Shown here piece after piece: positions 1 to 64,000 of a DNA stretch of 64,000 nt. Both the position numbers and the translations under genes were made by a program. Source of the stretch: Oscillatoriales cyanobacterium CG2_30_40_61 (GTDB taxonomy: Bacteria; Cyanobacteriota; Cyanobacteriia; Cyanobacteriales; Microcoleaceae); contig MNYZ01000084.1 of assembly GCA_001873365.1 (NCBI GenBank), positions 1 to 64,000 on the forward strand. The letters are read 5' to 3'. Position 1 is the first letter of the stretch; each line of letters opens with the position of its first letter. A model generated the notes under the pieces. It saw only the letters and a program-made list of their open reading frames with translations. It was not told where the DNA came from and did no database searches.

Positions 1-46
1 GGATGGGGGCCACCACGGGGGGATGGGGGCCACCACGGGGGGATGG
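1..46. repeat. 20-bp tandem repeat, just over two copies
   Basis: A G-rich 20-base unit (GGATGGGGGCCACCACGGGG) occurs twice in a row and begins a third time before the sequence changes. It runs up to the stop codon of the CobE-like gene on the minus strand, so it lies just downstream of that gene. The array may continue left of the window. I see no coding potential. Confidence 0.9.
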
Positions 47-49
47 CCC

Positions 50-514
50 CTACAAAGAATAAAACAGCCCTGGGGTTTTCGGTTGGACTTGAGCAATGGC
101 CACTGTTGACCCTCGATAAATTTGCTTAGAAACCAGTAAGGTGTTGACTCCGGCGGCTTGTAAGGCGGCGGCTTCGGCTACACTCGGTGTTCCGACTGCT
201 GTTACGACCCCCGCAGAGGGGTTAGGAACCTCCACAGCCCGCAATACTTCTGAGGAGAAGGTGCGTAAGGGCCAATTTTTGGCTTGGCACAATTCCACTA
301 ACCCGGGTTCATCCGCTTTTATATCTAAAGTAGCAATGCCAGCGATCGCATTTTCCTCTAAATTATACTGTTGTAAAACCTGCTGAATGGCGGTTTCAAT
401 CAAACTTCTTGGGGTTAAACGTCCACAACCGACACCGACCCATAACACCTGGGGAAACCACTGGCTTTCAGGAGTATCAAATCTTACCATCTTTTGCAAT
501 TGGGAAAAAATCAT
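50..514 (-). CDS. Cobalamin biosynthesis protein, CobE / CbiG C-terminal domain type
   Basis: A 154-aa protein matching the stand-alone CbiG C-terminal (CobE) domain. The opening segment WVGVGCGRLTPRSLIETAI is the family hallmark, followed by GIATLDIKADEPGLVELC and a Ser/Ala/Gly-rich stretch ending in GVNTLLVSKQIYRG. In known pathways this domain helps open the delta-lactone ring of cobalt-precorrin-5A (CbiG) or acts as CobE in corrin ring contraction. It is cytosolic, with no signal peptide or membrane segment. It ends against a 20-bp tandem repeat. Another corrin gene, cbiET, lies about 4 kb away on the same strand but is not in the same operon. The family is clear; whether a separate CbiG N-terminal protein exists cannot be seen here. 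Confidence 0.85.
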   Translation of the reverse strand: MIFSQLQKMVRFDTPESQWFPQVLWVGVGCGRLTPRSLIETAIQQVLQQYNLEENAIAGIATLDIKADEPGLVELCQAKNWPLRTFSSEVLRAVEVPNPSAGVVTAVGTPSVAEAAALQAAGVNTLLVSKQIYRGSTVAIAQVQPKTPGLFYSL

Positions 515-679
515 CAGGTAACAGTAATAGATTAAGATAGAGAAATTGTTTCTTTGATGATCATTAATGGAAAAAACTCCTATTCATACAATTATCAGGT
601 ATGGGGGCATCCTTAAACAGACCAAAACTTATGAGCCAGTTGTCAATTTTTTTTTAGGTAAACAGGCGGAGCATCTATA

Positions 680-1468
680 ATGGATCAGAGAACAGAATTA
701 TTATTAAAACTCGATATTTTTAAAGAATTTTATACCGAAGAAATCGAAACCATTAGCGAATATTTTTCGATTCATAAGTTCTTTGATTTACAGGTAATTA
801 TGCCCAAAACGGGTCAGGATTCCTCCTTTGGAATTATTCTGTCTGGAGAGGTCAGTTTAATTGATGATCAGATGCAAAATCCCAGTCGGACGAAGGGAGA
901 TATTTTAGGGGAAATGGCATTTATTCAAGGCTTTCGATCGGATTTTATTGCGGCTAGTGATGGGGCGATCGCGATTATGACCTTTGATGATATTGAAAAG
1001 CTCAAACTAAAACACCCTTATTTAGCGGTTAAATTAGTTGATTTTGTTACCCATAATTTGGTTAATAATTTACGCAAAAATGACAAAAAAGACAATACAG
1101 AAATCCTGGTATTATTAGCCGATGATCATTTGTTTTCAGACTTGATTAATTTAATCAAGGATCATCTTCATATTATCAATAAATTTTCAATCTTTACCTC
1201 CGAAAAATTAAAAATAACCTTAGAAGAAAACACAAATTTAACCATTAGTCAAGTAATTGAACCCCAGAGTTTGATTTTGGGTGAAACTGCTATTGGTTAT
1301 CAAATTCTGTTAGATCAAGTTAAAGCCATTATGTACCTCCGAGATCCGGTAAAAGTCGAATCTAACCCCGCATCCGTTGAAGCCCTATCGCGGTTATGTG
1401 ACTTACAACAGGTTTTATTTGCAACTAATTTATTAACGGCAAATGCTATTTTTCAGTATTTAGAATAA
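680..1468 (+). CDS. cNMP-binding domain fused to a degenerate methylglyoxal-synthase-like domain
   Basis: A 262-aa protein with two parts. Residues about 10-130 resemble a cyclic-nucleotide-binding (CAP_ED) beta-barrel, with GDILGEMAFIQG then R86 where the phosphate-binding cassette has Gly-Glu and Arg. There is no helix-turn-helix after it. Residues about 141-262 align with methylglyoxal synthase: EILVLLADDH at the first strand, LGETAIGYQILLDQVKAIMY at the phosphate-loop region, RDPV at 221-224, and ALSRLCDLQQVLFATN near the end. By my alignment to the E. coli enzyme, the catalytic Asp in GGDQQ is Glu (E202), the first His is Asp, and the later His is not conserved. I infer a ligand-sensing or regulatory MGS fold rather than an active enzyme. 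The next gene starts 27 nt downstream, so they are probably co-transcribed. Confidence 0.7.
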   Translation: MDQRTELLLKLDIFKEFYTEEIETISEYFSIHKFFDLQVIMPKTGQDSSFGIILSGEVSLIDDQMQNPSRTKGDILGEMAFIQGFRSDFIAASDGAIAIMTFDDIEKLKLKHPYLAVKLVDFVTHNLVNNLRKNDKKDNTEILVLLADDHLFSDLINLIKDHLHIINKFSIFTSEKLKITLEENTNLTISQVIEPQSLILGETAIGYQILLDQVKAIMYLRDPVKVESNPASVEALSRLCDLQQVLFATNLLTANAIFQYLE

Positions 1469-1495
1469 AATTGATTAAGTACAGGAGATGATCCC

Positions 1496-2587
1496 ATGAA
1501 TCAACGAGTTTTAATCCTAGGAGGCAGAGGAAGAATTGGCAATGGTGTCGCCGAAGATATAGCCCAATATACCGCCGCCGATATTACCGTTACTGGACGA
1601 AAATTTACGGAAAATAGGGCAATAAATCCCCGATTTCAACAGTTAGAATTAGATTTAGCAGATCATAATCAATTAGAAAATGCGATCGCTAATTCCGATT
1701 TAGTCATCCACTGTGCCGGGCCGTTTCAATCTCGAGATTTAGGAGTTTTAAAAACCTGTATTCAACATCATGTTAACTATATTGATGTCAGTGATAATCG
1801 AGAATTTACCCGCCGGATTTTAGACCATTCCCAATCCGCTAAAAATGCCGGAGTCACCGCTATTATTAATACGGGTATTTTCCCCGGGATTTCTAATAGC
1901 ATGGTGCGTCAAGGTGTGGAACAATTTGATCAAGTCGAAAAAATCCACTTAAGTTATGTAGTAGGCGGGTCTGGCGGGGCTGGAATTACCGTGATGAGAA
2001 CCACCTTTTTAGGGTTACAATCACCTTTTCAAGTCTGGATAAACGGACAATGGCAAACAATTAAACCCTATAGCGAACGGGAAACCATTGAATTTCCTCC
2101 CCCCTACGGAAAAACCGGGGTTTATTGGTTTGATATGCCAGAATGTTTCACCTTAGTAGACTCTTTTCCCGTAAAAACTGTGATTACCAAATTTGGGACA
2201 ATTCCCGATTTTTATAATTATTTGACTTGGAGTGTTGCCCATTGGTGGCCAGAAAGTTGGCTAAAAAATCCCGCCGTAATTGAGTTTTTATCCCAGGTCA
2301 GTTATCGGATGACCAATGTTACCGATCTTTGGAGTGGAATTGGGGTAGCAGTTCGTTCCTGTGTTACCGGAATTAAACAGGGAAAAACCATTGATTTTTG
2401 TTCTACAATTGTTTATGAAAATACTGCTAAAATTGCCGGAATTGGCGCCGGAATGATTGCGGAACTTTGCTTAAAGGGTGAACTACAAAAGCCCGGAGTT
2501 TGGCCCGTAGAACAGGCAGTTTCAACTCCCTTATTTGCAGCCGCCCTGAATCAACGTGGCGTTAATATTCAAACCAATTTTAATTAG
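1496..2587 (+). CDS. Saccharopine dehydrogenase-like NAD(P)-binding oxidoreductase
   Basis: A 363-aa protein starting with a Rossmann nucleotide-binding fold (VLILGGRGRIGNGVAEDIA), then the family pattern DLVIHCAGPFQSRDLGVLKTCI and YIDVSDNREFTR, which match the saccharopine dehydrogenase/reductase NADP domain. The central half carries NTGIFPGISNSMV, seen in the same family. Many such proteins act on substrates other than saccharopine, so the reaction is unknown. AGGAGATG lies 6-13 nt before the ATG. It follows the cNMP/MGS gene by 27 nt on the same strand, suggesting one transcript and perhaps a shared metabolic role. Family is confident, substrate is not. Confidence 0.75.
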   Translation: MNQRVLILGGRGRIGNGVAEDIAQYTAADITVTGRKFTENRAINPRFQQLELDLADHNQLENAIANSDLVIHCAGPFQSRDLGVLKTCIQHHVNYIDVSDNREFTRRILDHSQSAKNAGVTAIINTGIFPGISNSMVRQGVEQFDQVEKIHLSYVVGGSGGAGITVMRTTFLGLQSPFQVWINGQWQTIKPYSERETIEFPPPYGKTGVYWFDMPECFTLVDSFPVKTVITKFGTIPDFYNYLTWSVAHWWPESWLKNPAVIEFLSQVSYRMTNVTDLWSGIGVAVRSCVTGIKQGKTIDFCSTIVYENTAKIAGIGAGMIAELCLKGELQKPGVWPVEQAVSTPLFAAALNQRGVNIQTNFN

Positions 2588-2599
2588 AAATTAAACAGA

Positions 2600-2866
2600 T
2601 TAACGCAAAAATGGAGGGCGTTTGGTATCCGTGTCAGTTTTATTTTTAGCCGACTCAGCTAGAAAACGTTTTAAGGCTTTTTCGCGGTTTTTCATAAACG
2701 CCCCCCAAAACCCGGGTTGAAACTCATCCATTGTTTTTGCTAAGGCCCAAACATCGATAGCTAGGATGTTGTACATTCGTTCATCTTCACACTTGAGGGT
2801 ATTAATCTGTTCTAGGAGTTTGCGTTTTATGCTAGAAATCGATTGATCTTCATCGTTAGTGGTCAT
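2600..2866 (-). CDS. Conserved hypothetical small protein
   Basis: An 88-aa charged, helical protein without signal or membrane segments. I do not recognise a domain. It has an acidic start (MTTNDEDQSISSIKRKL), a middle with DVWALAKTMDEFQPGFWGAFMKNRE, and a basic C-terminus. It converges on the saccharopine-dehydrogenase-like gene with a 12-nt gap and is divergent from the DUF2854 gene. Codon use resembles its neighbours, which favours a real gene. Confidence 0.55.
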   Translation of the reverse strand: MTTNDEDQSISSIKRKLLEQINTLKCEDERMYNILAIDVWALAKTMDEFQPGFWGAFMKNREKALKRFLAESAKNKTDTDTKRPPFLR

Positions 2867-2940
2867 ATTGAACGTTTCATAAAATGGCGTAGCAGCTTAG
2901 AATCAACAGAGTGAGTTCTAGCAGAATACTTTTGATTAAT

Positions 2941-3489
2941 ATGTTACGTCAAACTTCTTTAGGCGCCCTGGGTTTAGTCGTGGGTGGAATCTTAACTGTA
3001 GTGGGTTTTGCCGCCTATTTTGCGGATAATGCTACCTTAAACTTAGCTGGATTTTTCTATGGAATTCCCGTCTTGTTGGGGGGTTTAGCCCTGAAAGCAG
3101 CCGAACTCAAACCCATCCCTTTTACTCAAGAGACATCCCCGGAGGTCTTAGCCCGTCGAGAAAAACAGGCGACAGACACCCAAAATCAAGTCCGCAAGGA
3201 TATCACCCGATATCGCTACGGCCAAGAAGCCCATTTATCCGATGTCCTAGAACGTCTGGGACTGAGCCCCAACCGCGAAGAACGTCCCCTGCTCCAAGGT
3301 GTACGAGAAACCTTAATTAATGATTCCTATTCGTTAATTTTAGAGTTTGATTCTCCGTTTATGTCCTTGGAAACTTGGCAAACAAAACAGGACAAAATTG
3401 CTAAGTTTTTTGGGCCTAATTTACAAGTTGAAATTAGCCAACCCCAAGCAGAACAAATTGATGTGGCTTTAATTTCTGATCAACATTAG
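2941..3489 (+). CDS. DUF2854 family membrane protein
   Basis: A 182-aa protein with two N-terminal membrane segments (LGALGLVVGGILTVVGFAAY, then FFYGIPVLLGGLAL) followed by a soluble C-terminal domain with VRKDITRYRYGQEAHLSDVL. This is the DUF2854 pattern of cyanobacteria and plant plastids, with no assigned function. I chose the ATG at 2941 (MLRQTSLGALGL). A longer in-frame GTG start at 2911 adds ten residues and cannot be excluded. It is divergent from the small gene at 2600-2866. Confidence 0.75.
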   Translation: MLRQTSLGALGLVVGGILTVVGFAAYFADNATLNLAGFFYGIPVLLGGLALKAAELKPIPFTQETSPEVLARREKQATDTQNQVRKDITRYRYGQEAHLSDVLERLGLSPNREERPLLQGVRETLINDSYSLILEFDSPFMSLETWQTKQDKIAKFFGPNLQVEISQPQAEQIDVALISDQH

Positions 3490-3699
3490 TTTTTATTTCT
3501 GGAAAAGATAAAATATCTAAATGTCGGGGCGGGTTAGATAATAATTTTTATTCATCACCATAAATATTATAAACTCGCCCAAATCTCTCTATTAATTTAT
3601 CATTGCCAATTTAACCAGAAAATCCTTAGTGGAGGCAAGGGGAGAGACTTTAAAATCTGATGATGTTATAATTAGGGTGACAATTTTCATAAATCATAT
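3490..3699. other. Intergenic stretch with a GGGCGGGTT half-palindrome
   Basis: This gap contains GGGCGGGTT near 3528 and a nearly complementary AACTCGCCC ending at 3580, about 50 bases apart. It looks like a relative of the GGGGCGGGTT-ended elements at 31666-31834 and 36612-36672. No ORF of note is present. The rest is A+T-rich leader for the toxin-antitoxin operon. Confidence 0.4.
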
Positions 3700-3924
3700 A
3701 TGTCTGAAAGATTAGAAACTTCAAGACTTCAACAAGCGATCGATACCGTAGAATCCCTATCTTTTGAGGAGCAAAACCTAATTGTTGAAATCTTAGTTAA
3801 GCGCCTACAGAGAAACCGGAGAGAAAAACTACTACAAGAAGTTCAAGAAGTTCAACAAGAAGCCTCAGAAGGCATGATTAAAGTGGGTTCTGTAGATGAT
3901 TTTCTTAGGGAGTTAGATACTTGA
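3700..3924 (+). CDS. Type II antitoxin-like protein
   Basis: A 74-aa acidic helical protein (SLSFEEQNLIVEILVKRLQ, then EVQEVQQEASEGM, ending VGSVDDFLRELDT). The layout is typical of small cyanobacterial antitoxins paired with YafQ/RelE-type toxins: an N-terminal helical part and a C-terminal tail that would wrap the toxin. Its stop codon overlaps the TTG start of the toxin by 4 nt (TTGA), implying translational coupling. Such antitoxins usually also repress their own operon. The call rests mainly on context and length. Confidence 0.7.
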   Translation: MSERLETSRLQQAIDTVESLSFEEQNLIVEILVKRLQRNRREKLLQEVQEVQQEASEGMIKVGSVDDFLRELDT

Positions 3925-4202
3925 GACAAATTGCTTGGACTCCGAAATCTTTAAGATCCTATAAACGATTAATTCGCCAAAATCCACAGTTGCGAGTTGC
4001 GATCGAGAAAACTCTCCGTAAACTGATCACCGATCCCTTCCATCCCACTCTAAAAACCCATAAACTCTCTGGTGAATTTGACGGTATTTGGTCATCTTCA
4101 ATTGACTATCATTATCGTATTTTGTTCGAGTTTGTTATTGTGAATGACTCTGAAAATACAATTTTACTGTTAAATATTGGCAACCATGATGATGTTTACT
4201 AG
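3921..4202 (+). CDS. Type II toxin, YafQ/RelE-like mRNA interferase
   Basis: A 93-aa protein starting at TTG inside the antitoxin stop. RQIAWTPKSLRSYKRLIRQNP begins as RelE/ParE-superfamily toxins do, followed by LRKLITDPFHPTLKTHKLSG and DYHYRILFEF. This is the YafQ-type pattern, in which the C-terminal YR(I/V) strand and a final His or Asp contribute to ribosome-dependent mRNA cleavage. The C-terminus NIGNHDDVY has the expected His-Asp. Length is normal and there is no visible disruption, so the pair appears intact. Confidence 0.8.
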   Translation: MRQIAWTPKSLRSYKRLIRQNPQLRVAIEKTLRKLITDPFHPTLKTHKLSGEFDGIWSSSIDYHYRILFEFVIVNDSENTILLLNIGNHDDVY

Positions 4203-4220
4203 ACTGGAAAATTAACGGGG

Positions 4221-5513
4221 TTAGGTGAATAAACTATGGTGAGAAATAGTTAAAATTGTTACCGGGTTAAGGGGAGAAAAGCTAGTTAAGTTAGCAATAG
4301 TAACCGAACGGGATAACTGTACATTTAGAATCCGATAACTCCAACTGCGTTCAATCCGTTTTCGTTGTTCTAACCAATTTAAGGCGGTGTTTAAATGTTC
4401 AATAGTTGCCAAGGCTAAAACAATTATACCACCCGGACTTAAACGAATACTACAAATTCCTAAAATTTCGCTTAAATTTTTCCCACTTCCGCCAATAAAA
4501 ATTCGATTAGGAGAACGTAAATGATGTAAAATATCCGGTGCTTCTCCATGAATTGAAATAACATTATTAACTTGAAATCGTTGCCGATTTTGTTCAATTA
4601 ATGTGGTTCCGGTTGCTGTTTTTTCAATTGCATAAATGGTAGAATCACCGAAAAGTCTAGCAATTTCTATGGAAACTGAACCCATTCCGGCGCCAATATC
4701 CCAGATCGTTTGTTTGGGTTGTAAACCCAATTCTCCTAATACTAAAGTTCTAATTTCCCGTTTGGTCATAAGTTCGGGGCGATCGCTATAACTTAAAAAT
4801 AGTTGATCGCGAATCCCAAAAGTTGGTATTTTAGATACATCTAATGGTTCTATTTTTGAGTCAGATTGACGTAATAAAATTACAATATTTAAGGGAGAAA
4901 AAACTTGATTTTTTAATGTTTCTATATCCAATTTTTGGACTCGTTCATCATTTCCACCTAAATTTTCACCAACCCAAAATTGATAACTAATAGGTAAATC
5001 TAAACTACTAATTAATTGGGCGATCGCGGGGGGATTATAAATATTATCCGTTAAAATTGCTATTTTTTCTATCCCCTGTTGTAAGGCTTGAATTAAGGTT
5101 TCCATGGAGCGACCCTGAGCCCGGATAATTTGAGCATCTTGCCAAGGGGTTTTCATCCGATTAAAAGCTAATTGAATTGAACTAATATGGGGATAAAAAG
5201 TTAATTGCTCTGGGGAAAATTCCGCTATTAATAAACGACCAAACCCAAAAAATAACGGATCACCCGATACCAAAACTACGATATAATTATGAATAGATTG
5301 CTTATTTTCGATTTCCCATCTGAGCAGTTGTTGACGAATTGCTATAATTGTTTCGGTTAAATCTTCTAAAACTAACCGCGAGGCTGAAGATTCAGGGAAA
5401 TAACTTAAATGGCGATCGCTCCCGACTAATACCGTCGCTCCCCTAACTAAATTAAGCACAGACTCACTCAGTCCCGATGCTCCTTCTAACCCAATGCCAA
5501 TCACATGAATCAT
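4221..5513 (-). CDS. cbiET: Precorrin-6Y C5,15-methyltransferase (decarboxylating), CbiE-CbiT fusion
   Basis: A 430-aa fusion. The N-terminal half (about 1-205) is the CbiE tetrapyrrole methylase: MIHVIGIGLEGASGLS opens the fold and YIVVLVSGDPLFFGFGRLL is the conserved GDP loop. The C-terminal half (about 230-400) is a CbiT class I methyltransferase with the SAM motif TIWDIGAGMGSVSIEIARLF and a later RIFIGGSGKNLSEIL. Together they methylate C5 and C15 of precorrin-6Y or its cobalt form and remove the acetate carboxyl during corrin synthesis. The fused form equals CobL. It is intact and cytosolic. A 15-bp perfect hairpin lies between it and the upstream gene on the same strand, so it probably has its own promoter. 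Confidence 0.92.
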   Translation of the reverse strand: MIHVIGIGLEGASGLSESVLNLVRGATVLVGSDRHLSYFPESSASRLVLEDLTETIIAIRQQLLRWEIENKQSIHNYIVVLVSGDPLFFGFGRLLIAEFSPEQLTFYPHISSIQLAFNRMKTPWQDAQIIRAQGRSMETLIQALQQGIEKIAILTDNIYNPPAIAQLISSLDLPISYQFWVGENLGGNDERVQKLDIETLKNQVFSPLNIVILLRQSDSKIEPLDVSKIPTFGIRDQLFLSYSDRPELMTKREIRTLVLGELGLQPKQTIWDIGAGMGSVSIEIARLFGDSTIYAIEKTATGTTLIEQNRQRFQVNNVISIHGEAPDILHHLRSPNRIFIGGSGKNLSEILGICSIRLSPGGIIVLALATIEHLNTALNWLEQRKRIERSWSYRILNVQLSRSVTIANLTSFSPLNPVTILTISHHSLFT

Positions 5514-5564
5514 CGATCAGGATTTCCTATTACCTGTTGCCCTTTCCCCGTTGCTTCTTTAACA

Positions 5565-5597
5565 GGTGTTGAGCGTTAAAAATTAACGCTCAACACC
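5565..5597 (-). terminator. 15-bp perfect stem-loop between the 2H phosphoesterase gene and cbiET
   Basis: GGTGTTGAGCGTTAA and its exact complement flank a 3-base AAA loop. On the minus strand it lies just after the DUF1868 stop codon and before the cbiET start, as a terminator would. There is no strong T-run after the stem, so an mRNA-end stabilising hairpin is also possible. Confidence 0.6.
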
Positions 5598-5618
5598 CGC
5601 ACAACAAATCATCAACCC

Positions 5619-6404
5619 CTAGGATTTAAACTCTAAAACAGGCCAATCTGGTTCTCGATAATAGCAATTCATGTCATCAAATTTGCGAAGTTCGGCTCGG
5701 TTAACCCAAATTTCTTGAGTTGAATCCAACCATTGTTGATTAAAAGAAGATAGAATATTGCAAAAATCTGACCGATCTAAATCTTCAGGAATACTTCCAA
5801 AATAACCTAAAGTAATGTGCGCCGTTAAATAATATTGTTGATCGACACCTAACGGAATTAAACCCGAATTTTGATAGATAGAGCGGCGAAATTCCAGAGT
5901 TTTTTCATAGGACTCTTGATCTCGGGGAACCAAGCAAACAGCGATCGCCCTTGGTAATAACATAAAACCCAAAATTTGCCAACGGATACCCGCAGAAATC
6001 GGGGTTGATTTAAACGTCTGAAAAGATTGAGCGATCGCTTTATGCAAGTTAGGCTCAAAATCAGGATCTTGACTAGCATCTCGATAGGCACTATCCCAAA
6101 CCAGATCAGCCAGAGTCAAATGTAAACTATCTGGAGGGATAGTAATTAAAAAATTAGGATCAAACTTTTCACCAAGTTGCTGTTGACAATCTTGGAGATT
6201 TTTATAGAATTCTTGATTATCCAAATCCTCCTCAGCCGGGGGAGTAATAATGGTATAACCAGGGAAAGGTACTGCTTGGCGTATACCCTGGGAGTCAGGC
6301 TTAAACTTTGGGGACTCCTGAATATACTCAAGCTGAGAGTGATAGGATTCTGGCAGCGTTAACCGCGCTACCCGATTCACATAAACTTGATAACTATCGT
6401 CCAA
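5619..6404 (-). CDS. DUF1868 family, 2H phosphoesterase-like protein
   Basis: A 261-aa protein with two His-x-Thr motifs, HLTLADL (about residue 92) and HITLGYF (about residue 196), the signature of the 2H phosphodiesterase superfamily (LigT, cyclic phosphodiesterase, AKAP7). The surroundings (FPGYTIITPP, NFLITIPPDSLHLTLADLVW) match DUF1868. The superfamily acts on 2',3'-cyclic phosphates or 2'-5' linkages in RNA and nucleotides; the substrate here is unknown. It is cytosolic. It diverges from holA with only 34 nt between start codons, so their promoters must overlap. Confidence 0.8.
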   Translation of the reverse strand: MDDSYQVYVNRVARLTLPESYHSQLEYIQESPKFKPDSQGIRQAVPFPGYTIITPPAEEDLDNQEFYKNLQDCQQQLGEKFDPNFLITIPPDSLHLTLADLVWDSAYRDASQDPDFEPNLHKAIAQSFQTFKSTPISAGIRWQILGFMLLPRAIAVCLVPRDQESYEKTLEFRRSIYQNSGLIPLGVDQQYYLTAHITLGYFGSIPEDLDRSDFCNILSSFNQQWLDSTQEIWVNRAELRKFDDMNCYYREPDWPVLEFKS

Positions 6405-6438
6405 TTTTAATCGCCTCTTTTGAAAAAATTAAGTTATT

Positions 6439-7440
6439 ATGCCAATCTACCTGTACTGGGGAGACGATGACTTTTCCTTATTGCAAGCGGTGGAACGATT
6501 GCGATCAGCCGTCGTTGATCCCAGTTGGGATAGTTTCAATTCTGACAGAATTGTGTCCGATCAAGCAAATTCTATCGTTATGGGACTCAATCAAGCCATG
6601 ACTCCACCGTTTGGGTTGGGTGGACGCTTTGTTTGGTTGGCTGATACCACCTTGATGCAGCAATGTCCCACGGAGGTTTATCAGGAGTTAGAACGGACGC
6701 TGCCAGTGATCCCCGATACTACCACCTTACTATTAACTGGTTCCAATAAACCGGACGGTCGCCTGAAGTCCACTACATTACTCAAAAAATATATTGACAA
6801 ATCCAAAGGAGAATTGCGAGAATTTTCTCGAATTAAACCTTGGGAAACCGACAAGTTAGAACAGCAAGTCAAAACCCTGGCCACCGAACGCGGGGTAAAA
6901 CTGACCCCCAATGGCATCGCCCTATTAGCGGAGTTAGTCGGAAATGATATCCGACAACTGTATAACGAATTGGAAAAACTCCAACTTTTTAGTGGAAATA
7001 CTGCTCAACCCTTGAGTGTAGAGCAAATTTCCCGATTAGTTCAGTCCAATACTCAAAACAGTCTAAAACTTGCCACTTGTATTAAATCTGGACAAACCAG
7101 CGACGCCCTAGAGTTAATTGCTGATTTACTTTTACATAATGAACCAGCCCTGAAAATTGTAGCAACTTTAGTTAGTCAGTTTCGGACTTGGTTGTGGATT
7201 AAATTAATGATCGAAACCGGAGTTAGGGATAAAGTTGAAATTGCTAAAACCGCCGAAATTGGCAACCCTAACCGAGTATTTTTCCTGCAAAAAGAAGTCC
7301 AAACTCCCACAATTGAGCAATTTCAACAGAGTTTACCCCTATTGCTGCAACTAGAAGCCCATCTTAAACGCGGTGGGGAAGAACTCTCTACCCTACAAAT
7401 CCACATTATTGAATTGTGCCGTCTATTTCAACGAGGATAA
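6439..7440 (+). CDS. holA: DNA polymerase III subunit delta
   Basis: A 333-aa protein with the HolA layout. It starts MPIYLYWGDDDFSLLQAVERL, has a middle segment TTLLLTGSNKPDGRLKSTTLLKKY and EFSRIKPWETDKLEQQVKTLA, then the AAA+ lid-like GIALLAELVGNDIRQLYNELEKL and a C-terminal helical collar ending HLKRGGEELSTLQIHIIELC. Delta opens the beta clamp within the clamp-loader complex and has no ATPase motif of its own, as here. Length is normal for the family. It is divergent from the DUF1868 gene. Confidence 0.9.
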   Translation: MPIYLYWGDDDFSLLQAVERLRSAVVDPSWDSFNSDRIVSDQANSIVMGLNQAMTPPFGLGGRFVWLADTTLMQQCPTEVYQELERTLPVIPDTTTLLLTGSNKPDGRLKSTTLLKKYIDKSKGELREFSRIKPWETDKLEQQVKTLATERGVKLTPNGIALLAELVGNDIRQLYNELEKLQLFSGNTAQPLSVEQISRLVQSNTQNSLKLATCIKSGQTSDALELIADLLLHNEPALKIVATLVSQFRTWLWIKLMIETGVRDKVEIAKTAEIGNPNRVFFLQKEVQTPTIEQFQQSLPLLLQLEAHLKRGGEELSTLQIHIIELCRLFQRG

Positions 7441-7524
7441 AAGTTCTAATTTTCAGAAAATAGTTGCACAACGATTAATCAGTGATACTATCATTAGTCA
7501 TGGACAGGTGAAATCATTTTAGCT

Positions 7525-8505
7525 ATGTCATCACAAGATCAAAGCCCGCGAGAACTGGCTAAACAGGGAGATCCCAAGGTGATCGCCAACGCCATTAACC
7601 GTTCCCTAACATCCAAAGGAATTAAGGCTGATGTCATGCGAGATAACGGCTGTCTCCATGTCATGATGGAGGGGGATCAGGTTCCTCACTATCAAAAAGA
7701 TTTGGTTAAATTAGTCCGCAATGGTATGGATCGCCTCGGTGTTGAAACGATTTACACCGTTCGGGTTTATGGGCGTCAGTTCGGAGATGATTTACCCGTT
7801 TGGGAAGAAGAAATTGTTCTGAGAACCCCGCCAGAACCTATGATTAATCTGGCCGATGATATTGATTTAGATCAATCTTCTGTCCCTTTACTCGATGACC
7901 AAGACGAAGATTATAATATTGATGACGAAATCATTGATGGTGACTTCATCCATGATGAGGATGAATATGTGCCTTCCCCTAATAATAATGTAGCCGCCAC
8001 CTACAATCCCGAGGAGGATGATGATCCCGATGATGAAATTGAGGAAACTACTCGACAGGTGGAACCGAAAAAGCCTAAAAGCAAGGTTTTACCGTTGATC
8101 TTGTTAGGGGTTTTGGGGTTTTTAGCCATCTTGGGGGGATTGCATTTTACTGGAATATTCCCCTTACCTTTCCTCCCCGGCGGCTCTTCCTCCTCTGGTG
8201 AATCTGCCGATACTCCCTCTGTCCCCGTGGCTTCCGATTCTCCTAAACCAGCTACATCCGGGGTAGTGACGGCAGATCCATTTTCGGAAGCGGTGAAAAC
8301 GGCGACCAATACTGCCAATTTAGCCCAGAAAGCCCAAACCAAAGCGGAATGGACAAAAGTGGGGACGGAATGGAAACGGGCCAGTGAGTTGATGAAAAAA
8401 GTTCCTAAGTCCCATCCTAAGTTTGCGGTGGCTGAAGATAGAGCCGTCCAATATGCTAATAATCAAAAAATAGCCGAACAAAAAGCTGCTGCGGCTCCCA
8501 ATTAA
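7525..8505 (+). CDS. Single-pass membrane protein with acidic linker, function unknown
   Basis: A 326-aa protein. Residues 1-115 form a compact N-terminal domain (VIANAINRSLTSKGIKADVMRD, LGVETIYTVRVYGRQ). A strongly acidic low-complexity linker follows (about 120-182, many Asp/Glu). One membrane segment comes next (about 189-212, VLPLILLGVLGFLAILGGLHF), then a Pro/Ser-rich spacer and a C-terminal helical segment (about 250-326, ATNTANLAQKAQTKAEWTKVG). With no signal peptide, the N-terminus is probably cytosolic. I recognise the type from cyanobacteria but not a named family or function. Confidence 0.7.
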   Translation: MSSQDQSPRELAKQGDPKVIANAINRSLTSKGIKADVMRDNGCLHVMMEGDQVPHYQKDLVKLVRNGMDRLGVETIYTVRVYGRQFGDDLPVWEEEIVLRTPPEPMINLADDIDLDQSSVPLLDDQDEDYNIDDEIIDGDFIHDEDEYVPSPNNNVAATYNPEEDDDPDDEIEETTRQVEPKKPKSKVLPLILLGVLGFLAILGGLHFTGIFPLPFLPGGSSSSGESADTPSVPVASDSPKPATSGVVTADPFSEAVKTATNTANLAQKAQTKAEWTKVGTEWKRASELMKKVPKSHPKFAVAEDRAVQYANNQKIAEQKAAAAPN

Positions 8506-8601
8506 AAGATAGTTGATTATTTGTTTCTATTTTAACTAGATTTTAATTCGGGAGTGCTGATGGCATTCCTTTCTAGCTGCAATTATCCTCTTTTTTAATT
8601 C

Positions 8602-8763
8602 ATGATCATGGAATGGACAATAGAAGCCCAAACTCGTTTAAAAGAAATTCCCTTTTTTGTCCGTCCAGCGGCTCGGAAAAAGATTGAAAAGTTTGCTCAG
8701 GAATTAGGTGTTACTCAAATTACCGTTGAGGTTTATGAGCAGGCTAAACAAAAATTTAATTAA
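8602..8763 (+). CDS. Stand-alone PCP-reductase (protochlorophyllide reductase 57-kDa subunit-type) domain protein
   Basis: A 53-aa reading frame reading MIMEWTIEAQTRLKEIPFF, then VRPAARKKIEKFAQELGVTQ, then ITVEVYEQAKQKFN. This is the small domain normally found at the C-terminus of ChlB, the light-independent protochlorophyllide reductase subunit (W-x-x-EA..RL..IP.FVR...R...E..A...G...IT.E....A). Here it is a complete free-standing protein with ATG and TAA. Its role apart from ChlB is not established. It lies alone between an unknown membrane protein and a HAD phosphatase. A second in-frame ATG lies two codons later. Confidence 0.75.
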   Translation: MIMEWTIEAQTRLKEIPFFVRPAARKKIEKFAQELGVTQITVEVYEQAKQKFN

Positions 8764-8787
8764 TAGGGAATAGGGAATAGGGAATAG
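8764..8787. repeat. Tandem TAGGGAA heptamers
   Basis: About three copies of the heptamer follow directly on the stop codon of the 53-aa gene. The same motif family is seen on the other strand at 21470-21580 (CCTATTC) and in related form at 21345-21409 and 53640-53698. Confidence 0.8.
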
Positions 8788-8809
8788 AAAAAATATTTAA
8801 TTTAAAAGT

Positions 8810-9562
8810 ATGGGAAAACTCAATGCGGTGATTTTTGATGTGGATGGGACTTTAGCAGATACGGAAAGGGATGGTCATAGAATTGCATTTAATCAAGCCT
8901 TTTCTCAGGTTGGTTTATCTTGGAATTGGTCGGTAGATTTGTATGGTAAATTATTAGCAATTGGTGGAGGAAAAGAGCGAATTCGTTATTATATTGAACA
9001 AGATAAACCGGATTTTTTATTAACAGAAAATTTAGATAATTTAATTGTTAATTTACATCAGTTAAAAAATGAATATTATCGAAAATTATTAGATCAGGGT
9101 TTAATTCCTTTGCGTCCTGGGGTACAACGGTTAATTCAAGAAGCCAAGGATGGAGGAATTAGGTTAGCGATCGCTACAACTAGCGCCTTACCGAATGTTT
9201 TAGCCCTATTAGAAAATACAGCAATTCATCCTAATTGGTTTGAAATTATTGCTGCTGGGGATATTGTTGCAGCCAAAAAACCCGCCCCGGATATTTATTT
9301 TTATGTCTTAGAAAAATTAGGATTAAATCCAGCAGATTGTTTAGTATTTGAAGACTCCTACCATGGATTTTCAGCATCTAAACAAGCTGGATTAAAAACA
9401 ATTATTACCGTCAATGATTATACCAAAAATCAAGATTTTACCGATGCTTTATTAGTAGTAAATCATCTGGGTGAAACCGATCAACCGTTTACCGTATTAG
9501 CGGGGAAGATTCCCGAAAAATGCTATTTAGATTTAGCCTTAATATCCTCTTACTTCTCTTGA
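8810..9562 (+). CDS. HAD-superfamily hydrolase, CbbY-like
   Basis: A 250-aa HAD phosphatase. HAD motif I is VIFDVDGTLADTE (residues 7-19, with both catalytic Asp), motif II is LAIATTSA, motif III involves AAKKPAPDIY, and motif IV is CLVFEDSYHGFSASKQAGL. The cap region NQAFSQVGLSWNWSVDLYGKLLAIGGGKER matches CbbY proteins, which in plants and bacteria dephosphorylate xylulose-1,5-bisphosphate, an inhibitory Rubisco side product. That role is plausible in a phototroph but the exact substrate is inferred. It is cytosolic and intact. Confidence 0.82.
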   Translation: MGKLNAVIFDVDGTLADTERDGHRIAFNQAFSQVGLSWNWSVDLYGKLLAIGGGKERIRYYIEQDKPDFLLTENLDNLIVNLHQLKNEYYRKLLDQGLIPLRPGVQRLIQEAKDGGIRLAIATTSALPNVLALLENTAIHPNWFEIIAAGDIVAAKKPAPDIYFYVLEKLGLNPADCLVFEDSYHGFSASKQAGLKTIITVNDYTKNQDFTDALLVVNHLGETDQPFTVLAGKIPEKCYLDLALISSYFS

Positions 9563-9585
9563 AAGAAAAATTGGACTAACAGGAC

Positions 9586-9668
9586 TGATAACTGTTAACT
9601 CTTAAACTGTTAACTCTTAAACTGTTAACTCTTAAACTGATAACTGATAACTGATGACTGATAACTGA
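9586..9668. repeat. Degenerate tandem repeats of ACTGTTAACTCTTAA / ACTGATAACTG
   Basis: The gap between the HAD gene and aar contains several near-identical copies of AACTGTTAACTCTTA followed by repeated AACTGATAACTG units. The second unit type recurs before thiL (36670-36710) and on the other strand near 23383-23405, so it is a dispersed family. No coding potential. Confidence 0.8.
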
Positions 9669-10694
9669 TTACAATGGTAAAGCTAAAGGTTTAAAGCCAT
9701 GTTTTACCGAAACCCTACCAATTTGTTCCATTTTTTCAACAGTAATTTGATTGCGACCCCAGGAAAAATTAGTATAAATTTTCTCGAATTCCAGTAACAT
9801 CGATTCGGCAAAACAGGCAAATAGTTGACGTCCGGGTAACTTCATATTGACAATTTTCATAATTTTCCAGTCAATATCAAGGGAGTGTTCCACAATTCCG
9901 CCGTCTAAGACATAAATTTCAGGATGTTGAATTTTTGTGGCTAAATTCTTAGGATAACCACCATCAATGAGCAAACAGGGTTTTTTCAAGGTATAGGGAT
10001 TGATTTCGACTCCTCTGGGCATACTCGCCACCCAAACGATAATATCAGCTTGGGGTAAGGCTTCTTCTAATCCCATAATTTTCCCCCGTCCCAACTCCTG
10101 ATGTAAAGCATTAAGACGTTCCTTATCCCGGGCAATTAATAACAATTCTCCGGCCTCTGTGTGGCTGTTGAGCCAACGACAAACCGCACTGCCAATATCC
10201 CCTGTAGCTCCACAAATAGCAACGGTAGCCTTAGTTAAATCAATCCCTAACCGAGCCGCCGCGTTTTCTACCTGACGACAGATAATATAGGCGGTGTGAG
10301 TATTTCCGGTGGTAAACCGCTCAAACTCTAACTTAATATTACGAACCTGTTGAATTTGTTCTAAGTTAAAATTTTCAAAAATAATTGAGGAAAATCCCCC
10401 TAAAGCTGTGATATTAATGCCATTTTTTTGAGCATGAGCCATCGCATTAATAATTTTGCGAGTCGCCGCTTTAATTCGACGACTGGCTAACATTTCGGGT
10501 AGAAAACAAGACTCTACATATTTGCCTTCAATAATTTGACCTGTAATACTCGTAACTTTGATATCATCAACGATTTGAGGCGGAGCGCTGCACCAAAAAT
10601 CTAACCCTTGGTCAGCATATTCAGGATATCCTAAATCTCTGGCAACGGCTTGGGCGTGTTCTAAACTGGTAAGATGACCGATTAAACCAAACAT
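9669..10694 (-). CDS. aar: Long-chain acyl-[acyl-carrier-protein] reductase
   Basis: A 341-aa protein with the conserved cyanobacterial AAR sequence: [30 protein letters not shown] at the start (shortened here to its first half, [17 protein letters not shown]), [14 protein letters not shown], and the NADPH-binding [19 protein letters not shown] (about residues 162-180). It reduces acyl-ACP to the fatty aldehyde. Ado lies just upstream on the same strand, 114 nt away, and uses that aldehyde to make alkanes of the thylakoid and cytoplasmic membranes. Ado-then-aar is the normal cyanobacterial order. A palindromic repeat sits in the gap between them. Confidence 0.95.
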
Positions 10695-10757
10695 GATTCA
10701 ACTATAGATTTTAAGATGGATTTTAGAGTTTAACGTCCAAAGCCGCAGTCTGGGTAC

Positions 10758-10778
10758 AGACGTTGCCGTGCAACGTCT
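10758..10778. repeat. AGACGTTGC palindrome between ado and aar
   Basis: AGACGTTGC and its complement GCAACGTCT are separated by three bases. The same core forms the perfect palindrome inside the histidine kinase gene at 18900-18927. It lies in the ado-aar gap, where it could form an RNA hairpin in their shared transcript. Confidence 0.8.
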
Positions 10779-10808
10779 CTACTGGTGATCTAAAATCCCA
10801 AGGGTATT

Positions 10809-11501
10809 TTAGGCGGCGGTGAGACCGTAGGCGGACATTCGCATAATATCGCGGGTCGAAAACCCGATATTGCTTAGAGCTTCACCATAAGCAATCATAA
10901 AATCCTCAACTAATGCTTCCTTTTCCATTCCTAGAATGTGAGCATCATCGGCGACTTGGTTAAGCATTCTCCAGATGAGCGGCAGGTTTTGGCGGTTAGC
11001 ATCTTCTAGCTCGGCTTTAGAGGTTTCAAAGTTGGCTTTGAGCCATTCTTCGCCAAAGTTGAGGTGCATATACTCGTCTTTGACCACCCCTTCGGTAATT
11101 TTGCGGGCAAAATCATCGGCTACGGGGATGTAAATGTTGTAAGCGGCGATCGCAAAACATTCAATAATTAAAGATTGAATTAGCAAGCAGGTGACCAATT
11201 TACTTTCGGCGGCGGCATCCTGAAAATTTTGGTGTAGGGAAGCAAAGAAATCCCGGGCAAATTCCATATCCGGTGTGACGGCTAAATTCCGCCCACAGGA
11301 CTGAAACCCCTTCTTATGACGCATTTCCATTTTAGCCAAACCCGCTAAATTCTCTTGCTGATCGGGTAACATTGCACCCAGCTTGATGTAATTGTCGTAG
11401 GCTTCCTGCTCTCCTTCAATCACAATGGCGTTAATTCGGCTATAGGCATCTTTATAGGTTTCAGATTGGAAGTCAATCGCAATGGCTTCAAGCTGTGGCA
11501 T
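10809..11501 (-). CDS. ado: Aldehyde deformylating oxygenase (alkane synthase)
   Basis: A 230-aa ferritin-like di-iron protein. Metal ligands appear in order: Glu in [13 protein letters not shown], Glu and His in [10 protein letters not shown], Glu in [20 protein letters not shown], and Glu and His in [16 protein letters not shown]. The length and the ending [17 protein letters not shown] match the family. It converts the aldehyde made by Aar to an alkane one carbon shorter, releasing formate, with ferredoxin-derived electrons. It is the first gene of the ado-aar pair. Nothing looks disrupted. Confidence 0.95.
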
Positions 11502-11653
11502 AGATTTACAATCTCCTGATCACAAATGAGTTATTATTGCTAGTTTACACCCCCCTCCCCCTCCCTTTGGGATCACCTTAAGATAGGGTCAGAGAGTTGA
11601 TGTTTTTACCCAACGACTTAATTAATTAAGCTTATAGCGATTCTCGCACAAAA

Positions 11654-11735
11654 CCCACGTCTTTTCAGCGTGGGATGTACTTGGACATCCGATTAAATCC
11701 GCCTTCAGGGAAGACCGGAGAGGGTATCATAACTT
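11654..11735. other. Structured hairpin region, possible IS200/IS605-type end relic
   Basis: The stem CCCACG/CGTGGG around TCTTTTCAG, then GGATGT/ACATCC, then a segment with CCGCCTTCAGGGAAGACCGG, form closely spaced hairpins just ahead of the ABC permease. Subterminal hairpins of this kind mark IS200/IS605 ends, but no transposase or TnpB is nearby. It could equally be a leader structure of the permease mRNA. Confidence 0.3.
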
Positions 11736-11774
11736 TTCCTTAACCAAAATACGATAGCAACCCGTTAGTTACTT

Positions 11775-12590
11775 ATGACAAAAGCCATTCCCAGGGAAAA
11801 AATATTAGTCGGATGCAGTTGGGGTCTATTGTTGCTCGGCGCTGGAATTGTCTTATTGCCCTTATTTGTGGTCTTAGTAACATCTTTTTCCATCCCCAAC
11901 AACGTTGGAGAGACTCAGTTTACCCTCGCCAACTATCAAGAAGCTTGGCGTCGAGGTCGGTTTCTCCTGGCGTTTGCCAACTCTACCCTAGTGGCTTTGG
12001 GAGTAACCGCATTTCAGGTGGTTACCTCGGCTTTAGCTGGATATGCCTTAGCCCGGTTAAAGTTTCGGGGACAACAAACCCTATTATTGATTGTTTTAGC
12101 CACTCTGGTGATTCCGTTTCAGTTATTAGTAATTCCAGTATTTTTAGTTTTGAAATGGGGACACTTACTTAATACCTATTGGGCTTTAATTTTACCCACG
12201 GCGGTGAATGGTTTTGGGATATTTCTCCTGCGTCAATATTTCCTGACAATTCCGGTGGAATTAGAAGAATCCGCCGCCTTGGATGGAGCTAACCGATGGC
12301 AGATTTTATGGCAAATTATGTTACCCCTGGCTCAACCTGCCTTAGTGACTCTATTTTTATTTACCTTTATTGGGGAATGGAATGATTTATTTAAACCCCT
12401 GATTTTTACCACTAAACCGGAATTAAAAACCGTGCAGTTAGTTCTAGCGGAATTTCAAGAACAATATACCAATAGTTGGCAATTATTAATGGCAGCCGTG
12501 GTAATTTCTTCGATTCCGGTGATTATATTATTTTTGATTGGACAAAAACAATTTATTCGCGGAATTGCCACCACCGGAATTAAGAATTAA
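11775..12590 (+). CDS. Carbohydrate-type ABC transporter permease (MalG/CUT1 family)
   Basis: A 271-aa inner-membrane protein with six predicted membrane segments (for example LLLLGAGIVLLPLFVVLVT at the N-terminus and VVISSIPVIILFLIG near the end). The EAA loop that contacts the ATPase is clear: ELEESAALDGANRWQIL, then MLPLAQPAL. It is most like the second permease of sugar or polyol uptake systems. No partner permease, binding protein or ATPase is next to it, so it must assemble with subunits encoded elsewhere. The substrate is not predictable here. Confidence 0.85.
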   Translation: MTKAIPREKILVGCSWGLLLLGAGIVLLPLFVVLVTSFSIPNNVGETQFTLANYQEAWRRGRFLLAFANSTLVALGVTAFQVVTSALAGYALARLKFRGQQTLLLIVLATLVIPFQLLVIPVFLVLKWGHLLNTYWALILPTAVNGFGIFLLRQYFLTIPVELEESAALDGANRWQILWQIMLPLAQPALVTLFLFTFIGEWNDLFKPLIFTTKPELKTVQLVLAEFQEQYTNSWQLLMAAVVISSIPVIILFLIGQKQFIRGIATTGIKN

Positions 12591-12987
12591 AACAATAAAA
12601 TAGTATTAACGAACCATCACCACATCAGACACTATATTATTGACAAAAATCACATTAATGGCTCCGTTGGGGCTACTTTGAAACAAATTCTATGTGTCAA
12701 AGGGTAAAAAATTCGTAGGGGCGAGGTCTTCTGGCTCTGTAGTGTTAGATCCCCCCTAACCCCCCTTTCCAATGGGGGAACCGGACTTAAAACTATACTT
12801 TTAAAGGGGAAACCAGACTTCAAATTCCCCCTTTTTTAGGGGGAAAACCCGACTTCAACGCTATAGTTTTTAGGGGGAAAACCGGACTTGAAAGTTCCCC
12901 TTTTTAAGGGGGATTTAGGGGGATCTAATCTAGGGATAAAACAGGGATTTTCGACTGAATTTTACAGCCAGGTTGGTGATCTGGCTG
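12591..12987. repeat. Intergenic GATCCCCC/GGGGG repeat cluster
   Basis: About 400 bases without a gene. The core from about 12749 to 12930 is a cluster of short inverted and direct repeats (AGATCCCCCCTAACCCCCC, AAAGGGGGAA, TTAGGGGGATCTAAT) with repeated ACCGGACTT spacers. The same family recurs at 28197-28353 and 41008-41097. Several hairpins can form. The outer parts show nothing recognisable. Confidence 0.8.
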
Positions 12988-13818
12988 CTAGGATTGTTTA
13001 TATTCAGTAACTAAGGTTAAACTTGTCCATTCTCCCTGTTGATTATATTGACGAATTAAACGCTGTCTGAGCTTGGGTTGAATTAACCAACCAGCTTCAA
13101 AAAATAGGGGTTTTCTTAATTCTACTTTTTCAGGAATAGTTACCGATGCGCCGCCGGGTAATAATATTACTTGAACAGGTTGTTTGCCTTGCTCAAAGTG
13201 AAGAATCGATCCGGCAATTCTGGCTTTTGAAGATAGTTTGATTGCGGGAGATCCAAAACTTAAATTTTGTACTAGCTGATCATTTTCTAAATATAAACGC
13301 ATTTTACTAGAGTAAAGATCGGGAGAACGTAAATCGGGATAAAGGGTAATTGCTTCTCCTTGCCATTCTCCTAATAAAGCTTCTAGGGTCAGGGGCGGAG
13401 ATTCAACAGCATCAGTATTTTGACGTTTTTCTCGAATTAATGTTAGACTTTCTAAATCCCCATCGGTGTTAAAAAGTTCGACTAAACGTAGCCGTCGATT
13501 TTCATAAATAAATCCAAATTCCGCACCGGATTTTGAAACGGGGGATAGTTGAATTGTACCTTGAGAAAATGTCCCATTCTCAAAAAATAAAATATCTCGT
13601 CCTAAAGTTTGATATTCTCGGACTAATTCTTGAACTGCGGGGTCGGAATTGGGATAAAATCTTTTTAGGGTCAGTTGTACTTTTTGATTGTGATTCAAAC
13701 TTTCTAGGGTGAGATGACTAGAAATATCGTTGATTATTTCTCCTTGGGGTGATATTTGGGTAAAAGATCCTTGCCATTCTCCCAAATTTTTGAGAAAGTT
13801 TTGCCATTGACTGTTCAT
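12988..13818 (-). CDS. DUF3598 family protein
   Basis: A 276-aa soluble protein made of two similar beta-rich halves: the start WQNFLKNLGEWQGSFTQISP resembles LEALLGEWQGEAITLYPDLR around residue 145. This duplicated GEWQG pattern is typical of DUF3598, a lipocalin-like cyanobacterial family. Some related beta-barrel proteins handle bilins or secondary metabolites, but no function can be assigned. It diverges from the SAM hydrolase gene 30 nt away. Confidence 0.75.
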   Translation of the reverse strand: MNSQWQNFLKNLGEWQGSFTQISPQGEIINDISSHLTLESLNHNQKVQLTLKRFYPNSDPAVQELVREYQTLGRDILFFENGTFSQGTIQLSPVSKSGAEFGFIYENRRLRLVELFNTDGDLESLTLIREKRQNTDAVESPPLTLEALLGEWQGEAITLYPDLRSPDLYSSKMRLYLENDQLVQNLSFGSPAIKLSSKARIAGSILHFEQGKQPVQVILLPGGASVTIPEKVELRKPLFFEAGWLIQPKLRQRLIRQYNQQGEWTSLTLVTEYKQS

Positions 13819-13848
13819 TTTAATTTCAATTAATTAATAAGATTGATT

Positions 13849-14811
13849 ATGAAACAAGATGATAAAATTATAACACTTTTGACGGATTTTGGATTAAAAG
13901 ATAGTTATGTTGGGATAATGAAAGGGGTAATTCATCAAATTAATTCCCAAATTAATATTATTGATTTAACCCATGAAATCCCACACCAAAATATTGCAGC
14001 AGGGCGATTTAATTTGCTGAATGCCTATCCCTATTTTCCTGAAAAAACCGTTCATATTGCGGTAGTTGATCCAGAAGTTGGAACTAAAAGACGGGCGATC
14101 GCTATTCAATTGAATAATAGTTATTTGGTGGGGCCAGATAATGGATTATTGATGGGAATATTAGAACCTATTTTAACTGATAAAATTGAGGTAATCAATC
14201 GGAAAAACGTCATTGTCGTTGAATTAAATCATCCTGAATATTGGCGCACCGCCAAACCTAGTACAACCTTTGAGGGTCGAGATATTTTTGCCTCAGTTGG
14301 TGCTCATTTAGCCTCGGGTGTTCCCCTAGAAAAACTGGGAACAATGATTGATCCTAAAACTTTAGTTAGGTTATCTTTACCGCCCTATCAAGTCAATGGT
14401 TCAAAAATACAAGGATGTATTCAATATATTGATCATTTTGGAAATTTAGTCACAAATATTCCCGGGGAAGCGGTAGGGGATAAAAATTGGTATGTGGAAA
14501 TTCCTGAAGAAAAAAACAAAAAAAGTCAAAAGCAGAAAAGCAAAAAAATCAGTAAAAAGCAACAAAAGAAATTCAAAAAAATCTTTAATTCTCCATTACA
14601 AATGCTTTCGGGTTCATCCTACCTAATTGGTGCGGGTCAAACCTATGGCGATGTTCCCAAGGGTCATTTTGTCGCCTTGGTGGGTTCCCATGGGTGGGTG
14701 GAAATCGCATTGAATGGGGGAAATGCTCAACAAAAATTAAAAGTGGATTGGGGGACAAAGATACAAGCTATACTAGGAAACACCAGAGGATTACGGAATC
14801 ACCGGGGGTGA
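13849..14811 (+). CDS. SAM hydrolase / SAM hydroxide adenosyltransferase (DUF62 family)
   Basis: A 320-aa protein. IITLLTDFGLKDSYVGIMKG at the start, DLTHEIPHQNIAAGRF and HIAVVDPEVGT are hallmarks of the DUF62/duf-62 SAM hydrolases, which split S-adenosylmethionine to adenosine and methionine. YLVGPDNGLL and YIDHFGNLVTNI also match. I chose the ATG at 13849; the frame is open two codons further to a TTG. An unusual feature is a highly basic insertion (about 14509-14590) containing KNKKSQKQKSKKISKKQQKK just before the C-terminal beta domain. The core motifs are intact, so activity is expected. Confidence 0.88.
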   Translation: MKQDDKIITLLTDFGLKDSYVGIMKGVIHQINSQINIIDLTHEIPHQNIAAGRFNLLNAYPYFPEKTVHIAVVDPEVGTKRRAIAIQLNNSYLVGPDNGLLMGILEPILTDKIEVINRKNVIVVELNHPEYWRTAKPSTTFEGRDIFASVGAHLASGVPLEKLGTMIDPKTLVRLSLPPYQVNGSKIQGCIQYIDHFGNLVTNIPGEAVGDKNWYVEIPEEKNKKSQKQKSKKISKKQQKKFKKIFNSPLQMLSGSSYLIGAGQTYGDVPKGHFVALVGSHGWVEIALNGGNAQQKLKVDWGTKIQAILGNTRGLRNHRG

Positions 14812-14904
14812 AACATCCCTACAACCCTAAAGGGTTTTCTACACTTATCGATCGCGGTTAGATTTGGCATATTGGATACAGGTAGACAATATTGGAACTG
14901 TGAA

Positions 14905-15210
14905 ATGAAAAACCCGATTCAATCTTTTTATAATTGGTATCGTGTGACGCTGCGGAATACTAAATATCGTTGGGTGGTAATTTTAGGAAGTTTAATTTAC
15001 TTAGTTAGTCCCCTGGATATTTCCCCTGACTTTTTGCCGATTATCGGATGGTTAGATGATGGGATCATTGCTACGATTTTAGTAACGGAGGTTTCTCAAT
15101 TACTAATTGAAGGGTTAAACCGTCGTAAACAAACCCAGAAGGCGACAGAAGTTAATCCCGTTGATTCCATGGGTCGTGAGGCGACCGTTGTGGATGTTTC
15201 CGTAAGCTAG
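14905..15210 (+). CDS. YkvA/DUF1232 family membrane protein
   Basis: A 101-aa protein from the ATG at 14905. YLVSPLDISPDFLPIIGWLDD is the DUF1232 core, a short hydrophobic hairpin with a conserved SP(L/I)D..PD..P..G..DD pattern. It probably spans or dips into the membrane. A C-terminal basic tail (LNRRKQTQK) follows. Function of the family is unknown. An in-frame TTG start at 14872 would add 11 residues, but the ATG fits the family better. A strong terminator follows. Confidence 0.8.
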   Translation: MKNPIQSFYNWYRVTLRNTKYRWVVILGSLIYLVSPLDISPDFLPIIGWLDDGIIATILVTEVSQLLIEGLNRRKQTQKATEVNPVDSMGREATVVDVSVS

Positions 15211-15260
15211 ATAGAGTTACAACCGCTTCTGAGACTATTTTCTGATAATATAAATCCAAA

Positions 15261-15303
15261 ATGCAGTAGAGACAGATAATCAATGATCTCTACTGCATTT
15301 TTT
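15261..15303 (+). terminator. Rho-independent terminator after the YkvA gene
   Basis: ATGCAGTAGAGA and TCTCTACTGCAT form a perfect 12-bp stem around a 14-base loop, followed by a run of Ts. It lies about 50 bases after the YkvA stop codon on the same strand. Confidence 0.8.
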
Positions 15304-15671
15304 ATGGGTTTTTGATCTTTCTAAATTTGAGATTAAAAAATAAGTCTATCTTCAGGTAGATGCTAAGGCTAACATAATATCTGATAAATTGCATCTAATA
15401 ACTCATAATTTTTACATGGCTTTATCAATGTTAAAGATCAACAAACGGTAGCACAATTAACCGATTAAATTCCCTATTGCTTGAATTTATCCCCGGTCTA
15501 ACTGGCTTTAAAATTAGGTGTGTATTTCTACAGTGTTAATCAAGGGTCAAATAGCCAGACTGAACATTGTACATTAGGATAAAATTGGATTAGGCAATGA
15601 TCAGATCAAATCAGTCAAGATTTTTTTACCCGATAGTTTTCTGAATCACCGAGCAAAATGGGGCCAAACCT
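15304..15671. other. Intergenic leader of the histidine kinase gene
   Basis: About 370 A+T-rich bases with stop codons in all frames. I looked for a remnant of the sensory domain that normally precedes this type of kinase and saw none. A promoter for the kinase gene is presumably here but no clear -35/-10 pair stands out. Confidence 0.5.
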
Positions 15672-18600
15672 GTGAACAATAACCTCTCAAATGCTCAAAC
15701 CTACGAAGCCGAAAAGCAAAGGTCAGAAGTCCTAGCGGAACTCAACCAAGCAAAAACGGCGTTTTTAAGTAATATTAGTCAGGAATTTCGCACCCCATTA
15801 ACCTTAATTTTGGGTTCAGTTGAAGAAATTCTTCTAAGTGGGGACGGTCTGAACCTCTCTCAAAGAGAACAGTTAAAAGTCGCCAAACGTAATAGTTTAC
15901 GGTTACTCAAATTAGTTAATACTCTCCTAGATTTTTCTAGTATTGAAGCCGAACGGATTCAAGCGGTTTATGAACGAACGGATTTAGCTACCTTGACCTT
16001 GGAATTGGCGAGTATGTTTCGTTCCACCATCGAACGGGCGGGAATACAGTTAATTATAGACTGTCCGCCTCTACCCGAACCGATTTATGTGATCAGGGAA
16101 ATGTGGGAAAAAATAGTGATAAACCTTCTATCTAATGCCTTTAAATTTACCTTTAAAGGTCAAATTATCCTCTCCTTACGCTGGGTTAGCCAGGGTGTGG
16201 AATTGCAAGTACAGGATACCGGAATTGGGATTCGAGCCAAAGAAATCCCCCGTCTATTTGAACGGTTTTATCGCGATCGGGAAGTGCGGGGGAGAAACTA
16301 CGAAGGCTCATCGGGAATGGGTTTATCCTTGGTTCAGGAATTAATCCAGTTACACGGAGGCACTATTGATGTCACCAGTACCCCCGGAGAGGGTAGTTGT
16401 TTTAAAGTTTGTATTCCCTCTGGCCATAGTCATCTCCCGGCCGAACAAGTCGATCTACACCCCCAAAATTCCCTGGTGATTACTCCTGTGACCCCCTCCA
16501 AGATGAGGGCAACCTATTTAGATGAGCTCAACAGTTGGTCTGCGGAAACGGATGGTGTGGTTGAAGTCCAACAGATGCCCCCGCCCCAATCCTCCCTGCC
16601 CCAGATCTTGGTGGTGGATGATAATGCCGATCTGTGCAATTATGTTCAGCGTTTACTGAGTCAAAAATATCAGGTAAAGGCGTTAAATACGGGATTAGCT
16701 GCCTTAGATTGGATTCGGGAACACAAACCAGATTTAGTGATTACCGATGTGATCATGCCGGAATTGAATGGCTTAGAACTCCTACAAATTCTGCGCCATG
16801 ATCCTGAGACTCAAAGGATTCCGATTATTCTGCTTTCGGCCCGGGCGGGAGAAAATGCCCTGATTGAAGGCCTAGAAGCGAAGGCCGACGACTATCTGAT
16901 TAAACCCTTTTCTGCCCGGGAACTCCTGGCCCGCGTCCGGTCGATTTTGGAAATGACCCGACTCCGCCAAGAAGCTACAATTCGAGAACAAGAATTAATC
17001 AATACCAAAGCCCAGGTAATTGATATTCTCGAAAGTATTACCGATGGCTTTTTGTCCTTAGATCATCAGTGGCAATTAACCTATGTGAATAGAGCCTCAG
17101 AACGGCTATCGGGTAAAACCCGAGAGCAATTATTGGGGCGTAATTTTTGGGAGGTTTATGCTGACTTATTAGGTTTAAATTGTCAGGAAAAATTGCGTCA
17201 GGTGATCCAAACTCAAGTCGCGGATCATTTTGAAACCTGTTTGGTTGAAGACAACCTCTGGTATGAAGTTCATGTCTACCCCTACGAAAAGGGTTTAGCC
17301 ATTTATTGGCGAGATATTACTAAACGCAAACAGGCAGAAGTGACTTTGCTCAAAAGTGAAGAACGATTACGGGTTGCCCTGAAAAGTGCGCCAATTACTC
17401 TATTTAATCAGGATCAAACTCTGCACTACACCTGGGTTCATAATCCCAGCCTCAAACGCTCCGAGCAGGGGATTATCGGTCATACGGATTTTGATTTGTT
17501 CCCCGAGGAGGAAGCGACTCGACTGACTGAACTCAAACGCCGGGTTTTGGAAACGGGGATCGGGACGCGAGAGGAAGTTCCGATTTTCAGCCAGGGACAG
17601 CAATACTGTTTTGATTTGACCATTGAACCCCTACACAATCCTAACCATAAAATTATCGGAATTACTTGTGCAGCCGTTGATATTTCTGACTACAAACGAA
17701 TAGAGTTAGCCCTGCGCCAAAGTGAAACCCAGGCAACGGCTAGGGCCGAGGAGTTAAAAACCTTTATGGAAACGGTTCCGGCGGCGGTCTGGATTGCCCA
17801 TGACCCCCAATGTCAACAGATGACGGGGAACCGGGCCGCCCATGAATTGGTGCGGTTGACACCGGGATCGGTGGTGACGGCTACCCCCGAGGATGGCTCC
17901 TATCCCTTTGAATTCAAAATTCAACGCCAGGGCCAAGACATTCCCCTAGAGGATTTGCCCATGCAGCAGGCGGGACGGACGGGAGAAAATATTGAATCGG
18001 AATTTGAGTTTGTCTTTGAAAATGGGGAGGTTCGTTTTATGTATGGTCGGGCGGTTCCTTTGCGAGATGAAGCGGGGGAAGTTCGGGGGGTAATTGGGGC
18101 GTTTTTGGATGTGAGCGATCGCCAACGAGTCGAACAGGAACGGGAACAACTGCTAATCCGAGAACAGGCCGCCCGGGAGCAAGCCGAAATGACTAACCGG
18201 ATTAAGGATGAGTTTTTCACGGTTTTATCCCATGAATTGCGATCGCCCTTAAATCCAATCTTGGGTTGGACAAAACTCCTCCAAACTCGTAAATTCGATT
18301 CCCAAGGTACAGCCCGGGCCTTAGAAACTATTGAACGGAATGCCAAACTACAAACCCAACTGATTGAGGACTTATTAGATATTTCTCGAATTTTGCGCGG
18401 AAAAATGGTCTTACACAACCAACCCGTTGATTTAATCACAACTATCCGATCAGCCCTAGAAACCTTTAAGTTAGCTGCGGAAGCTAAAGGGATTCAAATT
18501 AGGTTTGAAATCGCTCAAAATTCTGGTTTTTCTTCTTTGCCAATCTATGTTTTAGGAGATGCAGCCCGCCTGCAACAGATCATCTGGAATCTATTGTCTA

Positions 18601-19058
18601 ATGGGATTAAATTTACTCCCCCTGGGGGTGTGGTGGAGATTTGCTTAAAGTCTGAGGCTGATTATGCCCAAATTCAAATCAAAGACACCGGAATTGGCAT
18701 CAATCAGCAGTTTTTACCCTATGTTTTTGACTATTTTCGTCAACAGGATGGGACAAACACCCGCAAATTTGGGGGGTTGGGACTGGGACTAGCCATTGTC
18801 CGACACCTGACGGAATTACATGGGGGGACGGTCAGTGCGGACAGTTTAGGAGAAAATTTGGGGGCTACCTTTACGGTTGAATTACCCTTAATTAAATCTG
18901 TAGAGACGTTGCATGCAACGTCTCTACAACCGCCCTCGACCCCAAAGCCCATAACTGATCCCGTTGATTTAATGGGTTTGGGGGTTTTAGTCATGGATGA
19001 TCAAGCGGAGATTCTCGATTTTGATCAAGATCTGTTAGAATCTAATGACAATTTCTAA
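15672..19058 (+). CDS. Hybrid histidine kinase with degenerate first kinase core and truncated C-terminal receiver
   Basis: An 1128-aa protein from GTG. Order of domains: helical linker (YEAEKQRSEVLAELNQAK), HisKA-like 1, HATPase 1 (NLLSNAFKFT, DTGIGI, GSSGMGLSLV), receiver (QILVVDDNADL, phospho-acceptor D359, LIKPF), three PAS-like regions (about 450-800), HisKA 2 (LSHELRSP, H854), HATPase 2 (DTGIGI, FGGLGLGLAIV), then only the first strand and helix of a second receiver (1102-1128). In HisKA 1 the motif reads SQEFRTP, so the phospho-acceptor His is Gln37, while HisKA 2 is intact. Such proteins normally carry an N-terminal sensor domain, which is absent. A perfect 28-nt palindrome lies in frame at 18900-18927. 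The last 14 nt overlap the next gene. I infer a cytosolic phosphorelay sensor with module loss at both ends. Confidence 0.85.
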   Translation: MNNNLSNAQTYEAEKQRSEVLAELNQAKTAFLSNISQEFRTPLTLILGSVEEILLSGDGLNLSQREQLKVAKRNSLRLLKLVNTLLDFSSIEAERIQAVYERTDLATLTLELASMFRSTIERAGIQLIIDCPPLPEPIYVIREMWEKIVINLLSNAFKFTFKGQIILSLRWVSQGVELQVQDTGIGIRAKEIPRLFERFYRDREVRGRNYEGSSGMGLSLVQELIQLHGGTIDVTSTPGEGSCFKVCIPSGHSHLPAEQVDLHPQNSLVITPVTPSKMRATYLDELNSWSAETDGVVEVQQMPPPQSSLPQILVVDDNADLCNYVQRLLSQKYQVKALNTGLAALDWIREHKPDLVITDVIMPELNGLELLQILRHDPETQRIPIILLSARAGENALIEGLEAKADDYLIKPFSARELLARVRSILEMTRLRQEATIREQELINTKAQVIDILESITDGFLSLDHQWQLTYVNRASERLSGKTREQLLGRNFWEVYADLLGLNCQEKLRQVIQTQVADHFETCLVEDNLWYEVHVYPYEKGLAIYWRDITKRKQAEVTLLKSEERLRVALKSAPITLFNQDQTLHYTWVHNPSLKRSEQGIIGHTDFDLFPEEEATRLTELKRRVLETGIGTREEVPIFSQGQQYCFDLTIEPLHNPNHKIIGITCAAVDISDYKRIELALRQSETQATARAEELKTFMETVPAAVWIAHDPQCQQMTGNRAAHELVRLTPGSVVTATPEDGSYPFEFKIQRQGQDIPLEDLPMQQAGRTGENIESEFEFVFENGEVRFMYGRAVPLRDEAGEVRGVIGAFLDVSDRQRVEQEREQLLIREQAAREQAEMTNRIKDEFFTVLSHELRSPLNPILGWTKLLQTRKFDSQGTARALETIERNAKLQTQLIEDLLDISRILRGKMVLHNQPVDLITTIRSALETFKLAAEAKGIQIRFEIAQNSGFSSLPIYVLGDAARLQQIIWNLLSNGIKFTPPGGVVEICLKSEADYAQIQIKDTGIGINQQFLPYVFDYFRQQDGTNTRKFGGLGLGLAIVRHLTELHGGTVSADSLGENLGATFTVELPLIKSVETLHATSLQPPSTPKPITDPVDLMGLGVLVMDDQAEILDFDQDLLESNDNF
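18900..18927. repeat. Perfect 28-nt palindrome inside the kinase gene
   Basis: GTAGAGACGTTGCA followed by its exact reverse complement. It adds in-frame residues VETLHATSLQ between HATPase 2 and the receiver remnant. The AGACGTTGC core also occurs between ado and aar (10758-10778), so this is a dispersed element that has landed in a coding region. Confidence 0.9.
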
Positions 19059-21354
19059 GTCCCTTTCCCCCAGCAGTAAAGTGTCTGAAAATACTGTCTC
19101 CTCTGAGTCTACAAAGCAATTAACTTCCTATCAAAAACTCGAAACACCGGAGGATTTGAAACAGACTATTGAGCAGTTATTTTATTTACAAGGTCGTAGT
19201 CATCTGTTGATGGCGATTATTGATCCTGAAACCTTAACAGTGCGTTACGGGAATCAATCCTTTTGTCGGGTTTGTCAACTGCATACAACCTTATTAGACG
19301 CAGAAACGGGGTTATCCGTAAATTCACAGAGAAATCATAAAAATATTGACATTGAAGAGCGATTGTTAAACGGATTAAACCTGAAAATTCAAGATATATT
19401 TCAACACTGGGATAATTTAACTTTAGAAGAACTATATCGTTATCATTTACTCCATAAAATTTTGCAGCAGGATTATGGCATTGATCTGCAATCTTTTCAG
19501 ACCATTGAACAGTCCGTGATCGCAATTTTAAACAACCCGAAAACCTTAAAACAAAAATTTATTAGAATTTGGGTAAATTCTGATTTATTACAAATTAAAC
19601 GCCAAAATCCTAAACAAGATGAATTTGCTAACTTTAAACTCAAATTAATCCCCGTTTCTGAGCGAGAGGCTTGGTTTTCCCATCCTGAAAATTTTAATCA
19701 ACTTGCCCAAAAGTTAAATTTAGATAACTATCAAATAGAAGGAGTTTTATTGTTAGAAGGGTTGGAAATTACCCAAACCGAACAAATGCGTCGTATCACC
19801 TATCAATTAATTAGCCGGGATTTAATTATTCAATCTCAAAAGTGGGAACAAATCGAAGCACAATTACACTCCTTATTTAGTGTTAATAACTGTTTATTAT
19901 TACGCCTTCAAGGTCAAGAAGCTAAACTATCTATGAGCTTAAATACCAAGATTAATCAACCGATTATTTATTCTTTAGATACGCTGAATGACTCTCCAAT
20001 TATTGAAGCGGTTCAACAAAATCAAGTGATTAATATTCCTGACCTTCGCCAACAATGTCCTACGGATTTTGAACGCTATTTACGCAAACTAAATGTCCGT
20101 TCTTTATTATTAATTCCCTTAGTAATTCAATCGGTTAATTTAAAAGGCAGTCAACAAATTTTAGGCCTGGTGGGGTTAACCAGTGATCAACCGAATCATT
20201 TTAACCTGACTGATGTTAAAAATGCCCAGGAATTAATTCCCGGTTTTATTACGGCTTTTTGTCATTCCTTACAACAACAATTCACTAAATTACGCAATAT
20301 TCATCCCTCGGTTGAATGGCGATTTTTACAGGAAGCCGAGCGTCGCGGTTGGGGATTTAAACCGGAAACTATTGTCTTTGAAACCGTTTATCCCCTGTAT
20401 GGAATTTCAGATATTCGGGGCTCATCCGAACAACGCAATTGTGCTATTAAAGAAGATCTATTAGAACAATTTCAATTAGCAATTAATATTGTTGAGGTTT
20501 TATGTAAAACCCAAGATTCAGCATTGGGAGAACAACTTAAACAGGATTTACAAACTTATTTAACTCAACTTCAATCCAATATCAGTGTGGAAATTGAAAT
20601 GAGTGCAACGGATTATTTAGAAAAACATTTAGAAATTTATTTTGATTATTTTTCTCAATGTAATCCCCAGGTGCAAGAGGCTTTAAAACAATATGAACAA
20701 GCCTGTGATAATGAACATGGATGTGTTTATAAAGCCCGATCTCACTATGATGAAATGTTACATCAAATCACCCATCATTTACAACAAACCTGGGCAAAAT
20801 GGGAAAAGCAAATGCAGATGATTATTCCCCATTATTATGATATGGAAATTAGCGATGGCATGGATTATATTATCTATGTGGGAAAATCCATTGATTCTCG
20901 GTTTACTTCCTTTCATATTTGCAGTCTCCGCTATGAACAACTGCGGGCAATGTGTGATTGTGCCCGCAACATATTTAGATTAAAGTCAGAAAATAAAATT
21001 ACCATGGATTTAGCCCATTTAGTTTTAGTCCAGCATACCCCGATTGATATTTTTCATGATGAAAATACCGAAAGCATTTTTTCCGTGCGAGGAACCCGGG
21101 ATATCCGTTATGAAATTGTGAAAAAACGCATTGATAAAGGAATTGATAAGGAAACAAAAACCCGTATTACTCAATCGGGAATGCTAACCATTGTTTATTC
21201 AACAGAAGAAGAATGGGAAGAATATGCACAGTATTTACGTTATTTGCATCGGGAAGGGTGGGTAACTGATAAAATTGAATTTGGAGTTGTCGATCCCCTT
21301 CCGGGGGTCAGTGGGTTAAATTATGCCCGGGTTGCTGTGATAGATAATGGGTAA
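19045..21354 (+). CDS. PAS/GAF-containing protein with a large unrecognised C-terminal domain
   Basis: A 769-aa protein whose ATG overlaps the kinase stop by 14 nt, so the two are translationally linked. Residues about 30-80 look PAS-like (LLMAIIDPETLTVRYGNQSFCRVC). Residues about 260-410 look like a GAF domain (LHSLFSVNNCLLLRLQGQ, IPDLRQQC, RSLLLIPLVIQS, LGLVGLTSDQPNHFNLTDV). From about residue 425 comes a conserved-looking region I cannot name: EWRFLQEAERRGWGFKPETI, VYPLYGISDIRGSSEQRN, CNPQVQEALKQYEQACDNEHG, FSVRGTRDIRYEIVKKRID. There is no kinase core, receiver or DNA-binding motif. It probably receives or modulates the kinase signal. Its stop codon lies inside a TAATGGG tandem array. Confidence 0.75.
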   Translation: MTISKSLSPSSKVSENTVSSESTKQLTSYQKLETPEDLKQTIEQLFYLQGRSHLLMAIIDPETLTVRYGNQSFCRVCQLHTTLLDAETGLSVNSQRNHKNIDIEERLLNGLNLKIQDIFQHWDNLTLEELYRYHLLHKILQQDYGIDLQSFQTIEQSVIAILNNPKTLKQKFIRIWVNSDLLQIKRQNPKQDEFANFKLKLIPVSEREAWFSHPENFNQLAQKLNLDNYQIEGVLLLEGLEITQTEQMRRITYQLISRDLIIQSQKWEQIEAQLHSLFSVNNCLLLRLQGQEAKLSMSLNTKINQPIIYSLDTLNDSPIIEAVQQNQVINIPDLRQQCPTDFERYLRKLNVRSLLLIPLVIQSVNLKGSQQILGLVGLTSDQPNHFNLTDVKNAQELIPGFITAFCHSLQQQFTKLRNIHPSVEWRFLQEAERRGWGFKPETIVFETVYPLYGISDIRGSSEQRNCAIKEDLLEQFQLAINIVEVLCKTQDSALGEQLKQDLQTYLTQLQSNISVEIEMSATDYLEKHLEIYFDYFSQCNPQVQEALKQYEQACDNEHGCVYKARSHYDEMLHQITHHLQQTWAKWEKQMQMIIPHYYDMEISDGMDYIIYVGKSIDSRFTSFHICSLRYEQLRAMCDCARNIFRLKSENKITMDLAHLVLVQHTPIDIFHDENTESIFSVRGTRDIRYEIVKKRIDKGIDKETKTRITQSGMLTIVYSTEEEWEEYAQYLRYLHREGWVTDKIEFGVVDPLPGVSGLNYARVAVIDNG

Positions 21355-21409
21355 TGGTTAATGGGTAATGGGTAATGGGTAATGGGTAATGGGTAATGGG
21401 TAATGGGTT
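21345..21409. repeat. TAATGGG tandem heptamer array
   Basis: About nine copies of TAATGGG, one with a base change. The stop codon of the preceding gene comes from the second unit. A second array of the related CCTATTC heptamer follows about 60 bases later. Confidence 0.95.
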
Positions 21410-21469
21410 TTAGAAAAATCACCGAATGATTGTTATTGCTTTTATTATAAAAATCTAAAAATAAATTAC

Positions 21470-21580
21470 TATTCCCTATTCCCTATTCCCTATTCCCTAT
21501 TCCCTATTCCCTATTCCCTATTCCCTATTCCCTATTCCCTATTCCCTATTCCCTATTCCCTATTACCCATTACCTATTCC
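21470..21580. repeat. CCTATTC tandem heptamer array
   Basis: About fourteen nearly perfect copies of CCTATTC (GAATAGG on the other strand), ending in diverged units (CCTATTACCCATTA). It lies between the GAF protein gene and the next gene. Copy number is likely to vary between strains. Confidence 0.95.
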
Positions 21581-21658
21581 AGAGTGTAGAAAACTTTACT
21601 TACACAATCGGAAAAATTTGTTTATCATAGAGGAGAACTTCAGCCTATTATTGAGGAT

Positions 21659-22486
21659 ATGTCCATGTCAGAAACCACTCAAGATAAACTAGCCTCGGAT
21701 TTAGAAAAAGCCCAATCTGAAGGTAAATTACGGGCTGAACGAATTCGAGAAATTGTTAAATCATCCATCTCAGAACTCGGTTCAGAATTTAAAGGCGGTT
21801 CTCAAGAAATTCGGGATTTAGTTAAACAGGTTGTAGGAACTGTTTTAGAAACTGTTAAAGGAAAAGGTGAGGAAGTTCAAGAAAATGTGACTGCTTCTAT
21901 TGAAGGAGTGATTGAGGGTATTAGTCAAGCAAAACAGGAGTCTATTGCTAAAACTCAAGCGGAAGTGAAACAACTCCAAGCTCGAATTGATCAACACGAA
22001 CAGGAGTTACAAAATAATATTAATTTGGCTTTGAGTGATATTCAAGAAGTGGGAACTAATAAGTCAGACCAAGTTAAATCAGCGATTGAATCGGCGATTA
22101 AAACCATTAAAAATAGCGAAGAATCTACGTTGATGCAGAAACGTTATGCCCAACTCAAAGCTCAATTGGCAATTGTTAATGCTAACTTAGTCGGACGTTA
22201 TGGACAACGTTATGAGGAGGTTAAGGATTATTTAGAGGAGGCAAAATCTTGGTATGAAAAAGCCAAGGATGAACCGGAAATTTATACTGAAAAATTTGAT
22301 GAGAAACGCAAGGATTTTGAAGTAAAATTAGGAGAAGCGGGGACGGCGATCGCTCAAAAAGAAAAACAAATTAAACAGCGTTTAAACGATCTGTGGAAAT
22401 CTATTTCTGAAACCTTTAGTAATAATCAGCCCCAACCTGATGAAAAAAAAGAGGATTCATCTGATATCAACAAAGATACACTTTAA
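21659..22486 (+). CDS. Coiled-coil, apolipoprotein-like helical protein
   Basis: A 275-aa, almost wholly helical, Lys/Glu/Gln-rich protein without signal or membrane segment. It contains amphipathic repeats such as EFKGGSQEIRDLVKQVVGTV and VQENVTASIEGVIEGISQAK, and a long coiled coil (EVKQLQARIDQHEQELQNNI). It resembles apolipoprotein A/E-like or histone-H1-like bacterial helical proteins, which may bind membranes or other surfaces. I do not recognise a named family. A GAGGAT ribosome site precedes the ATG. The small membrane protein gene begins 20 nt downstream, so they may work together at the membrane. Confidence 0.7.
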   Translation: MSMSETTQDKLASDLEKAQSEGKLRAERIREIVKSSISELGSEFKGGSQEIRDLVKQVVGTVLETVKGKGEEVQENVTASIEGVIEGISQAKQESIAKTQAEVKQLQARIDQHEQELQNNINLALSDIQEVGTNKSDQVKSAIESAIKTIKNSEESTLMQKRYAQLKAQLAIVNANLVGRYGQRYEEVKDYLEEAKSWYEKAKDEPEIYTEKFDEKRKDFEVKLGEAGTAIAQKEKQIKQRLNDLWKSISETFSNNQPQPDEKKEDSSDINKDTL

Positions 22487-22506
22487 AACAATTTGAGGTA
22501 AAATTT

Positions 22507-22887
22507 ATGCTCGCATCATTATTAACTTTGGTAGCAACAGCCCTAAGTTTATTAGTAGTTGATTTAGTTGTACCCGGGGTAAATTTATCTACCTTTTTAG
22601 CAGCTTTAATCGCGGCGGCGGCTATTGGTGGCGTCAATGCTTTTATTAAACCGATTTTATCAACCTTATCCATTCCCCTAAATATTTTAAGTTTAGGTGG
22701 TTTTTCATTCATTGTGAATGGTTTTTGTTTCTGGTTAGCTTCGGTTTTTATTCCTGGATTTCAAGTACAGGGTTTATTGGCTTTTATTTTGGGCCCGGTG
22801 ATTTTATCCGCCGTTAATGCTTTCTTAAATGGTTATTTTGTTGAAAAATATCCCCGATTGTTTAATTCTCAAGAGTCCTTAAACTAA
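22507..22887 (+). CDS. Phage-holin family IV-like (PF04020) membrane protein
   Basis: A 126-aa protein with four hydrophobic segments, matching the Phage_holin_4_2 family: DLVVPGVNLSTFLAALIAAA, GGVNAFIKPILSTLSIPLNI, SFIVNGFCFWLASVFIPGF, and ILSAVNAFLNGYF near the end. Despite the name, chromosomal members are widespread and not shown to be holins. There is no phage gene nearby. It is 20 nt downstream of the helical protein and probably co-transcribed. Confidence 0.85.
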   Translation: MLASLLTLVATALSLLVVDLVVPGVNLSTFLAALIAAAAIGGVNAFIKPILSTLSIPLNILSLGGFSFIVNGFCFWLASVFIPGFQVQGLLAFILGPVILSAVNAFLNGYFVEKYPRLFNSQESLN

Positions 22888-22902
22888 TCAAAAACCACTC
22901 CA

Positions 22903-22970
22903 AGAAACCGGGTTTCTGATCTTTATTTATCGGATCAAACCCAGATTTTTAGTTCATAAACTCGGTTTCT
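22903..22970. repeat. AGAAACCGGGTTTCT palindrome with degenerate partner
   Basis: A 15-base near-palindrome follows the holin-like gene. A diverged partner (AAACTCGGTTTCT) lies about 40 bases on. The position between two converging genes suits a bidirectional terminator. The motif recurs at 26048, 27713, 43992, 45405 and 46668. Confidence 0.75.
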
Positions 22971-22972
22971 AT

Positions 22973-23380
22973 CTATCCTAACCAGTGAATCATTGCGGGA
23001 GATAAAGGTTGGCGTTGACGAGTTTTAGGATTAATACAAATATGTTTTGTGATCGCTTCAGCAATTAATTGATCAGAGTTATCTAATCTAATTTTATATT
23101 GAATTTTGAAAGAATTTTCATTGATAATTTCGGGATTTGACTCAATTAAAATTTGATCTCCACAGAATAGGGGAAACCGAAAATCAACACTTGCATGAAC
23201 AATCGGAATCGCAAAATCAGGATTAGTAAAAAAACTTTTAAGATTAATTTCTGCCTGATTTAGAGAGGCTTCATAGGCTTCATGACACATAGCTAAAATA
23301 TTAGCAAAATAAACCACCCCCGCAGCATCCGTATCTTGAAAACGAATTATTCGCTTATAAATATATCCCAAATCAGTCAT
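22973..23380 (-). CDS. 1,4-dihydroxy-2-naphthoyl-CoA hydrolase (hotdog thioesterase)
   Basis: A 135-aa hotdog-fold thioesterase. RFQDTDAAGVVYFANILAMC contains the catalytic Asp and the D-x-A-G-V-V-Y motif of the 4-hydroxybenzoyl-CoA-type family; HASVDFRFPLFCGDQILIE follows. The cyanobacterial member (slr0204 type) releases 1,4-dihydroxynaphthoate from its CoA ester in phylloquinone synthesis. The nearby menH, menC, menE, menA and menF strongly support that role over a generic acyl-CoA thioesterase. It is cytosolic. An ATCAGTTATCAGTTA repeat lies directly upstream of its start. Confidence 0.85.
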   Translation of the reverse strand: MTDLGYIYKRIIRFQDTDAAGVVYFANILAMCHEAYEASLNQAEINLKSFFTNPDFAIPIVHASVDFRFPLFCGDQILIESNPEIINENSFKIQYKIRLDNSDQLIAEAITKHICINPKTRQRQPLSPAMIHWLG

Positions 23381-23382
23381 CA

Positions 23383-23475
23383 GTTATCAGTTATTAGTTA
23401 TTAGTCTATTACTCATTACCTATCACGGATTTAAGAGGATTTCACGGATTTCACGGATTTAATCTGTCCCCCAAT
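23383..23475. repeat. Short dispersed repeats: CAGTTATTAGTTATT and CACGGATTT units
   Basis: First come CAGTTATCAGTTATTAGTT units, then GGATTTCACGGATTTCACGG from about 23434. The second family recurs at 36510-36550 ahead of thiL. No coding potential. Confidence 0.75.
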
Positions 23476-23531
23476 CAAGTCCAGGGTAGGGTTAATCTGC
23501 GTCATCCTTTTTAATCCGTGATCTCCTTCTA

Positions 23532-23945
23532 TTATCCTTTATTTTTGATCAACATCACATCAATAATGTTATTAGCCATCGGTTCAGAAATCTCTAAAAT
23601 ATTAAAGAGCTTATCTAATAGGGCTTCTTCTTCTTCGCTAATAACTCCATCGGCTAAAGTAATATCAGTAACAACAGCAAAGGCAGTTTCTCTGAGTTCA
23701 TGGGGCAATTTTTTCACCGCCTCTTTTAATAACATATCCGCTCCCTGTTCTTGTAATTGTTTCAGGAGTTGATCAATCATTCCTAGCATTTTTTCCCCAG
23801 AATAATCACTAAAAAGCTGCATTCGAGAGAAGGTTGTGGTAATAGCTTGGGATTCACTTCCAGTAATATAACCATCAGCAGCTACCGCAATTAATGCGAT
23901 CGCCGCAAACGCTTCCGCAGAATTTAATTGAATGGCGCTTGACAT
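23532..23945 (-). CDS. TerB-like tellurite resistance family protein
   Basis: A 137-aa all-helical protein. EAFAAIALIAVAADGYITGSE and DITLADGVISEEEEALLDKL are the two acidic ADG loops of the TerB fold, thought to bind metal ions. I chose the ATG at 23945 because GGGAGG lies about 8 bases upstream; a longer frame to 23993 lacks this. TerB proteins occur in stress and membrane-linked systems; nothing here proves tellurite resistance. It is followed on the plus side by a repeat region. Confidence 0.8.
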   Translation of the reverse strand: MSSAIQLNSAEAFAAIALIAVAADGYITGSESQAITTTFSRMQLFSDYSGEKMLGMIDQLLKQLQEQGADMLLKEAVKKLPHELRETAFAVVTDITLADGVISEEEEALLDKLFNILEISEPMANNIIDVMLIKNKG

Positions 23946-24028
23946 TGTGAAAACCTCCCGAGGTGATTTGGCGTCATTGTAGATTTTTCCCACGTTTATA
24001 ATTACACTATCTGCGTTTTTTTTCCAAT

Positions 24029-25348
24029 TTATTTTCCAAAAACTGCCAATTCCGCCGTCAAAAAGTCAACAAATTGCCGCGCAGTTCGTCCCGAACGTCC
24101 ATTATGACGAGTCGCCCATTGTAAGGCGCGAAACTGCAAATCTTCGGGACTGAGATTAATTCCCCCTTGACTGGCTAAATGTCGCACCATATTTAAATAG
24201 GTATTCTGATCGGCGGGTTCAAAGGTTAAGGTTAAACCAAAGCGATCGCTAAAGGATAATTTTTCCTGTACCGTATCCCAAACATGAACTTCATCTTGAT
24301 CTTTTGGGGACGGTCGATCTTCAAAATATTCTCTGATTAAATGACGACGGTTAGAAGTAGCATAAACAATCACATTTTGTGGACGGGCGGTTAAATTTCC
24401 TTCTAATACGACTTTCAAAGATTTAAAAGCATCGTCATCTTCTTCAAAGGATAAATCATCCACAAAAATAATAAATTTCTGCGGCACTCCTCGCAATTTT
24501 TCCACCACTAATGGTAAGTCTTTTAAGTCAGATTTTGCCACTTCAATTAAACGTAAACCGCGATCGCTATATTGATGTAATAACGATTTGATTAATGAAG
24601 ATTTACCCGATCCCCGACTACCATACAATAAAACATTTAAAGCCGGATATCCTGCTAATAATATTTCTGTATTTTTTAATAAAATATCCCGTTGAGTTTC
24701 ATATCCGATTAACTGGCTCAAATGTACCGGATCTGGATGATTAATCGGGATTAACTGGCTATTTTGCCAACGAAACGCATCAGCTAGAGCAAATAAACCC
24801 GTTCCAAATTGATGATAATGATTTGCTAAACTTTCTAGGGCATCTGACCAATTTTCTAGGGTTTTAAATTGATTCCGTAAGGGCAATTCTTGGATTTTTT
24901 CTAAGGGTTCAGCTTGGGGTTGCCAAATAATCGGATTTTCCGATAATTGGGCGACTGTTCTTAACCAATGGCTGATTTTTTCGCCATTATATTGATGGAG
25001 ACTTTGGAGGATTTTTAAATCTTGTTTTGCCGCTTCAATTAATACCGGAGGCAATTGATCAAAAGTAGTTTGTTGGGCTTGTTGGGTAAAGGGATTATCC
25101 GCTCTTAAAATTTGATTGATTAGATGTTCTTGCCAACTTTTTTGATGTTTGGCTTGGACTTGAAACCAAGTTCCATAGGCTTTTAAACAATTTAAAATAC
25201 TCGATTCACTATGATGAAATGTTTCTAAAAGATATAAAAATGCTTGCCCAATTTCATGCTCAAAAATATCCTGATACAGCAATAAAGTTGCCACCTGACG
25301 CTGCAAGAACCTAACCTGTGAAATTATGGGGCTATTCAGAGAAGACAT
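24029..25348 (-). CDS. DUF815 family AAA-type ATPase
   Basis: A 439-aa ATPase. An N-terminal helical region (about 1-200, LLYQDIFEHEIGQAFLYLLE) precedes the DUF815 core, with Walker A at LLYGSRGSGKSSLIKSLLHQ, Walker B at KFIIFVDDLSFEEDDDAF, sensor 1 at NVIVYATSNRRHLI and a lid region WATRHNGRSGRTARQFVDFL. DUF815 proteins are predicted ATPases with no established function. It is cytosolic, same strand as TerB, 35 nt downstream of nothing obvious on that side, and apparently transcribed on its own. Confidence 0.85.
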   Translation of the reverse strand: MSSLNSPIISQVRFLQRQVATLLLYQDIFEHEIGQAFLYLLETFHHSESSILNCLKAYGTWFQVQAKHQKSWQEHLINQILRADNPFTQQAQQTTFDQLPPVLIEAAKQDLKILQSLHQYNGEKISHWLRTVAQLSENPIIWQPQAEPLEKIQELPLRNQFKTLENWSDALESLANHYHQFGTGLFALADAFRWQNSQLIPINHPDPVHLSQLIGYETQRDILLKNTEILLAGYPALNVLLYGSRGSGKSSLIKSLLHQYSDRGLRLIEVAKSDLKDLPLVVEKLRGVPQKFIIFVDDLSFEEDDDAFKSLKVVLEGNLTARPQNVIVYATSNRRHLIREYFEDRPSPKDQDEVHVWDTVQEKLSFSDRFGLTLTFEPADQNTYLNMVRHLASQGGINLSPEDLQFRALQWATRHNGRSGRTARQFVDFLTAELAVFGK

Positions 25349-25541
25349 AAAGTAGGATTAAGAAGTAATTAATATAAAATTAAGGATTAACTTTATATTA
25401 TAGCAAAGATTGACGTAATAATTACATAAATTTTTATAACGTCAAATTTTAAATTTTAATACAATTTAGAATAATTGTTAATCCCTAGATTCCCAGAAGT
25501 TGTATAAAGGAACTTTGGAGCTGTTTTTTGGGCATAAGTAT

Positions 25542-25865
25542 ATGATGGATTTGGGAGTAATTGCGGCGATAACTTACGGTTTATTAGCGTTTATCGGTGG
25601 TATTGTGGGTTATACCAAAGCTAAAAGTAAAATTTCCTTATTTGCCGGTTGTACCACGGGAATGTTATTAATTATAGGTGGTATTATTCAAGTTCAAGGA
25701 GTAAGTTGGGGATTAATATTTTCCATTGTGCTATCGGTTTTTCTGATAATTACTTTTATTTCTCGTTTACTCAAAACCCGTAAATTTATGCCATCTGGAT
25801 TGATGATTATTGCCGGATTTATAGCAGTTACAATGATGGGATATCAACTCCAAATGGTGTTATAA
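25542..25865 (+). CDS. TMEM14 family small membrane protein
   Basis: A 107-aa protein with four hydrophobic helices and the Gly-rich TMEM14 pattern: ITYGLLAFIGGIVGYTKAKS, FAGCTTGMLLIIGGI, then FMPSGLMIIAGFIAV. Members in plants (FAX) export fatty acids from plastids and in animals sit in mitochondria; the bacterial role is unknown, though lipid transfer is a fair guess. The frame is open to a TTG at 25500, but the ATG pair at 25542/25545 fits the family start MDLGVIAAITYG. Confidence 0.8.
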   Translation: MMDLGVIAAITYGLLAFIGGIVGYTKAKSKISLFAGCTTGMLLIIGGIIQVQGVSWGLIFSIVLSVFLIITFISRLLKTRKFMPSGLMIIAGFIAVTMMGYQLQMVL

Positions 25866-26026
25866 TTAAAATTGATGAATGTGATGGTGCGTGTGCTACG
25901 ATCGCACACCCTACTTAATGGTAATTGACGGGGTTAGAGAACCGCCACACCACACATTCTGAATAATTTTTTATCCTTTAGAACAGATTCGCTAAAAAGT
26001 CAAAACTTATTTTATTTTATTTCAAC

Positions 26027-26135
26027 AGGACTTACGCACCCAACCAAAGAAACCGGGTTTTTTTACGAAAATACTTTGTTGTGACCCACATATTATCTAA
26101 AAAACCCGGTTTCTGGGTCGATCTGCGTAAGTCCT
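26027..26135. mobile_element. 109-bp MITE-like element with perfect 12-bp terminal inverted repeats
   Basis: It begins AGGACTTACGCA and ends with the exact complement TGCGTAAGTCCT. The interior carries two arms of the AAACCGGGTTT palindrome family. It has no ORF. A second, partly truncated copy lies in the opposite orientation at 46668-46755 with the same interior apart from a few base changes. It looks like a non-autonomous element mobilised by an insertion sequence not present in this window. I could not define a target duplication. Confidence 0.75.
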
Positions 26136-26224
26136 ATTCAATTCTGTTTTATTGCACAAAATTTGAGTATAATAGTGAATAAATTGACTTAAAAGTCGTC
26201 CTATCTCATTTGAACTGAAACACA

Positions 26225-26413
26225 ATGCAATATTATTTTACCGGGTTTATCGTTGTTTTTTTTATCGCCTGTTATGGGTACAGTTATTTGATTGTTAAAC
26301 TTTCCAAGGAAAAAGGGGAAAACTTTTTGTTTTTTGGACTCCTGTTCGGATTATTTGGATTTATGGTTTTTTGTGCTGCTTCGGTTCCATTTTTATATTG
26401 GTTACTAGATTAA
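26225..26413 (+). CDS. Small two-helix membrane protein, hypothetical
   Basis: A 62-aa protein with two membrane helices (FTGFIVVFFIACYGYSYLIV and FFGLLFGLFGFMVFCAASV) joined by a short basic loop (KLSKEKGEN). I do not recognise the family. It sits 17 nt before menH on the same strand and may share its transcript. Confidence 0.55.
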   Translation: MQYYFTGFIVVFFIACYGYSYLIVKLSKEKGENFLFFGLLFGLFGFMVFCAASVPFLYWLLD

Positions 26414-26430
26414 TAAATTCACCAAATTCT

Positions 26431-27240
26431 ATGCCGTTTTTAAAGCTCAAAGACTATGAATTTAACTATACCATAAACGGCAATATTAGTCAACCTATTA
26501 TTCTATTTCTACATGGATTTCTGGGAAATAGTCATGATTTCAATACCCGAATTTCCCCACTGTTTCCCCAGTTTTGTTGTTTAACCATTGACCTCCCTGG
26601 ACATGGAAAAACCCAAGTTTTAGGAGAGGATAGTTGTTATAAAATGCCAGAAACAGCCGCCGCATTAATAGAGGTTTTAAACCGTCTGCATATTTCCCAA
26701 TGTTATTTAATGGGATATTCAATGGGGGGAAGATTAGGATTATATTTAACCCTGAATTTTCCCCAATATTTTAAAAAAGTCATCTTAGAATCCACATCCC
26801 CAGGACTAAAAACCGAATTAGAAAGGGTGCAAAGGTTAATTTCAGATACTCAAAAAGCCGAACAACTAGAAACCCTAGAATTTCCCATATTTTTAGAACA
26901 ATGGTATCATCAACCACTATTTAAAACCTTAACAAATCATCCTCAATTCCAACAAATTTTTGAGCATCGTTTAAATAATAATCCCCTGGAGTTATCAAAA
27001 TCCCTGCGTTATTTGGGCACCGGAAATCAACCATCTTTATGGGAGAAATTATCAGAAAATCAAATACCGCTCTTGTTATTAGTGGGAGAATTGGATCATA
27101 AATTTAAACAAATTAACCAAGAAATGAACCAATTATGTCCTGTTTCCCAGTTGCAAATTATCCCAAATTGTGGTCATAATATTTTAATAGAAAATCCTCA
27201 ACAATGGATCAATGTAATGGTTAAATTTTTATCGGAATGA
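26431..27240 (+). CDS. menH: 2-succinyl-6-hydroxy-2,4-cyclohexadiene-1-carboxylate synthase (MenH-like alpha/beta hydrolase)
   Basis: A 269-aa alpha/beta hydrolase. The oxyanion motif ILFLHGFLGNSHDF, nucleophile elbow YLMGYSMGGRLGLY (Ser in GYSMGG) and late His in IPNCGHNILIE form the triad. LPGHGKT is characteristic of MenH. It eliminates pyruvate from the MenD product to give SHCHC. I chose the ATG at 26431 (MPFLKLKDYEFNY). An upstream in-frame TTG overlaps the small membrane gene. Its stop overlaps the menC ATG by 4 nt, so the two are translationally coupled. Confidence 0.9.
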   Translation: MPFLKLKDYEFNYTINGNISQPIILFLHGFLGNSHDFNTRISPLFPQFCCLTIDLPGHGKTQVLGEDSCYKMPETAAALIEVLNRLHISQCYLMGYSMGGRLGLYLTLNFPQYFKKVILESTSPGLKTELERVQRLISDTQKAEQLETLEFPIFLEQWYHQPLFKTLTNHPQFQQIFEHRLNNNPLELSKSLRYLGTGNQPSLWEKLSENQIPLLLLVGELDHKFKQINQEMNQLCPVSQLQIIPNCGHNILIENPQQWINVMVKFLSE

Positions 27241-28196
27241 ATTATCAATTTCAATTTAAAACCTATCAACGTCCGTTTAAAACCCCGCTCAAAACCACTC
27301 ACGGAATTTGGAATATTAGAGAGGGAATTATTTTAAGTTTAACCGATGAACAGGGTAATATCGGATGGGGAGAAATTGCGCCTTTAACTTGGTTTGGGTC
27401 AGAAACATTAGAAGATGCGATCGCATTTTGTCAACAACTTCCCCATCTAATTTCAACCGAAATAATTTTTACTATTCCTGACTGTTTACCCGCTTGTCAA
27501 TTTGGGTTTGAATCTGCATTCATAGCATTAAATTCTAATAACGAGGTTGATTTATCCCAACTTCAGTATAGTGGATTATTACCGACTGGAGAAATGGTTT
27601 TAACCCATTGGGAAACCTTATTTCAGCAAGGATATAAAACCTTTAAATGGAAAATAGGCGTTGATGAAATTACAGAAGAAATCAATATTTTTGAACAGTT
27701 AATTATTAACCTAGAAACCCGGTTTCTTGAAGAAACCGGGTTTCTAAAAATCCGTCTCAGGTTAGATGCAAATGGCGGTTTAACCTTTGAACAAGCACAA
27801 AAATGGTTAGAAACCTGTGATTTAATTAATACAACTCAAGAGTTAATCGAAATTGAATTTTTAGAACAACCTTTATCGATTAAGCAATTCGATTTAATGT
27901 TAAAATTATGCGATCGCTATTCTACCCCCCTCGCCTTAGATGAATCCGTTGCTAATTTACAACAATTAACCTATTGTTATCAGCAGGGATGGTCAGATAT
28001 TTTTGTGATTAAACCTGCTATTTTTGGATCTCCACAAAAACTCAAACATTTTTGCAAAACCCATAAAATTGATACCGTTTTTTCTTCTGTTTTTGAAACC
28101 GATATCGGTCAAAATTCCGCTTTAAAAATTGCCTCTGAACTATTATTATATGATCGGGCGGTGGGATTTGGTGTTAATCATTGGTTGATATCTTAA
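27237..28196 (+). CDS. menC: o-Succinylbenzoate synthase
   Basis: A 319-aa enolase-superfamily enzyme. KWKIGV holds the catalytic Lys, RLDANGGLTFEQA the first metal-binding Asp, FLEQPL the Glu, LALDESV the next Asp, and FVIKPAIFGS the second Lys. It dehydrates SHCHC to o-succinylbenzoate for phylloquinone synthesis. An in-frame palindromic element (27713-27745) encodes an extra ETRFLEETGFL just before the RLDANGG motif. It probably extends a surface loop, since all catalytic residues remain. MenH is directly upstream with a 4-nt overlap. A large restriction gene now separates menC from menE. Confidence 0.92.
   Translation: MNYQFQFKTYQRPFKTPLKTTHGIWNIREGIILSLTDEQGNIGWGEIAPLTWFGSETLEDAIAFCQQLPHLISTEIIFTIPDCLPACQFGFESAFIALNSNNEVDLSQLQYSGLLPTGEMVLTHWETLFQQGYKTFKWKIGVDEITEEINIFEQLIINLETRFLEETGFLKIRLRLDANGGLTFEQAQKWLETCDLINTTQELIEIEFLEQPLSIKQFDLMLKLCDRYSTPLALDESVANLQQLTYCYQQGWSDIFVIKPAIFGSPQKLKHFCKTHKIDTVFSSVFETDIGQNSALKIASELLLYDRAVGFGVNHWLIS
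27713..27745. repeat. In-frame palindromic repeat inside menC
   Basis: AGAAACCCGGTTTCT, a TGA spacer read out of phase, and the exact reverse complement of the first arm. The 33-base element keeps the reading frame. Its sequence is that of the dispersed AAACCGGGTTT family found in several gaps of this window. Confidence 0.9.
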
Positions 28197-28353
28197 ATTA
28201 GATCCCCCTAAATCCCCCTTAAAAAGGGGGACTTTGATTGTCCAATTTCCCTGTATTAAATTTGAGATTAGATCCCCCTAAATCCCCCTTAAAAAGGGGG
28301 ACTTTGATTATCCGGTTCCCCCCTTATTAAGGGGGGTTAGGGGGGATCTAGTA
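28197..28353. repeat. GATCCCCCTAAATCCCCC repeat block
   Basis: Two direct copies of a roughly 50-base unit (AGATCCCCCTAAATCCCCCT, then AAAAAGGGGGACTTTGATT), followed by an inverted half (GGGGTTAGGGGGGATCTA). It fills the gap between menC and the convergent restriction gene and can fold into long hairpins, so it may end transcription from both sides. Confidence 0.9.
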
Positions 28354-28370
28354 TCAGAGAAAATTCCGAT

Positions 28371-31300
28371 CTACAGCATGGGAAAACCGCCATTTTTAGC
28401 AATAATTTGATCGATTTCCTGCATTAATAATATTGTTTCGGATAATGCAGAAATTATATTTTGATACTGGGTTAAATCATCATAATTAAGGGTTCTTCCC
28501 ACTCGATCTTTTAACCATTTTTGACAGACTTGATAACCTCCAACCTGGAAATTCCAAACCTCCGGGGGGACTCCTTCAAAATATTGGGTTTTGTTAATCC
28601 AAACTTTTCCTAATGTTTGGTTTTGGGGTTCTGTATAGCGAATTTTATCGATATTATTATCTCCAGGTTGGGGATAGGTTGTAATTTCTTGAGCGGTTTC
28701 TTTAATTAAATGTAGGTTAACTAAGCGATCGCCTTTTTGAGTTAATTTCCAGAATAATTCGGGGTTAGAAGTTAAAGGAAGACGGGGAAAATCAATTTTC
28801 AAAAATTCTGCATAACGACGGCGATAGGTGGGAGCATGAAACACCGCATAAATATAGTTAAAAATATCTTCTGGGCCAAAAATTTGTTGTTGATCTCCTT
28901 TACCATCCGCTATAAATTCTAATCCTAATTTACGGGAAAAATTAGTAATAAATTCGGGGTCTAAATTCGGTCGCCTTCCTCCGGGTGCGTTTGTGGGTTC
29001 GGGATTAAATAAGGTTGGGGTGTTTGTTGGGTAGAGATAAAGAGGGAAAATATAGGATGCTCTATCGTGAGAACCACATTTTTTTTCAGTAACAAATTCT
29101 GTAGATAATACATGACAAAATTCTAAATTAGTAATTTGACGAGTAGTAATAAGAGCTAAGTTTTCATGGCAAATTAGATGACTCATAACCTTACCTCTAG
29201 GCCTAGAATGAAAGCCTCCTGATTTTCCTGTATAGTAAGTATATTTATAATCAAATGGTCGATAACTTATTTTAATAATATTTTTAGGGTTAATGTCAGA
29301 ATTTATCAAATCTTTTTTTGCTAAATTTACTTGCCAATCTTGCGTATCCTTTCCTATTTCATATTTTATTCTTGCTTCTTCATTATTTAAAGACAAAAAA
29401 TCATTAACTCTTTTCCATATATCTTCATAGTTATTTGACAATGTAAAATTATCCCTAGCTGTCACTATTCCATCACTATTCACAGCCATGATTTCATTAA
29501 TTTTGAAACAGCATTTATATTCTAATTCCAGATTCCTCTCCTGTACTTTAAACAAATAAAACGATTGCTGTGGTAAAATCTCAGTCCATTGCGTTGAACT
29601 AATATCATTTTCAGCTAACCAGTGATACTTACCCCCAACTAACTGCTTATTTTCATAAATTTCTCGAACTCCCCATAAATCTGCATGATAAACCGTGGCT
29701 ATTTTTTGAGAACTATCTTTATATTTAACGAAAATTCCAATCGCTACTCCTTGCTGAATATCAAAAACATTCTGATCTGGTGAACTATCGGGACAAACTT
29801 CTTTTTTCTTACTATTTCCATGCAAATCTAAAACATAAATTTCATCAAAAGTTTGCATTAAATTTTGACGCATTCCTCTAAATGTTGGATTATCTAAATA
29901 GCCATGATTTGTAATTAAAGCCACAATTCCATAACCCGTTTCAGCAACCCGATGTTGAGCAAAACGGATAAATTTGACATAATCATCTAATAATCCCTTC
30001 GGGTTTCTTTCTCCTAAAGGTTGACCATCCACTTGATAATAGTCTCTAACTAATCCGACAATCCAAGGATCAGTATTTACCGATTCATAAGAATAGGGAG
30101 GATTTCCTAAAACCACCATCACGGGAACATCTTCTTTTACTGCTTTTGCGGCTTCCGCTTCATCTCGAATACGATTCATAAATCCATCAGCCGCAGGAAT
30201 TTGAAATGCTTCCTGTAACGTATTAGTTAAATAGATTCTTAACCGTTCATCGGAGTTAAAATCATAGCCTAACTCTTGTAATTGTAACCCTAATTTCATG
30301 TGGGCTACCGTATAGGGAGCCATTAATAGTTCAAAGCCAAATAAACGGGGAAGTAAATGTTGAGTGACATAACTTGACCACATTCCCTTTTGAGCTTTAA
30401 AATTATCATAAATATGATTAATAACACTGTGCATAAACATCCCAGTTCCCACGGCGGGATCAAGAATTAAGACTTGATGAATGTCTATTGTTCCTTCTCC
30501 TTTCGGGTTAGGAATTTTAATCTTTGTAGAATCCGCTAATCCTTTAGCAATATTAAACTTATGTTTAAGAATATAATCAACACTATTAACAATATAAGAA
30601 ACCACAGGTTCAGGAGTATAATAAACCCCTCGTGATTCGCGCATTTTGGGGTCATAAGCTGCTAGAAAGGTTTCATAAAAATGCACTACCGGATCTTCTC
30701 GGCGGGTGCGCTTGCCAAAATCTTTAAGAATTTCTGCCATGTCCGTTTGTTGGAGAATTGTGGCTAAGGTATCCACCGCCCAAGTAATCCGATCATCTAA
30801 ATCTGGCCCGGCAATTTGTCCGAAAATACTCCTTAAAAATGGGTTGGTTTTGGGAAGTCTAAAGGCTGCATTTTCTCTGGAAAAGTTATCAAGATTATTG
30901 GTATTACAACGGGCTGCAAATAGCCCATAACAAATCGTTTGGGCGTACATATCAGCAAATTGAACCTTAGTTAAATCCCTAATTAATACTTTTTGAAAGG
31001 ATTCTAATTGTTCTTTTAACATTCCTCCTTGATCCGGTTCATTTAAAGCGGTTGCGATCGCATCTCTAATTAATTGGGCTAAACTTGCCATGCGTTTTGC
31101 AAGTTCTTTGGGAGTTGTAACTTTTGGGGTTTTTGTTTGTAGAAATTCGTTAAAAAGTTGGGTTGTTTGTTCAATGCCTTCTGGATTGATTTTGAGTTTA
31201 TTTTTCTTATCAATAGTGGCAATAGAAGCGGTTAAACGATGTTCTCCTCGGACATACCAGCGAAATTCTAAATAATCCGTTAAAATTAAATTACCTAACC

Positions 31301-31574
31301 CGTTTAAATAACGGCTCATTTGGGCTGTTTTTTCGACTTTATTTAAGGATATACCAATATCTTTGGCTTCAATATGTCCGATTTCTATTTGTCCTTGGGT
31401 AATCACAAAATCCGGTGAACCACATTGGATGCGTTTGGGTTCATTGGTAACACGAATGCTAGAAGTTAAAGATTCTATTAATTTTTTTAAAGCCGGGCGA
31501 TGGGTGTGTTCTGTAGCGTTTCCAGCTTGAAAGTCAGTTTCAATTTCTTTGAGATAGGTTATAAAGCCATTCAT
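28371..31574 (-). CDS. Single-chain restriction-modification enzyme (Type ISP/IIG-like)
   Basis: A 1067-aa protein. The N-terminus has a PD-(D/E)XK nuclease: SPDFVITQGQIEIGHIEAKD (about residues 52-71), the D...ExK pattern. After a helical linker comes an N6-adenine methyltransferase with motif I LILDPAVGTGMFMH and motif IV VVLGNPPYSYES. YYTPEPVVSYIVNSVDYI before motif I is typical of the Type ISP group. The C-terminal third is the presumed target recognition region. There is no helicase domain, so this is the short, translocase-free form. It should methylate and cut DNA with one polypeptide. It lies between menC and menE in opposite orientation, with repeats on both sides, suggesting insertion. 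The gene appears intact. Confidence 0.85.
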   Translation of the reverse strand: MNGFITYLKEIETDFQAGNATEHTHRPALKKLIESLTSSIRVTNEPKRIQCGSPDFVITQGQIEIGHIEAKDIGISLNKVEKTAQMSRYLNGLGNLILTDYLEFRWYVRGEHRLTASIATIDKKNKLKINPEGIEQTTQLFNEFLQTKTPKVTTPKELAKRMASLAQLIRDAIATALNEPDQGGMLKEQLESFQKVLIRDLTKVQFADMYAQTICYGLFAARCNTNNLDNFSRENAAFRLPKTNPFLRSIFGQIAGPDLDDRITWAVDTLATILQQTDMAEILKDFGKRTRREDPVVHFYETFLAAYDPKMRESRGVYYTPEPVVSYIVNSVDYILKHKFNIAKGLADSTKIKIPNPKGEGTIDIHQVLILDPAVGTGMFMHSVINHIYDNFKAQKGMWSSYVTQHLLPRLFGFELLMAPYTVAHMKLGLQLQELGYDFNSDERLRIYLTNTLQEAFQIPAADGFMNRIRDEAEAAKAVKEDVPVMVVLGNPPYSYESVNTDPWIVGLVRDYYQVDGQPLGERNPKGLLDDYVKFIRFAQHRVAETGYGIVALITNHGYLDNPTFRGMRQNLMQTFDEIYVLDLHGNSKKKEVCPDSSPDQNVFDIQQGVAIGIFVKYKDSSQKIATVYHADLWGVREIYENKQLVGGKYHWLAENDISSTQWTEILPQQSFYLFKVQERNLELEYKCCFKINEIMAVNSDGIVTARDNFTLSNNYEDIWKRVNDFLSLNNEEARIKYEIGKDTQDWQVNLAKKDLINSDINPKNIIKISYRPFDYKYTYYTGKSGGFHSRPRGKVMSHLICHENLALITTRQITNLEFCHVLSTEFVTEKKCGSHDRASYIFPLYLYPTNTPTLFNPEPTNAPGGRRPNLDPEFITNFSRKLGLEFIADGKGDQQQIFGPEDIFNYIYAVFHAPTYRRRYAEFLKIDFPRLPLTSNPELFWKLTQKGDRLVNLHLIKETAQEITTYPQPGDNNIDKIRYTEPQNQTLGKVWINKTQYFEGVPPEVWNFQVGGYQVCQKWLKDRVGRTLNYDDLTQYQNIISALSETILLMQEIDQIIAKNGGFPML

Positions 31575-31904
31575 TTGATATTGTTCCTTAAGCTGACGAT
31601 TATCCTAATTTTTAGGATACACTAATTATCAACAAAATTGTTCAAAATCTGCTCAAAATAAAAATCCCGTAGGGGCGGGTTCAACTCTATCTCAAATTCC
31701 CATCCCAAAACTATCTAAACCCGTCCCTACCCCAGGCAAAAATTAACAGTTAATTTGATTTTTTTGTGGGTTGGGCGGGTTTATTTAGATTGTTTGTTAT
31801 TGTCAAATATTATTGCAAAACCCGCCCCTACGGGTTAATATGTATTTAATATTCAAAGTCACCCTTTTTAATGGGGATTTAATGGGTTCTCAATCGGGTT
31901 AAAT
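31575..31904. other. Intergenic region upstream of the restriction gene and menE
   Basis: It holds the shared promoter space of two divergent genes, and most of it is the palindromic element at 31666-31834. No additional ORF is visible. Confidence 0.6.
31666..31834. mobile_element. 169-bp element with perfect 16-bp terminal inverted repeats
   Basis: The ends are CCCGTAGGGGCGGGTT and its exact complement AACCCGCCCCTACGGG. Shorter internal copies (AAACCCGTCCCTACC, GGGTTGGGCGGGTTT) give a nested palindrome. There is no ORF. Related ends occur at 36612-36672 and, weakly, at 3527-3580. I interpret it as a MITE or other non-autonomous repeat. Confidence 0.7.
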
Positions 31905-33254
31905 ATGAATCTAATTAATGAAATTCCAAATAGGTTAATTTCAAACAATACAGACTCTTTAATTGATTGTTCTAACACTCAATTACAAATTATTGATCAA
32001 TGGATTAACTCCAATAAAAATTATCCTAAAATTTTAATATCAGAATCCGACCCCATTTTATTTTTATCGGCTTTTATGGCTGCGGTGACAGCAAAATGTC
32101 CGGTTTTTTTATGTAACCCCCAATGGGGCGAACAGGAATGGAAACAAGTTAATGAATTAGTTAAACCTAATTTATTAATTTCTCAAGGTCAAATCTCAGA
32201 CTATAAAAATCCCTTAAATTATCATTATGAAAATCTTAAAAGTTTGATTATGATTCCCACGGGAGGAACATCAGGAAATATCAAGTTTACTGTTCATAAT
32301 TGGGATAGTTTAACGGCGTCGGTGCGAGGAGTTCAACAATATTTTCAGACTCCTACTATTAATTGTTTTTGTACTTTACCTCTTTATCATGTTAGTGGAT
32401 TAATGCAGTGGATGCGATCGCTTTTAACAAACGGACAATTAATTATAACTTCTTTTAAAACCGTAGAAGCAGAAGACTGGGTTAATTTTAATCCTACTAA
32501 CTATTTTATCTCCTTAGTTCCAACTCAATTACACCGTTTATTACAATATCCATCCCTAACCCATTGGTTATCACAATTTCAGATAGTATTATTAGGAGGA
32601 GCCCCCCCTTGGTTAGAATTATTAGAACAGAGTCGTTTCCATCAAATTCCCCTAGCTTTAACCTACGGAATGACAGAAACCGCCTCCCAAATTGTGACTT
32701 TAAAATCCTCGGATTTTTTACGCGGTAATAATAGCTGTGGAAATATTTTACCCCATGCTGAAATTAAAATTTATAGGGAAAATGGAGAGGAATTAAAACC
32801 CAATCAACCGGGAATAATTACTATTAAATCCGATTCTTTAATGTTAGGATATTATCGAGATAATTTTGATCCAAACTTACGAATTAATAGCTTTACAACC
32901 GATGATTTAGGTTATTGGGATGAACAGGGATATTTAACTTTAGTAGGTAGACAAAGTAATAAAATTATTAGCGGGGGAGAAAATATATTTCCTGGTGAAG
33001 TAGAAGCGGTGATTCTTTCTACGGGTTTAGTTAAAGATATTTGTGTAATTGGAAAACCCGATCAATATTGGGGTGAAATTGTCGTGGCGGTGTATGTTGC
33101 TAATCATAAACAGGTTTCAGAAGTTGAATTAAAACAGGCAATTTTAGGAAAATTATCTAAATTTAAACATCCTAAATTATGGATTTCTGTAGAACAATTA
33201 CCTCGCAATTCTCAAGGAAAAATCAATCAAAAACAGATTCAAGAATTAGTCTAA
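31905..33254 (+). CDS. menE: o-Succinylbenzoate-CoA ligase
   Basis: A 449-aa acyl-adenylate-forming enzyme, short as MenE proteins usually are. The P-loop-like motif is LIMIPTGGTSGNIKFTVHNW, A5 is LTYGMTETASQ, A7 is FTTDDLGYWDEQGYLTLVGR, A8 is NKIISGGENIFPGEVE, and A10 is LPRNSQGKINQK with the catalytic Lys. It activates o-succinylbenzoate to its CoA ester for naphthoate ring closure by MenB. Same strand as menC but now separated from it by the restriction gene. A hairpin follows its stop codon. Confidence 0.92.
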   Translation: MNLINEIPNRLISNNTDSLIDCSNTQLQIIDQWINSNKNYPKILISESDPILFLSAFMAAVTAKCPVFLCNPQWGEQEWKQVNELVKPNLLISQGQISDYKNPLNYHYENLKSLIMIPTGGTSGNIKFTVHNWDSLTASVRGVQQYFQTPTINCFCTLPLYHVSGLMQWMRSLLTNGQLIITSFKTVEAEDWVNFNPTNYFISLVPTQLHRLLQYPSLTHWLSQFQIVLLGGAPPWLELLEQSRFHQIPLALTYGMTETASQIVTLKSSDFLRGNNSCGNILPHAEIKIYRENGEELKPNQPGIITIKSDSLMLGYYRDNFDPNLRINSFTTDDLGYWDEQGYLTLVGRQSNKIISGGENIFPGEVEAVILSTGLVKDICVIGKPDQYWGEIVVAVYVANHKQVSEVELKQAILGKLSKFKHPKLWISVEQLPRNSQGKINQKQIQELV

Positions 33255-33280
33255 AGCAGTGAGAGTGCCCTCACACTGCT
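33255..33280. terminator. Hairpin between convergent menE and doxX-like genes
   Basis: AGCAGTGAGA pairs with TCACACTGCT (one mismatch) around a short loop, directly after the menE stop and before the end of the converging gene. It is well placed for a bidirectional terminator, though the T-run is weak. Confidence 0.6.
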
Positions 33281-33298
33281 GTATAATTGAAGATAAAT

Positions 33299-33700
33299 TT
33301 ATTCAGTAAAATCGGTATTAGTCATCGTAATATGTTCATCAACACTAACGGGCCCAGCCCCAAAATAGGTAATCATGAATAACCCGCCCATAATCGATAA
33401 ATTCTTTAAGAAATCAATTTTTTCTGCGGGAACATCCCAAAAATTATGAAATATTATAGTTGTGGGAATTAAGAATAGAATTAAAACCCAAGCACCTAAA
33501 CGAGTTTTATAACCTAAGACTAAAGATAATCCGCCTAAAATTTGAAAAACAATTGTTCCTCCTAATAATATCCCAGCCAAGGGTAATCCTTTTTCTGTCA
33601 TCATGGTTTGAGTATTGGCAAAATCGAAGATTTTATTAATAGCAGCGTGTATAAAAATTGTTGCTAAAAATGTTCTACCAATTAAGGGAATAAATTGCAT
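33299..33700 (-). CDS. DoxX family membrane protein
   Basis: A 133-aa protein with four hydrophobic helices. FIHAAINKIFDFANTQTMMTEKGLPLAGIL and GGLSLVLGYKTRLGAWVLIL (each quoted here only in part) follow the DoxX pattern of Arg/Lys and Gly positions. DoxX proteins are small inner-membrane proteins linked with quinone or redox functions in some bacteria, which would fit the men neighbourhood, but this is only suggestive. It is on the same strand as menA and 67 nt downstream of it, so the two may share a transcript. Confidence 0.8.
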   Translation of the reverse strand: MQFIPLIGRTFLATIFIHAAINKIFDFANTQTMMTEKGLPLAGILLGGTIVFQILGGLSLVLGYKTRLGAWVLILFLIPTTIIFHNFWDVPAEKIDFLKNLSIMGGLFMITYFGAGPVSVDEHITMTNTDFTE

Positions 33701-33767
33701 GATTATTTAACCTCTATTTGCTGTTTTTATTCCGGGTGGAATTGACCCACCCTAAAAATAAATTAAA

Positions 33768-34667
33768 TTAATGTAAAATAAAGCCCATTCCTAAAAGTAA
33801 ACCACTCCAAAACTGAACAGAAATGGCAATAAATTTGGAATTGCTGACTAAGTTCGGTTGATTATGGTATTGACTAATATGGCGACAGAGTTTAATCGCA
33901 GAAGGAATCGCCACAAAACTCAGGAGAGTCCAAATTGGGAATATTCCTAAGAGGACAAATCCGCCCGTCAGCGTAAAAATACTAGCACAAAACCAGGGTA
34001 AAAGTTTTGCACCCCGTTCAGTTCCTAAACGAACAATCGGAGACTTTTTCCCGGCGGTAATATCATCATCTACCTGATGAAAATGGGAACAAAAGAGAAC
34101 TAAAGTAATCGGAATTGCCACAATAATTGATGTAGCTAAACAGACCCAAGACCAGTTTTGAGTTTGACTATAATAGGCGGCAGAAACTCCTAAAGGCCCA
34201 AAGGCAAAAAAACATAAAAATTCCCCTAAACCTTGATAACCAAATCGAAATGGCGGCCCCTGATATAAATAACCTAAGCCACAACAGAGGAGAATTAACC
34301 CTAAAACCGTTAAATCCTGTTGCCACCAACAAATACCTAATAAACCCAAAATTGCCAGGGCTAAACAGCTATTTCCCAGGGCTAGAACTAAGGATTTATT
34401 TTCGGTTAAATTGACTAAAGAATGATGTTTATTTTTATCAATTCCGGTTTCTGAGTCAAAGACATCATTGAGAATATTTTCCCAGGCTAAAATTAAAATA
34501 GCCGCCGTAATAAAGGTGGTAAAAATATTCCAATTGATTGTAGAAGTTTCAAAGACAGCAACAGCAGTCCCCACCCAGATGGGCATAATTGCTACACTGT
34601 ACATTGGCGGTTTAATCGCCGCTAACCATAATTTATTTTTTGAAGTTGCAATTAATTTTGTGGTCAT
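33768..34667 (-). CDS. menA: 2-Carboxy-1,4-naphthoquinone phytyltransferase
   Basis: A 299-aa UbiA-family prenyltransferase with about eight membrane helices. The first Asp-rich motif is NDVFDSETGIDKNKHHSLVN and the second region is FHQVDDDITAGKKSPIVRLG, both needed for Mg-prenyl-diphosphate binding. In cyanobacteria MenA attaches the phytyl chain to the naphthoate ring to form the phylloquinone skeleton at the membrane. It is divergent from menF across a 350-nt gap, so the two may be co-regulated. Confidence 0.92.
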   Translation of the reverse strand: MTTKLIATSKNKLWLAAIKPPMYSVAIMPIWVGTAVAVFETSTINWNIFTTFITAAILILAWENILNDVFDSETGIDKNKHHSLVNLTENKSLVLALGNSCLALAILGLLGICWWQQDLTVLGLILLCCGLGYLYQGPPFRFGYQGLGEFLCFFAFGPLGVSAAYYSQTQNWSWVCLATSIIVAIPITLVLFCSHFHQVDDDITAGKKSPIVRLGTERGAKLLPWFCASIFTLTGGFVLLGIFPIWTLLSFVAIPSAIKLCRHISQYHNQPNLVSNSKFIAISVQFWSGLLLGMGFILH

Positions 34668-35014
34668 ATAAAAAGGATTTAAAATCTTGACTGGTTTATT
34701 GTCCCATAAGATTATCTGATCAGGCTAGAGCACTTCAAAAAGGTTTAATCTAAATTGACCTGACCAATATCCGCCAGGAGCAGTAGGGACACGGTGGCGC
34801 GGCTGTTGGGTGTCGGCCGAAAGTAGGGTAAACGGGGGAATGGGTCAACAATTATGAATTTTTTTTACAGACTGAGGGCAATATTTTTATAAGGGAGATT
34901 ATGTATAAGGGGTAAATCGCTCTGAAAGTAGTTAAAATATATTAAAATAATATAAGTTAACGATTTTTCGGTAACAGTTTTCCCTATTTTAACCTTTTTT
35001 TGTTCCTTTTTTAT
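34668..35014. promoter_or_regulatory. menA-menF divergent control region with a G-rich structured segment
   Basis: The gap carries promoters for both genes. From about 34755 to 34848 is a segment clearly richer in G and C than its surroundings, bounded by TTGACC and GGTCAA, which can pair. It contains GGTGGCGCGGCTGTTGGG and GGCCGAAAGTAGGGTAAACG. It does not match a riboswitch or small RNA that I know. It could be an untranslated leader or a small RNA gene. Confidence 0.4.
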
Positions 35015-36496
35015 ATGTCAGTTTTTCCTTCTGCAACTCCGTTATTGCAAGATCGCCAAGAACTGCATCGTTTTTTGTTAGAGTTTCAAAATTATGGATT
35101 AAAGGACTATCAGACTAAAATTCTGAGTATTGCCCATGAAATCCAATGGATTGATCCGTTAGCAATTTTACAGCAATTTTATCATCCTAATTTAATTCAT
35201 TTTTATTTTGAAAAACCTCAATTTGAGGAGTCATTTGTGGCGGTCGATACGGCTCTTAAATTCACAACAGCCGGAAAAAATAGGTTTTTTGAAGCCCAAA
35301 AATTTATTCAATCTTGTTTAGATAAAACCGTTATTATTGGTTCTAAAAATAGCCATTTACCTAAGCCTTATTTTTGCTGTAGTTTTACTTTCTTTGATCA
35401 ATATTTTAATCCTAATTTATTCTTAAATTCCCGAGAAAGTACCGCACTGGATCAAGAAAAAGTTTATTTTCCTCCTACTACCATATTTCTCCCTAAATGG
35501 CAAGTAATTAGAAAAAAAAATCGCTGTATTTTGATTGTTAATATTGTTTTAAAGAAAAACTCTAAAATTGAAAATATTTTGAGTGATGTTTGGTATAAAA
35601 GTCAACAAATTAATGGGTTAGAAACTACCTCAATTCCTTCTGTTACCAGTAAAACCTCTAGTTTATTATTAACCCACCAAGTCGAAACTGACCCTAAACC
35701 CTATTTACAGTTTAAACAGTCTGTGAATTCAGCTTTAGATTTAATTAAATCAAAATCTTTAAAAAAATTAGTCCTTTCTCAACCGATTGATGTGGTGGCT
35801 AAAACGCCATTTAATTTAATTCATTCTTTAAATAATTTAAGACTTTTATACCCCGATTGTTATATTTTTTCCACGGGTAATGGTAAGGGTCAACAGTTTA
35901 TTGGAGCTAGTCCAGAACGTTTAATTAGTCTGAAAAATAATCAATTAATTACTGATGCGTTAGCGGGGTCAGCCCCTCGCGGGAAAACACCAATAGAAGA
36001 TATTAATTTAGGTCAAGAATTACTCCATAGTGAAAAGAATTTGCGAGAACATCAAGTGGTAGTAGATTTTATTATCGAACGTTTATTAAGTTTGGGTTTA
36101 ACCCCAGATTTAACGGATTTACCTTGTTTAAGACAACTCACCAATATTCAACACCTTTGGACACCGATTAAATGTCAAGTTTCAACTAATATTCATCTCT
36201 TAGAAATATTATCACAATTACATCCAACTCCAGCAGTGGCGGGAACTCCTAGAGATATTGCTCAAAAACATATCCATTATTATGAAAGTTTTGATCGCTC
36301 TCTTTATGCCGCCCCCATTGGTTGGATTGATCATCAAGGAAATGGGGAATTTGTGGTGGGGATTCGTTCGGCTTTATTAGACGGAAATCGTGCTAGACTT
36401 TATGCAGGAGCCGGAATTGTTGCGGGTTCGGAACCGGAAAAAGAAGTAGCTGAAATTCAGTTAAAATTACAGGCTTTATTGAGAGCGTTAGTGTGA
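35015..36496 (+). CDS. menF: Isochorismate synthase
   Basis: A 493-aa chorismate-utilising enzyme. The C-terminal catalytic domain has KSLKKLVLSQPIDV (catalytic Lys), FIGASPERLISL, DALAGSAPRGKT, SEKNLREHQVVVDFI, LHPTPAVAGTPR and LYAGAGIVAGSEPEKE, all standard for isochorismate synthase. It converts chorismate to isochorismate as the first step of phylloquinone synthesis. I chose the ATG at 35015 (MSVFPSATPLL); an in-frame TTG lies five codons earlier. It is divergent from menA. Confidence 0.92.
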   Translation: MSVFPSATPLLQDRQELHRFLLEFQNYGLKDYQTKILSIAHEIQWIDPLAILQQFYHPNLIHFYFEKPQFEESFVAVDTALKFTTAGKNRFFEAQKFIQSCLDKTVIIGSKNSHLPKPYFCCSFTFFDQYFNPNLFLNSRESTALDQEKVYFPPTTIFLPKWQVIRKKNRCILIVNIVLKKNSKIENILSDVWYKSQQINGLETTSIPSVTSKTSSLLLTHQVETDPKPYLQFKQSVNSALDLIKSKSLKKLVLSQPIDVVAKTPFNLIHSLNNLRLLYPDCYIFSTGNGKGQQFIGASPERLISLKNNQLITDALAGSAPRGKTPIEDINLGQELLHSEKNLREHQVVVDFIIERLLSLGLTPDLTDLPCLRQLTNIQHLWTPIKCQVSTNIHLLEILSQLHPTPAVAGTPRDIAQKHIHYYESFDRSLYAAPIGWIDHQGNGEFVVGIRSALLDGNRARLYAGAGIVAGSEPEKEVAEIQLKLQALLRALV

Positions 36497-36504
36497 GGGG
36501 GAAT

Positions 36505-36711
36505 AGGGATCACAGATTTAAAGGGATTTCACGGATTTCACGGATTTTAATTTGTGTCATCTTCTTAAAAGGTAATGGGTAATGGCTAATAGAGAATAAA
36601 CTAATAACTGGTACGGGCGGGTTATGTTAGATTTTTGTTAATCACATAAATCTCGATGAACCCGCCCCTACAACTGTTAACTGATGACTGATAACTGATG
36701 ACTGATTTACG
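36505..36711. repeat. Three short repeat families ahead of thiL
   Basis: In order: CACGGATTT tandem units (about 36510-36550, as at 23434), a GGGCGGGTT...AACCCGCCCC hairpin (about 36612-36672, as at 31666-31834), and AACTGATGACTG units (about 36675-36706, as before aar). The last runs up to the thiL start codon. Together they replace any obvious promoter. Confidence 0.8.
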
Positions 36712-37725
36712 ATGCTAATTAAAGATATTGGAGAACAGGGTTTACTGGAAATTGTTAAGGGTTTTTGTCCCTCGGAAATTGTGGGGGATGATGCGGCAAT
36801 TGTATCAATTCCTGGGGATGAATCCTTAGTAATTACTACGGATATGTTAGTGGATGAAGTGCATTTTAGCGATCGCACTACATCAGCTTTTGATGTGGGT
36901 TGGCGTGGCGCTGCGGTTAACCTATCCGACCTGGCGGCTATGGGTGCTTTTCCCATCGGAATTACCGTCGCTTTAGGCATCACGGCAAATAAAACCGTTA
37001 GCTGGGTTGAACAACTTTATCAAGGATTAACTACCTGTTTAAATCAGTATCAGACCCCAATTGTGGGCGGGGATATTTGTCGGTCGGCGGTGACTTGTAT
37101 TTCTATTACCGCCTTTGGAAAAGTTAACCCAAAATTAGCAATTAGGCGTTCGGTTGCCCGTCCTGGGGATAAAATTATTGTGACTGGAGATCATGGGGAC
37201 TCCCGGGCTGGACTCGAATTACTCCTCCATCCCGAATTAGGAAGCGAATTAACTGCTGATCAGCGTTTATCCCTAATCCAAGCCCATCAACGACCCCAAC
37301 CCCGTCTGGATATTGTCCCGAAATTGCCAAGATTTTTAGACGCCCATCCCGACGCCACTATTGCGGGAATGGATAGTAGCGATGGACTAGCCGATGCGAT
37401 TGTCCAAATCTGTCGAGGAAGTCAAGTTGGGGCTAAAATCCAACGTCCTCAAATTCCGATATCTGAAGCCTTAAAAACCTTTGTTTCCCCGCAACAAGCC
37501 CTAGAATGGGCCCTATATGGTGGCGAAGACTTTCAACTGGTATTGTCCGTGACTGCTAATTTAGCTGAAATACTGATTCAACAATTAGGAACCACCGCCG
37601 CTATTATTGGCGAAATTACTGATAACCCAGATATTCTATTAATAGATGATGCTGAACCCTCAACCGTCGAAAAACTATCCTTGAGTCGAGGATTTCAGCA
37701 CTTTTCACCGATAACAGGCAGTTAA
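36712..37725 (+). CDS. thiL: Thiamine-monophosphate kinase
   Basis: A 337-aa PurM/ThiL-fold kinase. VGDDAAIVSIPGDESLVITTD contains the conserved Asp pair for Mg-ATP (quoted up to LVIT), DEVHFSDRTT, RGAAVNLSDLAAMGAFP, GGDICRSA, IAGMDSSDGLADAI and LYGGEDFQLV are all family motifs. It phosphorylates thiamine monophosphate to thiamine diphosphate. The start ATG follows directly on a dispersed repeat with no clear Shine-Dalgarno site. It converges on gap2. Confidence 0.92.
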   Translation: MLIKDIGEQGLLEIVKGFCPSEIVGDDAAIVSIPGDESLVITTDMLVDEVHFSDRTTSAFDVGWRGAAVNLSDLAAMGAFPIGITVALGITANKTVSWVEQLYQGLTTCLNQYQTPIVGGDICRSAVTCISITAFGKVNPKLAIRRSVARPGDKIIVTGDHGDSRAGLELLLHPELGSELTADQRLSLIQAHQRPQPRLDIVPKLPRFLDAHPDATIAGMDSSDGLADAIVQICRGSQVGAKIQRPQIPISEALKTFVSPQQALEWALYGGEDFQLVLSVTANLAEILIQQLGTTAAIIGEITDNPDILLIDDAEPSTVEKLSLSRGFQHFSPITGS

Positions 37726-37750
37726 AACCCTGCTTCTGTCCCAATTAAAT

Positions 37751-38770
37751 CTAGGCTTTCCAATTAGTAGCAACTAATTCGGCTAAATCAACCACCCGTT
37801 GACTATAACCCCATTCGTTGTCATACCAGGCGACCACTTTCACCATGTCGCCACCCATGACCATGGTTAAGCTGGCATCCACAATCGAAGAAGCATCATG
37901 TCCCTTGTAGTCAGAAGACACCAAAGGCAGATCGCTATATTCCAGAATCCCCTTCATCGGGCCTTCAGCAGCTTCTTTCAGAGCTAAATTAACTTCTTCA
38001 ACAAAGGTTGGCTTCTCCACCTGCACCACTAAATCCACAATAGAGACATTAGGAGTCGGAACCCGGAAAGCAATCCCGTTGAGTTTTCCTTTGAGTTCAG
38101 GAATAACTAAAGCAACGGCCTTGGCCGCACCCGTAGAAGTCGGAACAATATTAACCGCAGCGGCTCTCGCCCGACGGACATCACGGTGGCTGGCATCTAA
38201 AAGACGCTGATCTCCGGTGTAACTGTGGGTTGTGGTCATTGTGCCTTTGACAATGCCGAAGTTTTCATGCAGCACTTTGGCAAAAGGAGCTAAACAGTTG
38301 GTGGTACAACTAGCATTACTCAGAATCCGGTGTTGATCATGATTGTAGTCATGGTGATTCACACCCACCACAAAAGTATCCACCCCATCTCCCTTTCCAG
38401 GGGCTGTAATCAGGACTTTTTGGGCTCCGGCGGTAATATGTTTAGAAGCGCCTTCCTCGGTAATAAATACCCCGGTGGATTCAATAATTAAATCCACACC
38501 CCATTCTTTCCAAGGCAAATTTAATGGGTTACGATCAGAAACACATTTAATGGTTTTGCCATTGACCATAATGGAATTCTCATCGGCTTTGATATCAACG
38601 CCTTTGAGTGTGCCGAGCATGGAATCATATTTGAGCAAATGAGCATTGGTACTGGGATCGGAAGTATCATTGATGCCCACAAACTCTAAATTGCTATTTT
38701 CCCGGGTTAACCAGCAGCGTAAAACGTTACGTCCAATCCGTCCAAAACCGTTGATTGCGACCTTAATCAC
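37751..38770 (-). CDS. gap2: Glyceraldehyde-3-phosphate dehydrogenase, Gap2 (Calvin cycle) type
   Basis: A 339-aa enzyme. [17 protein letters not shown] is the cofactor-binding start, [15 protein letters not shown] holds the catalytic Cys, and [16 protein letters not shown] closes the protein. [20 protein letters not shown] in place of the glycolytic Gap1 sequence indicates the photosynthetic, NAD(P)H-dual Gap2/GapAB lineage. It serves the Calvin cycle and gluconeogenesis. There is no CP12-like C-terminal extension, as expected in cyanobacteria. A single-gene unit. Confidence 0.93.
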
Positions 38771-38954
38771 TTACTTTGTTCCTCCTAACAATGGCATTGC
38801 CCAAACTAGGCTAAAGTTTGACTAGATAGATGTTTCTATTGACCCCAATCATACCGTAAAGGCTGTCGCAATTTTCCAGACTATTTTTTAGTCGGGGTCG
38901 ATGATCACAGACATCAGACCGTTACAATGAAATAAATGGAGTCAAAGACATCTC

Positions 38955-40145
38955 ATGCAGGCAGGTTGGCGGATTGGATCGTTATTTGGAATTCCCTTCT
39001 TGATTGATTCTTCTTGGTTGGTGATTGTTGTGCTATTCACAGTTGCCAATCGCCAGAGTTATTTGGAGTGGGGGCAAACTTTATCTTGGGTTGCTGGGTT
39101 AGCTATTGCACTCTTGTTGTTTGCTTCGGTGTTATTACATGAACTGGGCCATAGTTTGGTCGCCCAATCCCAGGGAATTCGAGTCAACTCAATTACTCTG
39201 TTTTTGTTTGGGGGAGTCGCTGCGATTGACCAAGAATCAAAAACCCCCGGTCAAGCGTTTCAAGTGGCGATCGCTGGCCCCCTGGTGAGTTTTAGTTTAT
39301 TTTTTATTCTGAATCTGGTTGCCCAACTCTTACCAAATTCTAGTTTAATTTATTCTGTGGTTGGGGAATTAGCTCGAATTAATTTAGTTTTAGGAATATT
39401 TAATTTAATTCCGGGGTTACCCCTCGATGGCGGACAGGTACTTAAAGCCACGGTTTGGAAAATTACCGGAAATCGTTTAGCCGGAGTCCGTTGGGCGGCA
39501 AAAACCGGACAGTTTTTAGGAATTTTAGCAATTTCTTTGGGCTTATCTTCGGTTTTTTTAGCTAGAAGTTATGGCGGTTTATGGATTGCTTTAATCGGTT
39601 GGTTTGTCTTACAAAATGCGGCTTCCTATAATCGAGTTACCGATCTCCAAGAAGCTTTAGTTAATATTAAAGCCGGGGATACCATGACCAGGGAATTTCG
39701 AGTAGTCGATGCGGATTTGAGTTTACGTCAATTCGCCGATGAATATTTAATTGGAGTTGAGACGATTCCGGTGTATTTTGCATCTTCTAATGGTCGTTAT
39801 CGGGGGTTAGTTTCTGTAGAAGCCTTGCGGGTAATTGAGCGCGGTCAATGGGAAACTCAAACCTTAAATCAAATTCTTCAACCTCTAAATGAACTGATTA
39901 CGATATTGGAAAAAGCCTCCTTGGTGGAGGTGATTAATCTGATGGAAGACCAAGAATTGCGCCGAATTACGGTATTATCTCCCGCCGGATCTGTGGCTGG
40001 AATTATTGATCGCGGCGATGTGGTGCGAGCGGTCGCCAGCTATCTGAAAGTACCAATTCCCGAGGCTAATATTCGGCGGATTAAGGAAGAAGGAATTTAT
40101 CCTCCTGGTTTACCCTTAGCCAGTTTAGCTAAGACCATGGTTTAA
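38955..40145 (+). CDS. Site-2 protease (M50) family membrane protein with CBS domains
   Basis: A 396-aa protein. The N-terminal half has six hydrophobic segments. The zinc site is LLHELGHSLVAQS (HExxH, about residue 62), and the third ligand is in NLIPGLPLDGGQVLK. The C-terminal half (about 235-380) holds two CBS-like repeats (TMTREFRVVDADLSLRQF and ITVLSPAGSVAGIIDRGDVV) that usually bind adenosine nucleotides. This is the common cyanobacterial RIP family with a soluble sensor half. Substrate unknown. It starts with ATG, alone in its unit. Confidence 0.88.
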   Translation: MQAGWRIGSLFGIPFLIDSSWLVIVVLFTVANRQSYLEWGQTLSWVAGLAIALLLFASVLLHELGHSLVAQSQGIRVNSITLFLFGGVAAIDQESKTPGQAFQVAIAGPLVSFSLFFILNLVAQLLPNSSLIYSVVGELARINLVLGIFNLIPGLPLDGGQVLKATVWKITGNRLAGVRWAAKTGQFLGILAISLGLSSVFLARSYGGLWIALIGWFVLQNAASYNRVTDLQEALVNIKAGDTMTREFRVVDADLSLRQFADEYLIGVETIPVYFASSNGRYRGLVSVEALRVIERGQWETQTLNQILQPLNELITILEKASLVEVINLMEDQELRRITVLSPAGSVAGIIDRGDVVRAVASYLKVPIPEANIRRIKEEGIYPPGLPLASLAKTMV

Positions 40146-40328
40146 CCCCTAAAATATAGATTAGTTTATGTCCTAATTTTCGGAGTAATTGCTATAGTTG
40201 GACAGTGCGATCGCTGATTCTGAAAATGTCAATCAGGAGGACGTTTTCTCAAGCGATCGTTGCAAGTTTTAATCACATTGCCCATGCTATTAATCTGAAT
40301 TTAATTAATAGAATTTTGGATATAAATT

Positions 40329-40634
40329 ATTGTTGGATCATGGTTAATGGTTCATACTATTTTTGCTATCCATTATGCTCATAAATATTATCAAGACCAT
40401 AAAACTCTCAGTGATTCTCCAGCAGGAGGACTGGATTTTCCCGAAGATATTGAGCCGGACTACTGGGATTTTTTATATTTTTCTTTTGTAATTGGCATGA
40501 CCAGTCAAGTTTCAGATGTACAAATTACATCGCAGTCATTAAGGCGTTTATCGCTATTTCATAGTATTCTTTCCTTTTTCTTTAATACCGTAATTGTGGC
40601 GATGACTATTAATATTATTGCTGGTTTAATTTAA
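40329..40634 (+). pseudogene. C-terminal remnant of a DUF1345 membrane protein
   Basis: The open frame from the ATG at 40347 codes for 95 aa that read as the end of a DUF1345 protein: MVHTIFAIHYAHKYY, DYWDFLYFSFVIGMTSQVSD and FFFNTVIVAMTINIIAGLI. Full-length members are about twice as long with extra N-terminal membrane helices. The homologous frame can be followed upstream of the ATG (IIVGSWL) until a stop at 40323, showing that the ATG is internal to the original gene. The 5' half is missing from the preceding 180 bases. I call it a decayed gene; expression as a short membrane protein is possible. Confidence 0.7.
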
Positions 40635-40656
40635 TAGAACTCCATATAAAATAAAT

Positions 40657-40686
40657 GCGATCGCCTCTTTTAAAAAAAGCGATCGC
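40657..40686. repeat. Hairpin made from two HIP1 octamers
   Basis: Two GCGATCGC octamers flank CTCTTTTAAAAAAA. Because the octamer is self-complementary the two copies can pair, with extra pairing in the spacer. An almost identical unit lies inverted at 46854-46884. It follows the DUF1345 remnant. Confidence 0.85.
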
Positions 40687-40710
40687 ACTTTTAACCCTTA
40701 AAAAATTTCC

Positions 40711-40842
40711 TCATTCGATGACTTGAGTTTGCAAAGTGTTGGGGGTTTGTGCGGAGGTAATTATTGTCCAAATAGGAGTAATTAAAATCGCAATTACCAG
40801 AAGAATAAATACAGAATATTTTTTGAGGATGTTCATAACCAT
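40711..40842 (-). CDS. Possible small membrane or secreted peptide
   Basis: A 43-aa frame reading MVMNILKKYSVFILLVIAIL, then ITPIWTIITSAQTPNTLQ and TQVIE. It has a basic start, one strong hydrophobic segment (about residues 11-28) and a polar tail with an Ala-x-Ala-like TSAQT that could be a signal peptidase site. I do not recognise it. It lies in a gap with repeats and has no clear ribosome site, so it may not be translated. Confidence 0.35.
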   Translation of the reverse strand: MVMNILKKYSVFILLVIAILITPIWTIITSAQTPNTLQTQVIE

Positions 40843-41007
40843 GGGGATGAATACACAATTAACTCAATTTTTAGTATTATAGCAACTATAGCAAGTTACA
40901 TAAATTACCTCAAATCACAAAAATATTCGAGGCAAGACGCGCCTCATCGGTGTCAACTTTAAGGTTAAAAATAGGTAATCAAACCACAATTCCCTTGATC
41001 TGATCCC

Positions 41008-41097
41008 AAGTCAATGATCCCCCCTAACCCCTATTAAAAACGGGAGAACACGAGATCAAAGTCCCCCTTGGGAAGGGGGATTTAGGGGGATCTAATC
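41008..41097. repeat. GATCCCCC...GGGGGATCTAATC repeat block
   Basis: ATGATCCCCCCTAACCCC and AAGGGGGATTTAGGGGGATC form an imperfect inverted repeat. It is the same family as at 12749-12930 and 28197-28353. Nothing else is visible in the gap before rsmH. Confidence 0.85.
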
Positions 41098-41195
41098 TGG
41101 GCTGTAATCACCAGTTTTTGGCGTTAAGTTGACACTAATAGCCGCGCCTTACTCTAACAAGGAAATCTAGGTTTTTTTAGGGTTAATAATCGTGA

Positions 41196-42107
41196 TTATT
41201 CTATGATCTTTCGTTCTGCTAATCTTAATTTAGCTGAACGAGAACGATGATTATTATTCAGTTCATCGGGTTGGGGTTGAATCGGTTTTTTAGTTAATAC
41301 CTGTAAAATAGGAGACTCTTTGAACCGATGTTTAACGATTCTATCTTCTAAACTATGAAAACTAATCACCCCAATTCTACCTCCAGGTTTTAACCAATAT
41401 GGCGCTTGATCTATAAATTTTTCTAAACAAGTTAACTCTTGATTTACCGCAATTCTTAATGCTTGAAAAACCCGGGTAGCCGGATGAATTCGTCCATGAC
41501 GATAACTCGCCGGAACACAACCGCCGATCGCATAAGCTAAATCCGTTGTAGTTTGAAATGGTCGTTTTTCCACAATTCGTTTAGCAATTCGTCTCGATAA
41601 TCTTTCTTCACCATAATCATGAAAAATATCCGCTAATTGCTTCTCATCCCAATGGTTAATAATCTCCGCCGCCGTTAAAGATTGTTGTTGATTCATTCGC
41701 ATATCTAAGGGGGCGGTATGGCGAAAACTAAACCCTCTTTCTGGTTGATCAAACTGATAGGAACTTACCCCTAAATCCGCGATAATTCCATCAAATTGTT
41801 GGGATTTTGGGTTATATTGGGTAAAGTTTCCTTGCCAAAATTGCACCCTTTCCAAGAAAGAAGGATCTGCTTGTTCAAATTTAACCCGGGCGGCGGCGAT
41901 CGCTTCTTGATCCTGATCAATTGCTGTTAACTGGATATTCTCCCCCGCCTGCAACAATAACAAACTATGTCCGCCACCGCCAACGGTTGCATCCAGATAT
42001 TCTCCCCTCGCCCGAATTTCTAACCCCGCAATTAATTCCCGACTCAATACGGGAATATGGACAAAGGAGGTTTGGGTATTTTCTTCCACTGTTTCGATTT
42101 CAGACAA
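41196..42107 (-). CDS. rsmH: 16S rRNA (cytosine(1402)-N4)-methyltransferase
   Basis: A class I methyltransferase of about 303 aa. [29 protein letters not shown] (SAM site), [28 protein letters not shown] and [17 protein letters not shown] are the MraW/RsmH signature. It methylates C1402 of 16S rRNA. The start is uncertain: I use the TTG at 42107 ([10 protein letters not shown]), though the frame opens further upstream. Its 5' region overlaps an imperfect direct repeat whose second copy lies at 44115-44147. The upstream two-gene cassette on the same strand ends only 26 nt before this start. Confidence 0.9.
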
Positions 42108-42125
42108 TGTAACTATTCCTATAAT
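42093..42125. repeat. Left copy of imperfect 33-nt direct repeat flanking the ATPase/nuclease cassette
   Basis: The segment runs from TTCGATTTCAGAC to TATTCCTATAAT and includes the presumed rsmH start codon. It matches 44115-44147 at 28 of 33 positions by eye. The orientation is the same in both copies. Confidence 0.75.
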
Positions 42126-42133
42126 CAATAATG

Positions 42134-42568
42134 TTAGCTTAAGCAATAAGTATAAGTCATATTCTTAAATTCTAATTTAGCATTATATTTATTTTTGAAA
42201 TCTTTCTTAAACTTTTGAATTTCAGGTGTTGTAAGAGGGCATCGAGTTGATATAATAATACAAACCTTTTCTTGTTTAACTGGGTCATCAGAAAGCTTTT
42301 TGATGGTTGCTTCGAGTTGTTCAATGGCGTGCGAAATTTTAGACCCTTTAAGCTCAATATAGATTTCTATAACTTTTTTGACATCCTGTTGATCAGGAAT
42401 AACCAGATAATCACAACGCAAACCTTCTTTAATGGCACATCCATCAACCTCAATTACACAAACTTTAAATTGATTCGGATTTTCAATAACTAATTTACTC
42501 TTATTTTCTGCAAGAGGTATTAGTTGATTAGATGAAGTTTTTTCGCACTCTGGAAAACGCTTTTTCAT
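42134..42568 (-). CDS. Small PD-(D/E)XK-like nuclease partner of an AAA ATPase
   Basis: A 144-aa protein. [16 protein letters not shown] followed by [19 protein letters not shown] gives Asp (about 55) then Glu-x-Lys (about 72-74), the PD-(D/E)XK order, with a following amphipathic helix. Upstream, [15 protein letters not shown] and downstream, [16 protein letters not shown] form the expected strands. No other domain is present. It starts 7 nt after the stop of the ATPase gene, so the two form an operon. I infer a nuclease effector controlled by the ATPase. An inactive or RNA-directed role is possible. I do not recognise a named family. Confidence 0.6.
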
Positions 42569-42575
42569 ATCGCAC

Positions 42576-43862
42576 TTAAATCAGGTCAAGAAGTTGATCA
42601 AATTCCATAGCTAATTCTTCAGAAACAGAGTCAATAATATTAGTATCAATTAATCCCGTTTCTTCCGATATAATGGATTGACATGAACCATCCATTAAAG
42701 AATAAACCCCTACATCTTCTGTTAACAATGCTTTATGGCGAGGAACAATTTTTTCTAATTTTTTGATCACTTCATCATTAGCATCCTGATAAATTAAACC
42801 CGCTTGTAGTAAATTGTTAGTGGCGGTTAAAATATAGGGACTATGGGTTGTAATAAAAAATTGAAGATTATCAGAATTAGAGTTAAAAACAGTAGCAATT
42901 AATTCAACAATATGTTTTTGGGCTGTAGGAAAAATATGGGCTTCTGGTTCTTCAATATATATAGTTTGACCTCTACCAATAGTTTGTAAAAATGGCACTG
43001 TAGATAATATAACTACTAATGGTAGTGTTTCTTGTTGACCTGATGAGCAAATAGAAATACTAATTTTTCTACCATCTAAAGTTTTTAAAAAATCTTCTCC
43101 TTTTTCATCAAAATATTGACCACATAAAATTTTTTCAACTAAGGGTTTAATTTTCTGCTTCATGAGCTTTTCGTCTTCCATTTCCAATTCATTTCCCGAA
43201 GCAAATTCATTGATTTTAATATGTAATTCTTTGATAAATTCATAAAATAAGCCGAAATTTTCAATAAATGGATCTAATGAATTATTATTGGATAAAACAG
43301 AAAAAATATTTTTTTGTAGATGGGCAAAAAAAGAACGCACTGCGGGTATAAAATTTTGATAAAATGTAGATTCTTTACCCAACTTATTTTCAAAATAGTT
43401 CATTATTTGTGACCGAGTTTCATTATTAAATCCAGAAGGATCATAGGGTATATTTTCAATTTTTTCCTTTTGTCTCTTACGAAAAATTTTTCGTAAATCT
43501 GAAAGAGCCGATTTATATAAATCAGAGTAGTCAATTACAATAGTATATTTAGAATGATTTCGAGATATTTGTATAAAATCATGATTGATTTCATACCTCA
43601 GAACAAAATCATAATTTCCCCAAGATTTAGGGGGAAAATACTCTTTAAACTTATGGGAGCAAGATGAATCTAACTGACGTTTTGTTCTATCATTTTCAAC
43701 AGCTTTAATTAGCTCAGAGACAAACTCTTTAAAATAAAATAATAATTTGGCACAGACACTCTTACCACTGGCTTGAGGGCCAATCATAATATTAATCTTC
43801 TTAACCTCTATTTCTAAGTGTTCAATTCCAGCAAAGTTGTCTATAATTAATTTTTCAACCAT
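42576..43862 (-). CDS. AAA_15/OLD-type ATPase, putative defence ATPase
   Basis: A 428-aa SMC/ABC-like ATPase. Walker A is MIGPQASGKSVCAKLLFYF (GPQASGKS at 28-35), the signature-like motif is ISICSSGQQETLPLVVIL, Walker B is TIYIEEPEAHIFP and the H-loop is FFITTHSPYIL. The large helical insertion between Walker A and signature replaces a coiled coil. I chose the ATG at 43862 (MVEKLIIDNFAGIEHLEIE). OLD-type enzymes carry a C-terminal Toprim, which is absent here; the partner gene supplies a separate nuclease. The two-gene form recalls PARIS and Septu, but the partner is neither a DUF4435 Toprim nor HNH. Confidence 0.75.
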   Translation of the reverse strand: MVEKLIIDNFAGIEHLEIEVKKINIMIGPQASGKSVCAKLLFYFKEFVSELIKAVENDRTKRQLDSSCSHKFKEYFPPKSWGNYDFVLRYEINHDFIQISRNHSKYTIVIDYSDLYKSALSDLRKIFRKRQKEKIENIPYDPSGFNNETRSQIMNYFENKLGKESTFYQNFIPAVRSFFAHLQKNIFSVLSNNNSLDPFIENFGLFYEFIKELHIKINEFASGNELEMEDEKLMKQKIKPLVEKILCGQYFDEKGEDFLKTLDGRKISISICSSGQQETLPLVVILSTVPFLQTIGRGQTIYIEEPEAHIFPTAQKHIVELIATVFNSNSDNLQFFITTHSPYILTATNNLLQAGLIYQDANDEVIKKLEKIVPRHKALLTEDVGVYSLMDGSCQSIISEETGLIDTNIIDSVSEELAMEFDQLLDLI

Positions 43863-43895
43863 TGTGCAGCCTTTTCTTATTAATAACTTCAACAA

Positions 43896-44213
43896 TTTTA
43901 ACGGGTCGTGTGTTCATAGACTATTTTCAATAGATATAAATTAATAAAATTGCGATCGCTAACACCCTAATCCTCTATCCTACACCAACTAAGAAACCGG
44001 GTTTCTCAGCTAATTTAATGGATAAAATCAAAATTCTATTTCAGAAACCCGCTTTCTAGGGAAGTCCAGACCCTTGCCAGGGACAAAAGGCTCTTGAGTA
44101 TTTTTTGCTAAGACTTCGATCTCAGACTATCCAAGTATTCCTATAATATTAAGCAATTGAAACAAAAATCCCAAGAAATCCATAAATCCGCGTTAGGGAA
44201 CACCGATAAAAGT
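43896..44213. other. Cassette upstream region and ndhH leader with repeats
   Basis: It holds two arms of the AGAAACCGGGTTTCT family (43992-44006 and, with a change, 44043-44057) and the right copy of the 33-nt direct repeat (44115-44147). No gene is visible. It must contain promoters for the ATPase gene and for ndhH. Confidence 0.65.
44115..44147. repeat. Right copy of imperfect 33-nt direct repeat
   Basis: It runs from TTCGATCTCAGAC to TATTCCTATAAT and differs from 42093-42125 at five positions. In the left copy this sequence covers the start of rsmH. Here it is a non-coding remnant about 65 bases before ndhH. Confidence 0.75.
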
Positions 44214-45398
44214 ATGAGTAGAATTGAAACCCGCACAGAACCGATGGTCTTGAACATGGGGCCACACCATCCCTCCATGCACGGGGTCTTACGGTTAATT
44301 GTCACCCTGGATGGGGAAGATGTGGTGGACTGTGAACCCGTGATAGGGTATCTGCATCGCGGTATGGAAAAAATCGCCGAAAGTCGCAGCGTTGTCATGT
44401 ATGTCCCCTACGTTAGCCGTTGGGACTACGCCGCTGGAATGTTCAACGAAGCAGTGACGGTGAATGGCCCGGAAAGATTGGCCGGAGTCACCGTCCCCAA
44501 ACGGGCGCAATATATTCGGGTGATTATGCTCGAACTTAACCGCATTGCCAATCACCTATTATGGCTTGGCCCATTCCTGGCCGACGTCGGCGCCCAAACT
44601 CCCTTCTTCTATATTTTCCGAGAGCGGGAACTAATTTATGACCTCTGGGAAGCCGCCACCGGATACCGGATGGTCAATAACAACTATTTTCGGATTGGGG
44701 GCGTAGCCGCCGATTTACCCTACGGTTGGGTGCAGAAATGTCGGGATTTTTGCGATTATTTCGGGCCGAAAATTGACGAGTACGAACGCTTAATCAGCAA
44801 TAACCCGATTTTCCGACGTCGGATTGAGGGTTTAGGGACTATTACCCGGGAACAGGCGATTAACTGGGGATTATCCGGCCCCATGTTACGCGCCTCTGGG
44901 GTGAAGTGGGATTTACGCAAAGTTGACCACTATGAATGTTACGACGAGTTAGACTGGGATGTGCAGTGGGAAACGGCTGGCGACTGTTTAGCCCGTTATT
45001 TTGTGCGGATTCGGGAAATGCGAGAATCCCTAAAAATCCTGTATCAAGCCCTCGAAGCTCTTCCGGGTGGCCCCTACGAAAATTTAGAAGCCCAACGGAT
45101 GATGGGCGGGCCGAAGTCCGAATGGAATAGTTTTGATTATCAATTTATTGGTAAGAAAATCGCCCCCACTTTCAAAATTCCTAAAGGGGAACATTATGTA
45201 AGAATTGAAAGTGGCAAAGGGGAACTAGGTATTTATATCATTGGCGATGATAATGTCTTTCCCTGGCGGTTCAAAATTCGGGCGGCGGATTTCTGCAATT
45301 TACCCATTCTCTCGGAATTAGTTCGAGGAGAAAAAATCGCTGACTTGGTAGCCATTCTGGGAAGTATCGATATTATTATGGGTTCGGTTGACCGTTAG
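44214..45398 (+). CDS. ndhH: NAD(P)H-quinone oxidoreductase subunit H (NDH-1)
   Basis: A 394-aa protein, the normal NdhH length, starting [54 protein letters not shown] and [14 protein letters not shown] at the end are diagnostic. It is the 49-kDa-type subunit of the peripheral arm of thylakoid NDH-1, which carries out cyclic and respiratory electron transfer from ferredoxin to plastoquinone. A longer frame to 44157 is an artefact of an upstream TTG. It is a single gene with a strong hairpin after it. Confidence 0.95.
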
Positions 45399-45402
45399 GA
45401 TT

Positions 45403-45435
45403 AAAAACCCGGTTTCTTTAAGAAACCGGGTTTTT
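45403..45435 (+). terminator. ndhH terminator hairpin (AAACCGGGTTT family)
   Basis: AAAAACCCGGTTTCTT and its exact complement give a 16-bp stem with almost no loop, 5 bases after the ndhH stop, followed by TTTTTGGTTTTTT. It uses the dispersed palindrome found elsewhere in the window. Confidence 0.8.
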
Positions 45436-45636
45436 GGTTTTTTAACAAAAATTTATAAAGCATTAAATGACAATTGTTATAGTATACTGAAAACAGAGAC
45501 AAAATAAAACTGATGTTGGACAAACACTAGATCGGTTTGTGTAAAAATTCCCAGGGTGCTCTGAGTCAAATTGATCAAACTAAAAGTTTAAATAATCTCT
45601 ACATTATTTTCTTGAATAGATTTCGAGGATAATACC

Positions 45637-46638
45637 ATGAAAACTAATGAAATTGTTGATCGATATATTAAGGGAGAACGGGATTTTAGAGGGTTAGATC
45701 TCACGGCAGAAAATTTAATCGGAGTTACCCTCAATCAAGCTAACCTATCGAGTTCTATCTTAAAAGATGCTTCCTTAGCTAGAGCCTATTTAGAACGCTG
45801 TTTCCTGCTCAATGCTAACTTGAATGGAGCCTTTTTATATGGAACTAATTTAACCTATGCCAAACTCAAAGGCAGCCACTTAATTGAAGCGGATTTAACT
45901 AAAGCTAACCTCCAAGGAGCGCAATTAAATTGCGTTGATTTAACCAATGCAAAACTCAGTGGTGCTATTCTATTTTGTGTAAATTTATTCCGGGCTAATT
46001 TAAGCGGGGTGAATTTATGTGGCGCCAACTTAAAGGGAATTAATCTCCGGTCTGCTAACCTAGAAAAAGCTAATTTAAACTGGACAAATTTAACCGGAGC
46101 TAGATTAAGTGGAGCTAATTTAAGAGGGGCGCAGTTAAATGGAGTTACCTTGAATAGTGCATTTCTCAATGGTTTAGATTTAGAAGGAATTGATTTTAGT
46201 GGCTTAGACCTGAATAACGTTAAATTGAGTGGGGCAAAATTGTCCGGTGCTAACTTTATAGGAACTACATTACAAGCGGCTCAAATGCGATGCGCTAACT
46301 TAGAAGGAGCAAATTTACAACAGGCAGATTTGCATGATAGTGTCTTAAAAGGAGGACAATTTGTTTTAGTTAATTTAATGAAAGCTGACCTCCGGGATGC
46401 AGATTTGAAAAATGCCGATTTGAGTAAAGCTAATCTGAATTTAGCCGATTTATCCGGCGCCAATTTAACCGGAGCTAATCTTCAAGGTGCTTATTTATGG
46501 GGAACTAATTTGGATGGTGCTTGTTTAGAAGGAACAAATTTAACCGGGGCTAGTTTGCGAAATGCTAAACTCAATGGTGTAGATTTACAAAACGCAATTT
46601 TACACGGTGCAACAATGCCCGATGGTCGAGTTTATTAA
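45637..46638 (+). CDS. Pentapeptide repeat protein
   Basis: A 333-aa protein built almost entirely of A(D/N)LXX repeats from about residue 35 to the end (for example ANLEKANLNWTNLTGARLSG), which would fold as a right-handed quadrilateral beta-helix. A short N-terminal helix (MKTNEIVDRYIKGERDFRG) precedes it. No signal peptide or other domain is seen. Functions in the family range from gyrase protection to structural roles; none is indicated. It lies alone, 240 nt after ndhH. Confidence 0.9.
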   Translation: MKTNEIVDRYIKGERDFRGLDLTAENLIGVTLNQANLSSSILKDASLARAYLERCFLLNANLNGAFLYGTNLTYAKLKGSHLIEADLTKANLQGAQLNCVDLTNAKLSGAILFCVNLFRANLSGVNLCGANLKGINLRSANLEKANLNWTNLTGARLSGANLRGAQLNGVTLNSAFLNGLDLEGIDFSGLDLNNVKLSGAKLSGANFIGTTLQAAQMRCANLEGANLQQADLHDSVLKGGQFVLVNLMKADLRDADLKNADLSKANLNLADLSGANLTGANLQGAYLWGTNLDGACLEGTNLTGASLRNAKLNGVDLQNAILHGATMPDGRVY

Positions 46639-46667
46639 CCTTTGTTGTTGGGATTTATCCCTCCCCT

Positions 46668-46755
46668 AGAAACCGGGTTTTTTAGAGAATATGTGGGTCA
46701 CAACGAAGTATTTTCGTAAAAAAACCCGGTTTCTTTGGTTGGGTGCGTAAGTCCT
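46668..46755. mobile_element. Second, truncated copy of the 26027-26135 MITE-like element, inverted
   Basis: From AGAAACCGGGTTT to TGCGTAAGTCCT, this is the reverse complement of the element at 26027-26135 with only a few changes in the interior. The other terminal AGGACTTACGCA-type end is missing. It lies downstream of the pentapeptide-repeat gene. Confidence 0.75.
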
Positions 46756-46853
46756 GTTAAAGCTTAAATTTACACCCATAAGGCATACCTCAACCCTAGG
46801 ATGAATTAGATTTTAATACGTTTTTATAACGGATTTAGAATTTCTATAGATTT

Positions 46854-46884
46854 GCGATCGCTTTTTTTTAAAAGAGGCGATCGC
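46854..46884. repeat. Inverted copy of the double-HIP1 hairpin
   Basis: GCGATCGC, a T-run, AAAAGAG and GCGATCGC again. It is the reverse complement of 40657-40686 with one extra T. It lies between the pentapeptide gene and the DUF4407 gene. Confidence 0.85.
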
Positions 46885-46978
46885 ATAACCGTGATTTTAA
46901 CGCTTATGGTTGAGCAGGTGATTTGTCAATTAAGGGTTTTGACAATCGGATTTAGTATGATTCTGATTTGATCGGATC

Positions 46979-48289
46979 TTACTGATCATTATTATCATTT
47001 TGACCAGACTTTTCACTAATCTTCATTTTTTCTATCCATTTCTCAATTTCTTTTTGAGTGGTTTCTAGTAATTTTTTAATTAAATCTTTTTTGATATCAG
47101 CTAACTCATTACTATTTTCTACTTTTGAAAAAACTGATTGTAATTGTTGTGCTATAAAGTATTTTAATCTTCCACCTACCTCCTTCCAAAAAGTTTCTAT
47201 GATCTCTGTTTCATAATCCTGTTTTTGGGTGTCTAATGAGGCTAATTTGTTTGTGTTTTTTTTCTTGCGATATTCTAATTCGTCTTTATTTTCTTGTTCA
47301 TAATATTTTTCTGTAAAATCATCAAAAGCCTTAATCGCAGCATCATAACTTCCATAAGGAGCAAATATTTTAGCGAGGATAGGACAAATTTCTATAAAGA
47401 TAAATAGCCCAATCATAAAAATATTAATAACAGCGATAAAAGAATCATTTTTAGCTAAATCATGAAAAATTACAGCTTGTTCGAAAATTGAAGGAGAACC
47501 TATTTTTAATGATTTATTTATTAAATGAAGATTAGCAATTTTTTCATTAATCTGTTTATTTTTGTTGTTGTTGCTTATAATTAAATCTGAAATCTGTTTA
47601 TTTTGTGTAGTATTAAGTTCTTGGTTTACTTTTACTAGGCAATCATTATATTGTCTTTTAAGTTCTCTATAAATACCACCTTCGCCTTCTTCCTTTGACC
47701 CTCCGGTTCCTGTTAATTCTTGATTCATAAGTTCCTTTGCACTATCACATTGTCGCCTAATTGTATTAATTTTATTTTGCAATTCTTGATTTTTTATTAT
47801 CAATTCTGAAGATTCTTGATTAAGCTTATTTTTGATTGCCAATATTTTGATTTCATAATACTTTTCATTGATTTCTTTAGAAAAAAGCCGTAATTCTATA
47901 GGTTTACTAATTAATAATCCTAAAAAAGCTCCTAATATAATACGAGGAACAGCAACTAAAATAACTTGCGTAATATTATTATTTTCGTCTTTTTTCATAC
48001 TGATGATAAACATTCGATCAATATTAAAAATAAAGCTTCCCCAAAAAATTCCAATAACACTAGCAATTATTTTTGATTCAAAAATTGTAAAGATAGCATA
48101 TCCTCCCGATAAGCTTGCTAGAATAGCTGTAGATAATACAACAGCACCAATACTAGCGTATTTATCTTTTTCTGATGGAGAAACAGATTTCTCTTTTTCT
48201 GATGAAGGAACAGATTCTTTATTTTTATCAAGGATTTCCCAGTTAGCACCTCCGCAATAAACTAAAATTTTTTGTATTATTTTTAACAT
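46979..48289 (-). CDS. DUF4407 membrane protein, last gene of a GTPase cluster
   Basis: A 436-aa protein. Three membrane helices near the N-terminus (about 47-67, 73-92, 108-128), with the family motif FNIDRMFIISMKK after the second, are followed by a long coiled coil (about 140-270, EKYYEIKILAIKNKLNQESS), a fourth helix (about 280-305, VINIFMIGLFIFIEICPILA) and a charged C-terminal coiled coil. This fits DUF4407, whose function is unknown. Its coils could reach a cytosolic partner. It lies 17 nt after the unknown gene and in the same operon as the GTPase, suggesting a membrane anchor or effector for that enzyme. Confidence 0.82.
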   Translation of the reverse strand: MLKIIQKILVYCGGANWEILDKNKESVPSSEKEKSVSPSEKDKYASIGAVVLSTAILASLSGGYAIFTIFESKIIASVIGIFWGSFIFNIDRMFIISMKKDENNNITQVILVAVPRIILGAFLGLLISKPIELRLFSKEINEKYYEIKILAIKNKLNQESSELIIKNQELQNKINTIRRQCDSAKELMNQELTGTGGSKEEGEGGIYRELKRQYNDCLVKVNQELNTTQNKQISDLIISNNNKNKQINEKIANLHLINKSLKIGSPSIFEQAVIFHDLAKNDSFIAVINIFMIGLFIFIEICPILAKIFAPYGSYDAAIKAFDDFTEKYYEQENKDELEYRKKKNTNKLASLDTQKQDYETEIIETFWKEVGGRLKYFIAQQLQSVFSKVENSNELADIKKDLIKKLLETTQKEIEKWIEKMKISEKSGQNDNNDQ

Positions 48290-48306
48290 GACAACTATCC
48301 TATCTC

Positions 48307-48870
48307 TTAATTACTAGGGGAAAAAGTTTTAAGATTCTCAATCAAGTTTTTCAAGCGGTTTGGTAAAGCGGGATCGCTGCTTGATTCTTTACACAGTGAT
48401 TCCACTAGGTTTAAAATCGAAAAAAATGCTGAATTTTTTAATTTTTCTTCGGATAGCTGAACCTGCTTAATTTCTTCCTGAATTAAGTCAAAATGTTTAG
48501 AAGCTCTATCATTATTTTTAATCCAATTAGGTGTAGTTTCTTGCAGTAAATAAAGAATTTGTATAGATTGCCATTGTTCTTCTTTAAGATTTGCACTTAA
48601 TTTCACAGGTTCAAGCAAAAATCCCTGGATCAATTTTCGCCGATCACCTTTGGGATGAGGTTCATAGGTAATCTTTATTTTACCAACAGAAGTATCAACT
48701 GTTTCTTCACCTTCTTTCTCAAAGCTATTAAATAATTTATCAACTTTTTCTTTAATGATATTTTTATCCTCGTCATTCCAAGAGTAGTCAGGACTATAAT
48801 TAATTGGTTGATAATCATTGCGTGAGTCTAACGGAACTGTAAAAATGGGAATATTTCGCTCATGAGTCAT
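48307..48870 (-). CDS. Hypothetical protein, middle gene of the GTPase cluster
   Basis: A 187-aa soluble protein I do not recognise. It starts with a Pro/Asp-rich strand region (IPIFTVPLDSRNDYQPINYS), has a central beta segment (VGKIKITYEPHPKGDRRKLI) and ends helical (FFSILNLVESLCKESSS). No membrane segment, signal or enzyme motif is visible. It lies 72 nt downstream of the GTPase gene and 17 nt upstream of the DUF4407 gene on the same strand, so it is likely the linking subunit of the system. Confidence 0.6.
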   Translation of the reverse strand: MTHERNIPIFTVPLDSRNDYQPINYSPDYSWNDEDKNIIKEKVDKLFNSFEKEGEETVDTSVGKIKITYEPHPKGDRRKLIQGFLLEPVKLSANLKEEQWQSIQILYLLQETTPNWIKNNDRASKHFDLIQEEIKQVQLSEEKLKNSAFFSILNLVESLCKESSSDPALPNRLKNLIENLKTFSPSN

Positions 48871-48942
48871 TATTCGTTCTCCTGTGTTAATATGGAAAAT
48901 AGGACTAACCTAGTGGCAAAAAAGTGTCATAAACAGTTAAAT

Positions 48943-50010
48943 TTAGATATCAATTCCTGCTCTTAATGCAACATAATTTCTTAACGCCCATATATTGTCT
49001 GAATCATTATTATCAGGATCAAAATAGGCTTGTCCTGTTATATGTAATTCTTGCAAGTCAGATCGTAAATCCTCAATCAATTGGGTTATCGGTATATCAA
49101 TATCTAAATTGGAATTTGTACCACCTGTGGTTTGCATCGCTAATCTGGCGTAAATTGTCCACAGAAATGCAGCTACACCACCATAGGGCTTATAGATGCT
49201 ATTTGTATTAAGATAGTTCTGAATATTATTATCATTTTTACTGCCAAAACCTACGCTACTAGCAAAAAAAACTTTCCCAAAAATATTTGTAGAACTGTTT
49301 CTCAAAAGTACGAAATATTGTTCGCACAATTCCCAAATTAATTTATTATTTACCAAAGGCTTAACCTGCTTATTGAGAATAGCACCTTGTTGTTGTTTTA
49401 ATTCATTTACTCCTCTACCTAGATTATTAGGATACTTTTTGATTAATTCTTGCTCTAGTGTACTAATTTCTTGATCGGATTTACTTTTTATTTGAGTGCT
49501 ATTACTTACTTTGTCAATTTTATTAATGACTAAAGTTAAAGGAATCTTAGGATTTTTAGCTAAGGCTCTTCCTGCAAAATTTAGCAGTTGAGCTAATTCC
49601 TGTTGTGCTTTTTGAAGAGCAAATTCATCTTTTGGATATTCGATGACTAGAATCAAGCAATCATAAGTATGAATTTGACTTAAAATTAGTTCAGAAACTT
49701 CGACATTTCTACCTGCTTCAATAGCTTGTCCCTCAATATCAGTAATGTCAATTTGAAATAATTCATTTATTCCTTTTTTAAGGATCATTTCACTTGTTTG
49801 TAATTTCATTGTTGTTGGAATTTGAAAATTTTGCTTTTGTCCAGCAATGGCCTCAAAAGCTTTCTGAATACTGGTTTCTTCATTAAATTTTAATGATTGT
49901 AAAGAAATACCTTTGCTACCAGTTGCAGACGCAAGTTTAAAAAATGATCCCTGCAAGTAAGTTTTACCTGAACCTGAGTAGCCAAGAAACATAACTTTAA
50001 ATTTATCCAT
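48943..50010 (-). CDS. TRAFAC-type GTPase, first gene of a three-gene cluster
   Basis: A 355-aa P-loop protein. G1 is FLGYSGSGKTYLQGSFF (GYSGSGKT at 10-17), G3 is IDITDIEGQAI (DIEG at 91-94) and G4 is LVINKIDKV (NKID at 163-166), a full GTPase set. The C-terminal part from about 200 is helical and carries no recognised domain. The long insert between G1 and G3 differs from housekeeping Ras-like or Era GTPases and recalls the GTPases of predicted ternary conflict systems (DO-GTPase families), which I cannot confirm. It leads an operon with an unknown gene and DUF4407, and is divergent from an NB-ARC gene 200 nt away. Confidence 0.7.
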   Translation of the reverse strand: MDKFKVMFLGYSGSGKTYLQGSFFKLASATGSKGISLQSLKFNEETSIQKAFEAIAGQKQNFQIPTTMKLQTSEMILKKGINELFQIDITDIEGQAIEAGRNVEVSELILSQIHTYDCLILVIEYPKDEFALQKAQQELAQLLNFAGRALAKNPKIPLTLVINKIDKVSNSTQIKSKSDQEISTLEQELIKKYPNNLGRGVNELKQQQGAILNKQVKPLVNNKLIWELCEQYFVLLRNSSTNIFGKVFFASSVGFGSKNDNNIQNYLNTNSIYKPYGGVAAFLWTIYARLAMQTTGGTNSNLDIDIPITQLIEDLRSDLQELHITGQAYFDPDNNDSDNIWALRNYVALRAGIDI

Positions 50011-50210
50011 AAAATAACCTCTCTAAAGTCTCTCTGAGTATCTTTTTGATTTCGCTTAAGTGTACTCTTCCAAAAAAAATTCTGCAACGAGAAAAAAACT
50101 GATTTTCTTAAAATTTTGTTACAAAATTTTAAGGCGAAACCTGAAAAGAACTGATTTAATCGATTTCGAGTAAGTTATAATGGCTAGAATTATTACTCTA
50201 CCTGGACTTT

Positions 50211-51557
50211 ATGACTATTACAGAAGTTTTACAGTTGGTGGATCAGTTGGTGCAGAAAAAAACAGGAGAACACCTAGACGATTTAGAAAAAGCTGTTGTT
50301 CAAGGACTTTGGCAAGGAAAAACTTACAATCAAATTGCAGATGAATGTGGGTATGATAGTAAAAACTATATTGGAGATATTAGCCGCAAATTATTTAAAG
50401 TTCTATCTGAACAAATAGGAGAAAATGTTAATAAATCTAATTTTAGTTGGACAATAGAAAGAGCTAAAAATTCTCAGTTTTTTGGTTTGGTTAATGGAAA
50501 TGTTACTTGGTGTCCTTTTTCTCCTCAAAATGATCAGAATCCATCTATCAATGATCAAGATAAAACAAGCAAAAGCAGAGGTTATCACGATTTAACAATA
50601 GCTCCTAAAATAACTCACTTTTATGATCGCACCACCGAACTTAACACCCTATCCCATTGGTTAATTGATCAAAATACTCGTCTAACCTCAGTTTTAGGAT
50701 TAAGTGGTATAGGTAAAACAACTCTAGTTAAACAATTTGTTGACCTGAACTTACAACACTTTGATATTATTATCTGGAAAAATATCAAACTCTCCCCATC
50801 TTTAGATAGTATTCTGACTGAAATTTTAACCAGTATTAATCCTGATTCTGTCTTAACTGATAATAAATTAACTCAAATTTTAAATCTTTTTCGTGATCAA
50901 AAATGTTTAATCATCCTCGATGACATCCAGGAATTATTTATTAAAGAAAAATCCGCCGGACAATATAAAAGTGAATATCGAGATTATCAACCCTTTTTGA
51001 CAATGATAACCGAAACTGAACACCAAAGCAGTTTAATTTTAATCAGTCAGGAAAAATGCCAAGAAATGATCTCCTTAGATGAAGAATTATATCCGGTTAA
51101 GTGTTTGGATTTGGAAGGGTTAGATAGTATTGAAATTCTGAAAAACTATGGTTTACAAGATCAGGATAGTTGGTCAACGCTGATTCAACTGTATGAAGGT
51201 AATCCGGTTTATTTAAAAGATATTGCAAGTTTAATTAAAAAAATATTTAGCGGTAAAGTATCGGAATTTTTACAAGAAAATAGCTTAATAATAACAGAAG
51301 GTATAAAATCCCGTTTAAATCAAATATTTGAGCGATTATCCCTAATTGAACAACAGATTATTATAGAATTAAGTCAGGATAATCACCCGGTATCCAGAGA
51401 AGATTTAAGAGAACGCTTATCTTTATCATCAATGGATTTAATTAATGGGTTAGATTCTTTGACAAAACGCTATTTAATAAAAATAATTGAATCTGATCAA
51501 GTTTTATTTAGTTTATCTCCTGTGGTGCGAGAATATATTAAAGTTCGCTGTGATTAA
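50211..51557 (+). CDS. NB-ARC (STAND) ATPase with vMAP-type N-terminal helical domain
   Basis: A 448-aa protein. Residues 1-80 are a helix-turn-helix-like domain (LEKAVVQGLWQGKTYNQIAD, CGYDSKNYIGDISRKLFKVL) found on many cyanobacterial NB-ARC/WD-repeat proteins. The NB-ARC core has Walker A GLSGIGKT (163-170) and Walker B CLIILDDI (232-239), then LILISQEKCQEM and a winged-helix segment to about 440. There are no WD40 or TPR repeats after it, so it is a short, sensor-less STAND protein. It diverges from the GTPase operon and may act with it, or independently as a switch that needs a partner. Confidence 0.8.
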   Translation: MTITEVLQLVDQLVQKKTGEHLDDLEKAVVQGLWQGKTYNQIADECGYDSKNYIGDISRKLFKVLSEQIGENVNKSNFSWTIERAKNSQFFGLVNGNVTWCPFSPQNDQNPSINDQDKTSKSRGYHDLTIAPKITHFYDRTTELNTLSHWLIDQNTRLTSVLGLSGIGKTTLVKQFVDLNLQHFDIIIWKNIKLSPSLDSILTEILTSINPDSVLTDNKLTQILNLFRDQKCLIILDDIQELFIKEKSAGQYKSEYRDYQPFLTMITETEHQSSLILISQEKCQEMISLDEELYPVKCLDLEGLDSIEILKNYGLQDQDSWSTLIQLYEGNPVYLKDIASLIKKIFSGKVSEFLQENSLIITEGIKSRLNQIFERLSLIEQQIIIELSQDNHPVSREDLRERLSLSSMDLINGLDSLTKRYLIKIIESDQVLFSLSPVVREYIKVRCD

Positions 51558-51680
51558 TAAAATTAATTGATTTTTTGCGAATATGATTGGTTAAATTTCC
51601 GGCTAAGAGGGTAGCAATAACAATATTTTTATAATAATTGATGATAAAATAGATAGAAATTATTGTTTTAGTTTTGAGGA

Positions 51681-52550
51681 TTACTTTAATTTTCTAAATA
51701 ACGATTTTTGCCAGATAAAAATTGCGATCGCACTTAAACAAAATAACCCCATCACTCCCGATAAAGGATTTTTATCAATTCCAGTAATCGCCTCAGAAAC
51801 GGTATCAGAATAATCAATCAGTTGCCCCACATTAATCATATAATAACCCCAAACTAACCCCCCATGCAACCCCATTGGTAAACCTAACCAACCGGAGGGA
51901 CTTAACCGCAAAGTATTAGAAGAAGCCGAAAACCAAGCTAGTTTTGAGATAACTAATATTAATCCTAATAACACTAATCCGGGAAATTGTAAAGCAGTTC
52001 TTTGAATTTCTGCTAAGGGTTTAATAAAATGTAAACTAGCAAAAATTATACTATTAATTCCTAACGCAATTTTCGGGGAATAATCCCGTTTTAGTTCATC
52101 TAGTAACCATCCCCTAAAAAATAATTCTTCAGCAAAACCAATTCCAAAAGCCACTAAAAACCCTTCTAAAATAATTCTTAAAAAATTAGGGTTAGGAGCT
52201 TGCCATATTACCCAACCGAATAAGGATTCTATAATAAATAATCCCATTAAACTGCATAATCCTAATAATAATCCTTTGAGATAATTTTGATAATTTTTAG
52301 GATTAAAAACTAAACCATAGCGAGTTAGAGGGTGAGATTCACGATAAATTAATTTTGTCCAAAAGTGAATTAATATAATAAACTCAATATAGAGTAAAAT
52401 TAACGTAATAATACTAACAAAATTGCGATCGCTCACCAACCAATAAAAAGGTGTCGCCAAGGGTAGCCAAAGCAACACCAAAACCAGGAGAAAAATAACA
52501 ATTCTCAGAAAAGCAGGATATTCTCTTAAAAATTCAAGATCGTATTTCAA
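51681..52550 (-). CDS. CPBP/CAAX-type intramembrane metalloprotease
   Basis: A 289-aa protein with about eight membrane helices. The catalytic motif is GFAEELFFRGWLLDELKRDY (EExxxR), and a second motif FASLHF carries the His ligand. A later GLPMGLHGGLVWGYY completes the Abi pattern. Members may process prenylated or other membrane proteins; substrates in cyanobacteria are unknown. It is on the same strand as clpS and about 26 nt downstream of it, so the two may share a transcript. Confidence 0.85.
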   Translation of the reverse strand: MKYDLEFLREYPAFLRIVIFLLVLVLLWLPLATPFYWLVSDRNFVSIITLILLYIEFIILIHFWTKLIYRESHPLTRYGLVFNPKNYQNYLKGLLLGLCSLMGLFIIESLFGWVIWQAPNPNFLRIILEGFLVAFGIGFAEELFFRGWLLDELKRDYSPKIALGINSIIFASLHFIKPLAEIQRTALQFPGLVLLGLILVISKLAWFSASSNTLRLSPSGWLGLPMGLHGGLVWGYYMINVGQLIDYSDTVSEAITGIDKNPLSGVMGLFCLSAIAIFIWQKSLFRKLK

Positions 52551-52576
52551 ACCAATTTTCCTATATTTTAGGAGGT

Positions 52577-52858
52577 TTATTCATCCGGTTCAATGGTACT
52601 GATGAGTCCATGAGTTTTCAAAGTTTCGCAGTAAAATTCTGCGTGTTCTTGAGCGCAAGTAATCACCAAGGCAAGATTATTAGTATGCGCCTCCATCATA
52701 ATACTCACCGCCTGGGGTTGAGTCAAACTCGGAACCGTTGTCATCAACACCTGGACAACATACTCCATCGAATTAAAATCATCGTTATGTAGCAAAACCC
52801 GATAACGGGGGGCAATTTTTCTAGCTGTGGCACTCTTTTGTACTGTCTCAACAGACAC
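52577..52858 (-). CDS. clpS: ATP-dependent Clp protease adaptor ClpS
   Basis: A 93-aa protein with the ClpS core YRVLLHNDDFNSMEYVVQVL (the NDD and F/Y residues that bind N-degrons), then SIMMEAHTNNLALVITCAQE. It hands N-end-rule substrates to ClpC/ClpA. There is a short N-terminal extension. Cyanobacteria often have two ClpS forms; the sequence does not tell me which this is. It leads an operon with the CPBP protease. Confidence 0.93.
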   Translation of the reverse strand: MSVETVQKSATARKIAPRYRVLLHNDDFNSMEYVVQVLMTTVPSLTQPQAVSIMMEAHTNNLALVITCAQEHAEFYCETLKTHGLISTIEPDE

Positions 52859-52980
52859 GGCTTTTTCTCCTTTTTGAAAAAATCAAAGGGTTGAGGGTAA
52901 ATAGACTCTATGAATAATCAGACTTTATACAGTTTAATCAATCCTTGCGATCGCGACAAGGTTGCGCTTGAAGGATGTAG

Positions 52981-53005
52981 GGTGCGTAAGCGAAGCGCAC
53001 GCACC
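52981..53005. repeat. GGTGCGT...ACGCACC palindrome
   Basis: GGTGCGTAAGCG and its near complement CGCACGCACC form a hairpin common as a dispersed repeat in cyanobacterial genomes. It lies between clpS and the DUF3172 gene. Confidence 0.7.
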
Positions 53006-53113
53006 ATTCAATTTCCAATTTCCAACAACCCACAACCAACGGCCAAACGCGATAACATATCAGAAGGGAAATACCCTACTCTAGTTTGAGTGTTTCAACC
53101 CTGTTAAGTTTTT

Positions 53114-53632
53114 ATGAGACGTAGAACCAAAATGGCACCTGCTAAACCTTCACTATTTAATTACACAGCTTTAGCAGTTATTGGCGGGGTACTGATTCTG
53201 GGAATTGGGCTGGGAATTGCGATTAGTTCCACAACCACCTTAACACCATCCAACGTAGCCTCTAGCCAATTTATTGACCAAAATGCACCAAATACCGAAA
53301 CCTGTATTAAATTCGGTGCAAGTGCAATGGTCACAGATTTGCGTGTCTTTGTCACCCTAAACCCCTTCAATGTATATGTCACGCAGCCCAAACTCCAACC
53401 CGGATGTGTTCTGCGCACCAGTAACTGGGCAATTTTAAAACAACGGAATCTGCTAAATAATGAACAAGAGCGAGATTGTAGACAACGGATGAATACCTTT
53501 GGATTCACCGGAGAGTTAGAAAGTAATCCCACTATTAACTGTATCTATCAAAACGATGGTGCAGCTAACCTGTTTATTAACCAACCCGGAAGCATTCAAA
53601 CCCCCGGTAGATCAGAAACAGAGCGATTTTAA
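53114..53632 (+). CDS. DUF3172 family membrane-anchored protein
   Basis: A 172-aa protein with one N-terminal membrane segment (about 17-38, LAVIGGVLILGIGLGIAI) and a soluble domain beyond it with four Cys residues (ETCIKFGASAMVTDLRVFV, QPGCVLRTSNWAIL, RDCRQRMNTFGF, INCIYQND). The Cys and the outward position suggest a disulfide-stabilised domain in the lumen or periplasm. This is the DUF3172 pattern, found in cyanobacteria and plastid-bearing plants, with no firm function. A single gene followed by tandem heptamers. Confidence 0.8.
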   Translation: MRRRTKMAPAKPSLFNYTALAVIGGVLILGIGLGIAISSTTTLTPSNVASSQFIDQNAPNTETCIKFGASAMVTDLRVFVTLNPFNVYVTQPKLQPGCVLRTSNWAILKQRNLLNNEQERDCRQRMNTFGFTGELESNPTINCIYQNDGAANLFINQPGSIQTPGRSETERF

Positions 53633-53639
53633 ATTAATT

Positions 53640-53753
53640 AAGGGAATGGGGAATAGGTAATAGGTAATGGGTAATAGGTAATGGGTAATGGGTAATAGAA
53701 AGAGTTTACCCCCGGTGCTCCCCGGTGCTCCCCGGTGCTTCCCGGTGCTTCCC
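53640..53753. repeat. TAATAGG/TAATGGG heptamers followed by CCCCGGTGCT units
   Basis: From 53640 to 53698 about seven heptamers alternate TAATAGG and TAATGGG. From 53710 to 53753 four copies of CCCCGGTGCT (two ending in TT) follow. The second family reappears just before the response regulator at 63293-63356. Confidence 0.9.
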
Positions 53754-53761
53754 ATTTAACT

Positions 53762-53867
53762 TATAGCGCTACGCATTACAGTTAGGACACTTTTGAGTTC
53801 TGAAACCCTTTCACTGCTTACTGTTCCCAGATCCGGTGTTCCCTGTTCCCTAGCGCGTAGCGCTATA
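53762..53867. mobile_element. 106-bp element with perfect 13-bp terminal inverted repeats
   Basis: It begins TATAGCGCTACGC and ends GCGTAGCGCTATA. Between them is a short non-coding segment. No ORF is present. It ends 8 bases before the stop codon of the HNH gene, whose transcripts it may terminate. It resembles a MITE. Confidence 0.65.
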
Positions 53868-53875
53868 ATGCAAAA

Positions 53876-54373
53876 TTAAAGACCAATGACATACTTTTGC
53901 CACTCTTTATTCATACCGCTTTTAACGTGCCGAGTAACTTCAAAATAGAGGCTACTATGGGGTTTACGCGGTGGGGTACGCAAAGTCATTCCGGCTTCTT
54001 TGGGGGTGCGACTGCCCTTTCTGACATTACAGCAAACACAGGCTGACACCAGATTTTCCCAGGTATCGCCACCTCCACGAGACCGGGGAATAATGTGATC
54101 TAGGGTTAAATCTTCTCCAGTGTGACCACAGTATTGACAAGAGTGGCTATCCCGGTGCAATATATTCCTTCGGGTGAGAGGAATATCTTTATAGGGAACC
54201 CGAACATAGTGGCGCAGCCTAATCACAGTGGGCAATGGAAAATCGGGGAGAAGGAATTTTCCATTATGCTCAACCTGCTCGGCTTTTTCTTTGAGTAATA
54301 AGACAACCGCCCGTCGCCAAGTCGTAATATTGAGTGGCTCATAGGAGGCGTTCAATACCAAAACACTACCCAT
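53876..54373 (-). CDS. HNH endonuclease family protein
   Basis: A 165-aa protein starting MGSVLVLNASYEPLNITTWR, then the HNH core CQYCGHTGEDLTLDHIIPRS with DTWENLVSACVCCNVRKGSR: two Cys pairs bind zinc and the His-Asn-His triplet forms the active site. This short form is widespread in cyanobacteria as a housekeeping gene of unknown role, not an obvious mobile nuclease. I chose the ATG at 54373; a frame to 54412 adds 13 residues. It diverges from alr. Confidence 0.82.
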   Translation of the reverse strand: MGSVLVLNASYEPLNITTWRRAVVLLLKEKAEQVEHNGKFLLPDFPLPTVIRLRHYVRVPYKDIPLTRRNILHRDSHSCQYCGHTGEDLTLDHIIPRSRGGGDTWENLVSACVCCNVRKGSRTPKEAGMTLRTPPRKPHSSLYFEVTRHVKSGMNKEWQKYVIGL

Positions 54374-54446
54374 TGGCTGGATTTTGCGATAAGATTTGAC
54401 CGATATTAACACAGCTTAACGCCTTCAGGGGTTAAACGACAAAAAT

Positions 54447-55652
54447 ATGGTGAGTGGAAAATCTATTTCTATTGAAAACACGACTTTGCTCAATTCGGAG
54501 ATAGAAGTTGGAATTCGTCAACGGGCGTGGGTGGAAGTGGATTTAGATGCGATCGCTGAAAATATCGGCCAGCTTAAAAGTTTATTATCTCCTCAAACAA
54601 AATTAATGGCGGTAGTCAAAGCCGACGCCTACGGACATGGGGCTGTTTCCGTGGCTAAAACCGTTTGTCAGGCGGGGGCTGGGTGGTTAGCCGTCGCCAC
54701 CCTCCCAGAAGGGATAGAATTACGGGAAGCGGGTATTAAGACACCGATATTACTATTAGGGGCGATCCATACGGCCGAAGAAGTGCAAGCGATCGCCCAT
54801 TGGCAACTACAACCCACCTTATGTACACCCCAACAGGCATTATTATTTTCAGAAACTTTAAATCAATTAGATCAATCTTCTTCAGTTCAAATTAAGATTG
54901 ATACCGGAATGTCCCGATTAGGAACTCCCTGGCAACAAGGGTTAGAATTTTTTAAATTAGTTCAACGATTACCTAATTTAGAATTAGCCGGAATTTATTC
55001 CCATTTCGCCACGGCCGATAGTCCCGATCCCACGGTGATGAGACAACAACATTATCGCTATGAAAATGTAATTAATCAAATCCGAGATCATTGGCAATCC
55101 GATTCTGATTTGCAATTTCCATTATTACATATTTCCAACTCGGCGGCAACCTTAACCGATAGTAATTTACATTACGATATGGTGCGAATTGGATTAAGCC
55201 TTTATGGTCTTTATCCAGCCTCCCATTTAGCATCTATAGTTAGTTTAAAACCCGGTATGCAAATTAAAGCCCGGGTAACCCAAGTTAAAACCATTGAAGC
55301 CGGAACAGGAGTCAGTTATGGCTATCAATTTATTGCAAAAAAACAAACTAAAATTGCCGTGATTGGCATTGGCTATGCTGATGGCATTCCTCGGAATCTT
55401 TCTAATAAAATTAAAGTCTTAATTCGGGGTCAATTAGTTGATCAAATCGGCACAATTACCATGGATCAAATCATGTTAGATGTGAGTGAAATTTCCGATT
55501 TACAAGTCGGGGAAGTCGTTACTTTATTAGGTAAAGATGGAGAATATTCGATTTCCGCCGATGATTGGGCGAATACCCTTGGCACAATTTCATGGGAAAT
55601 TCTTTGTGGATTTAAACATCGACTTCCCCGTGTTAATATTATGAATAAATAG
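54447..55652 (+). CDS. alr: Alanine racemase
   Basis: A 401-aa PLP enzyme. VKADAYGHGAVSVAKTV holds the Lys that binds PLP, IKIDTGMSRLGTPW is the next family block, and YGLYPASHL and VSYGYQFIAKKQTKIAVIGI contain the catalytic Tyr region. DQIMLDVS follows. It interconverts L- and D-alanine for peptidoglycan. There is a 23-residue N-terminal extension before RQRAWVEVDLDAIAENI. The CDF gene starts 18 nt downstream, so the two may form an operon. Confidence 0.93.
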   Translation: MVSGKSISIENTTLLNSEIEVGIRQRAWVEVDLDAIAENIGQLKSLLSPQTKLMAVVKADAYGHGAVSVAKTVCQAGAGWLAVATLPEGIELREAGIKTPILLLGAIHTAEEVQAIAHWQLQPTLCTPQQALLFSETLNQLDQSSSVQIKIDTGMSRLGTPWQQGLEFFKLVQRLPNLELAGIYSHFATADSPDPTVMRQQHYRYENVINQIRDHWQSDSDLQFPLLHISNSAATLTDSNLHYDMVRIGLSLYGLYPASHLASIVSLKPGMQIKARVTQVKTIEAGTGVSYGYQFIAKKQTKIAVIGIGYADGIPRNLSNKIKVLIRGQLVDQIGTITMDQIMLDVSEISDLQVGEVVTLLGKDGEYSISADDWANTLGTISWEILCGFKHRLPRVNIMNK

Positions 55653-55670
55653 TCATTTAGGATATCTGTT

Positions 55671-56591
55671 GTGGTTCATCATCATTCCCATGATCATTCC
55701 CACAGTCATGCTCCCAAAACCTATACCCGGGCTTTTCAAATCGGTATTGGCTTAAATATTGGCTTTGTGTTGATTGAGGTCGCCTTTGGATTAATTACCC
55801 AATCCCTAGCACTACTAGCCGATGCCGGACACAACCTGAGTGATGTTTTGGGGCTGTTACTGGCCTGGGGTGCTAGTTACCTGGCCCAGCTTCCACCCAA
55901 TCAAACCTATACCTATGGTTGGCGGCGATCATCAATTTTGGCCGCCCTACTCAATGGAATTCTACTGCTGCTGGCGATGGGAGGCATTACCTGGGAAGCG
56001 TTGCGCCGACTCCAAGAACCCACTCCCGTGCCGGGTATGACCCTAATTTGGGTCGCTGGGGTGGGAGTCGTGATCAATACCCTGACCGCCCTCTTGTTTT
56101 TCTCCGGGGGCAAAAAAGATATTAATATTCGGGGTGCGTTTCTGCACATGGCGGCTGATGCGCTGGTTTCCGTGGGGGTAGTGTTGGCCGGAATAGCCAT
56201 TTTGTTAACGGGGTGGCTGTGGTTTGATCCTGCTATTAGTTTAGTGATTGTGGTCGTGATTGTGGCAGGGACTTGGAACCTACTGCGGGATGCCCTAGGA
56301 TTAAGTTTAGATCGGGTTCCCAAGCACATCGAACCCCTGGCGGTACGGACTTTTCTACAAGAGTTACCGGGGGTGGCACAAGTCCATGATCTTCATATTT
56401 GGGGCATGAGTACCACAGAAACAGCCCTGACTGCCCATTTGGTGATGCCCGAAGGCTGTCCAGGAGATGGCTTTTTAGTCCATATCAGCGAGGAATTGCA
56501 TCATCACTTTGATATCGACCATCCTACCTTACAAGTTGAAATCGGGGATGAGCAGTATCCTTGTCCCCTGGAGCCTGATCATATTGTTTAA
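55671..56591 (+). CDS. Cation diffusion facilitator family transporter (CzcD/ZitB-like)
   Basis: A 306-aa protein from a GTG start. The N-terminus is His-rich (VHHHSHDHSHSHAP), a zinc-binding tail, then six membrane helices. Family motifs are LALLADAGHNLSDVLGLLLA (HxxxD site), LHMAADALVSVGVVLAGIAI and a cytosolic domain with VHDLHIWGMSTTE. It should export Zn2+ or similar ions out of the cytosol. Together with alr it forms a short plus-strand unit. Intact. Confidence 0.92.
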   Translation: MVHHHSHDHSHSHAPKTYTRAFQIGIGLNIGFVLIEVAFGLITQSLALLADAGHNLSDVLGLLLAWGASYLAQLPPNQTYTYGWRRSSILAALLNGILLLLAMGGITWEALRRLQEPTPVPGMTLIWVAGVGVVINTLTALLFFSGGKKDINIRGAFLHMAADALVSVGVVLAGIAILLTGWLWFDPAISLVIVVVIVAGTWNLLRDALGLSLDRVPKHIEPLAVRTFLQELPGVAQVHDLHIWGMSTTETALTAHLVMPEGCPGDGFLVHISEELHHHFDIDHPTLQVEIGDEQYPCPLEPDHIV

Positions 56592-56642
56592 GACCAACGC
56601 TCACGGCGCAGCCTATTCCCCATTGCCTATTCCCTATTCCCC

Positions 56643-57704
56643 TTAAATGCTTTGAGTCTCTAACCAATTGGCGGCATCTATTCCCGATTTTAACGCCCCT
56701 TCAATTTGATTTCCACCACACCAGTCCCCCGCACAAACTAAGGGTAATGGAGTTGTATTGGTTAAACAAGAAACCCTTAAAGGTGTTCGACAAAAAGCAT
56801 AACGCCAGCGATGAATTTGCATCCATTCGGGAGTATCTAACCAGGGTAATAAGGTATTTGCAGCTTGATCAATTAATTTTTGTCCGACGGCGTTTAAATC
56901 ACTTGCTTCTAAATATTGTTGAGCAAAATTACTATTGCTTTGAATAACAAAAACAGGCTGGGTAGGATGCAAGCGTTTACTGCTATCTATTCCTACCCAA
57001 GCTAATAGGGAATCATCAGAAAACGTCACCGCTTTCCAATCTGGAATATCTGGATTATGTTCTTTTGAATAACCTGCTATTACCGTAATACAAGGCTCAT
57101 AATCAACGGATTTGATCTGATTTAAAAAAATAGATTCAAACTCAATATCAGATGATTCTAATAACATCAAGGCTTGGGGGGCAGGAATAGCAATAACCAG
57201 AGATTTTGCTGTTACTATTTCAGGTAATTCTGGATTGTTTTTATCCGTTAATTCTATATGACATTGCCAATTATTTTCTGTTGTAATTGTTACAGATTCA
57301 ACTCGACTATTTACCTGAATATTTAAGCCTTCAGCCATAATTTTTCCGACGGTACTTATACCGGAAGGCATAATATAATAGGGTTGAGAAATAGCTTGAG
57401 GTTGGAGTTGATTTTGTTGAAACTCATAGAGGGTATTTGTCCAAAGTTGCAATTGATTTTCTAAGGGTTCAGATGTGATTAATTGTTGAATTAACTGTTG
57501 TAATTGTTCCCCTTTCGGTTCCAAATAACGCACACCATGATCTGCACGAGTTCCTGATACTCGTCGAGTCGCCATCCTTCCTCCCACACCCCTTGATTTA
57601 TCTAAAACTATAACCTTATATCCGGCTTTTTGTAACTGTTTAGCGCAGGTTAAACCGGAAACTCCCGCACCAATGACCGCGACATCAAATATGATTGAAT
57701 TCAT
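56643..57704 (-). CDS. FAD-dependent oxidoreductase, renalase-like
   Basis: A 353-aa flavoprotein. DVAVIGAGVSGLTCAKQLQK (residues 7-26) is the GxGxxG FAD site, and VIVLDKSRGVGGRMATRRVS followed by DHGVRYL is the renalase/NAD(P)-binding amine oxidase pattern. The C-terminus CAGDWCGGNQIEGALKSGID is the second FAD motif. Bacterial renalases oxidise aberrant dihydro-NAD(P) isomers; whether this one does is not shown. It is a single minus-strand unit. Confidence 0.85.
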   Translation of the reverse strand: MNSIIFDVAVIGAGVSGLTCAKQLQKAGYKVIVLDKSRGVGGRMATRRVSGTRADHGVRYLEPKGEQLQQLIQQLITSEPLENQLQLWTNTLYEFQQNQLQPQAISQPYYIMPSGISTVGKIMAEGLNIQVNSRVESVTITTENNWQCHIELTDKNNPELPEIVTAKSLVIAIPAPQALMLLESSDIEFESIFLNQIKSVDYEPCITVIAGYSKEHNPDIPDWKAVTFSDDSLLAWVGIDSSKRLHPTQPVFVIQSNSNFAQQYLEASDLNAVGQKLIDQAANTLLPWLDTPEWMQIHRWRYAFCRTPLRVSCLTNTTPLPLVCAGDWCGGNQIEGALKSGIDAANWLETQSI

Positions 57705-57806
57705 GGGTATTGTTCAACTTCAGTTTCTTAGATTATAAGTGTATATTGCTAATTCCTGATATTCTAAATGAATGAAAGTTGTAATCTGATGGGTTGTGTT
57801 AAAATT

Positions 57807-58151
57807 ATGGAAGTTCAACCTAAGCAAGTAAAAACCTATTTAAAACCTGATGGAACAAGTCCCTTTGAAGAATGGCTAGATGCTTTTCAGGATATTAGAG
57901 GAGTATCTCTAATTAAGAAACGACTAAGGCGAGTTGAACTTGGAAATTTAGGAGATTATCGCTCAGTAGGAGAAGGAGTATATGAATTTAGAATTGATTA
58001 TGGATCGGGTTATCGCATTTATTTTGGACAAATTGGTTTAACTGTTGTATTACTTCTCTGCGGGGGTGATAAAAGTTCTCAAAAAGAAGATATTAAAAAA
58101 GCTCAAAAATACTGGAGAAATTATGAACAAACTGAAACTTCCCACAAGTAA
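57807..58151 (+). CDS. Type II toxin, RelE/HigB-like (addiction-module killer family)
   Basis: A 114-aa protein from the ATG at 57807, reading MEVQPKQVKTYLKPDGTSPF, then WLDAFQDIRGVSLIKKRLRR, GVYEFRIDYGSGYRIYFGQI and LLLCGGDKSSQKEDIKKA. This matches the PF05973-type HigB/RelE-like killer family, with the conserved (Y/F)R(I/V)Y(F/Y) and GG-K-QxxDI blocks. An earlier ATG at 57768 is less likely. Its end overlaps the antitoxin gene by 29 nt, a toxin-first order like higBA. Confidence 0.85.
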   Translation: MEVQPKQVKTYLKPDGTSPFEEWLDAFQDIRGVSLIKKRLRRVELGNLGDYRSVGEGVYEFRIDYGSGYRIYFGQIGLTVVLLLCGGDKSSQKEDIKKAQKYWRNYEQTETSHK

Positions 58152-58458
58152 AAACTATCACGAATATTTGATTTCTTCTCTCAAAGACCCAATTAGTGCT
58201 GCGGGCTATTTAGAAGTAATGTTGGAAATTGAAGAAAATCAACCTGAACCCGAATTACTTCAGGCTGCATTTAAAGATATTGTTGATGCGTATTTACAAA
58301 ATCATCAGTTAACCGAAGAAGCTCATCAACTTTATAACAAGCTAGATCAGATGTTATCTCAAAGTAAAGGTGAAGAAATTTATACATTTATTTCCTGGCT
58401 TAATGCAATGGGTTTACAATTAAATGTAACAGTTAAACCCATTGAGCAAAAAGAATAA
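58123..58458 (+). CDS. Antitoxin partner of the HigB-like toxin
   Basis: A 111-aa helical protein from the ATG at 58123, reading MNKLKLPTSKNYHEYLISSL, then KDPISAAGYLEVMLEIEENQ. DP..A..YL...LE is the usual start of antitoxins paired with this toxin family, in which a C-terminal HTH is common but here not obvious. It overlaps the toxin end by 29 nt. The intact pair should act as an addiction module. The longer frame from 58045 lies within the toxin gene. Confidence 0.8.
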   Translation: MNKLKLPTSKNYHEYLISSLKDPISAAGYLEVMLEIEENQPEPELLQAAFKDIVDAYLQNHQLTEEAHQLYNKLDQMLSQSKGEEIYTFISWLNAMGLQLNVTVKPIEQKE

Positions 58459-58587
58459 CGATGAATTTCAGGAGATTTAATGATCAATTGTTCATAAAAC
58501 AGGATTTAATGATCAGGGATAAGAGATTTTCCCAAAAAGTAGTAAAATGGTAAACGAAAGAACTCCCAATTGAGGAGGATATCAACA

Positions 58588-59427
58588 TTGGACGAACTTA
58601 GATCTGGATTAGAACTGGCAACAGAAGATGAATTAGAACAGTTGACAGAACTCTTGTTTAGTCGGGGTTTGAACCCTTTAGACTATGTACAAACTCCCAC
58701 CCCCATCGACATTCAAAGTCGAGACCGGGAAGCCTGGTTAGACGCCTTAGAACAGCGTTTTCGCTATCTCGCCGCCGATGGGGTGACGGTATTGCGGGGA
58801 AAAACTCAACAGGTGACTTACCGCCAAGCCTTAATTCAAGTCTGTAATTATTTGAAAATTCCCTATTCTAAAAACCTATCAACGGCCGACTTAGAAGTGG
58901 AAGTTTTTTTACATCTTTTGGGTCAAGCTTGGAAACGTTTACCCCAGTCTGAACAAGCCGACCTCACCCAAAAAGTTCAAAAAGCCTTAACAGAAACTAA
59001 CCCCTTAAAACCCCTACCTATTTCTGCTCAAAAAGATCCGTTGGGATGGTTGTTTAAAGCCGGAAGTTTGGTGGCTGTTAGTTCTGTTATTCGCCCGATT
59101 ATTTTAGGACAAATTGCCCGTCAGTTTGCCTTACATTTTGCCAAATATCAAGTAGCAAAAGAAGCCTTAATTAAAGGAGGTGCAACCGCCGCCACTCAAT
59201 TTCAAAATTATGTTGCTATTCAAGCCGCTAACCGAGGAATGGCCGTTACAGCAACTAAATATGGTTTAACTCGCAGTGTATTTTCTTTCCTGGGGCCGTT
59301 ATTATGGACGTGGTTAGTGGCCGACTTGGGATGGCGAGCAATTTCTACTAATTATGCTCGGATTATTCCCACCATATTTACTTTAGCACAAATTCGGTTA
59401 ACCCGTTCCGATTGGGCTTATTCTTAA
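58588..59427 (+). CDS. YaaW (UPF0174) family protein
   Basis: A 279-aa protein. I chose the TTG at 58588 because GAGGAGGAT lies 9-17 bases before it; the frame also opens at 58570 inside that site. LRSGLELATEDELEQLTELL and ADLEVEVFLHLLGQAWKRLP are YaaW-type segments, and the C-terminal part has hydrophobic patches (LFKAGSLVAVSSVIRPIIL, VFSFLGPLLWTWLVADLGWR) that may enter the membrane. YaaW function is unknown. It lies 34 nt upstream of the O-antigen-ligase-like gene on the same strand. Confidence 0.78.
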   Translation: MDELRSGLELATEDELEQLTELLFSRGLNPLDYVQTPTPIDIQSRDREAWLDALEQRFRYLAADGVTVLRGKTQQVTYRQALIQVCNYLKIPYSKNLSTADLEVEVFLHLLGQAWKRLPQSEQADLTQKVQKALTETNPLKPLPISAQKDPLGWLFKAGSLVAVSSVIRPIILGQIARQFALHFAKYQVAKEALIKGGATAATQFQNYVAIQAANRGMAVTATKYGLTRSVFSFLGPLLWTWLVADLGWRAISTNYARIIPTIFTLAQIRLTRSDWAYS

Positions 59428-59461
59428 TACTGATTTAAGGTTTTTAGACCAAGTTTAACCC

Positions 59462-60781
59462 ATGCAATCCCTACTTTTACCCCACCCAGAACGACGGTTA
59501 CAGTTACCTTGGAATTGTTTACAATGGGGGGTATTTTTATTACCTATTTTACCAATATTTGGCAGTATTTCTATTTTTTTGGGAATGGTTCTCAGTTATA
59601 GACGTCAGTTCAAATCAATTCGGGAAAATCTCCTTAACCAAGGATTAGCTATTTTAAGTATTTTATTAGTTATTAGTTCTATTTTAGCAGATAATTCCCT
59701 TGAATCTTTCCTGGGTTTAAATAATTTTATTCCCTATTTTATTATGTTTGCGGGATTAAGTGAAATTATCCAAACCCCTAGTCAATTGCGACGGTTATCA
59801 TGGTTAATGATATTTAGTGCTATTCCCGTGACAATTTTGGGACTAGGACAACAATATTTAAGCTGGTCGGGAATTGATATTTTACAGGGAATTTTAGGTT
59901 GGAGTTTACAACTAAATGGCAACCCGGTGGGTCGAATGTCATCGGTATTTATGTATGCTAATATTTTAGCAGCCTATTTAATAATTATTTTCACATTAAC
60001 CCTAGGATTATTAATTCAAGAATGGCAAAATAAATCTCAAAATTATGATATTTTTATTTTCAATAAAAACCAAAAAATAATAATATTAATTATCACACTA
60101 TTATTAACAGCAATTGACTTAATTTTAACCAACTCTCGTAATGCTTGGGGATTAGGGGTTTTATCAAGTTTAGCCTATGCTTTATATTTAGGATGGTGGT
60201 GGTTAATATTATTCGTGATAACAGGAGTAACGGCCGTTTTCGGGTCAGCTTTTGCACCTTCTCCAATTAAAGAAGGGTTAAGAATGATTATCCCCGCTTA
60301 TTTTTGGCAAAGAATTACCGATGAAAATTTTGTGCGTCCGGTAGAAACCCTGAGAATTACCCAATGGAAATTTACCTTAAATTTAACCCAAACTCGGCCA
60401 TTAACCGGATGGGGATTAAGAAATTTTACGCCCCTATATGAAGCTAAAATGAACGTTTGGTTAGGTCATCCCCATAATTTATTTTTAATGCTATTTGCTG
60501 AAATAGGAATTCCAGCAACATTGCTATTTATGGGAATAATTGGTTGGATTTTAAGTCAAGGATTTTTATTATTAAAAAATAGCCTAACTAATCCTTCTGA
60601 GCGATTAATTTATTATAGCTATTTAATTACCTTTTTAGGATTAATTTTGTTTAACTGTTTTGATGTCAGTTTGTTTGATTTTAGAGTAAATACCTTGAGT
60701 TGGATCATTTTATCAGGAATTTGGGGAGTTGTTTGTCATGAGCAAAAATCTGATCATAACAACAAATATCCGGCGGAATAG
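59462..60781 (+). CDS. O-antigen ligase / IctB-like polytopic membrane protein
   Basis: A 439-aa protein with about twelve membrane helices. The Wzy_C motif lies near the end: TQTRPLTGWGLRNFTPLYEA then VWLGHPHNLFLMLFAEIGI, with the conserved HPHN. Such proteins ligate or polymerise surface glycans. The cyanobacterial branch includes IctB, once proposed as a bicarbonate transporter. The sequence favours a glycan role but does not decide. It follows the YaaW gene by 34 nt. Confidence 0.8.
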   Translation: MQSLLLPHPERRLQLPWNCLQWGVFLLPILPIFGSISIFLGMVLSYRRQFKSIRENLLNQGLAILSILLVISSILADNSLESFLGLNNFIPYFIMFAGLSEIIQTPSQLRRLSWLMIFSAIPVTILGLGQQYLSWSGIDILQGILGWSLQLNGNPVGRMSSVFMYANILAAYLIIIFTLTLGLLIQEWQNKSQNYDIFIFNKNQKIIILIITLLLTAIDLILTNSRNAWGLGVLSSLAYALYLGWWWLILFVITGVTAVFGSAFAPSPIKEGLRMIIPAYFWQRITDENFVRPVETLRITQWKFTLNLTQTRPLTGWGLRNFTPLYEAKMNVWLGHPHNLFLMLFAEIGIPATLLFMGIIGWILSQGFLLLKNSLTNPSERLIYYSYLITFLGLILFNCFDVSLFDFRVNTLSWIILSGIWGVVCHEQKSDHNNKYPAE

Positions 60782-60805
60782 CAACCAAACACCTAAAACC
60801 CCATT

Positions 60806-61432
60806 TTATAAATTCCTCAATAATTCCACAGCAACCCGTCGATAATCTGAAGCCGCTTCCCTAGAATTATGACTTTTAGATTGAATAATTGGCAATCCTT
60901 CCAAGGGACAACGCTCATGGGCTTTATAGGCCCGAATAATATTTTTAAAGACCGGAATGCCAGCTTCTTGTAAGGATTTTTGGGCTTCAAAAGCATCCCC
61001 TAAACTCCGGGGATCTACCTTATTCATTAACACTTTATGGGGAACTTTTGACGGAGTAATAGTCGATCTCACCGTTTCAATTAATGCTACTAAATCCATC
61101 GGCGCCACCTGGGTCGGTAATACCAAATAATCGGCTACTTCAATAACAGCTAATAACGCATCGGATTTTAAAGCCGGAGGCGTATCTACGACTACCAATT
61201 CATAGTCCTGTACCTGTTTCAATCGAGATAGTAAACTCGGGTCAGTCTCAGAAGAATGCTCAAAGGGCATTTCTCCCCCTTGGCCCTGTTCAGCCCACCA
61301 ACAAGCTGAACCCTGGGGGTCTGTATCCACTAAAAGGGTGCTAAAGTTATTAGCGAGAATTGCTGCTAGGTTAATGGCGGTTGTGGTTTTGCCCACTCCC
61401 CCTTTTCCATTGGCGATCGCTAGAATTTTGGC
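60806..61432 (-). CDS. ParA-family ATPase
   Basis: A 208-aa protein from the ATG at 61432 ([20 protein letters not shown]), with a deviant Walker A KGGVGKTT at residues 11-18, then [38 protein letters not shown] and [13 protein letters not shown]. There is no HTH, as in small chromosomal ParA/Soj or MipZ-like enzymes and orphan ParAs of cyanobacteria (McdA-like positioning ATPases also fall here). No parB lies next to it. It probably positions a cellular cargo. It diverges from pgi. Confidence 0.85.
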
Positions 61433-61580
61433 CATAGTTATAGATCCGGTGGCAAGCAAATTTCAGTTTAACTGATCAAGAGCCAGCCTTAACCGTTAAC
61501 CCTTAATTATTAATTGAAAAAAAGTTAATCTAAACCTGTTATCCTTTAAGCTAAAAATTAATATAGCGGAATTTAAGATT

Positions 61581-63170
61581 ATGGATGCCACTGCACTCTG
61601 GCAACGCTACCAAGATTGGCTATACTACCATGACAGCTTAGGACTGTACCTGGATATTAGTCGGATGGGATTTGACGATGATTTTGTTGCATCCTTATCG
61701 CCCAAGTTTGATCAGGCTTTTGAAGCTATGGACGCCTTGGAAAAAGGGGCGATCGCTAACCCCGATGAAAACCGCATGGTCGGCCATTATTGGTTGCGTG
61801 ACCCTGATCTGGCCCCTACCGAGGATCTCAAGCAAGAAATTGTTCAAACCTTAGAAAAAATAGAGGACTTTAGCAGAAAGATTCATCAAGGTGAAATTAA
61901 ACCCCCTAATACTGCCAAATTCACTGATATTTTATCAATTGGGATTGGGGGATCGGCTTTGGGCCCGGAATTTGTGGCGGAAGCCCTAGCCCCCGATCTG
62001 CCATCACTGAATATCCATTTTATTGATAACACTGATCCTAGGGGCATTGATCGGGTTTTGGCCAAAATTGGCGATCGCATCAAGAGTACCCTAGTGCTGG
62101 TGATTTCCAAGTCCGGTGGCACTCCAGAACCCCGTAACGGCATGATTGAGGTAAAAAATGCCTTTTCTGTCAAAAACTTAAACTTTGCCCAACAAGCCGT
62201 AGCTGTGACCGGAATTGGGAGCAAATTAGATCAACAAGCCCATGCTGAAGGCTGGTTAACCACTTTTCCCATGGCTGATTGGGTGGGGGGACGAACCTCT
62301 GAATTATCGGCCGTGGGACTATTACCTGCGGCCCTACAGGGGATTAATATTCGGGGGATGTTAGCCGGGGCTAGGGCCATGGACATCGCCACCCGTAAAC
62401 CGGAAGTTAAAACCAATCCGGCCGCCTTATTAGCCTTGGCCTGGTATTATGGCGGAAATGGCAGGGGCGAAAAAGATATGGTGGTTTTACCCTATAAAGA
62501 TAGTTTGCTGTTGTTTAGTCGTTATTTACAACAGTTAGTGATGGAATCCTTGGGGAAAGAAAAAGACCTTGATGGCAATATTGTCTATCAGGGAATTGCT
62601 GTTTATGGGAATAAAGGATCAACCGATCAACACGCTTATGTTCAACAACTACGCGACGGAGTTCCTAACTTTTTTGCTACATTTATTGAAGTCTTAAAGG
62701 ATCGATCTTTACCTTCTATTGAAATAGAACCCGGGGTAACAACAGGAGATTATTTATCAGGATTTTTACTCGGAACTCGACAAGCATTGTATGAAAATCA
62801 GCGAGATTCGATTACAATTACGGTTCCAGAAGTTAATCCCGAAATTGTCGGAGCGTTAATTGCTTTGTATGAACGGGCGGTGGGTTTATATGCGTCTTTA
62901 GTGAATATTAACGCTTACCATCAACCGGGTGTTGAAGCCGGGAAAAAAGCAGCCGCCGAAGTTCTGGAATTACAACATAAAATTATTCAAGTTCTCCAAG
63001 ATGCGGGTCAACCTCTATCTCTGGAAACCTTAGCTAAACAGGCGGGAGTTCCTGATCAAATTGAAGCAATTTATAAAATCCTGCGACATTTAGCCACCAA
63101 CAAACGCGGCATCCTATTAGCAGGAAATCCAGGCAAACCAGCCAGCCTAACAGCAAGTATTCACTGGTAA
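61581..63170 (+). CDS. pgi: Glucose-6-phosphate isomerase
   Basis: A 529-aa protein, usual length for cyanobacteria. [20 protein letters not shown] and [14 protein letters not shown] mark the sugar-phosphate site; [15 protein letters not shown] carries the SIS motif; [17 protein letters not shown] and [16 protein letters not shown] contain the catalytic Glu and His. It interconverts glucose-6-phosphate and fructose-6-phosphate. The ATG at 61581 is the natural start. Tandem repeats follow its stop codon. Confidence 0.94.
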
Positions 63171-63393
63171 CTATGGATTTTTGATGATTAATTGTTAATT
63201 GTTGAGGTGTTGGGGTATTGACGTATTGACGCATTGACGTATTAATGTGTTGATTATTAACCAGCGAGGACACTCCCCTACCCCCCTACCTCCCCGGTGC
63301 TCCCGGTGCTCCCGGTGCTCCCGGTGCTCCCGGTGCTCCCGGTGCTCCCGGTGCCTCCCCTATTCCCGGTGCCTCCCCTGCCCCCCTATCCCT
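63171..63393. repeat. Tandem repeats between pgi and the response regulator
   Basis: TATTGACG units (about 63215-63243) are followed by seven copies of the nonamer CCCGGTGCT (about 63293-63356), the same family as at 53710-53753. The array ends about 40 bases before the start codon of the regulator, in the place where its promoter would be. Confidence 0.9.
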
Positions 63394-64000
63394 ATGCCTC
63401 TAACAATTCTAGTTGTTGATGATGATTTAGGGACTCGCCTCTCGATTAGTGATTACTTAGACATTTCGGGCTATTCGGTGATTGCCGCAGAGAATGGTCG
63501 GGAGGCACTTCCCCTGGTGGAGCAATATCAGCCCCACCTGATCGTGACTGATATTGGTATGCCTGAGATGGATGGCTATGAACTGATCAAGCGAGTCCGC
63601 GCTCGTCCTGTCTTTCGTCTGCTTCCAGTGATTTTTTTAACCGCCCATACCAGTACCCAAGAGCGAATTCGAGGGTATCAACTCGGATGTGATAATTATT
63701 TACCTAAACCCTTTGAGTTAGAGGAGTTGGGGGTAGTTATTCGGGCTTTATTGGAGCGATCGCAATTAATTGAGTCGGAATGGCGAGTGCGTCTAGCGGA
63801 GGTGAGTGATGGGTCTGATGGGGCGTTAGATCCCGTCGCTACCCAGTTACAACCGACTTTAGAAATTAATCTCACCCAACGGGAGTATCAAGTCCTAGAA
63901 TTATTAGCTGAGGGACTCCCTAATATTGCTATTGGCGAGCACTTGCACCTGAGTCCGAGAACCGTTGAGAAATATGTTAGTAGTTTATTAAGAAAAACAG
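63394..64000 (+). CDS. Response regulator with LuxR-type HTH, partial at window edge
   Basis: The first 202 codons of a longer gene. A receiver domain starts MPLTILVVDDDLGTRLSISD, has the phospho-acceptor D53 in LIVTDIGMPEMDGYEL, then VIFLTAHTSTQERIRGYQLG and YLPKPF. A LuxR/NarL HTH follows from about residue 155 (LTQREYQVLELLAEGLPNIA, LSPRTVEKYVSSLLRK). The sequence runs off the window. It resembles cyanobacterial and plastid Ycf29-type regulators. The tandem repeats just upstream may influence its expression. Confidence 0.85.
   Translation, partial: MPLTILVVDDDLGTRLSISDYLDISGYSVIAAENGREALPLVEQYQPHLIVTDIGMPEMDGYELIKRVRARPVFRLLPVIFLTAHTSTQERIRGYQLGCDNYLPKPFELEELGVVIRALLERSQLIESEWRVRLAEVSDGSDGALDPVATQLQPTLEINLTQREYQVLELLAEGLPNIAIGEHLHLSPRTVEKYVSSLLRKT

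Follow-up and report, generated by a model that had tools for sequence, protein, structure and literature searches.

A conserved cyanobacterial fusion of a cyclic-nucleotide-binding domain to a degenerate methylglyoxal synthase domain, and its relatives with apparently intact sites

Herein, we describe a cyanobacterial protein in which a cyclic-nucleotide-binding domain (cNBD) is followed by a domain with the fold of methylglyoxal synthase (MGS) whose catalytic and phosphate-loop residues have been replaced. Its gene lies in a stretch of 64,000 nucleotides from Oscillatoriales cyanobacterium CG2_30_40_61 (the window, by which we mean the whole stretch analysed). To judge from its sequence, the window protein is a conserved pseudoenzyme and probably a catalytically dead branch of a family of cNBD-MGS fusions whose other members have an apparently intact site. 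We regard this family, which appears to be new here, as the larger result.

Our explanation of the window protein, to which we give slightly less than even odds (a probability of about 0.47), is that the dead descendant of a cNBD-MGS enzyme now serves as a cyclic-nucleotide-responsive, non-enzymatic, protein-binding scaffold. Its ancestor would have been an enzyme of this build whose methylglyoxal production was controlled by a cyclic nucleotide (cNMP) on the N-terminal barrel. In the window lineage, the MGS domain would have lost both catalysis and phosphate binding and have persisted as a folded module that is probably oligomeric. The present protein would then act without chemistry, as a cNMP-responsive scaffold for a putative protein partner, with the cNBD altering the interaction between the two. 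An earlier note on this DNA had proposed a new kind of two-ligand sensor. Its combination of a cNBD with an inactivated MGS fold stands, but the protein is better seen as the dead-site member of a wider cNBD-MGS architecture, other members of which look enzyme-like.

The fusion protein and its two folds

The features of the window discussed below are the following.
680..1468, plus strand: cNBD/pseudo-MGS fusion gene (open reading frame with ATG start, 262 aa; profile, PDB, and model matches)
680..1042, plus strand: N-terminal cNBD fold, aa 1-121, a beta barrel followed by helices (Pfam, predicted model, PDB fold matches)
1043..1102, plus strand: helical inter-domain linker, about aa 122-141 (in the model, a helix at 113-134 and a loop after it)
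1103..1465, plus strand: C-terminal MGS-like domain, aa 142-262, with catalytic and phosphate-loop residues replaced (profile, PDB, site table)
1496..2587, plus strand: dehydrogenase with a saccharopine-dehydrogenase-type NADP domain (Pfam), 27 bp downstream of the fusion; a widespread independent gene
50..514, minus strand: open reading frame with a CbiG C-terminal domain, divergent and upstream; a conserved neighbour of the fusion, not proposed as a functional part

The presence of a cNMP barrel and an MGS-like C-terminus in one protein, first read from the sequence, is confirmed by comparing the predicted model with PDB structures, the profile matches lying below their cut-offs. For the C-terminal half, the NCBIfam profiles TIGR00160 (E 4.4e-14, aa 143-260, 52.7 bits, equivalog cut-off 146.9) and NF003559 (E 3e-13, 49.7 bits, equivalog cut-off 84) both match in this way, solved MGS sequences from the PDB match with a best E of 5.9e-12, and the Pfam MGS profile PF02142 has no match even at E 10. 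The Pfam cNBD profile PF00027 reaches 21.1 bits (E 3.1e-4), below its cut-off of 27.5. The AlphaFold2 model, for which the input was the window protein together with 15 related proteins, has a mean pLDDT of 80.8 and a pTM of 0.60. Superposition recovers the MGS fold: residues 140-262 align over 121 residues with 1wo8, the MGS of T. thermophilus (Z 19.3, rmsd 1.7), and the MGS structures 1wo8, 6f2c, 8u2v, and 1b93 score Z 17.4-19.3. The first part of the model resembles the cNBDs 3gyd (Z 16.2, rmsd 3.4 over 144) and 3mdp (Z 16.1).

Pfam and NCBIfam searches of the protein found no DNA-binding domain and no HTH, in agreement with the initial reading. The cNBD fold is shared with 3gyd, the CRP/FNR regulators, and the MscS-cNBD channels; unlike the latter two groups, the window protein has no HTH or channel match and carries an MGS-like output domain. 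A CRP/FNR transcription regulator was rejected on account of the missing C-terminal HTH and the MGS-like C-terminal half. The window cNBD also weakly matches Pycsar cNBD-TIR effectors (PADLOC E 7.5e-6, aa 23-114); a role as such a defence effector was set aside, as the match covers the cNBD half only, no TIR is matched, and the other half is MGS-like. A Pfam match to a CRISPR WED domain (16.2 bits against a cut-off of 27) was taken as chance. At the contig start, window positions 1-46 hold head-to-tail repeats of a GC-rich 20-base unit.

Loss of the MGS site under purifying selection

Site positions are given in E. coli numbering. According to PMC7843640, D71 is the catalytic base of MGS, assisted by H19 and H98, and the phosphate is held by K23, T45-G49, and S65. 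In the window protein, H19 has become D148, D71 has become E202, and H98 has become N229, which matches the earlier claim that the Asp of GGDQQ is Glu and that both histidines are changed. That list was correct as far as it went and too short: K23 (now F152), T45-G49 (now S-E-K-L-K, 174-178), S65-G66-P67 (now P-Q-S, 195-197), and D101 (now S232) are altered as well, and D91 is unchanged.

These changes are conserved. Twelve positions (H19, K23, G46, T47, T48, G49, G66, P67, G69, D71, H98, and D101) are altered in all ten same-genus proteins, T45 in nine, S65 in eight, and D20 in five, and A18, G70, and D91 are unchanged in all ten. Three more distant proteins of the window type (L011, L012, and L013, with identities to the window protein of 52%, 46%, and 39%) also lack the site, mostly by way of different residues. 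Common to all 13 window-type proteins are the change of H98 to Asn and, in the alignment, one additional residue ahead of what was GGD, as well as an early C-terminal end. The site table leaves out L031 and L056-L058, which duplicate the proteins L014-L016, as well as three truncated or frame-broken rows (L039, L072, and L073), and lists L044 separately.

Among the ten genus orthologues, the Nei-Gojobori median dN/dS is 0.141 for the cNBD (44 pairs) and 0.114 for the MGS part (45 pairs), the pairs being non-independent. The low ratio over the MGS part indicates that the dead domain is maintained by selection.

The earlier suggestion that the protein senses phosphate or a sugar phosphate has become improbable and was rejected as the leading idea, because most of the phosphate-contact residues are gone (K23 and G46 to G49 in ten of ten, with T45 and S65 following closely). 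Among the alternatives to a scaffold, the one that survives best, though unlikely, is that the former active-site pocket was rebuilt for a different small molecule (phosphate excepted), making the protein a true two-ligand sensor. The replacements D148, F152, K176, K178, E202, and N229 are each fixed in ten of ten genus members, and the purifying selection on the MGS domain would suit such a pocket too. Outside the genus, however, the replacements mostly differ, N229 excepted: across L011, L012, and L013, H19 is D, G, and N, and D71 is A, T, and E. Unshared replacements of this kind are expected of a released site rather than of a new common pocket.

Relatives with an apparently intact MGS site

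Full-length proteins of the window type occur in 13 of 59 relatives, namely in all ten same-genus genomes and in three further ones. Three others of the 59 (G015, G030, and G035) encode a cNBD-MGS fusion in which TGTTG, GGD, and HPHHAD are intact. A contig scan using one intact fusion found 18 loci, three of them from Trichodesmium, six from Synechococcus, and nine from MAGs labelled Latescibacterota, Gemmatimonadetes, Verrucomicrobia, Crocinitomicaceae, and proteobacteria, labels that may be wrong; the Crocinitomicaceae-labelled row clusters with a cyanobacterial row in the MGS tree. When 386 genomes from the phylum of the window were searched with a profile, with up to six candidates scored in each, at least 12 matches extended over both domains (four in the genus) and at least two further ones covered just part of the cNBD. 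The window genome belongs to the same family as the genomes with the Trichodesmium contigs.

All 23 intact fusions (three of three from the Trichodesmium group and 20 of 20 others) retain all residues of the site table but D20, in whose place they have Asn; L044, shown apart, deviates at two TGTTG positions. The four intact fusions that were scanned score 145-149 bits with NF003559 (cut-off 84) and 137.5-144.4 bits with TIGR00160, slightly below its cut-off of 146.9. Four other window-type proteins score 52-69 bits with NF003559. Because their sites are kept and their NF003559 scores exceed the cut-off, the intact fusions are probably real MGS enzymes, provided that D20N is compatible with activity. 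We infer that they are active and that they bind, and are controlled by, cNMP, and consider them candidate cyclic-nucleotide-controlled MGS enzymes.

The intact fusions (in Trichodesmium, marine Synechococcus, and several MAGs) have the same two domains in the same order as the window protein. They retain TGTTG, SGPxGGD, DPLSxHPHHAD, K23, and the C-terminal tail, all of which the window type has lost; the extra residue before the former GGD and the earlier end of the window type likewise set it apart from them. Over almost the entire length, the three Trichodesmium-group fusions share 31-33% identity with the window protein, and 15 aligned intact-site fusion proteins show 24-31% identity to it. 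Structure alignments omit L064 (which contains an X), L072, and L073, and retain L066 (also with an X). The predicted model of an intact fusion has a pLDDT of 79.3 and a pTM of 0.48. MgsA (EC 4.2.3.3) has a fold like that of the window C-terminus; unlike MgsA, the window protein lacks the catalytic residues and most phosphate contacts, and is fused to a cNBD.

If the intact relatives are gated by cNMP, a second messenger would directly set how much of a toxic by-product of glycolysis marine cyanobacteria make. The window protein would then be a naturally occurring counterpart, with the receptor-enzyme build and the selected fold still there and the chemistry gone. We found no paper on a cNBD-MGS fusion in the open-access literature, to which our search was confined. 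Leptospira papers were discarded, since the passages concerned name separate genes and not a fusion; a transcriptome table in one paper likewise names separate genes.

One fusion or two

The MGS tree comprises 62 domains (eight further near-identical rows were omitted) and has long branches. The window type forms one group (100/98). A branch with 97/94 support unites it with the intact fusions, and on the other side of that branch lie E. coli MgsA and the MGS-DAGK rows, which include one free-standing MGS. The cNBD halves of all five window-type proteins tested have their best match among the cNBDs of intact fusions, in a comparison set where fusions outnumbered channels, and with near ties between fusion and channel cNBDs for L011 (47.8 vs 43.9 bits) and L013 (48.9 vs 47.8 bits). 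In the AU test, a grouping of the window MGS with MGS-DAGK domains gives p 0.162, and one with the genus's own MGS-DAGK gives p 0.058, so that neither is rejected at the 0.05 threshold.

A separate origin of the window type, by an independent fusion, is possible on these data; a single fusion is favoured because the domain order is common to both and the similarity extends over the full length. The loss of the site is the derived state, as a nearly full site is common to the intact fusions, to E. coli MgsA, and to those MGS-DAGK proteins that come from other families.

Cyclic-nucleotide binding and its gene context

The phosphate-binding cassette of a cNBD canonically contains a Glu and an Arg. 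The window protein keeps the Glu (E78) and has Phe at the canonical Arg position, with an Arg adjoining (register by eye), and its cassette loop (aa 80-84) has a pLDDT below 50 in the model. Binding of cNMP by the window protein is doubtful, because the cassette Arg is replaced and the loop is not resolved in the model. Control by cNMP would draw its support from the relatives, the window protein itself giving none.

It is therefore conceivable, although again unlikely, that the barrel no longer binds cNMP either and that the protein serves for structure or protein binding alone. The low PF00027 score would fit, as would the Phe or Leu that six proteins (L001-L006, the window included) have at the canonical Arg position. 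On the other hand, the cassette Glu is invariant among 16 aligned sequences, an Arg lies one residue past the canonical position in all ten genus members and in the canonical position in L007-L013 (these registers, too, were set by eye), and the window's own genome yields 18 matches to class III cyclases above cut-off. We keep to the cNMP-responsive scaffold as our preferred reading.

Judged by eye, 17 of the 23 intact fusions have the cassette Arg (six lack it) and 20 have the Glu (three lack it). Neighbouring genes were checked at 22 loci, with flanks of 1.5 to 6 kb. An MscS-type channel gene is found at seven (L013, L019, L066, L068, L070, L072, and L073) and a CHASE2-cyclase gene at five, all from marine Synechococcus (L067, L068, L070, L072, and L073); Pfam confirmed the domain content of three of the channels and two of the cyclases. 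Four of the five cyclase loci have a common gene order and thus amount to few events. At L072 and L073 the fusion gene is broken, and the intact fusions of L068 and L070 lack both the cassette Arg and Glu, so that L067 is the only one of the five to combine a cyclase neighbour with a whole fusion gene and a whole cassette.

Two loci deserve separate mention. At L013 (10-2322, minus strand), a fusion of the window type is followed, 18 bp past its stop codon and on the same strand, by an MscS-type channel gene with a cNBD, and the two genes likely form one operon; the window's own genome has a channel 44% identical to this one on another contig. At L071 (2188-5004, minus strand), a gene joining a class V aminotransferase to two cNBDs adjoins an intact cNBD-MGS gene.

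The neighbouring dehydrogenase

The earlier note had also named the adjacent dehydrogenase as a possible target, here understood as control through direct binding. The two genes lie on the same strand, 27 bp apart, and every one of the ten genus members, as well as L011, has cbiG, the fusion, and the dehydrogenase in that order. Nonetheless, we hold this to be very improbable. Dehydrogenase matches at E 1e-30 or better occur in 44 of 59 relatives. Thirty of these 44 loci were read, and at 11 of them the gene lies within 1.5 kb of a fusion; it was seen to adjoin the fusion only in the window's genus and G011. In addition, G013 (98% complete) has the fusion and no dehydrogenase match at E 1e-30. 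With the gene so widespread and mostly located elsewhere, the adjacency is best taken as a local arrangement. At L012, cbiG is present, but a GCS2-family gene lies downstream.

As a minor observation, the cbiG neighbour of the window and of L002-L005 aligns only over about the C-terminal domain, and that of L006-L011 over the greater part of the 477-aa stretch taken from L012.

MGS-DAGK proteins and the MGS complement of the genome

Cyanobacterial MGS-DAGK proteins (of the L018 type, in which Pfam confirmed the DAGK domain) likewise join an MGS domain to another module, which is a DAGK-type lipid-kinase domain instead of the cNBD of the window protein. A match of this type is present in nine of ten genus members, the exception being G005, which is 73% complete. 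The nine proteins read are 47-50% identical to L018 over 425 aligned residues; all nine have lost H19, K23, T45-G49, H98, and D101, and D71 is kept. Both MGS architectures of the genus are thus found without an intact site.

In the window's own genome, PF02142 scores above cut-off in two frames only, of 533 and 1145 aa, which from their length would be PurH and CarB, and has one more match far below cut-off (13 bits). TIGR00160 matches only the MGS-DAGK gene (86.3 bits) and the window gene (55.5 bits), both below 146.9. No intact MGS was found with these two profiles in this genome, which is 99% complete.

Within the window's family, the MGS part is degenerate in much of the cyanobacterial MGS-DAGK group, with Tyr in place of H19 in 11 of the 16 rows that come from other genera. 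Outside the family, seven MGS-DAGK rows (one of them a free-standing MGS) have nearly all tabulated sites intact. The pattern amounts to a lineage-wide decay of methylglyoxal synthase sites. In Synechocystis, PMC11897720 reports less methylglyoxal during mixotrophic growth in cells without sll0036, a gene that is probably of the MGS-DAGK type, as far as the primer ends given there allow.

A more far-reaching proposal would make cNBD-MGS a second-messenger-gated MGS, and its dead member in the genus an adaptor that co-assembles with the dead MGS of MGS-DAGK, so placing a lipid-kinase-type enzyme under cNMP control in a cell that itself has no MGS. We offer it as a long shot.

Decay and residual activity

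That the fusion gene is decaying toward loss is highly improbable: G025 and G029, from another genus, retain only remnants with several in-frame stops, but the reading frame is open in all ten members of the window's genus, with dN/dS of 0.11-0.14 in both halves. Least credible of all is that the window protein continues to make methylglyoxal by means of a re-arranged site. The retained fold and D91, the acidic Glu at the D71 position, and the survival of T45 in one and S65 in two of the ten genus members speak for it; against it are the replacement of both histidines, the base, K23, and G46-G49 in all ten and the scores below the NCBIfam MGS cut-offs.

Lastly, what is left of an L013-like cNBD-MGS gene, interrupted by several in-frame stops, lies at L019 (1462-2055) and L024 (1459-2052), in two genomes of another genus. 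The remnant at L019 is followed by an MscS-type channel gene that is cut by the end of the locus.
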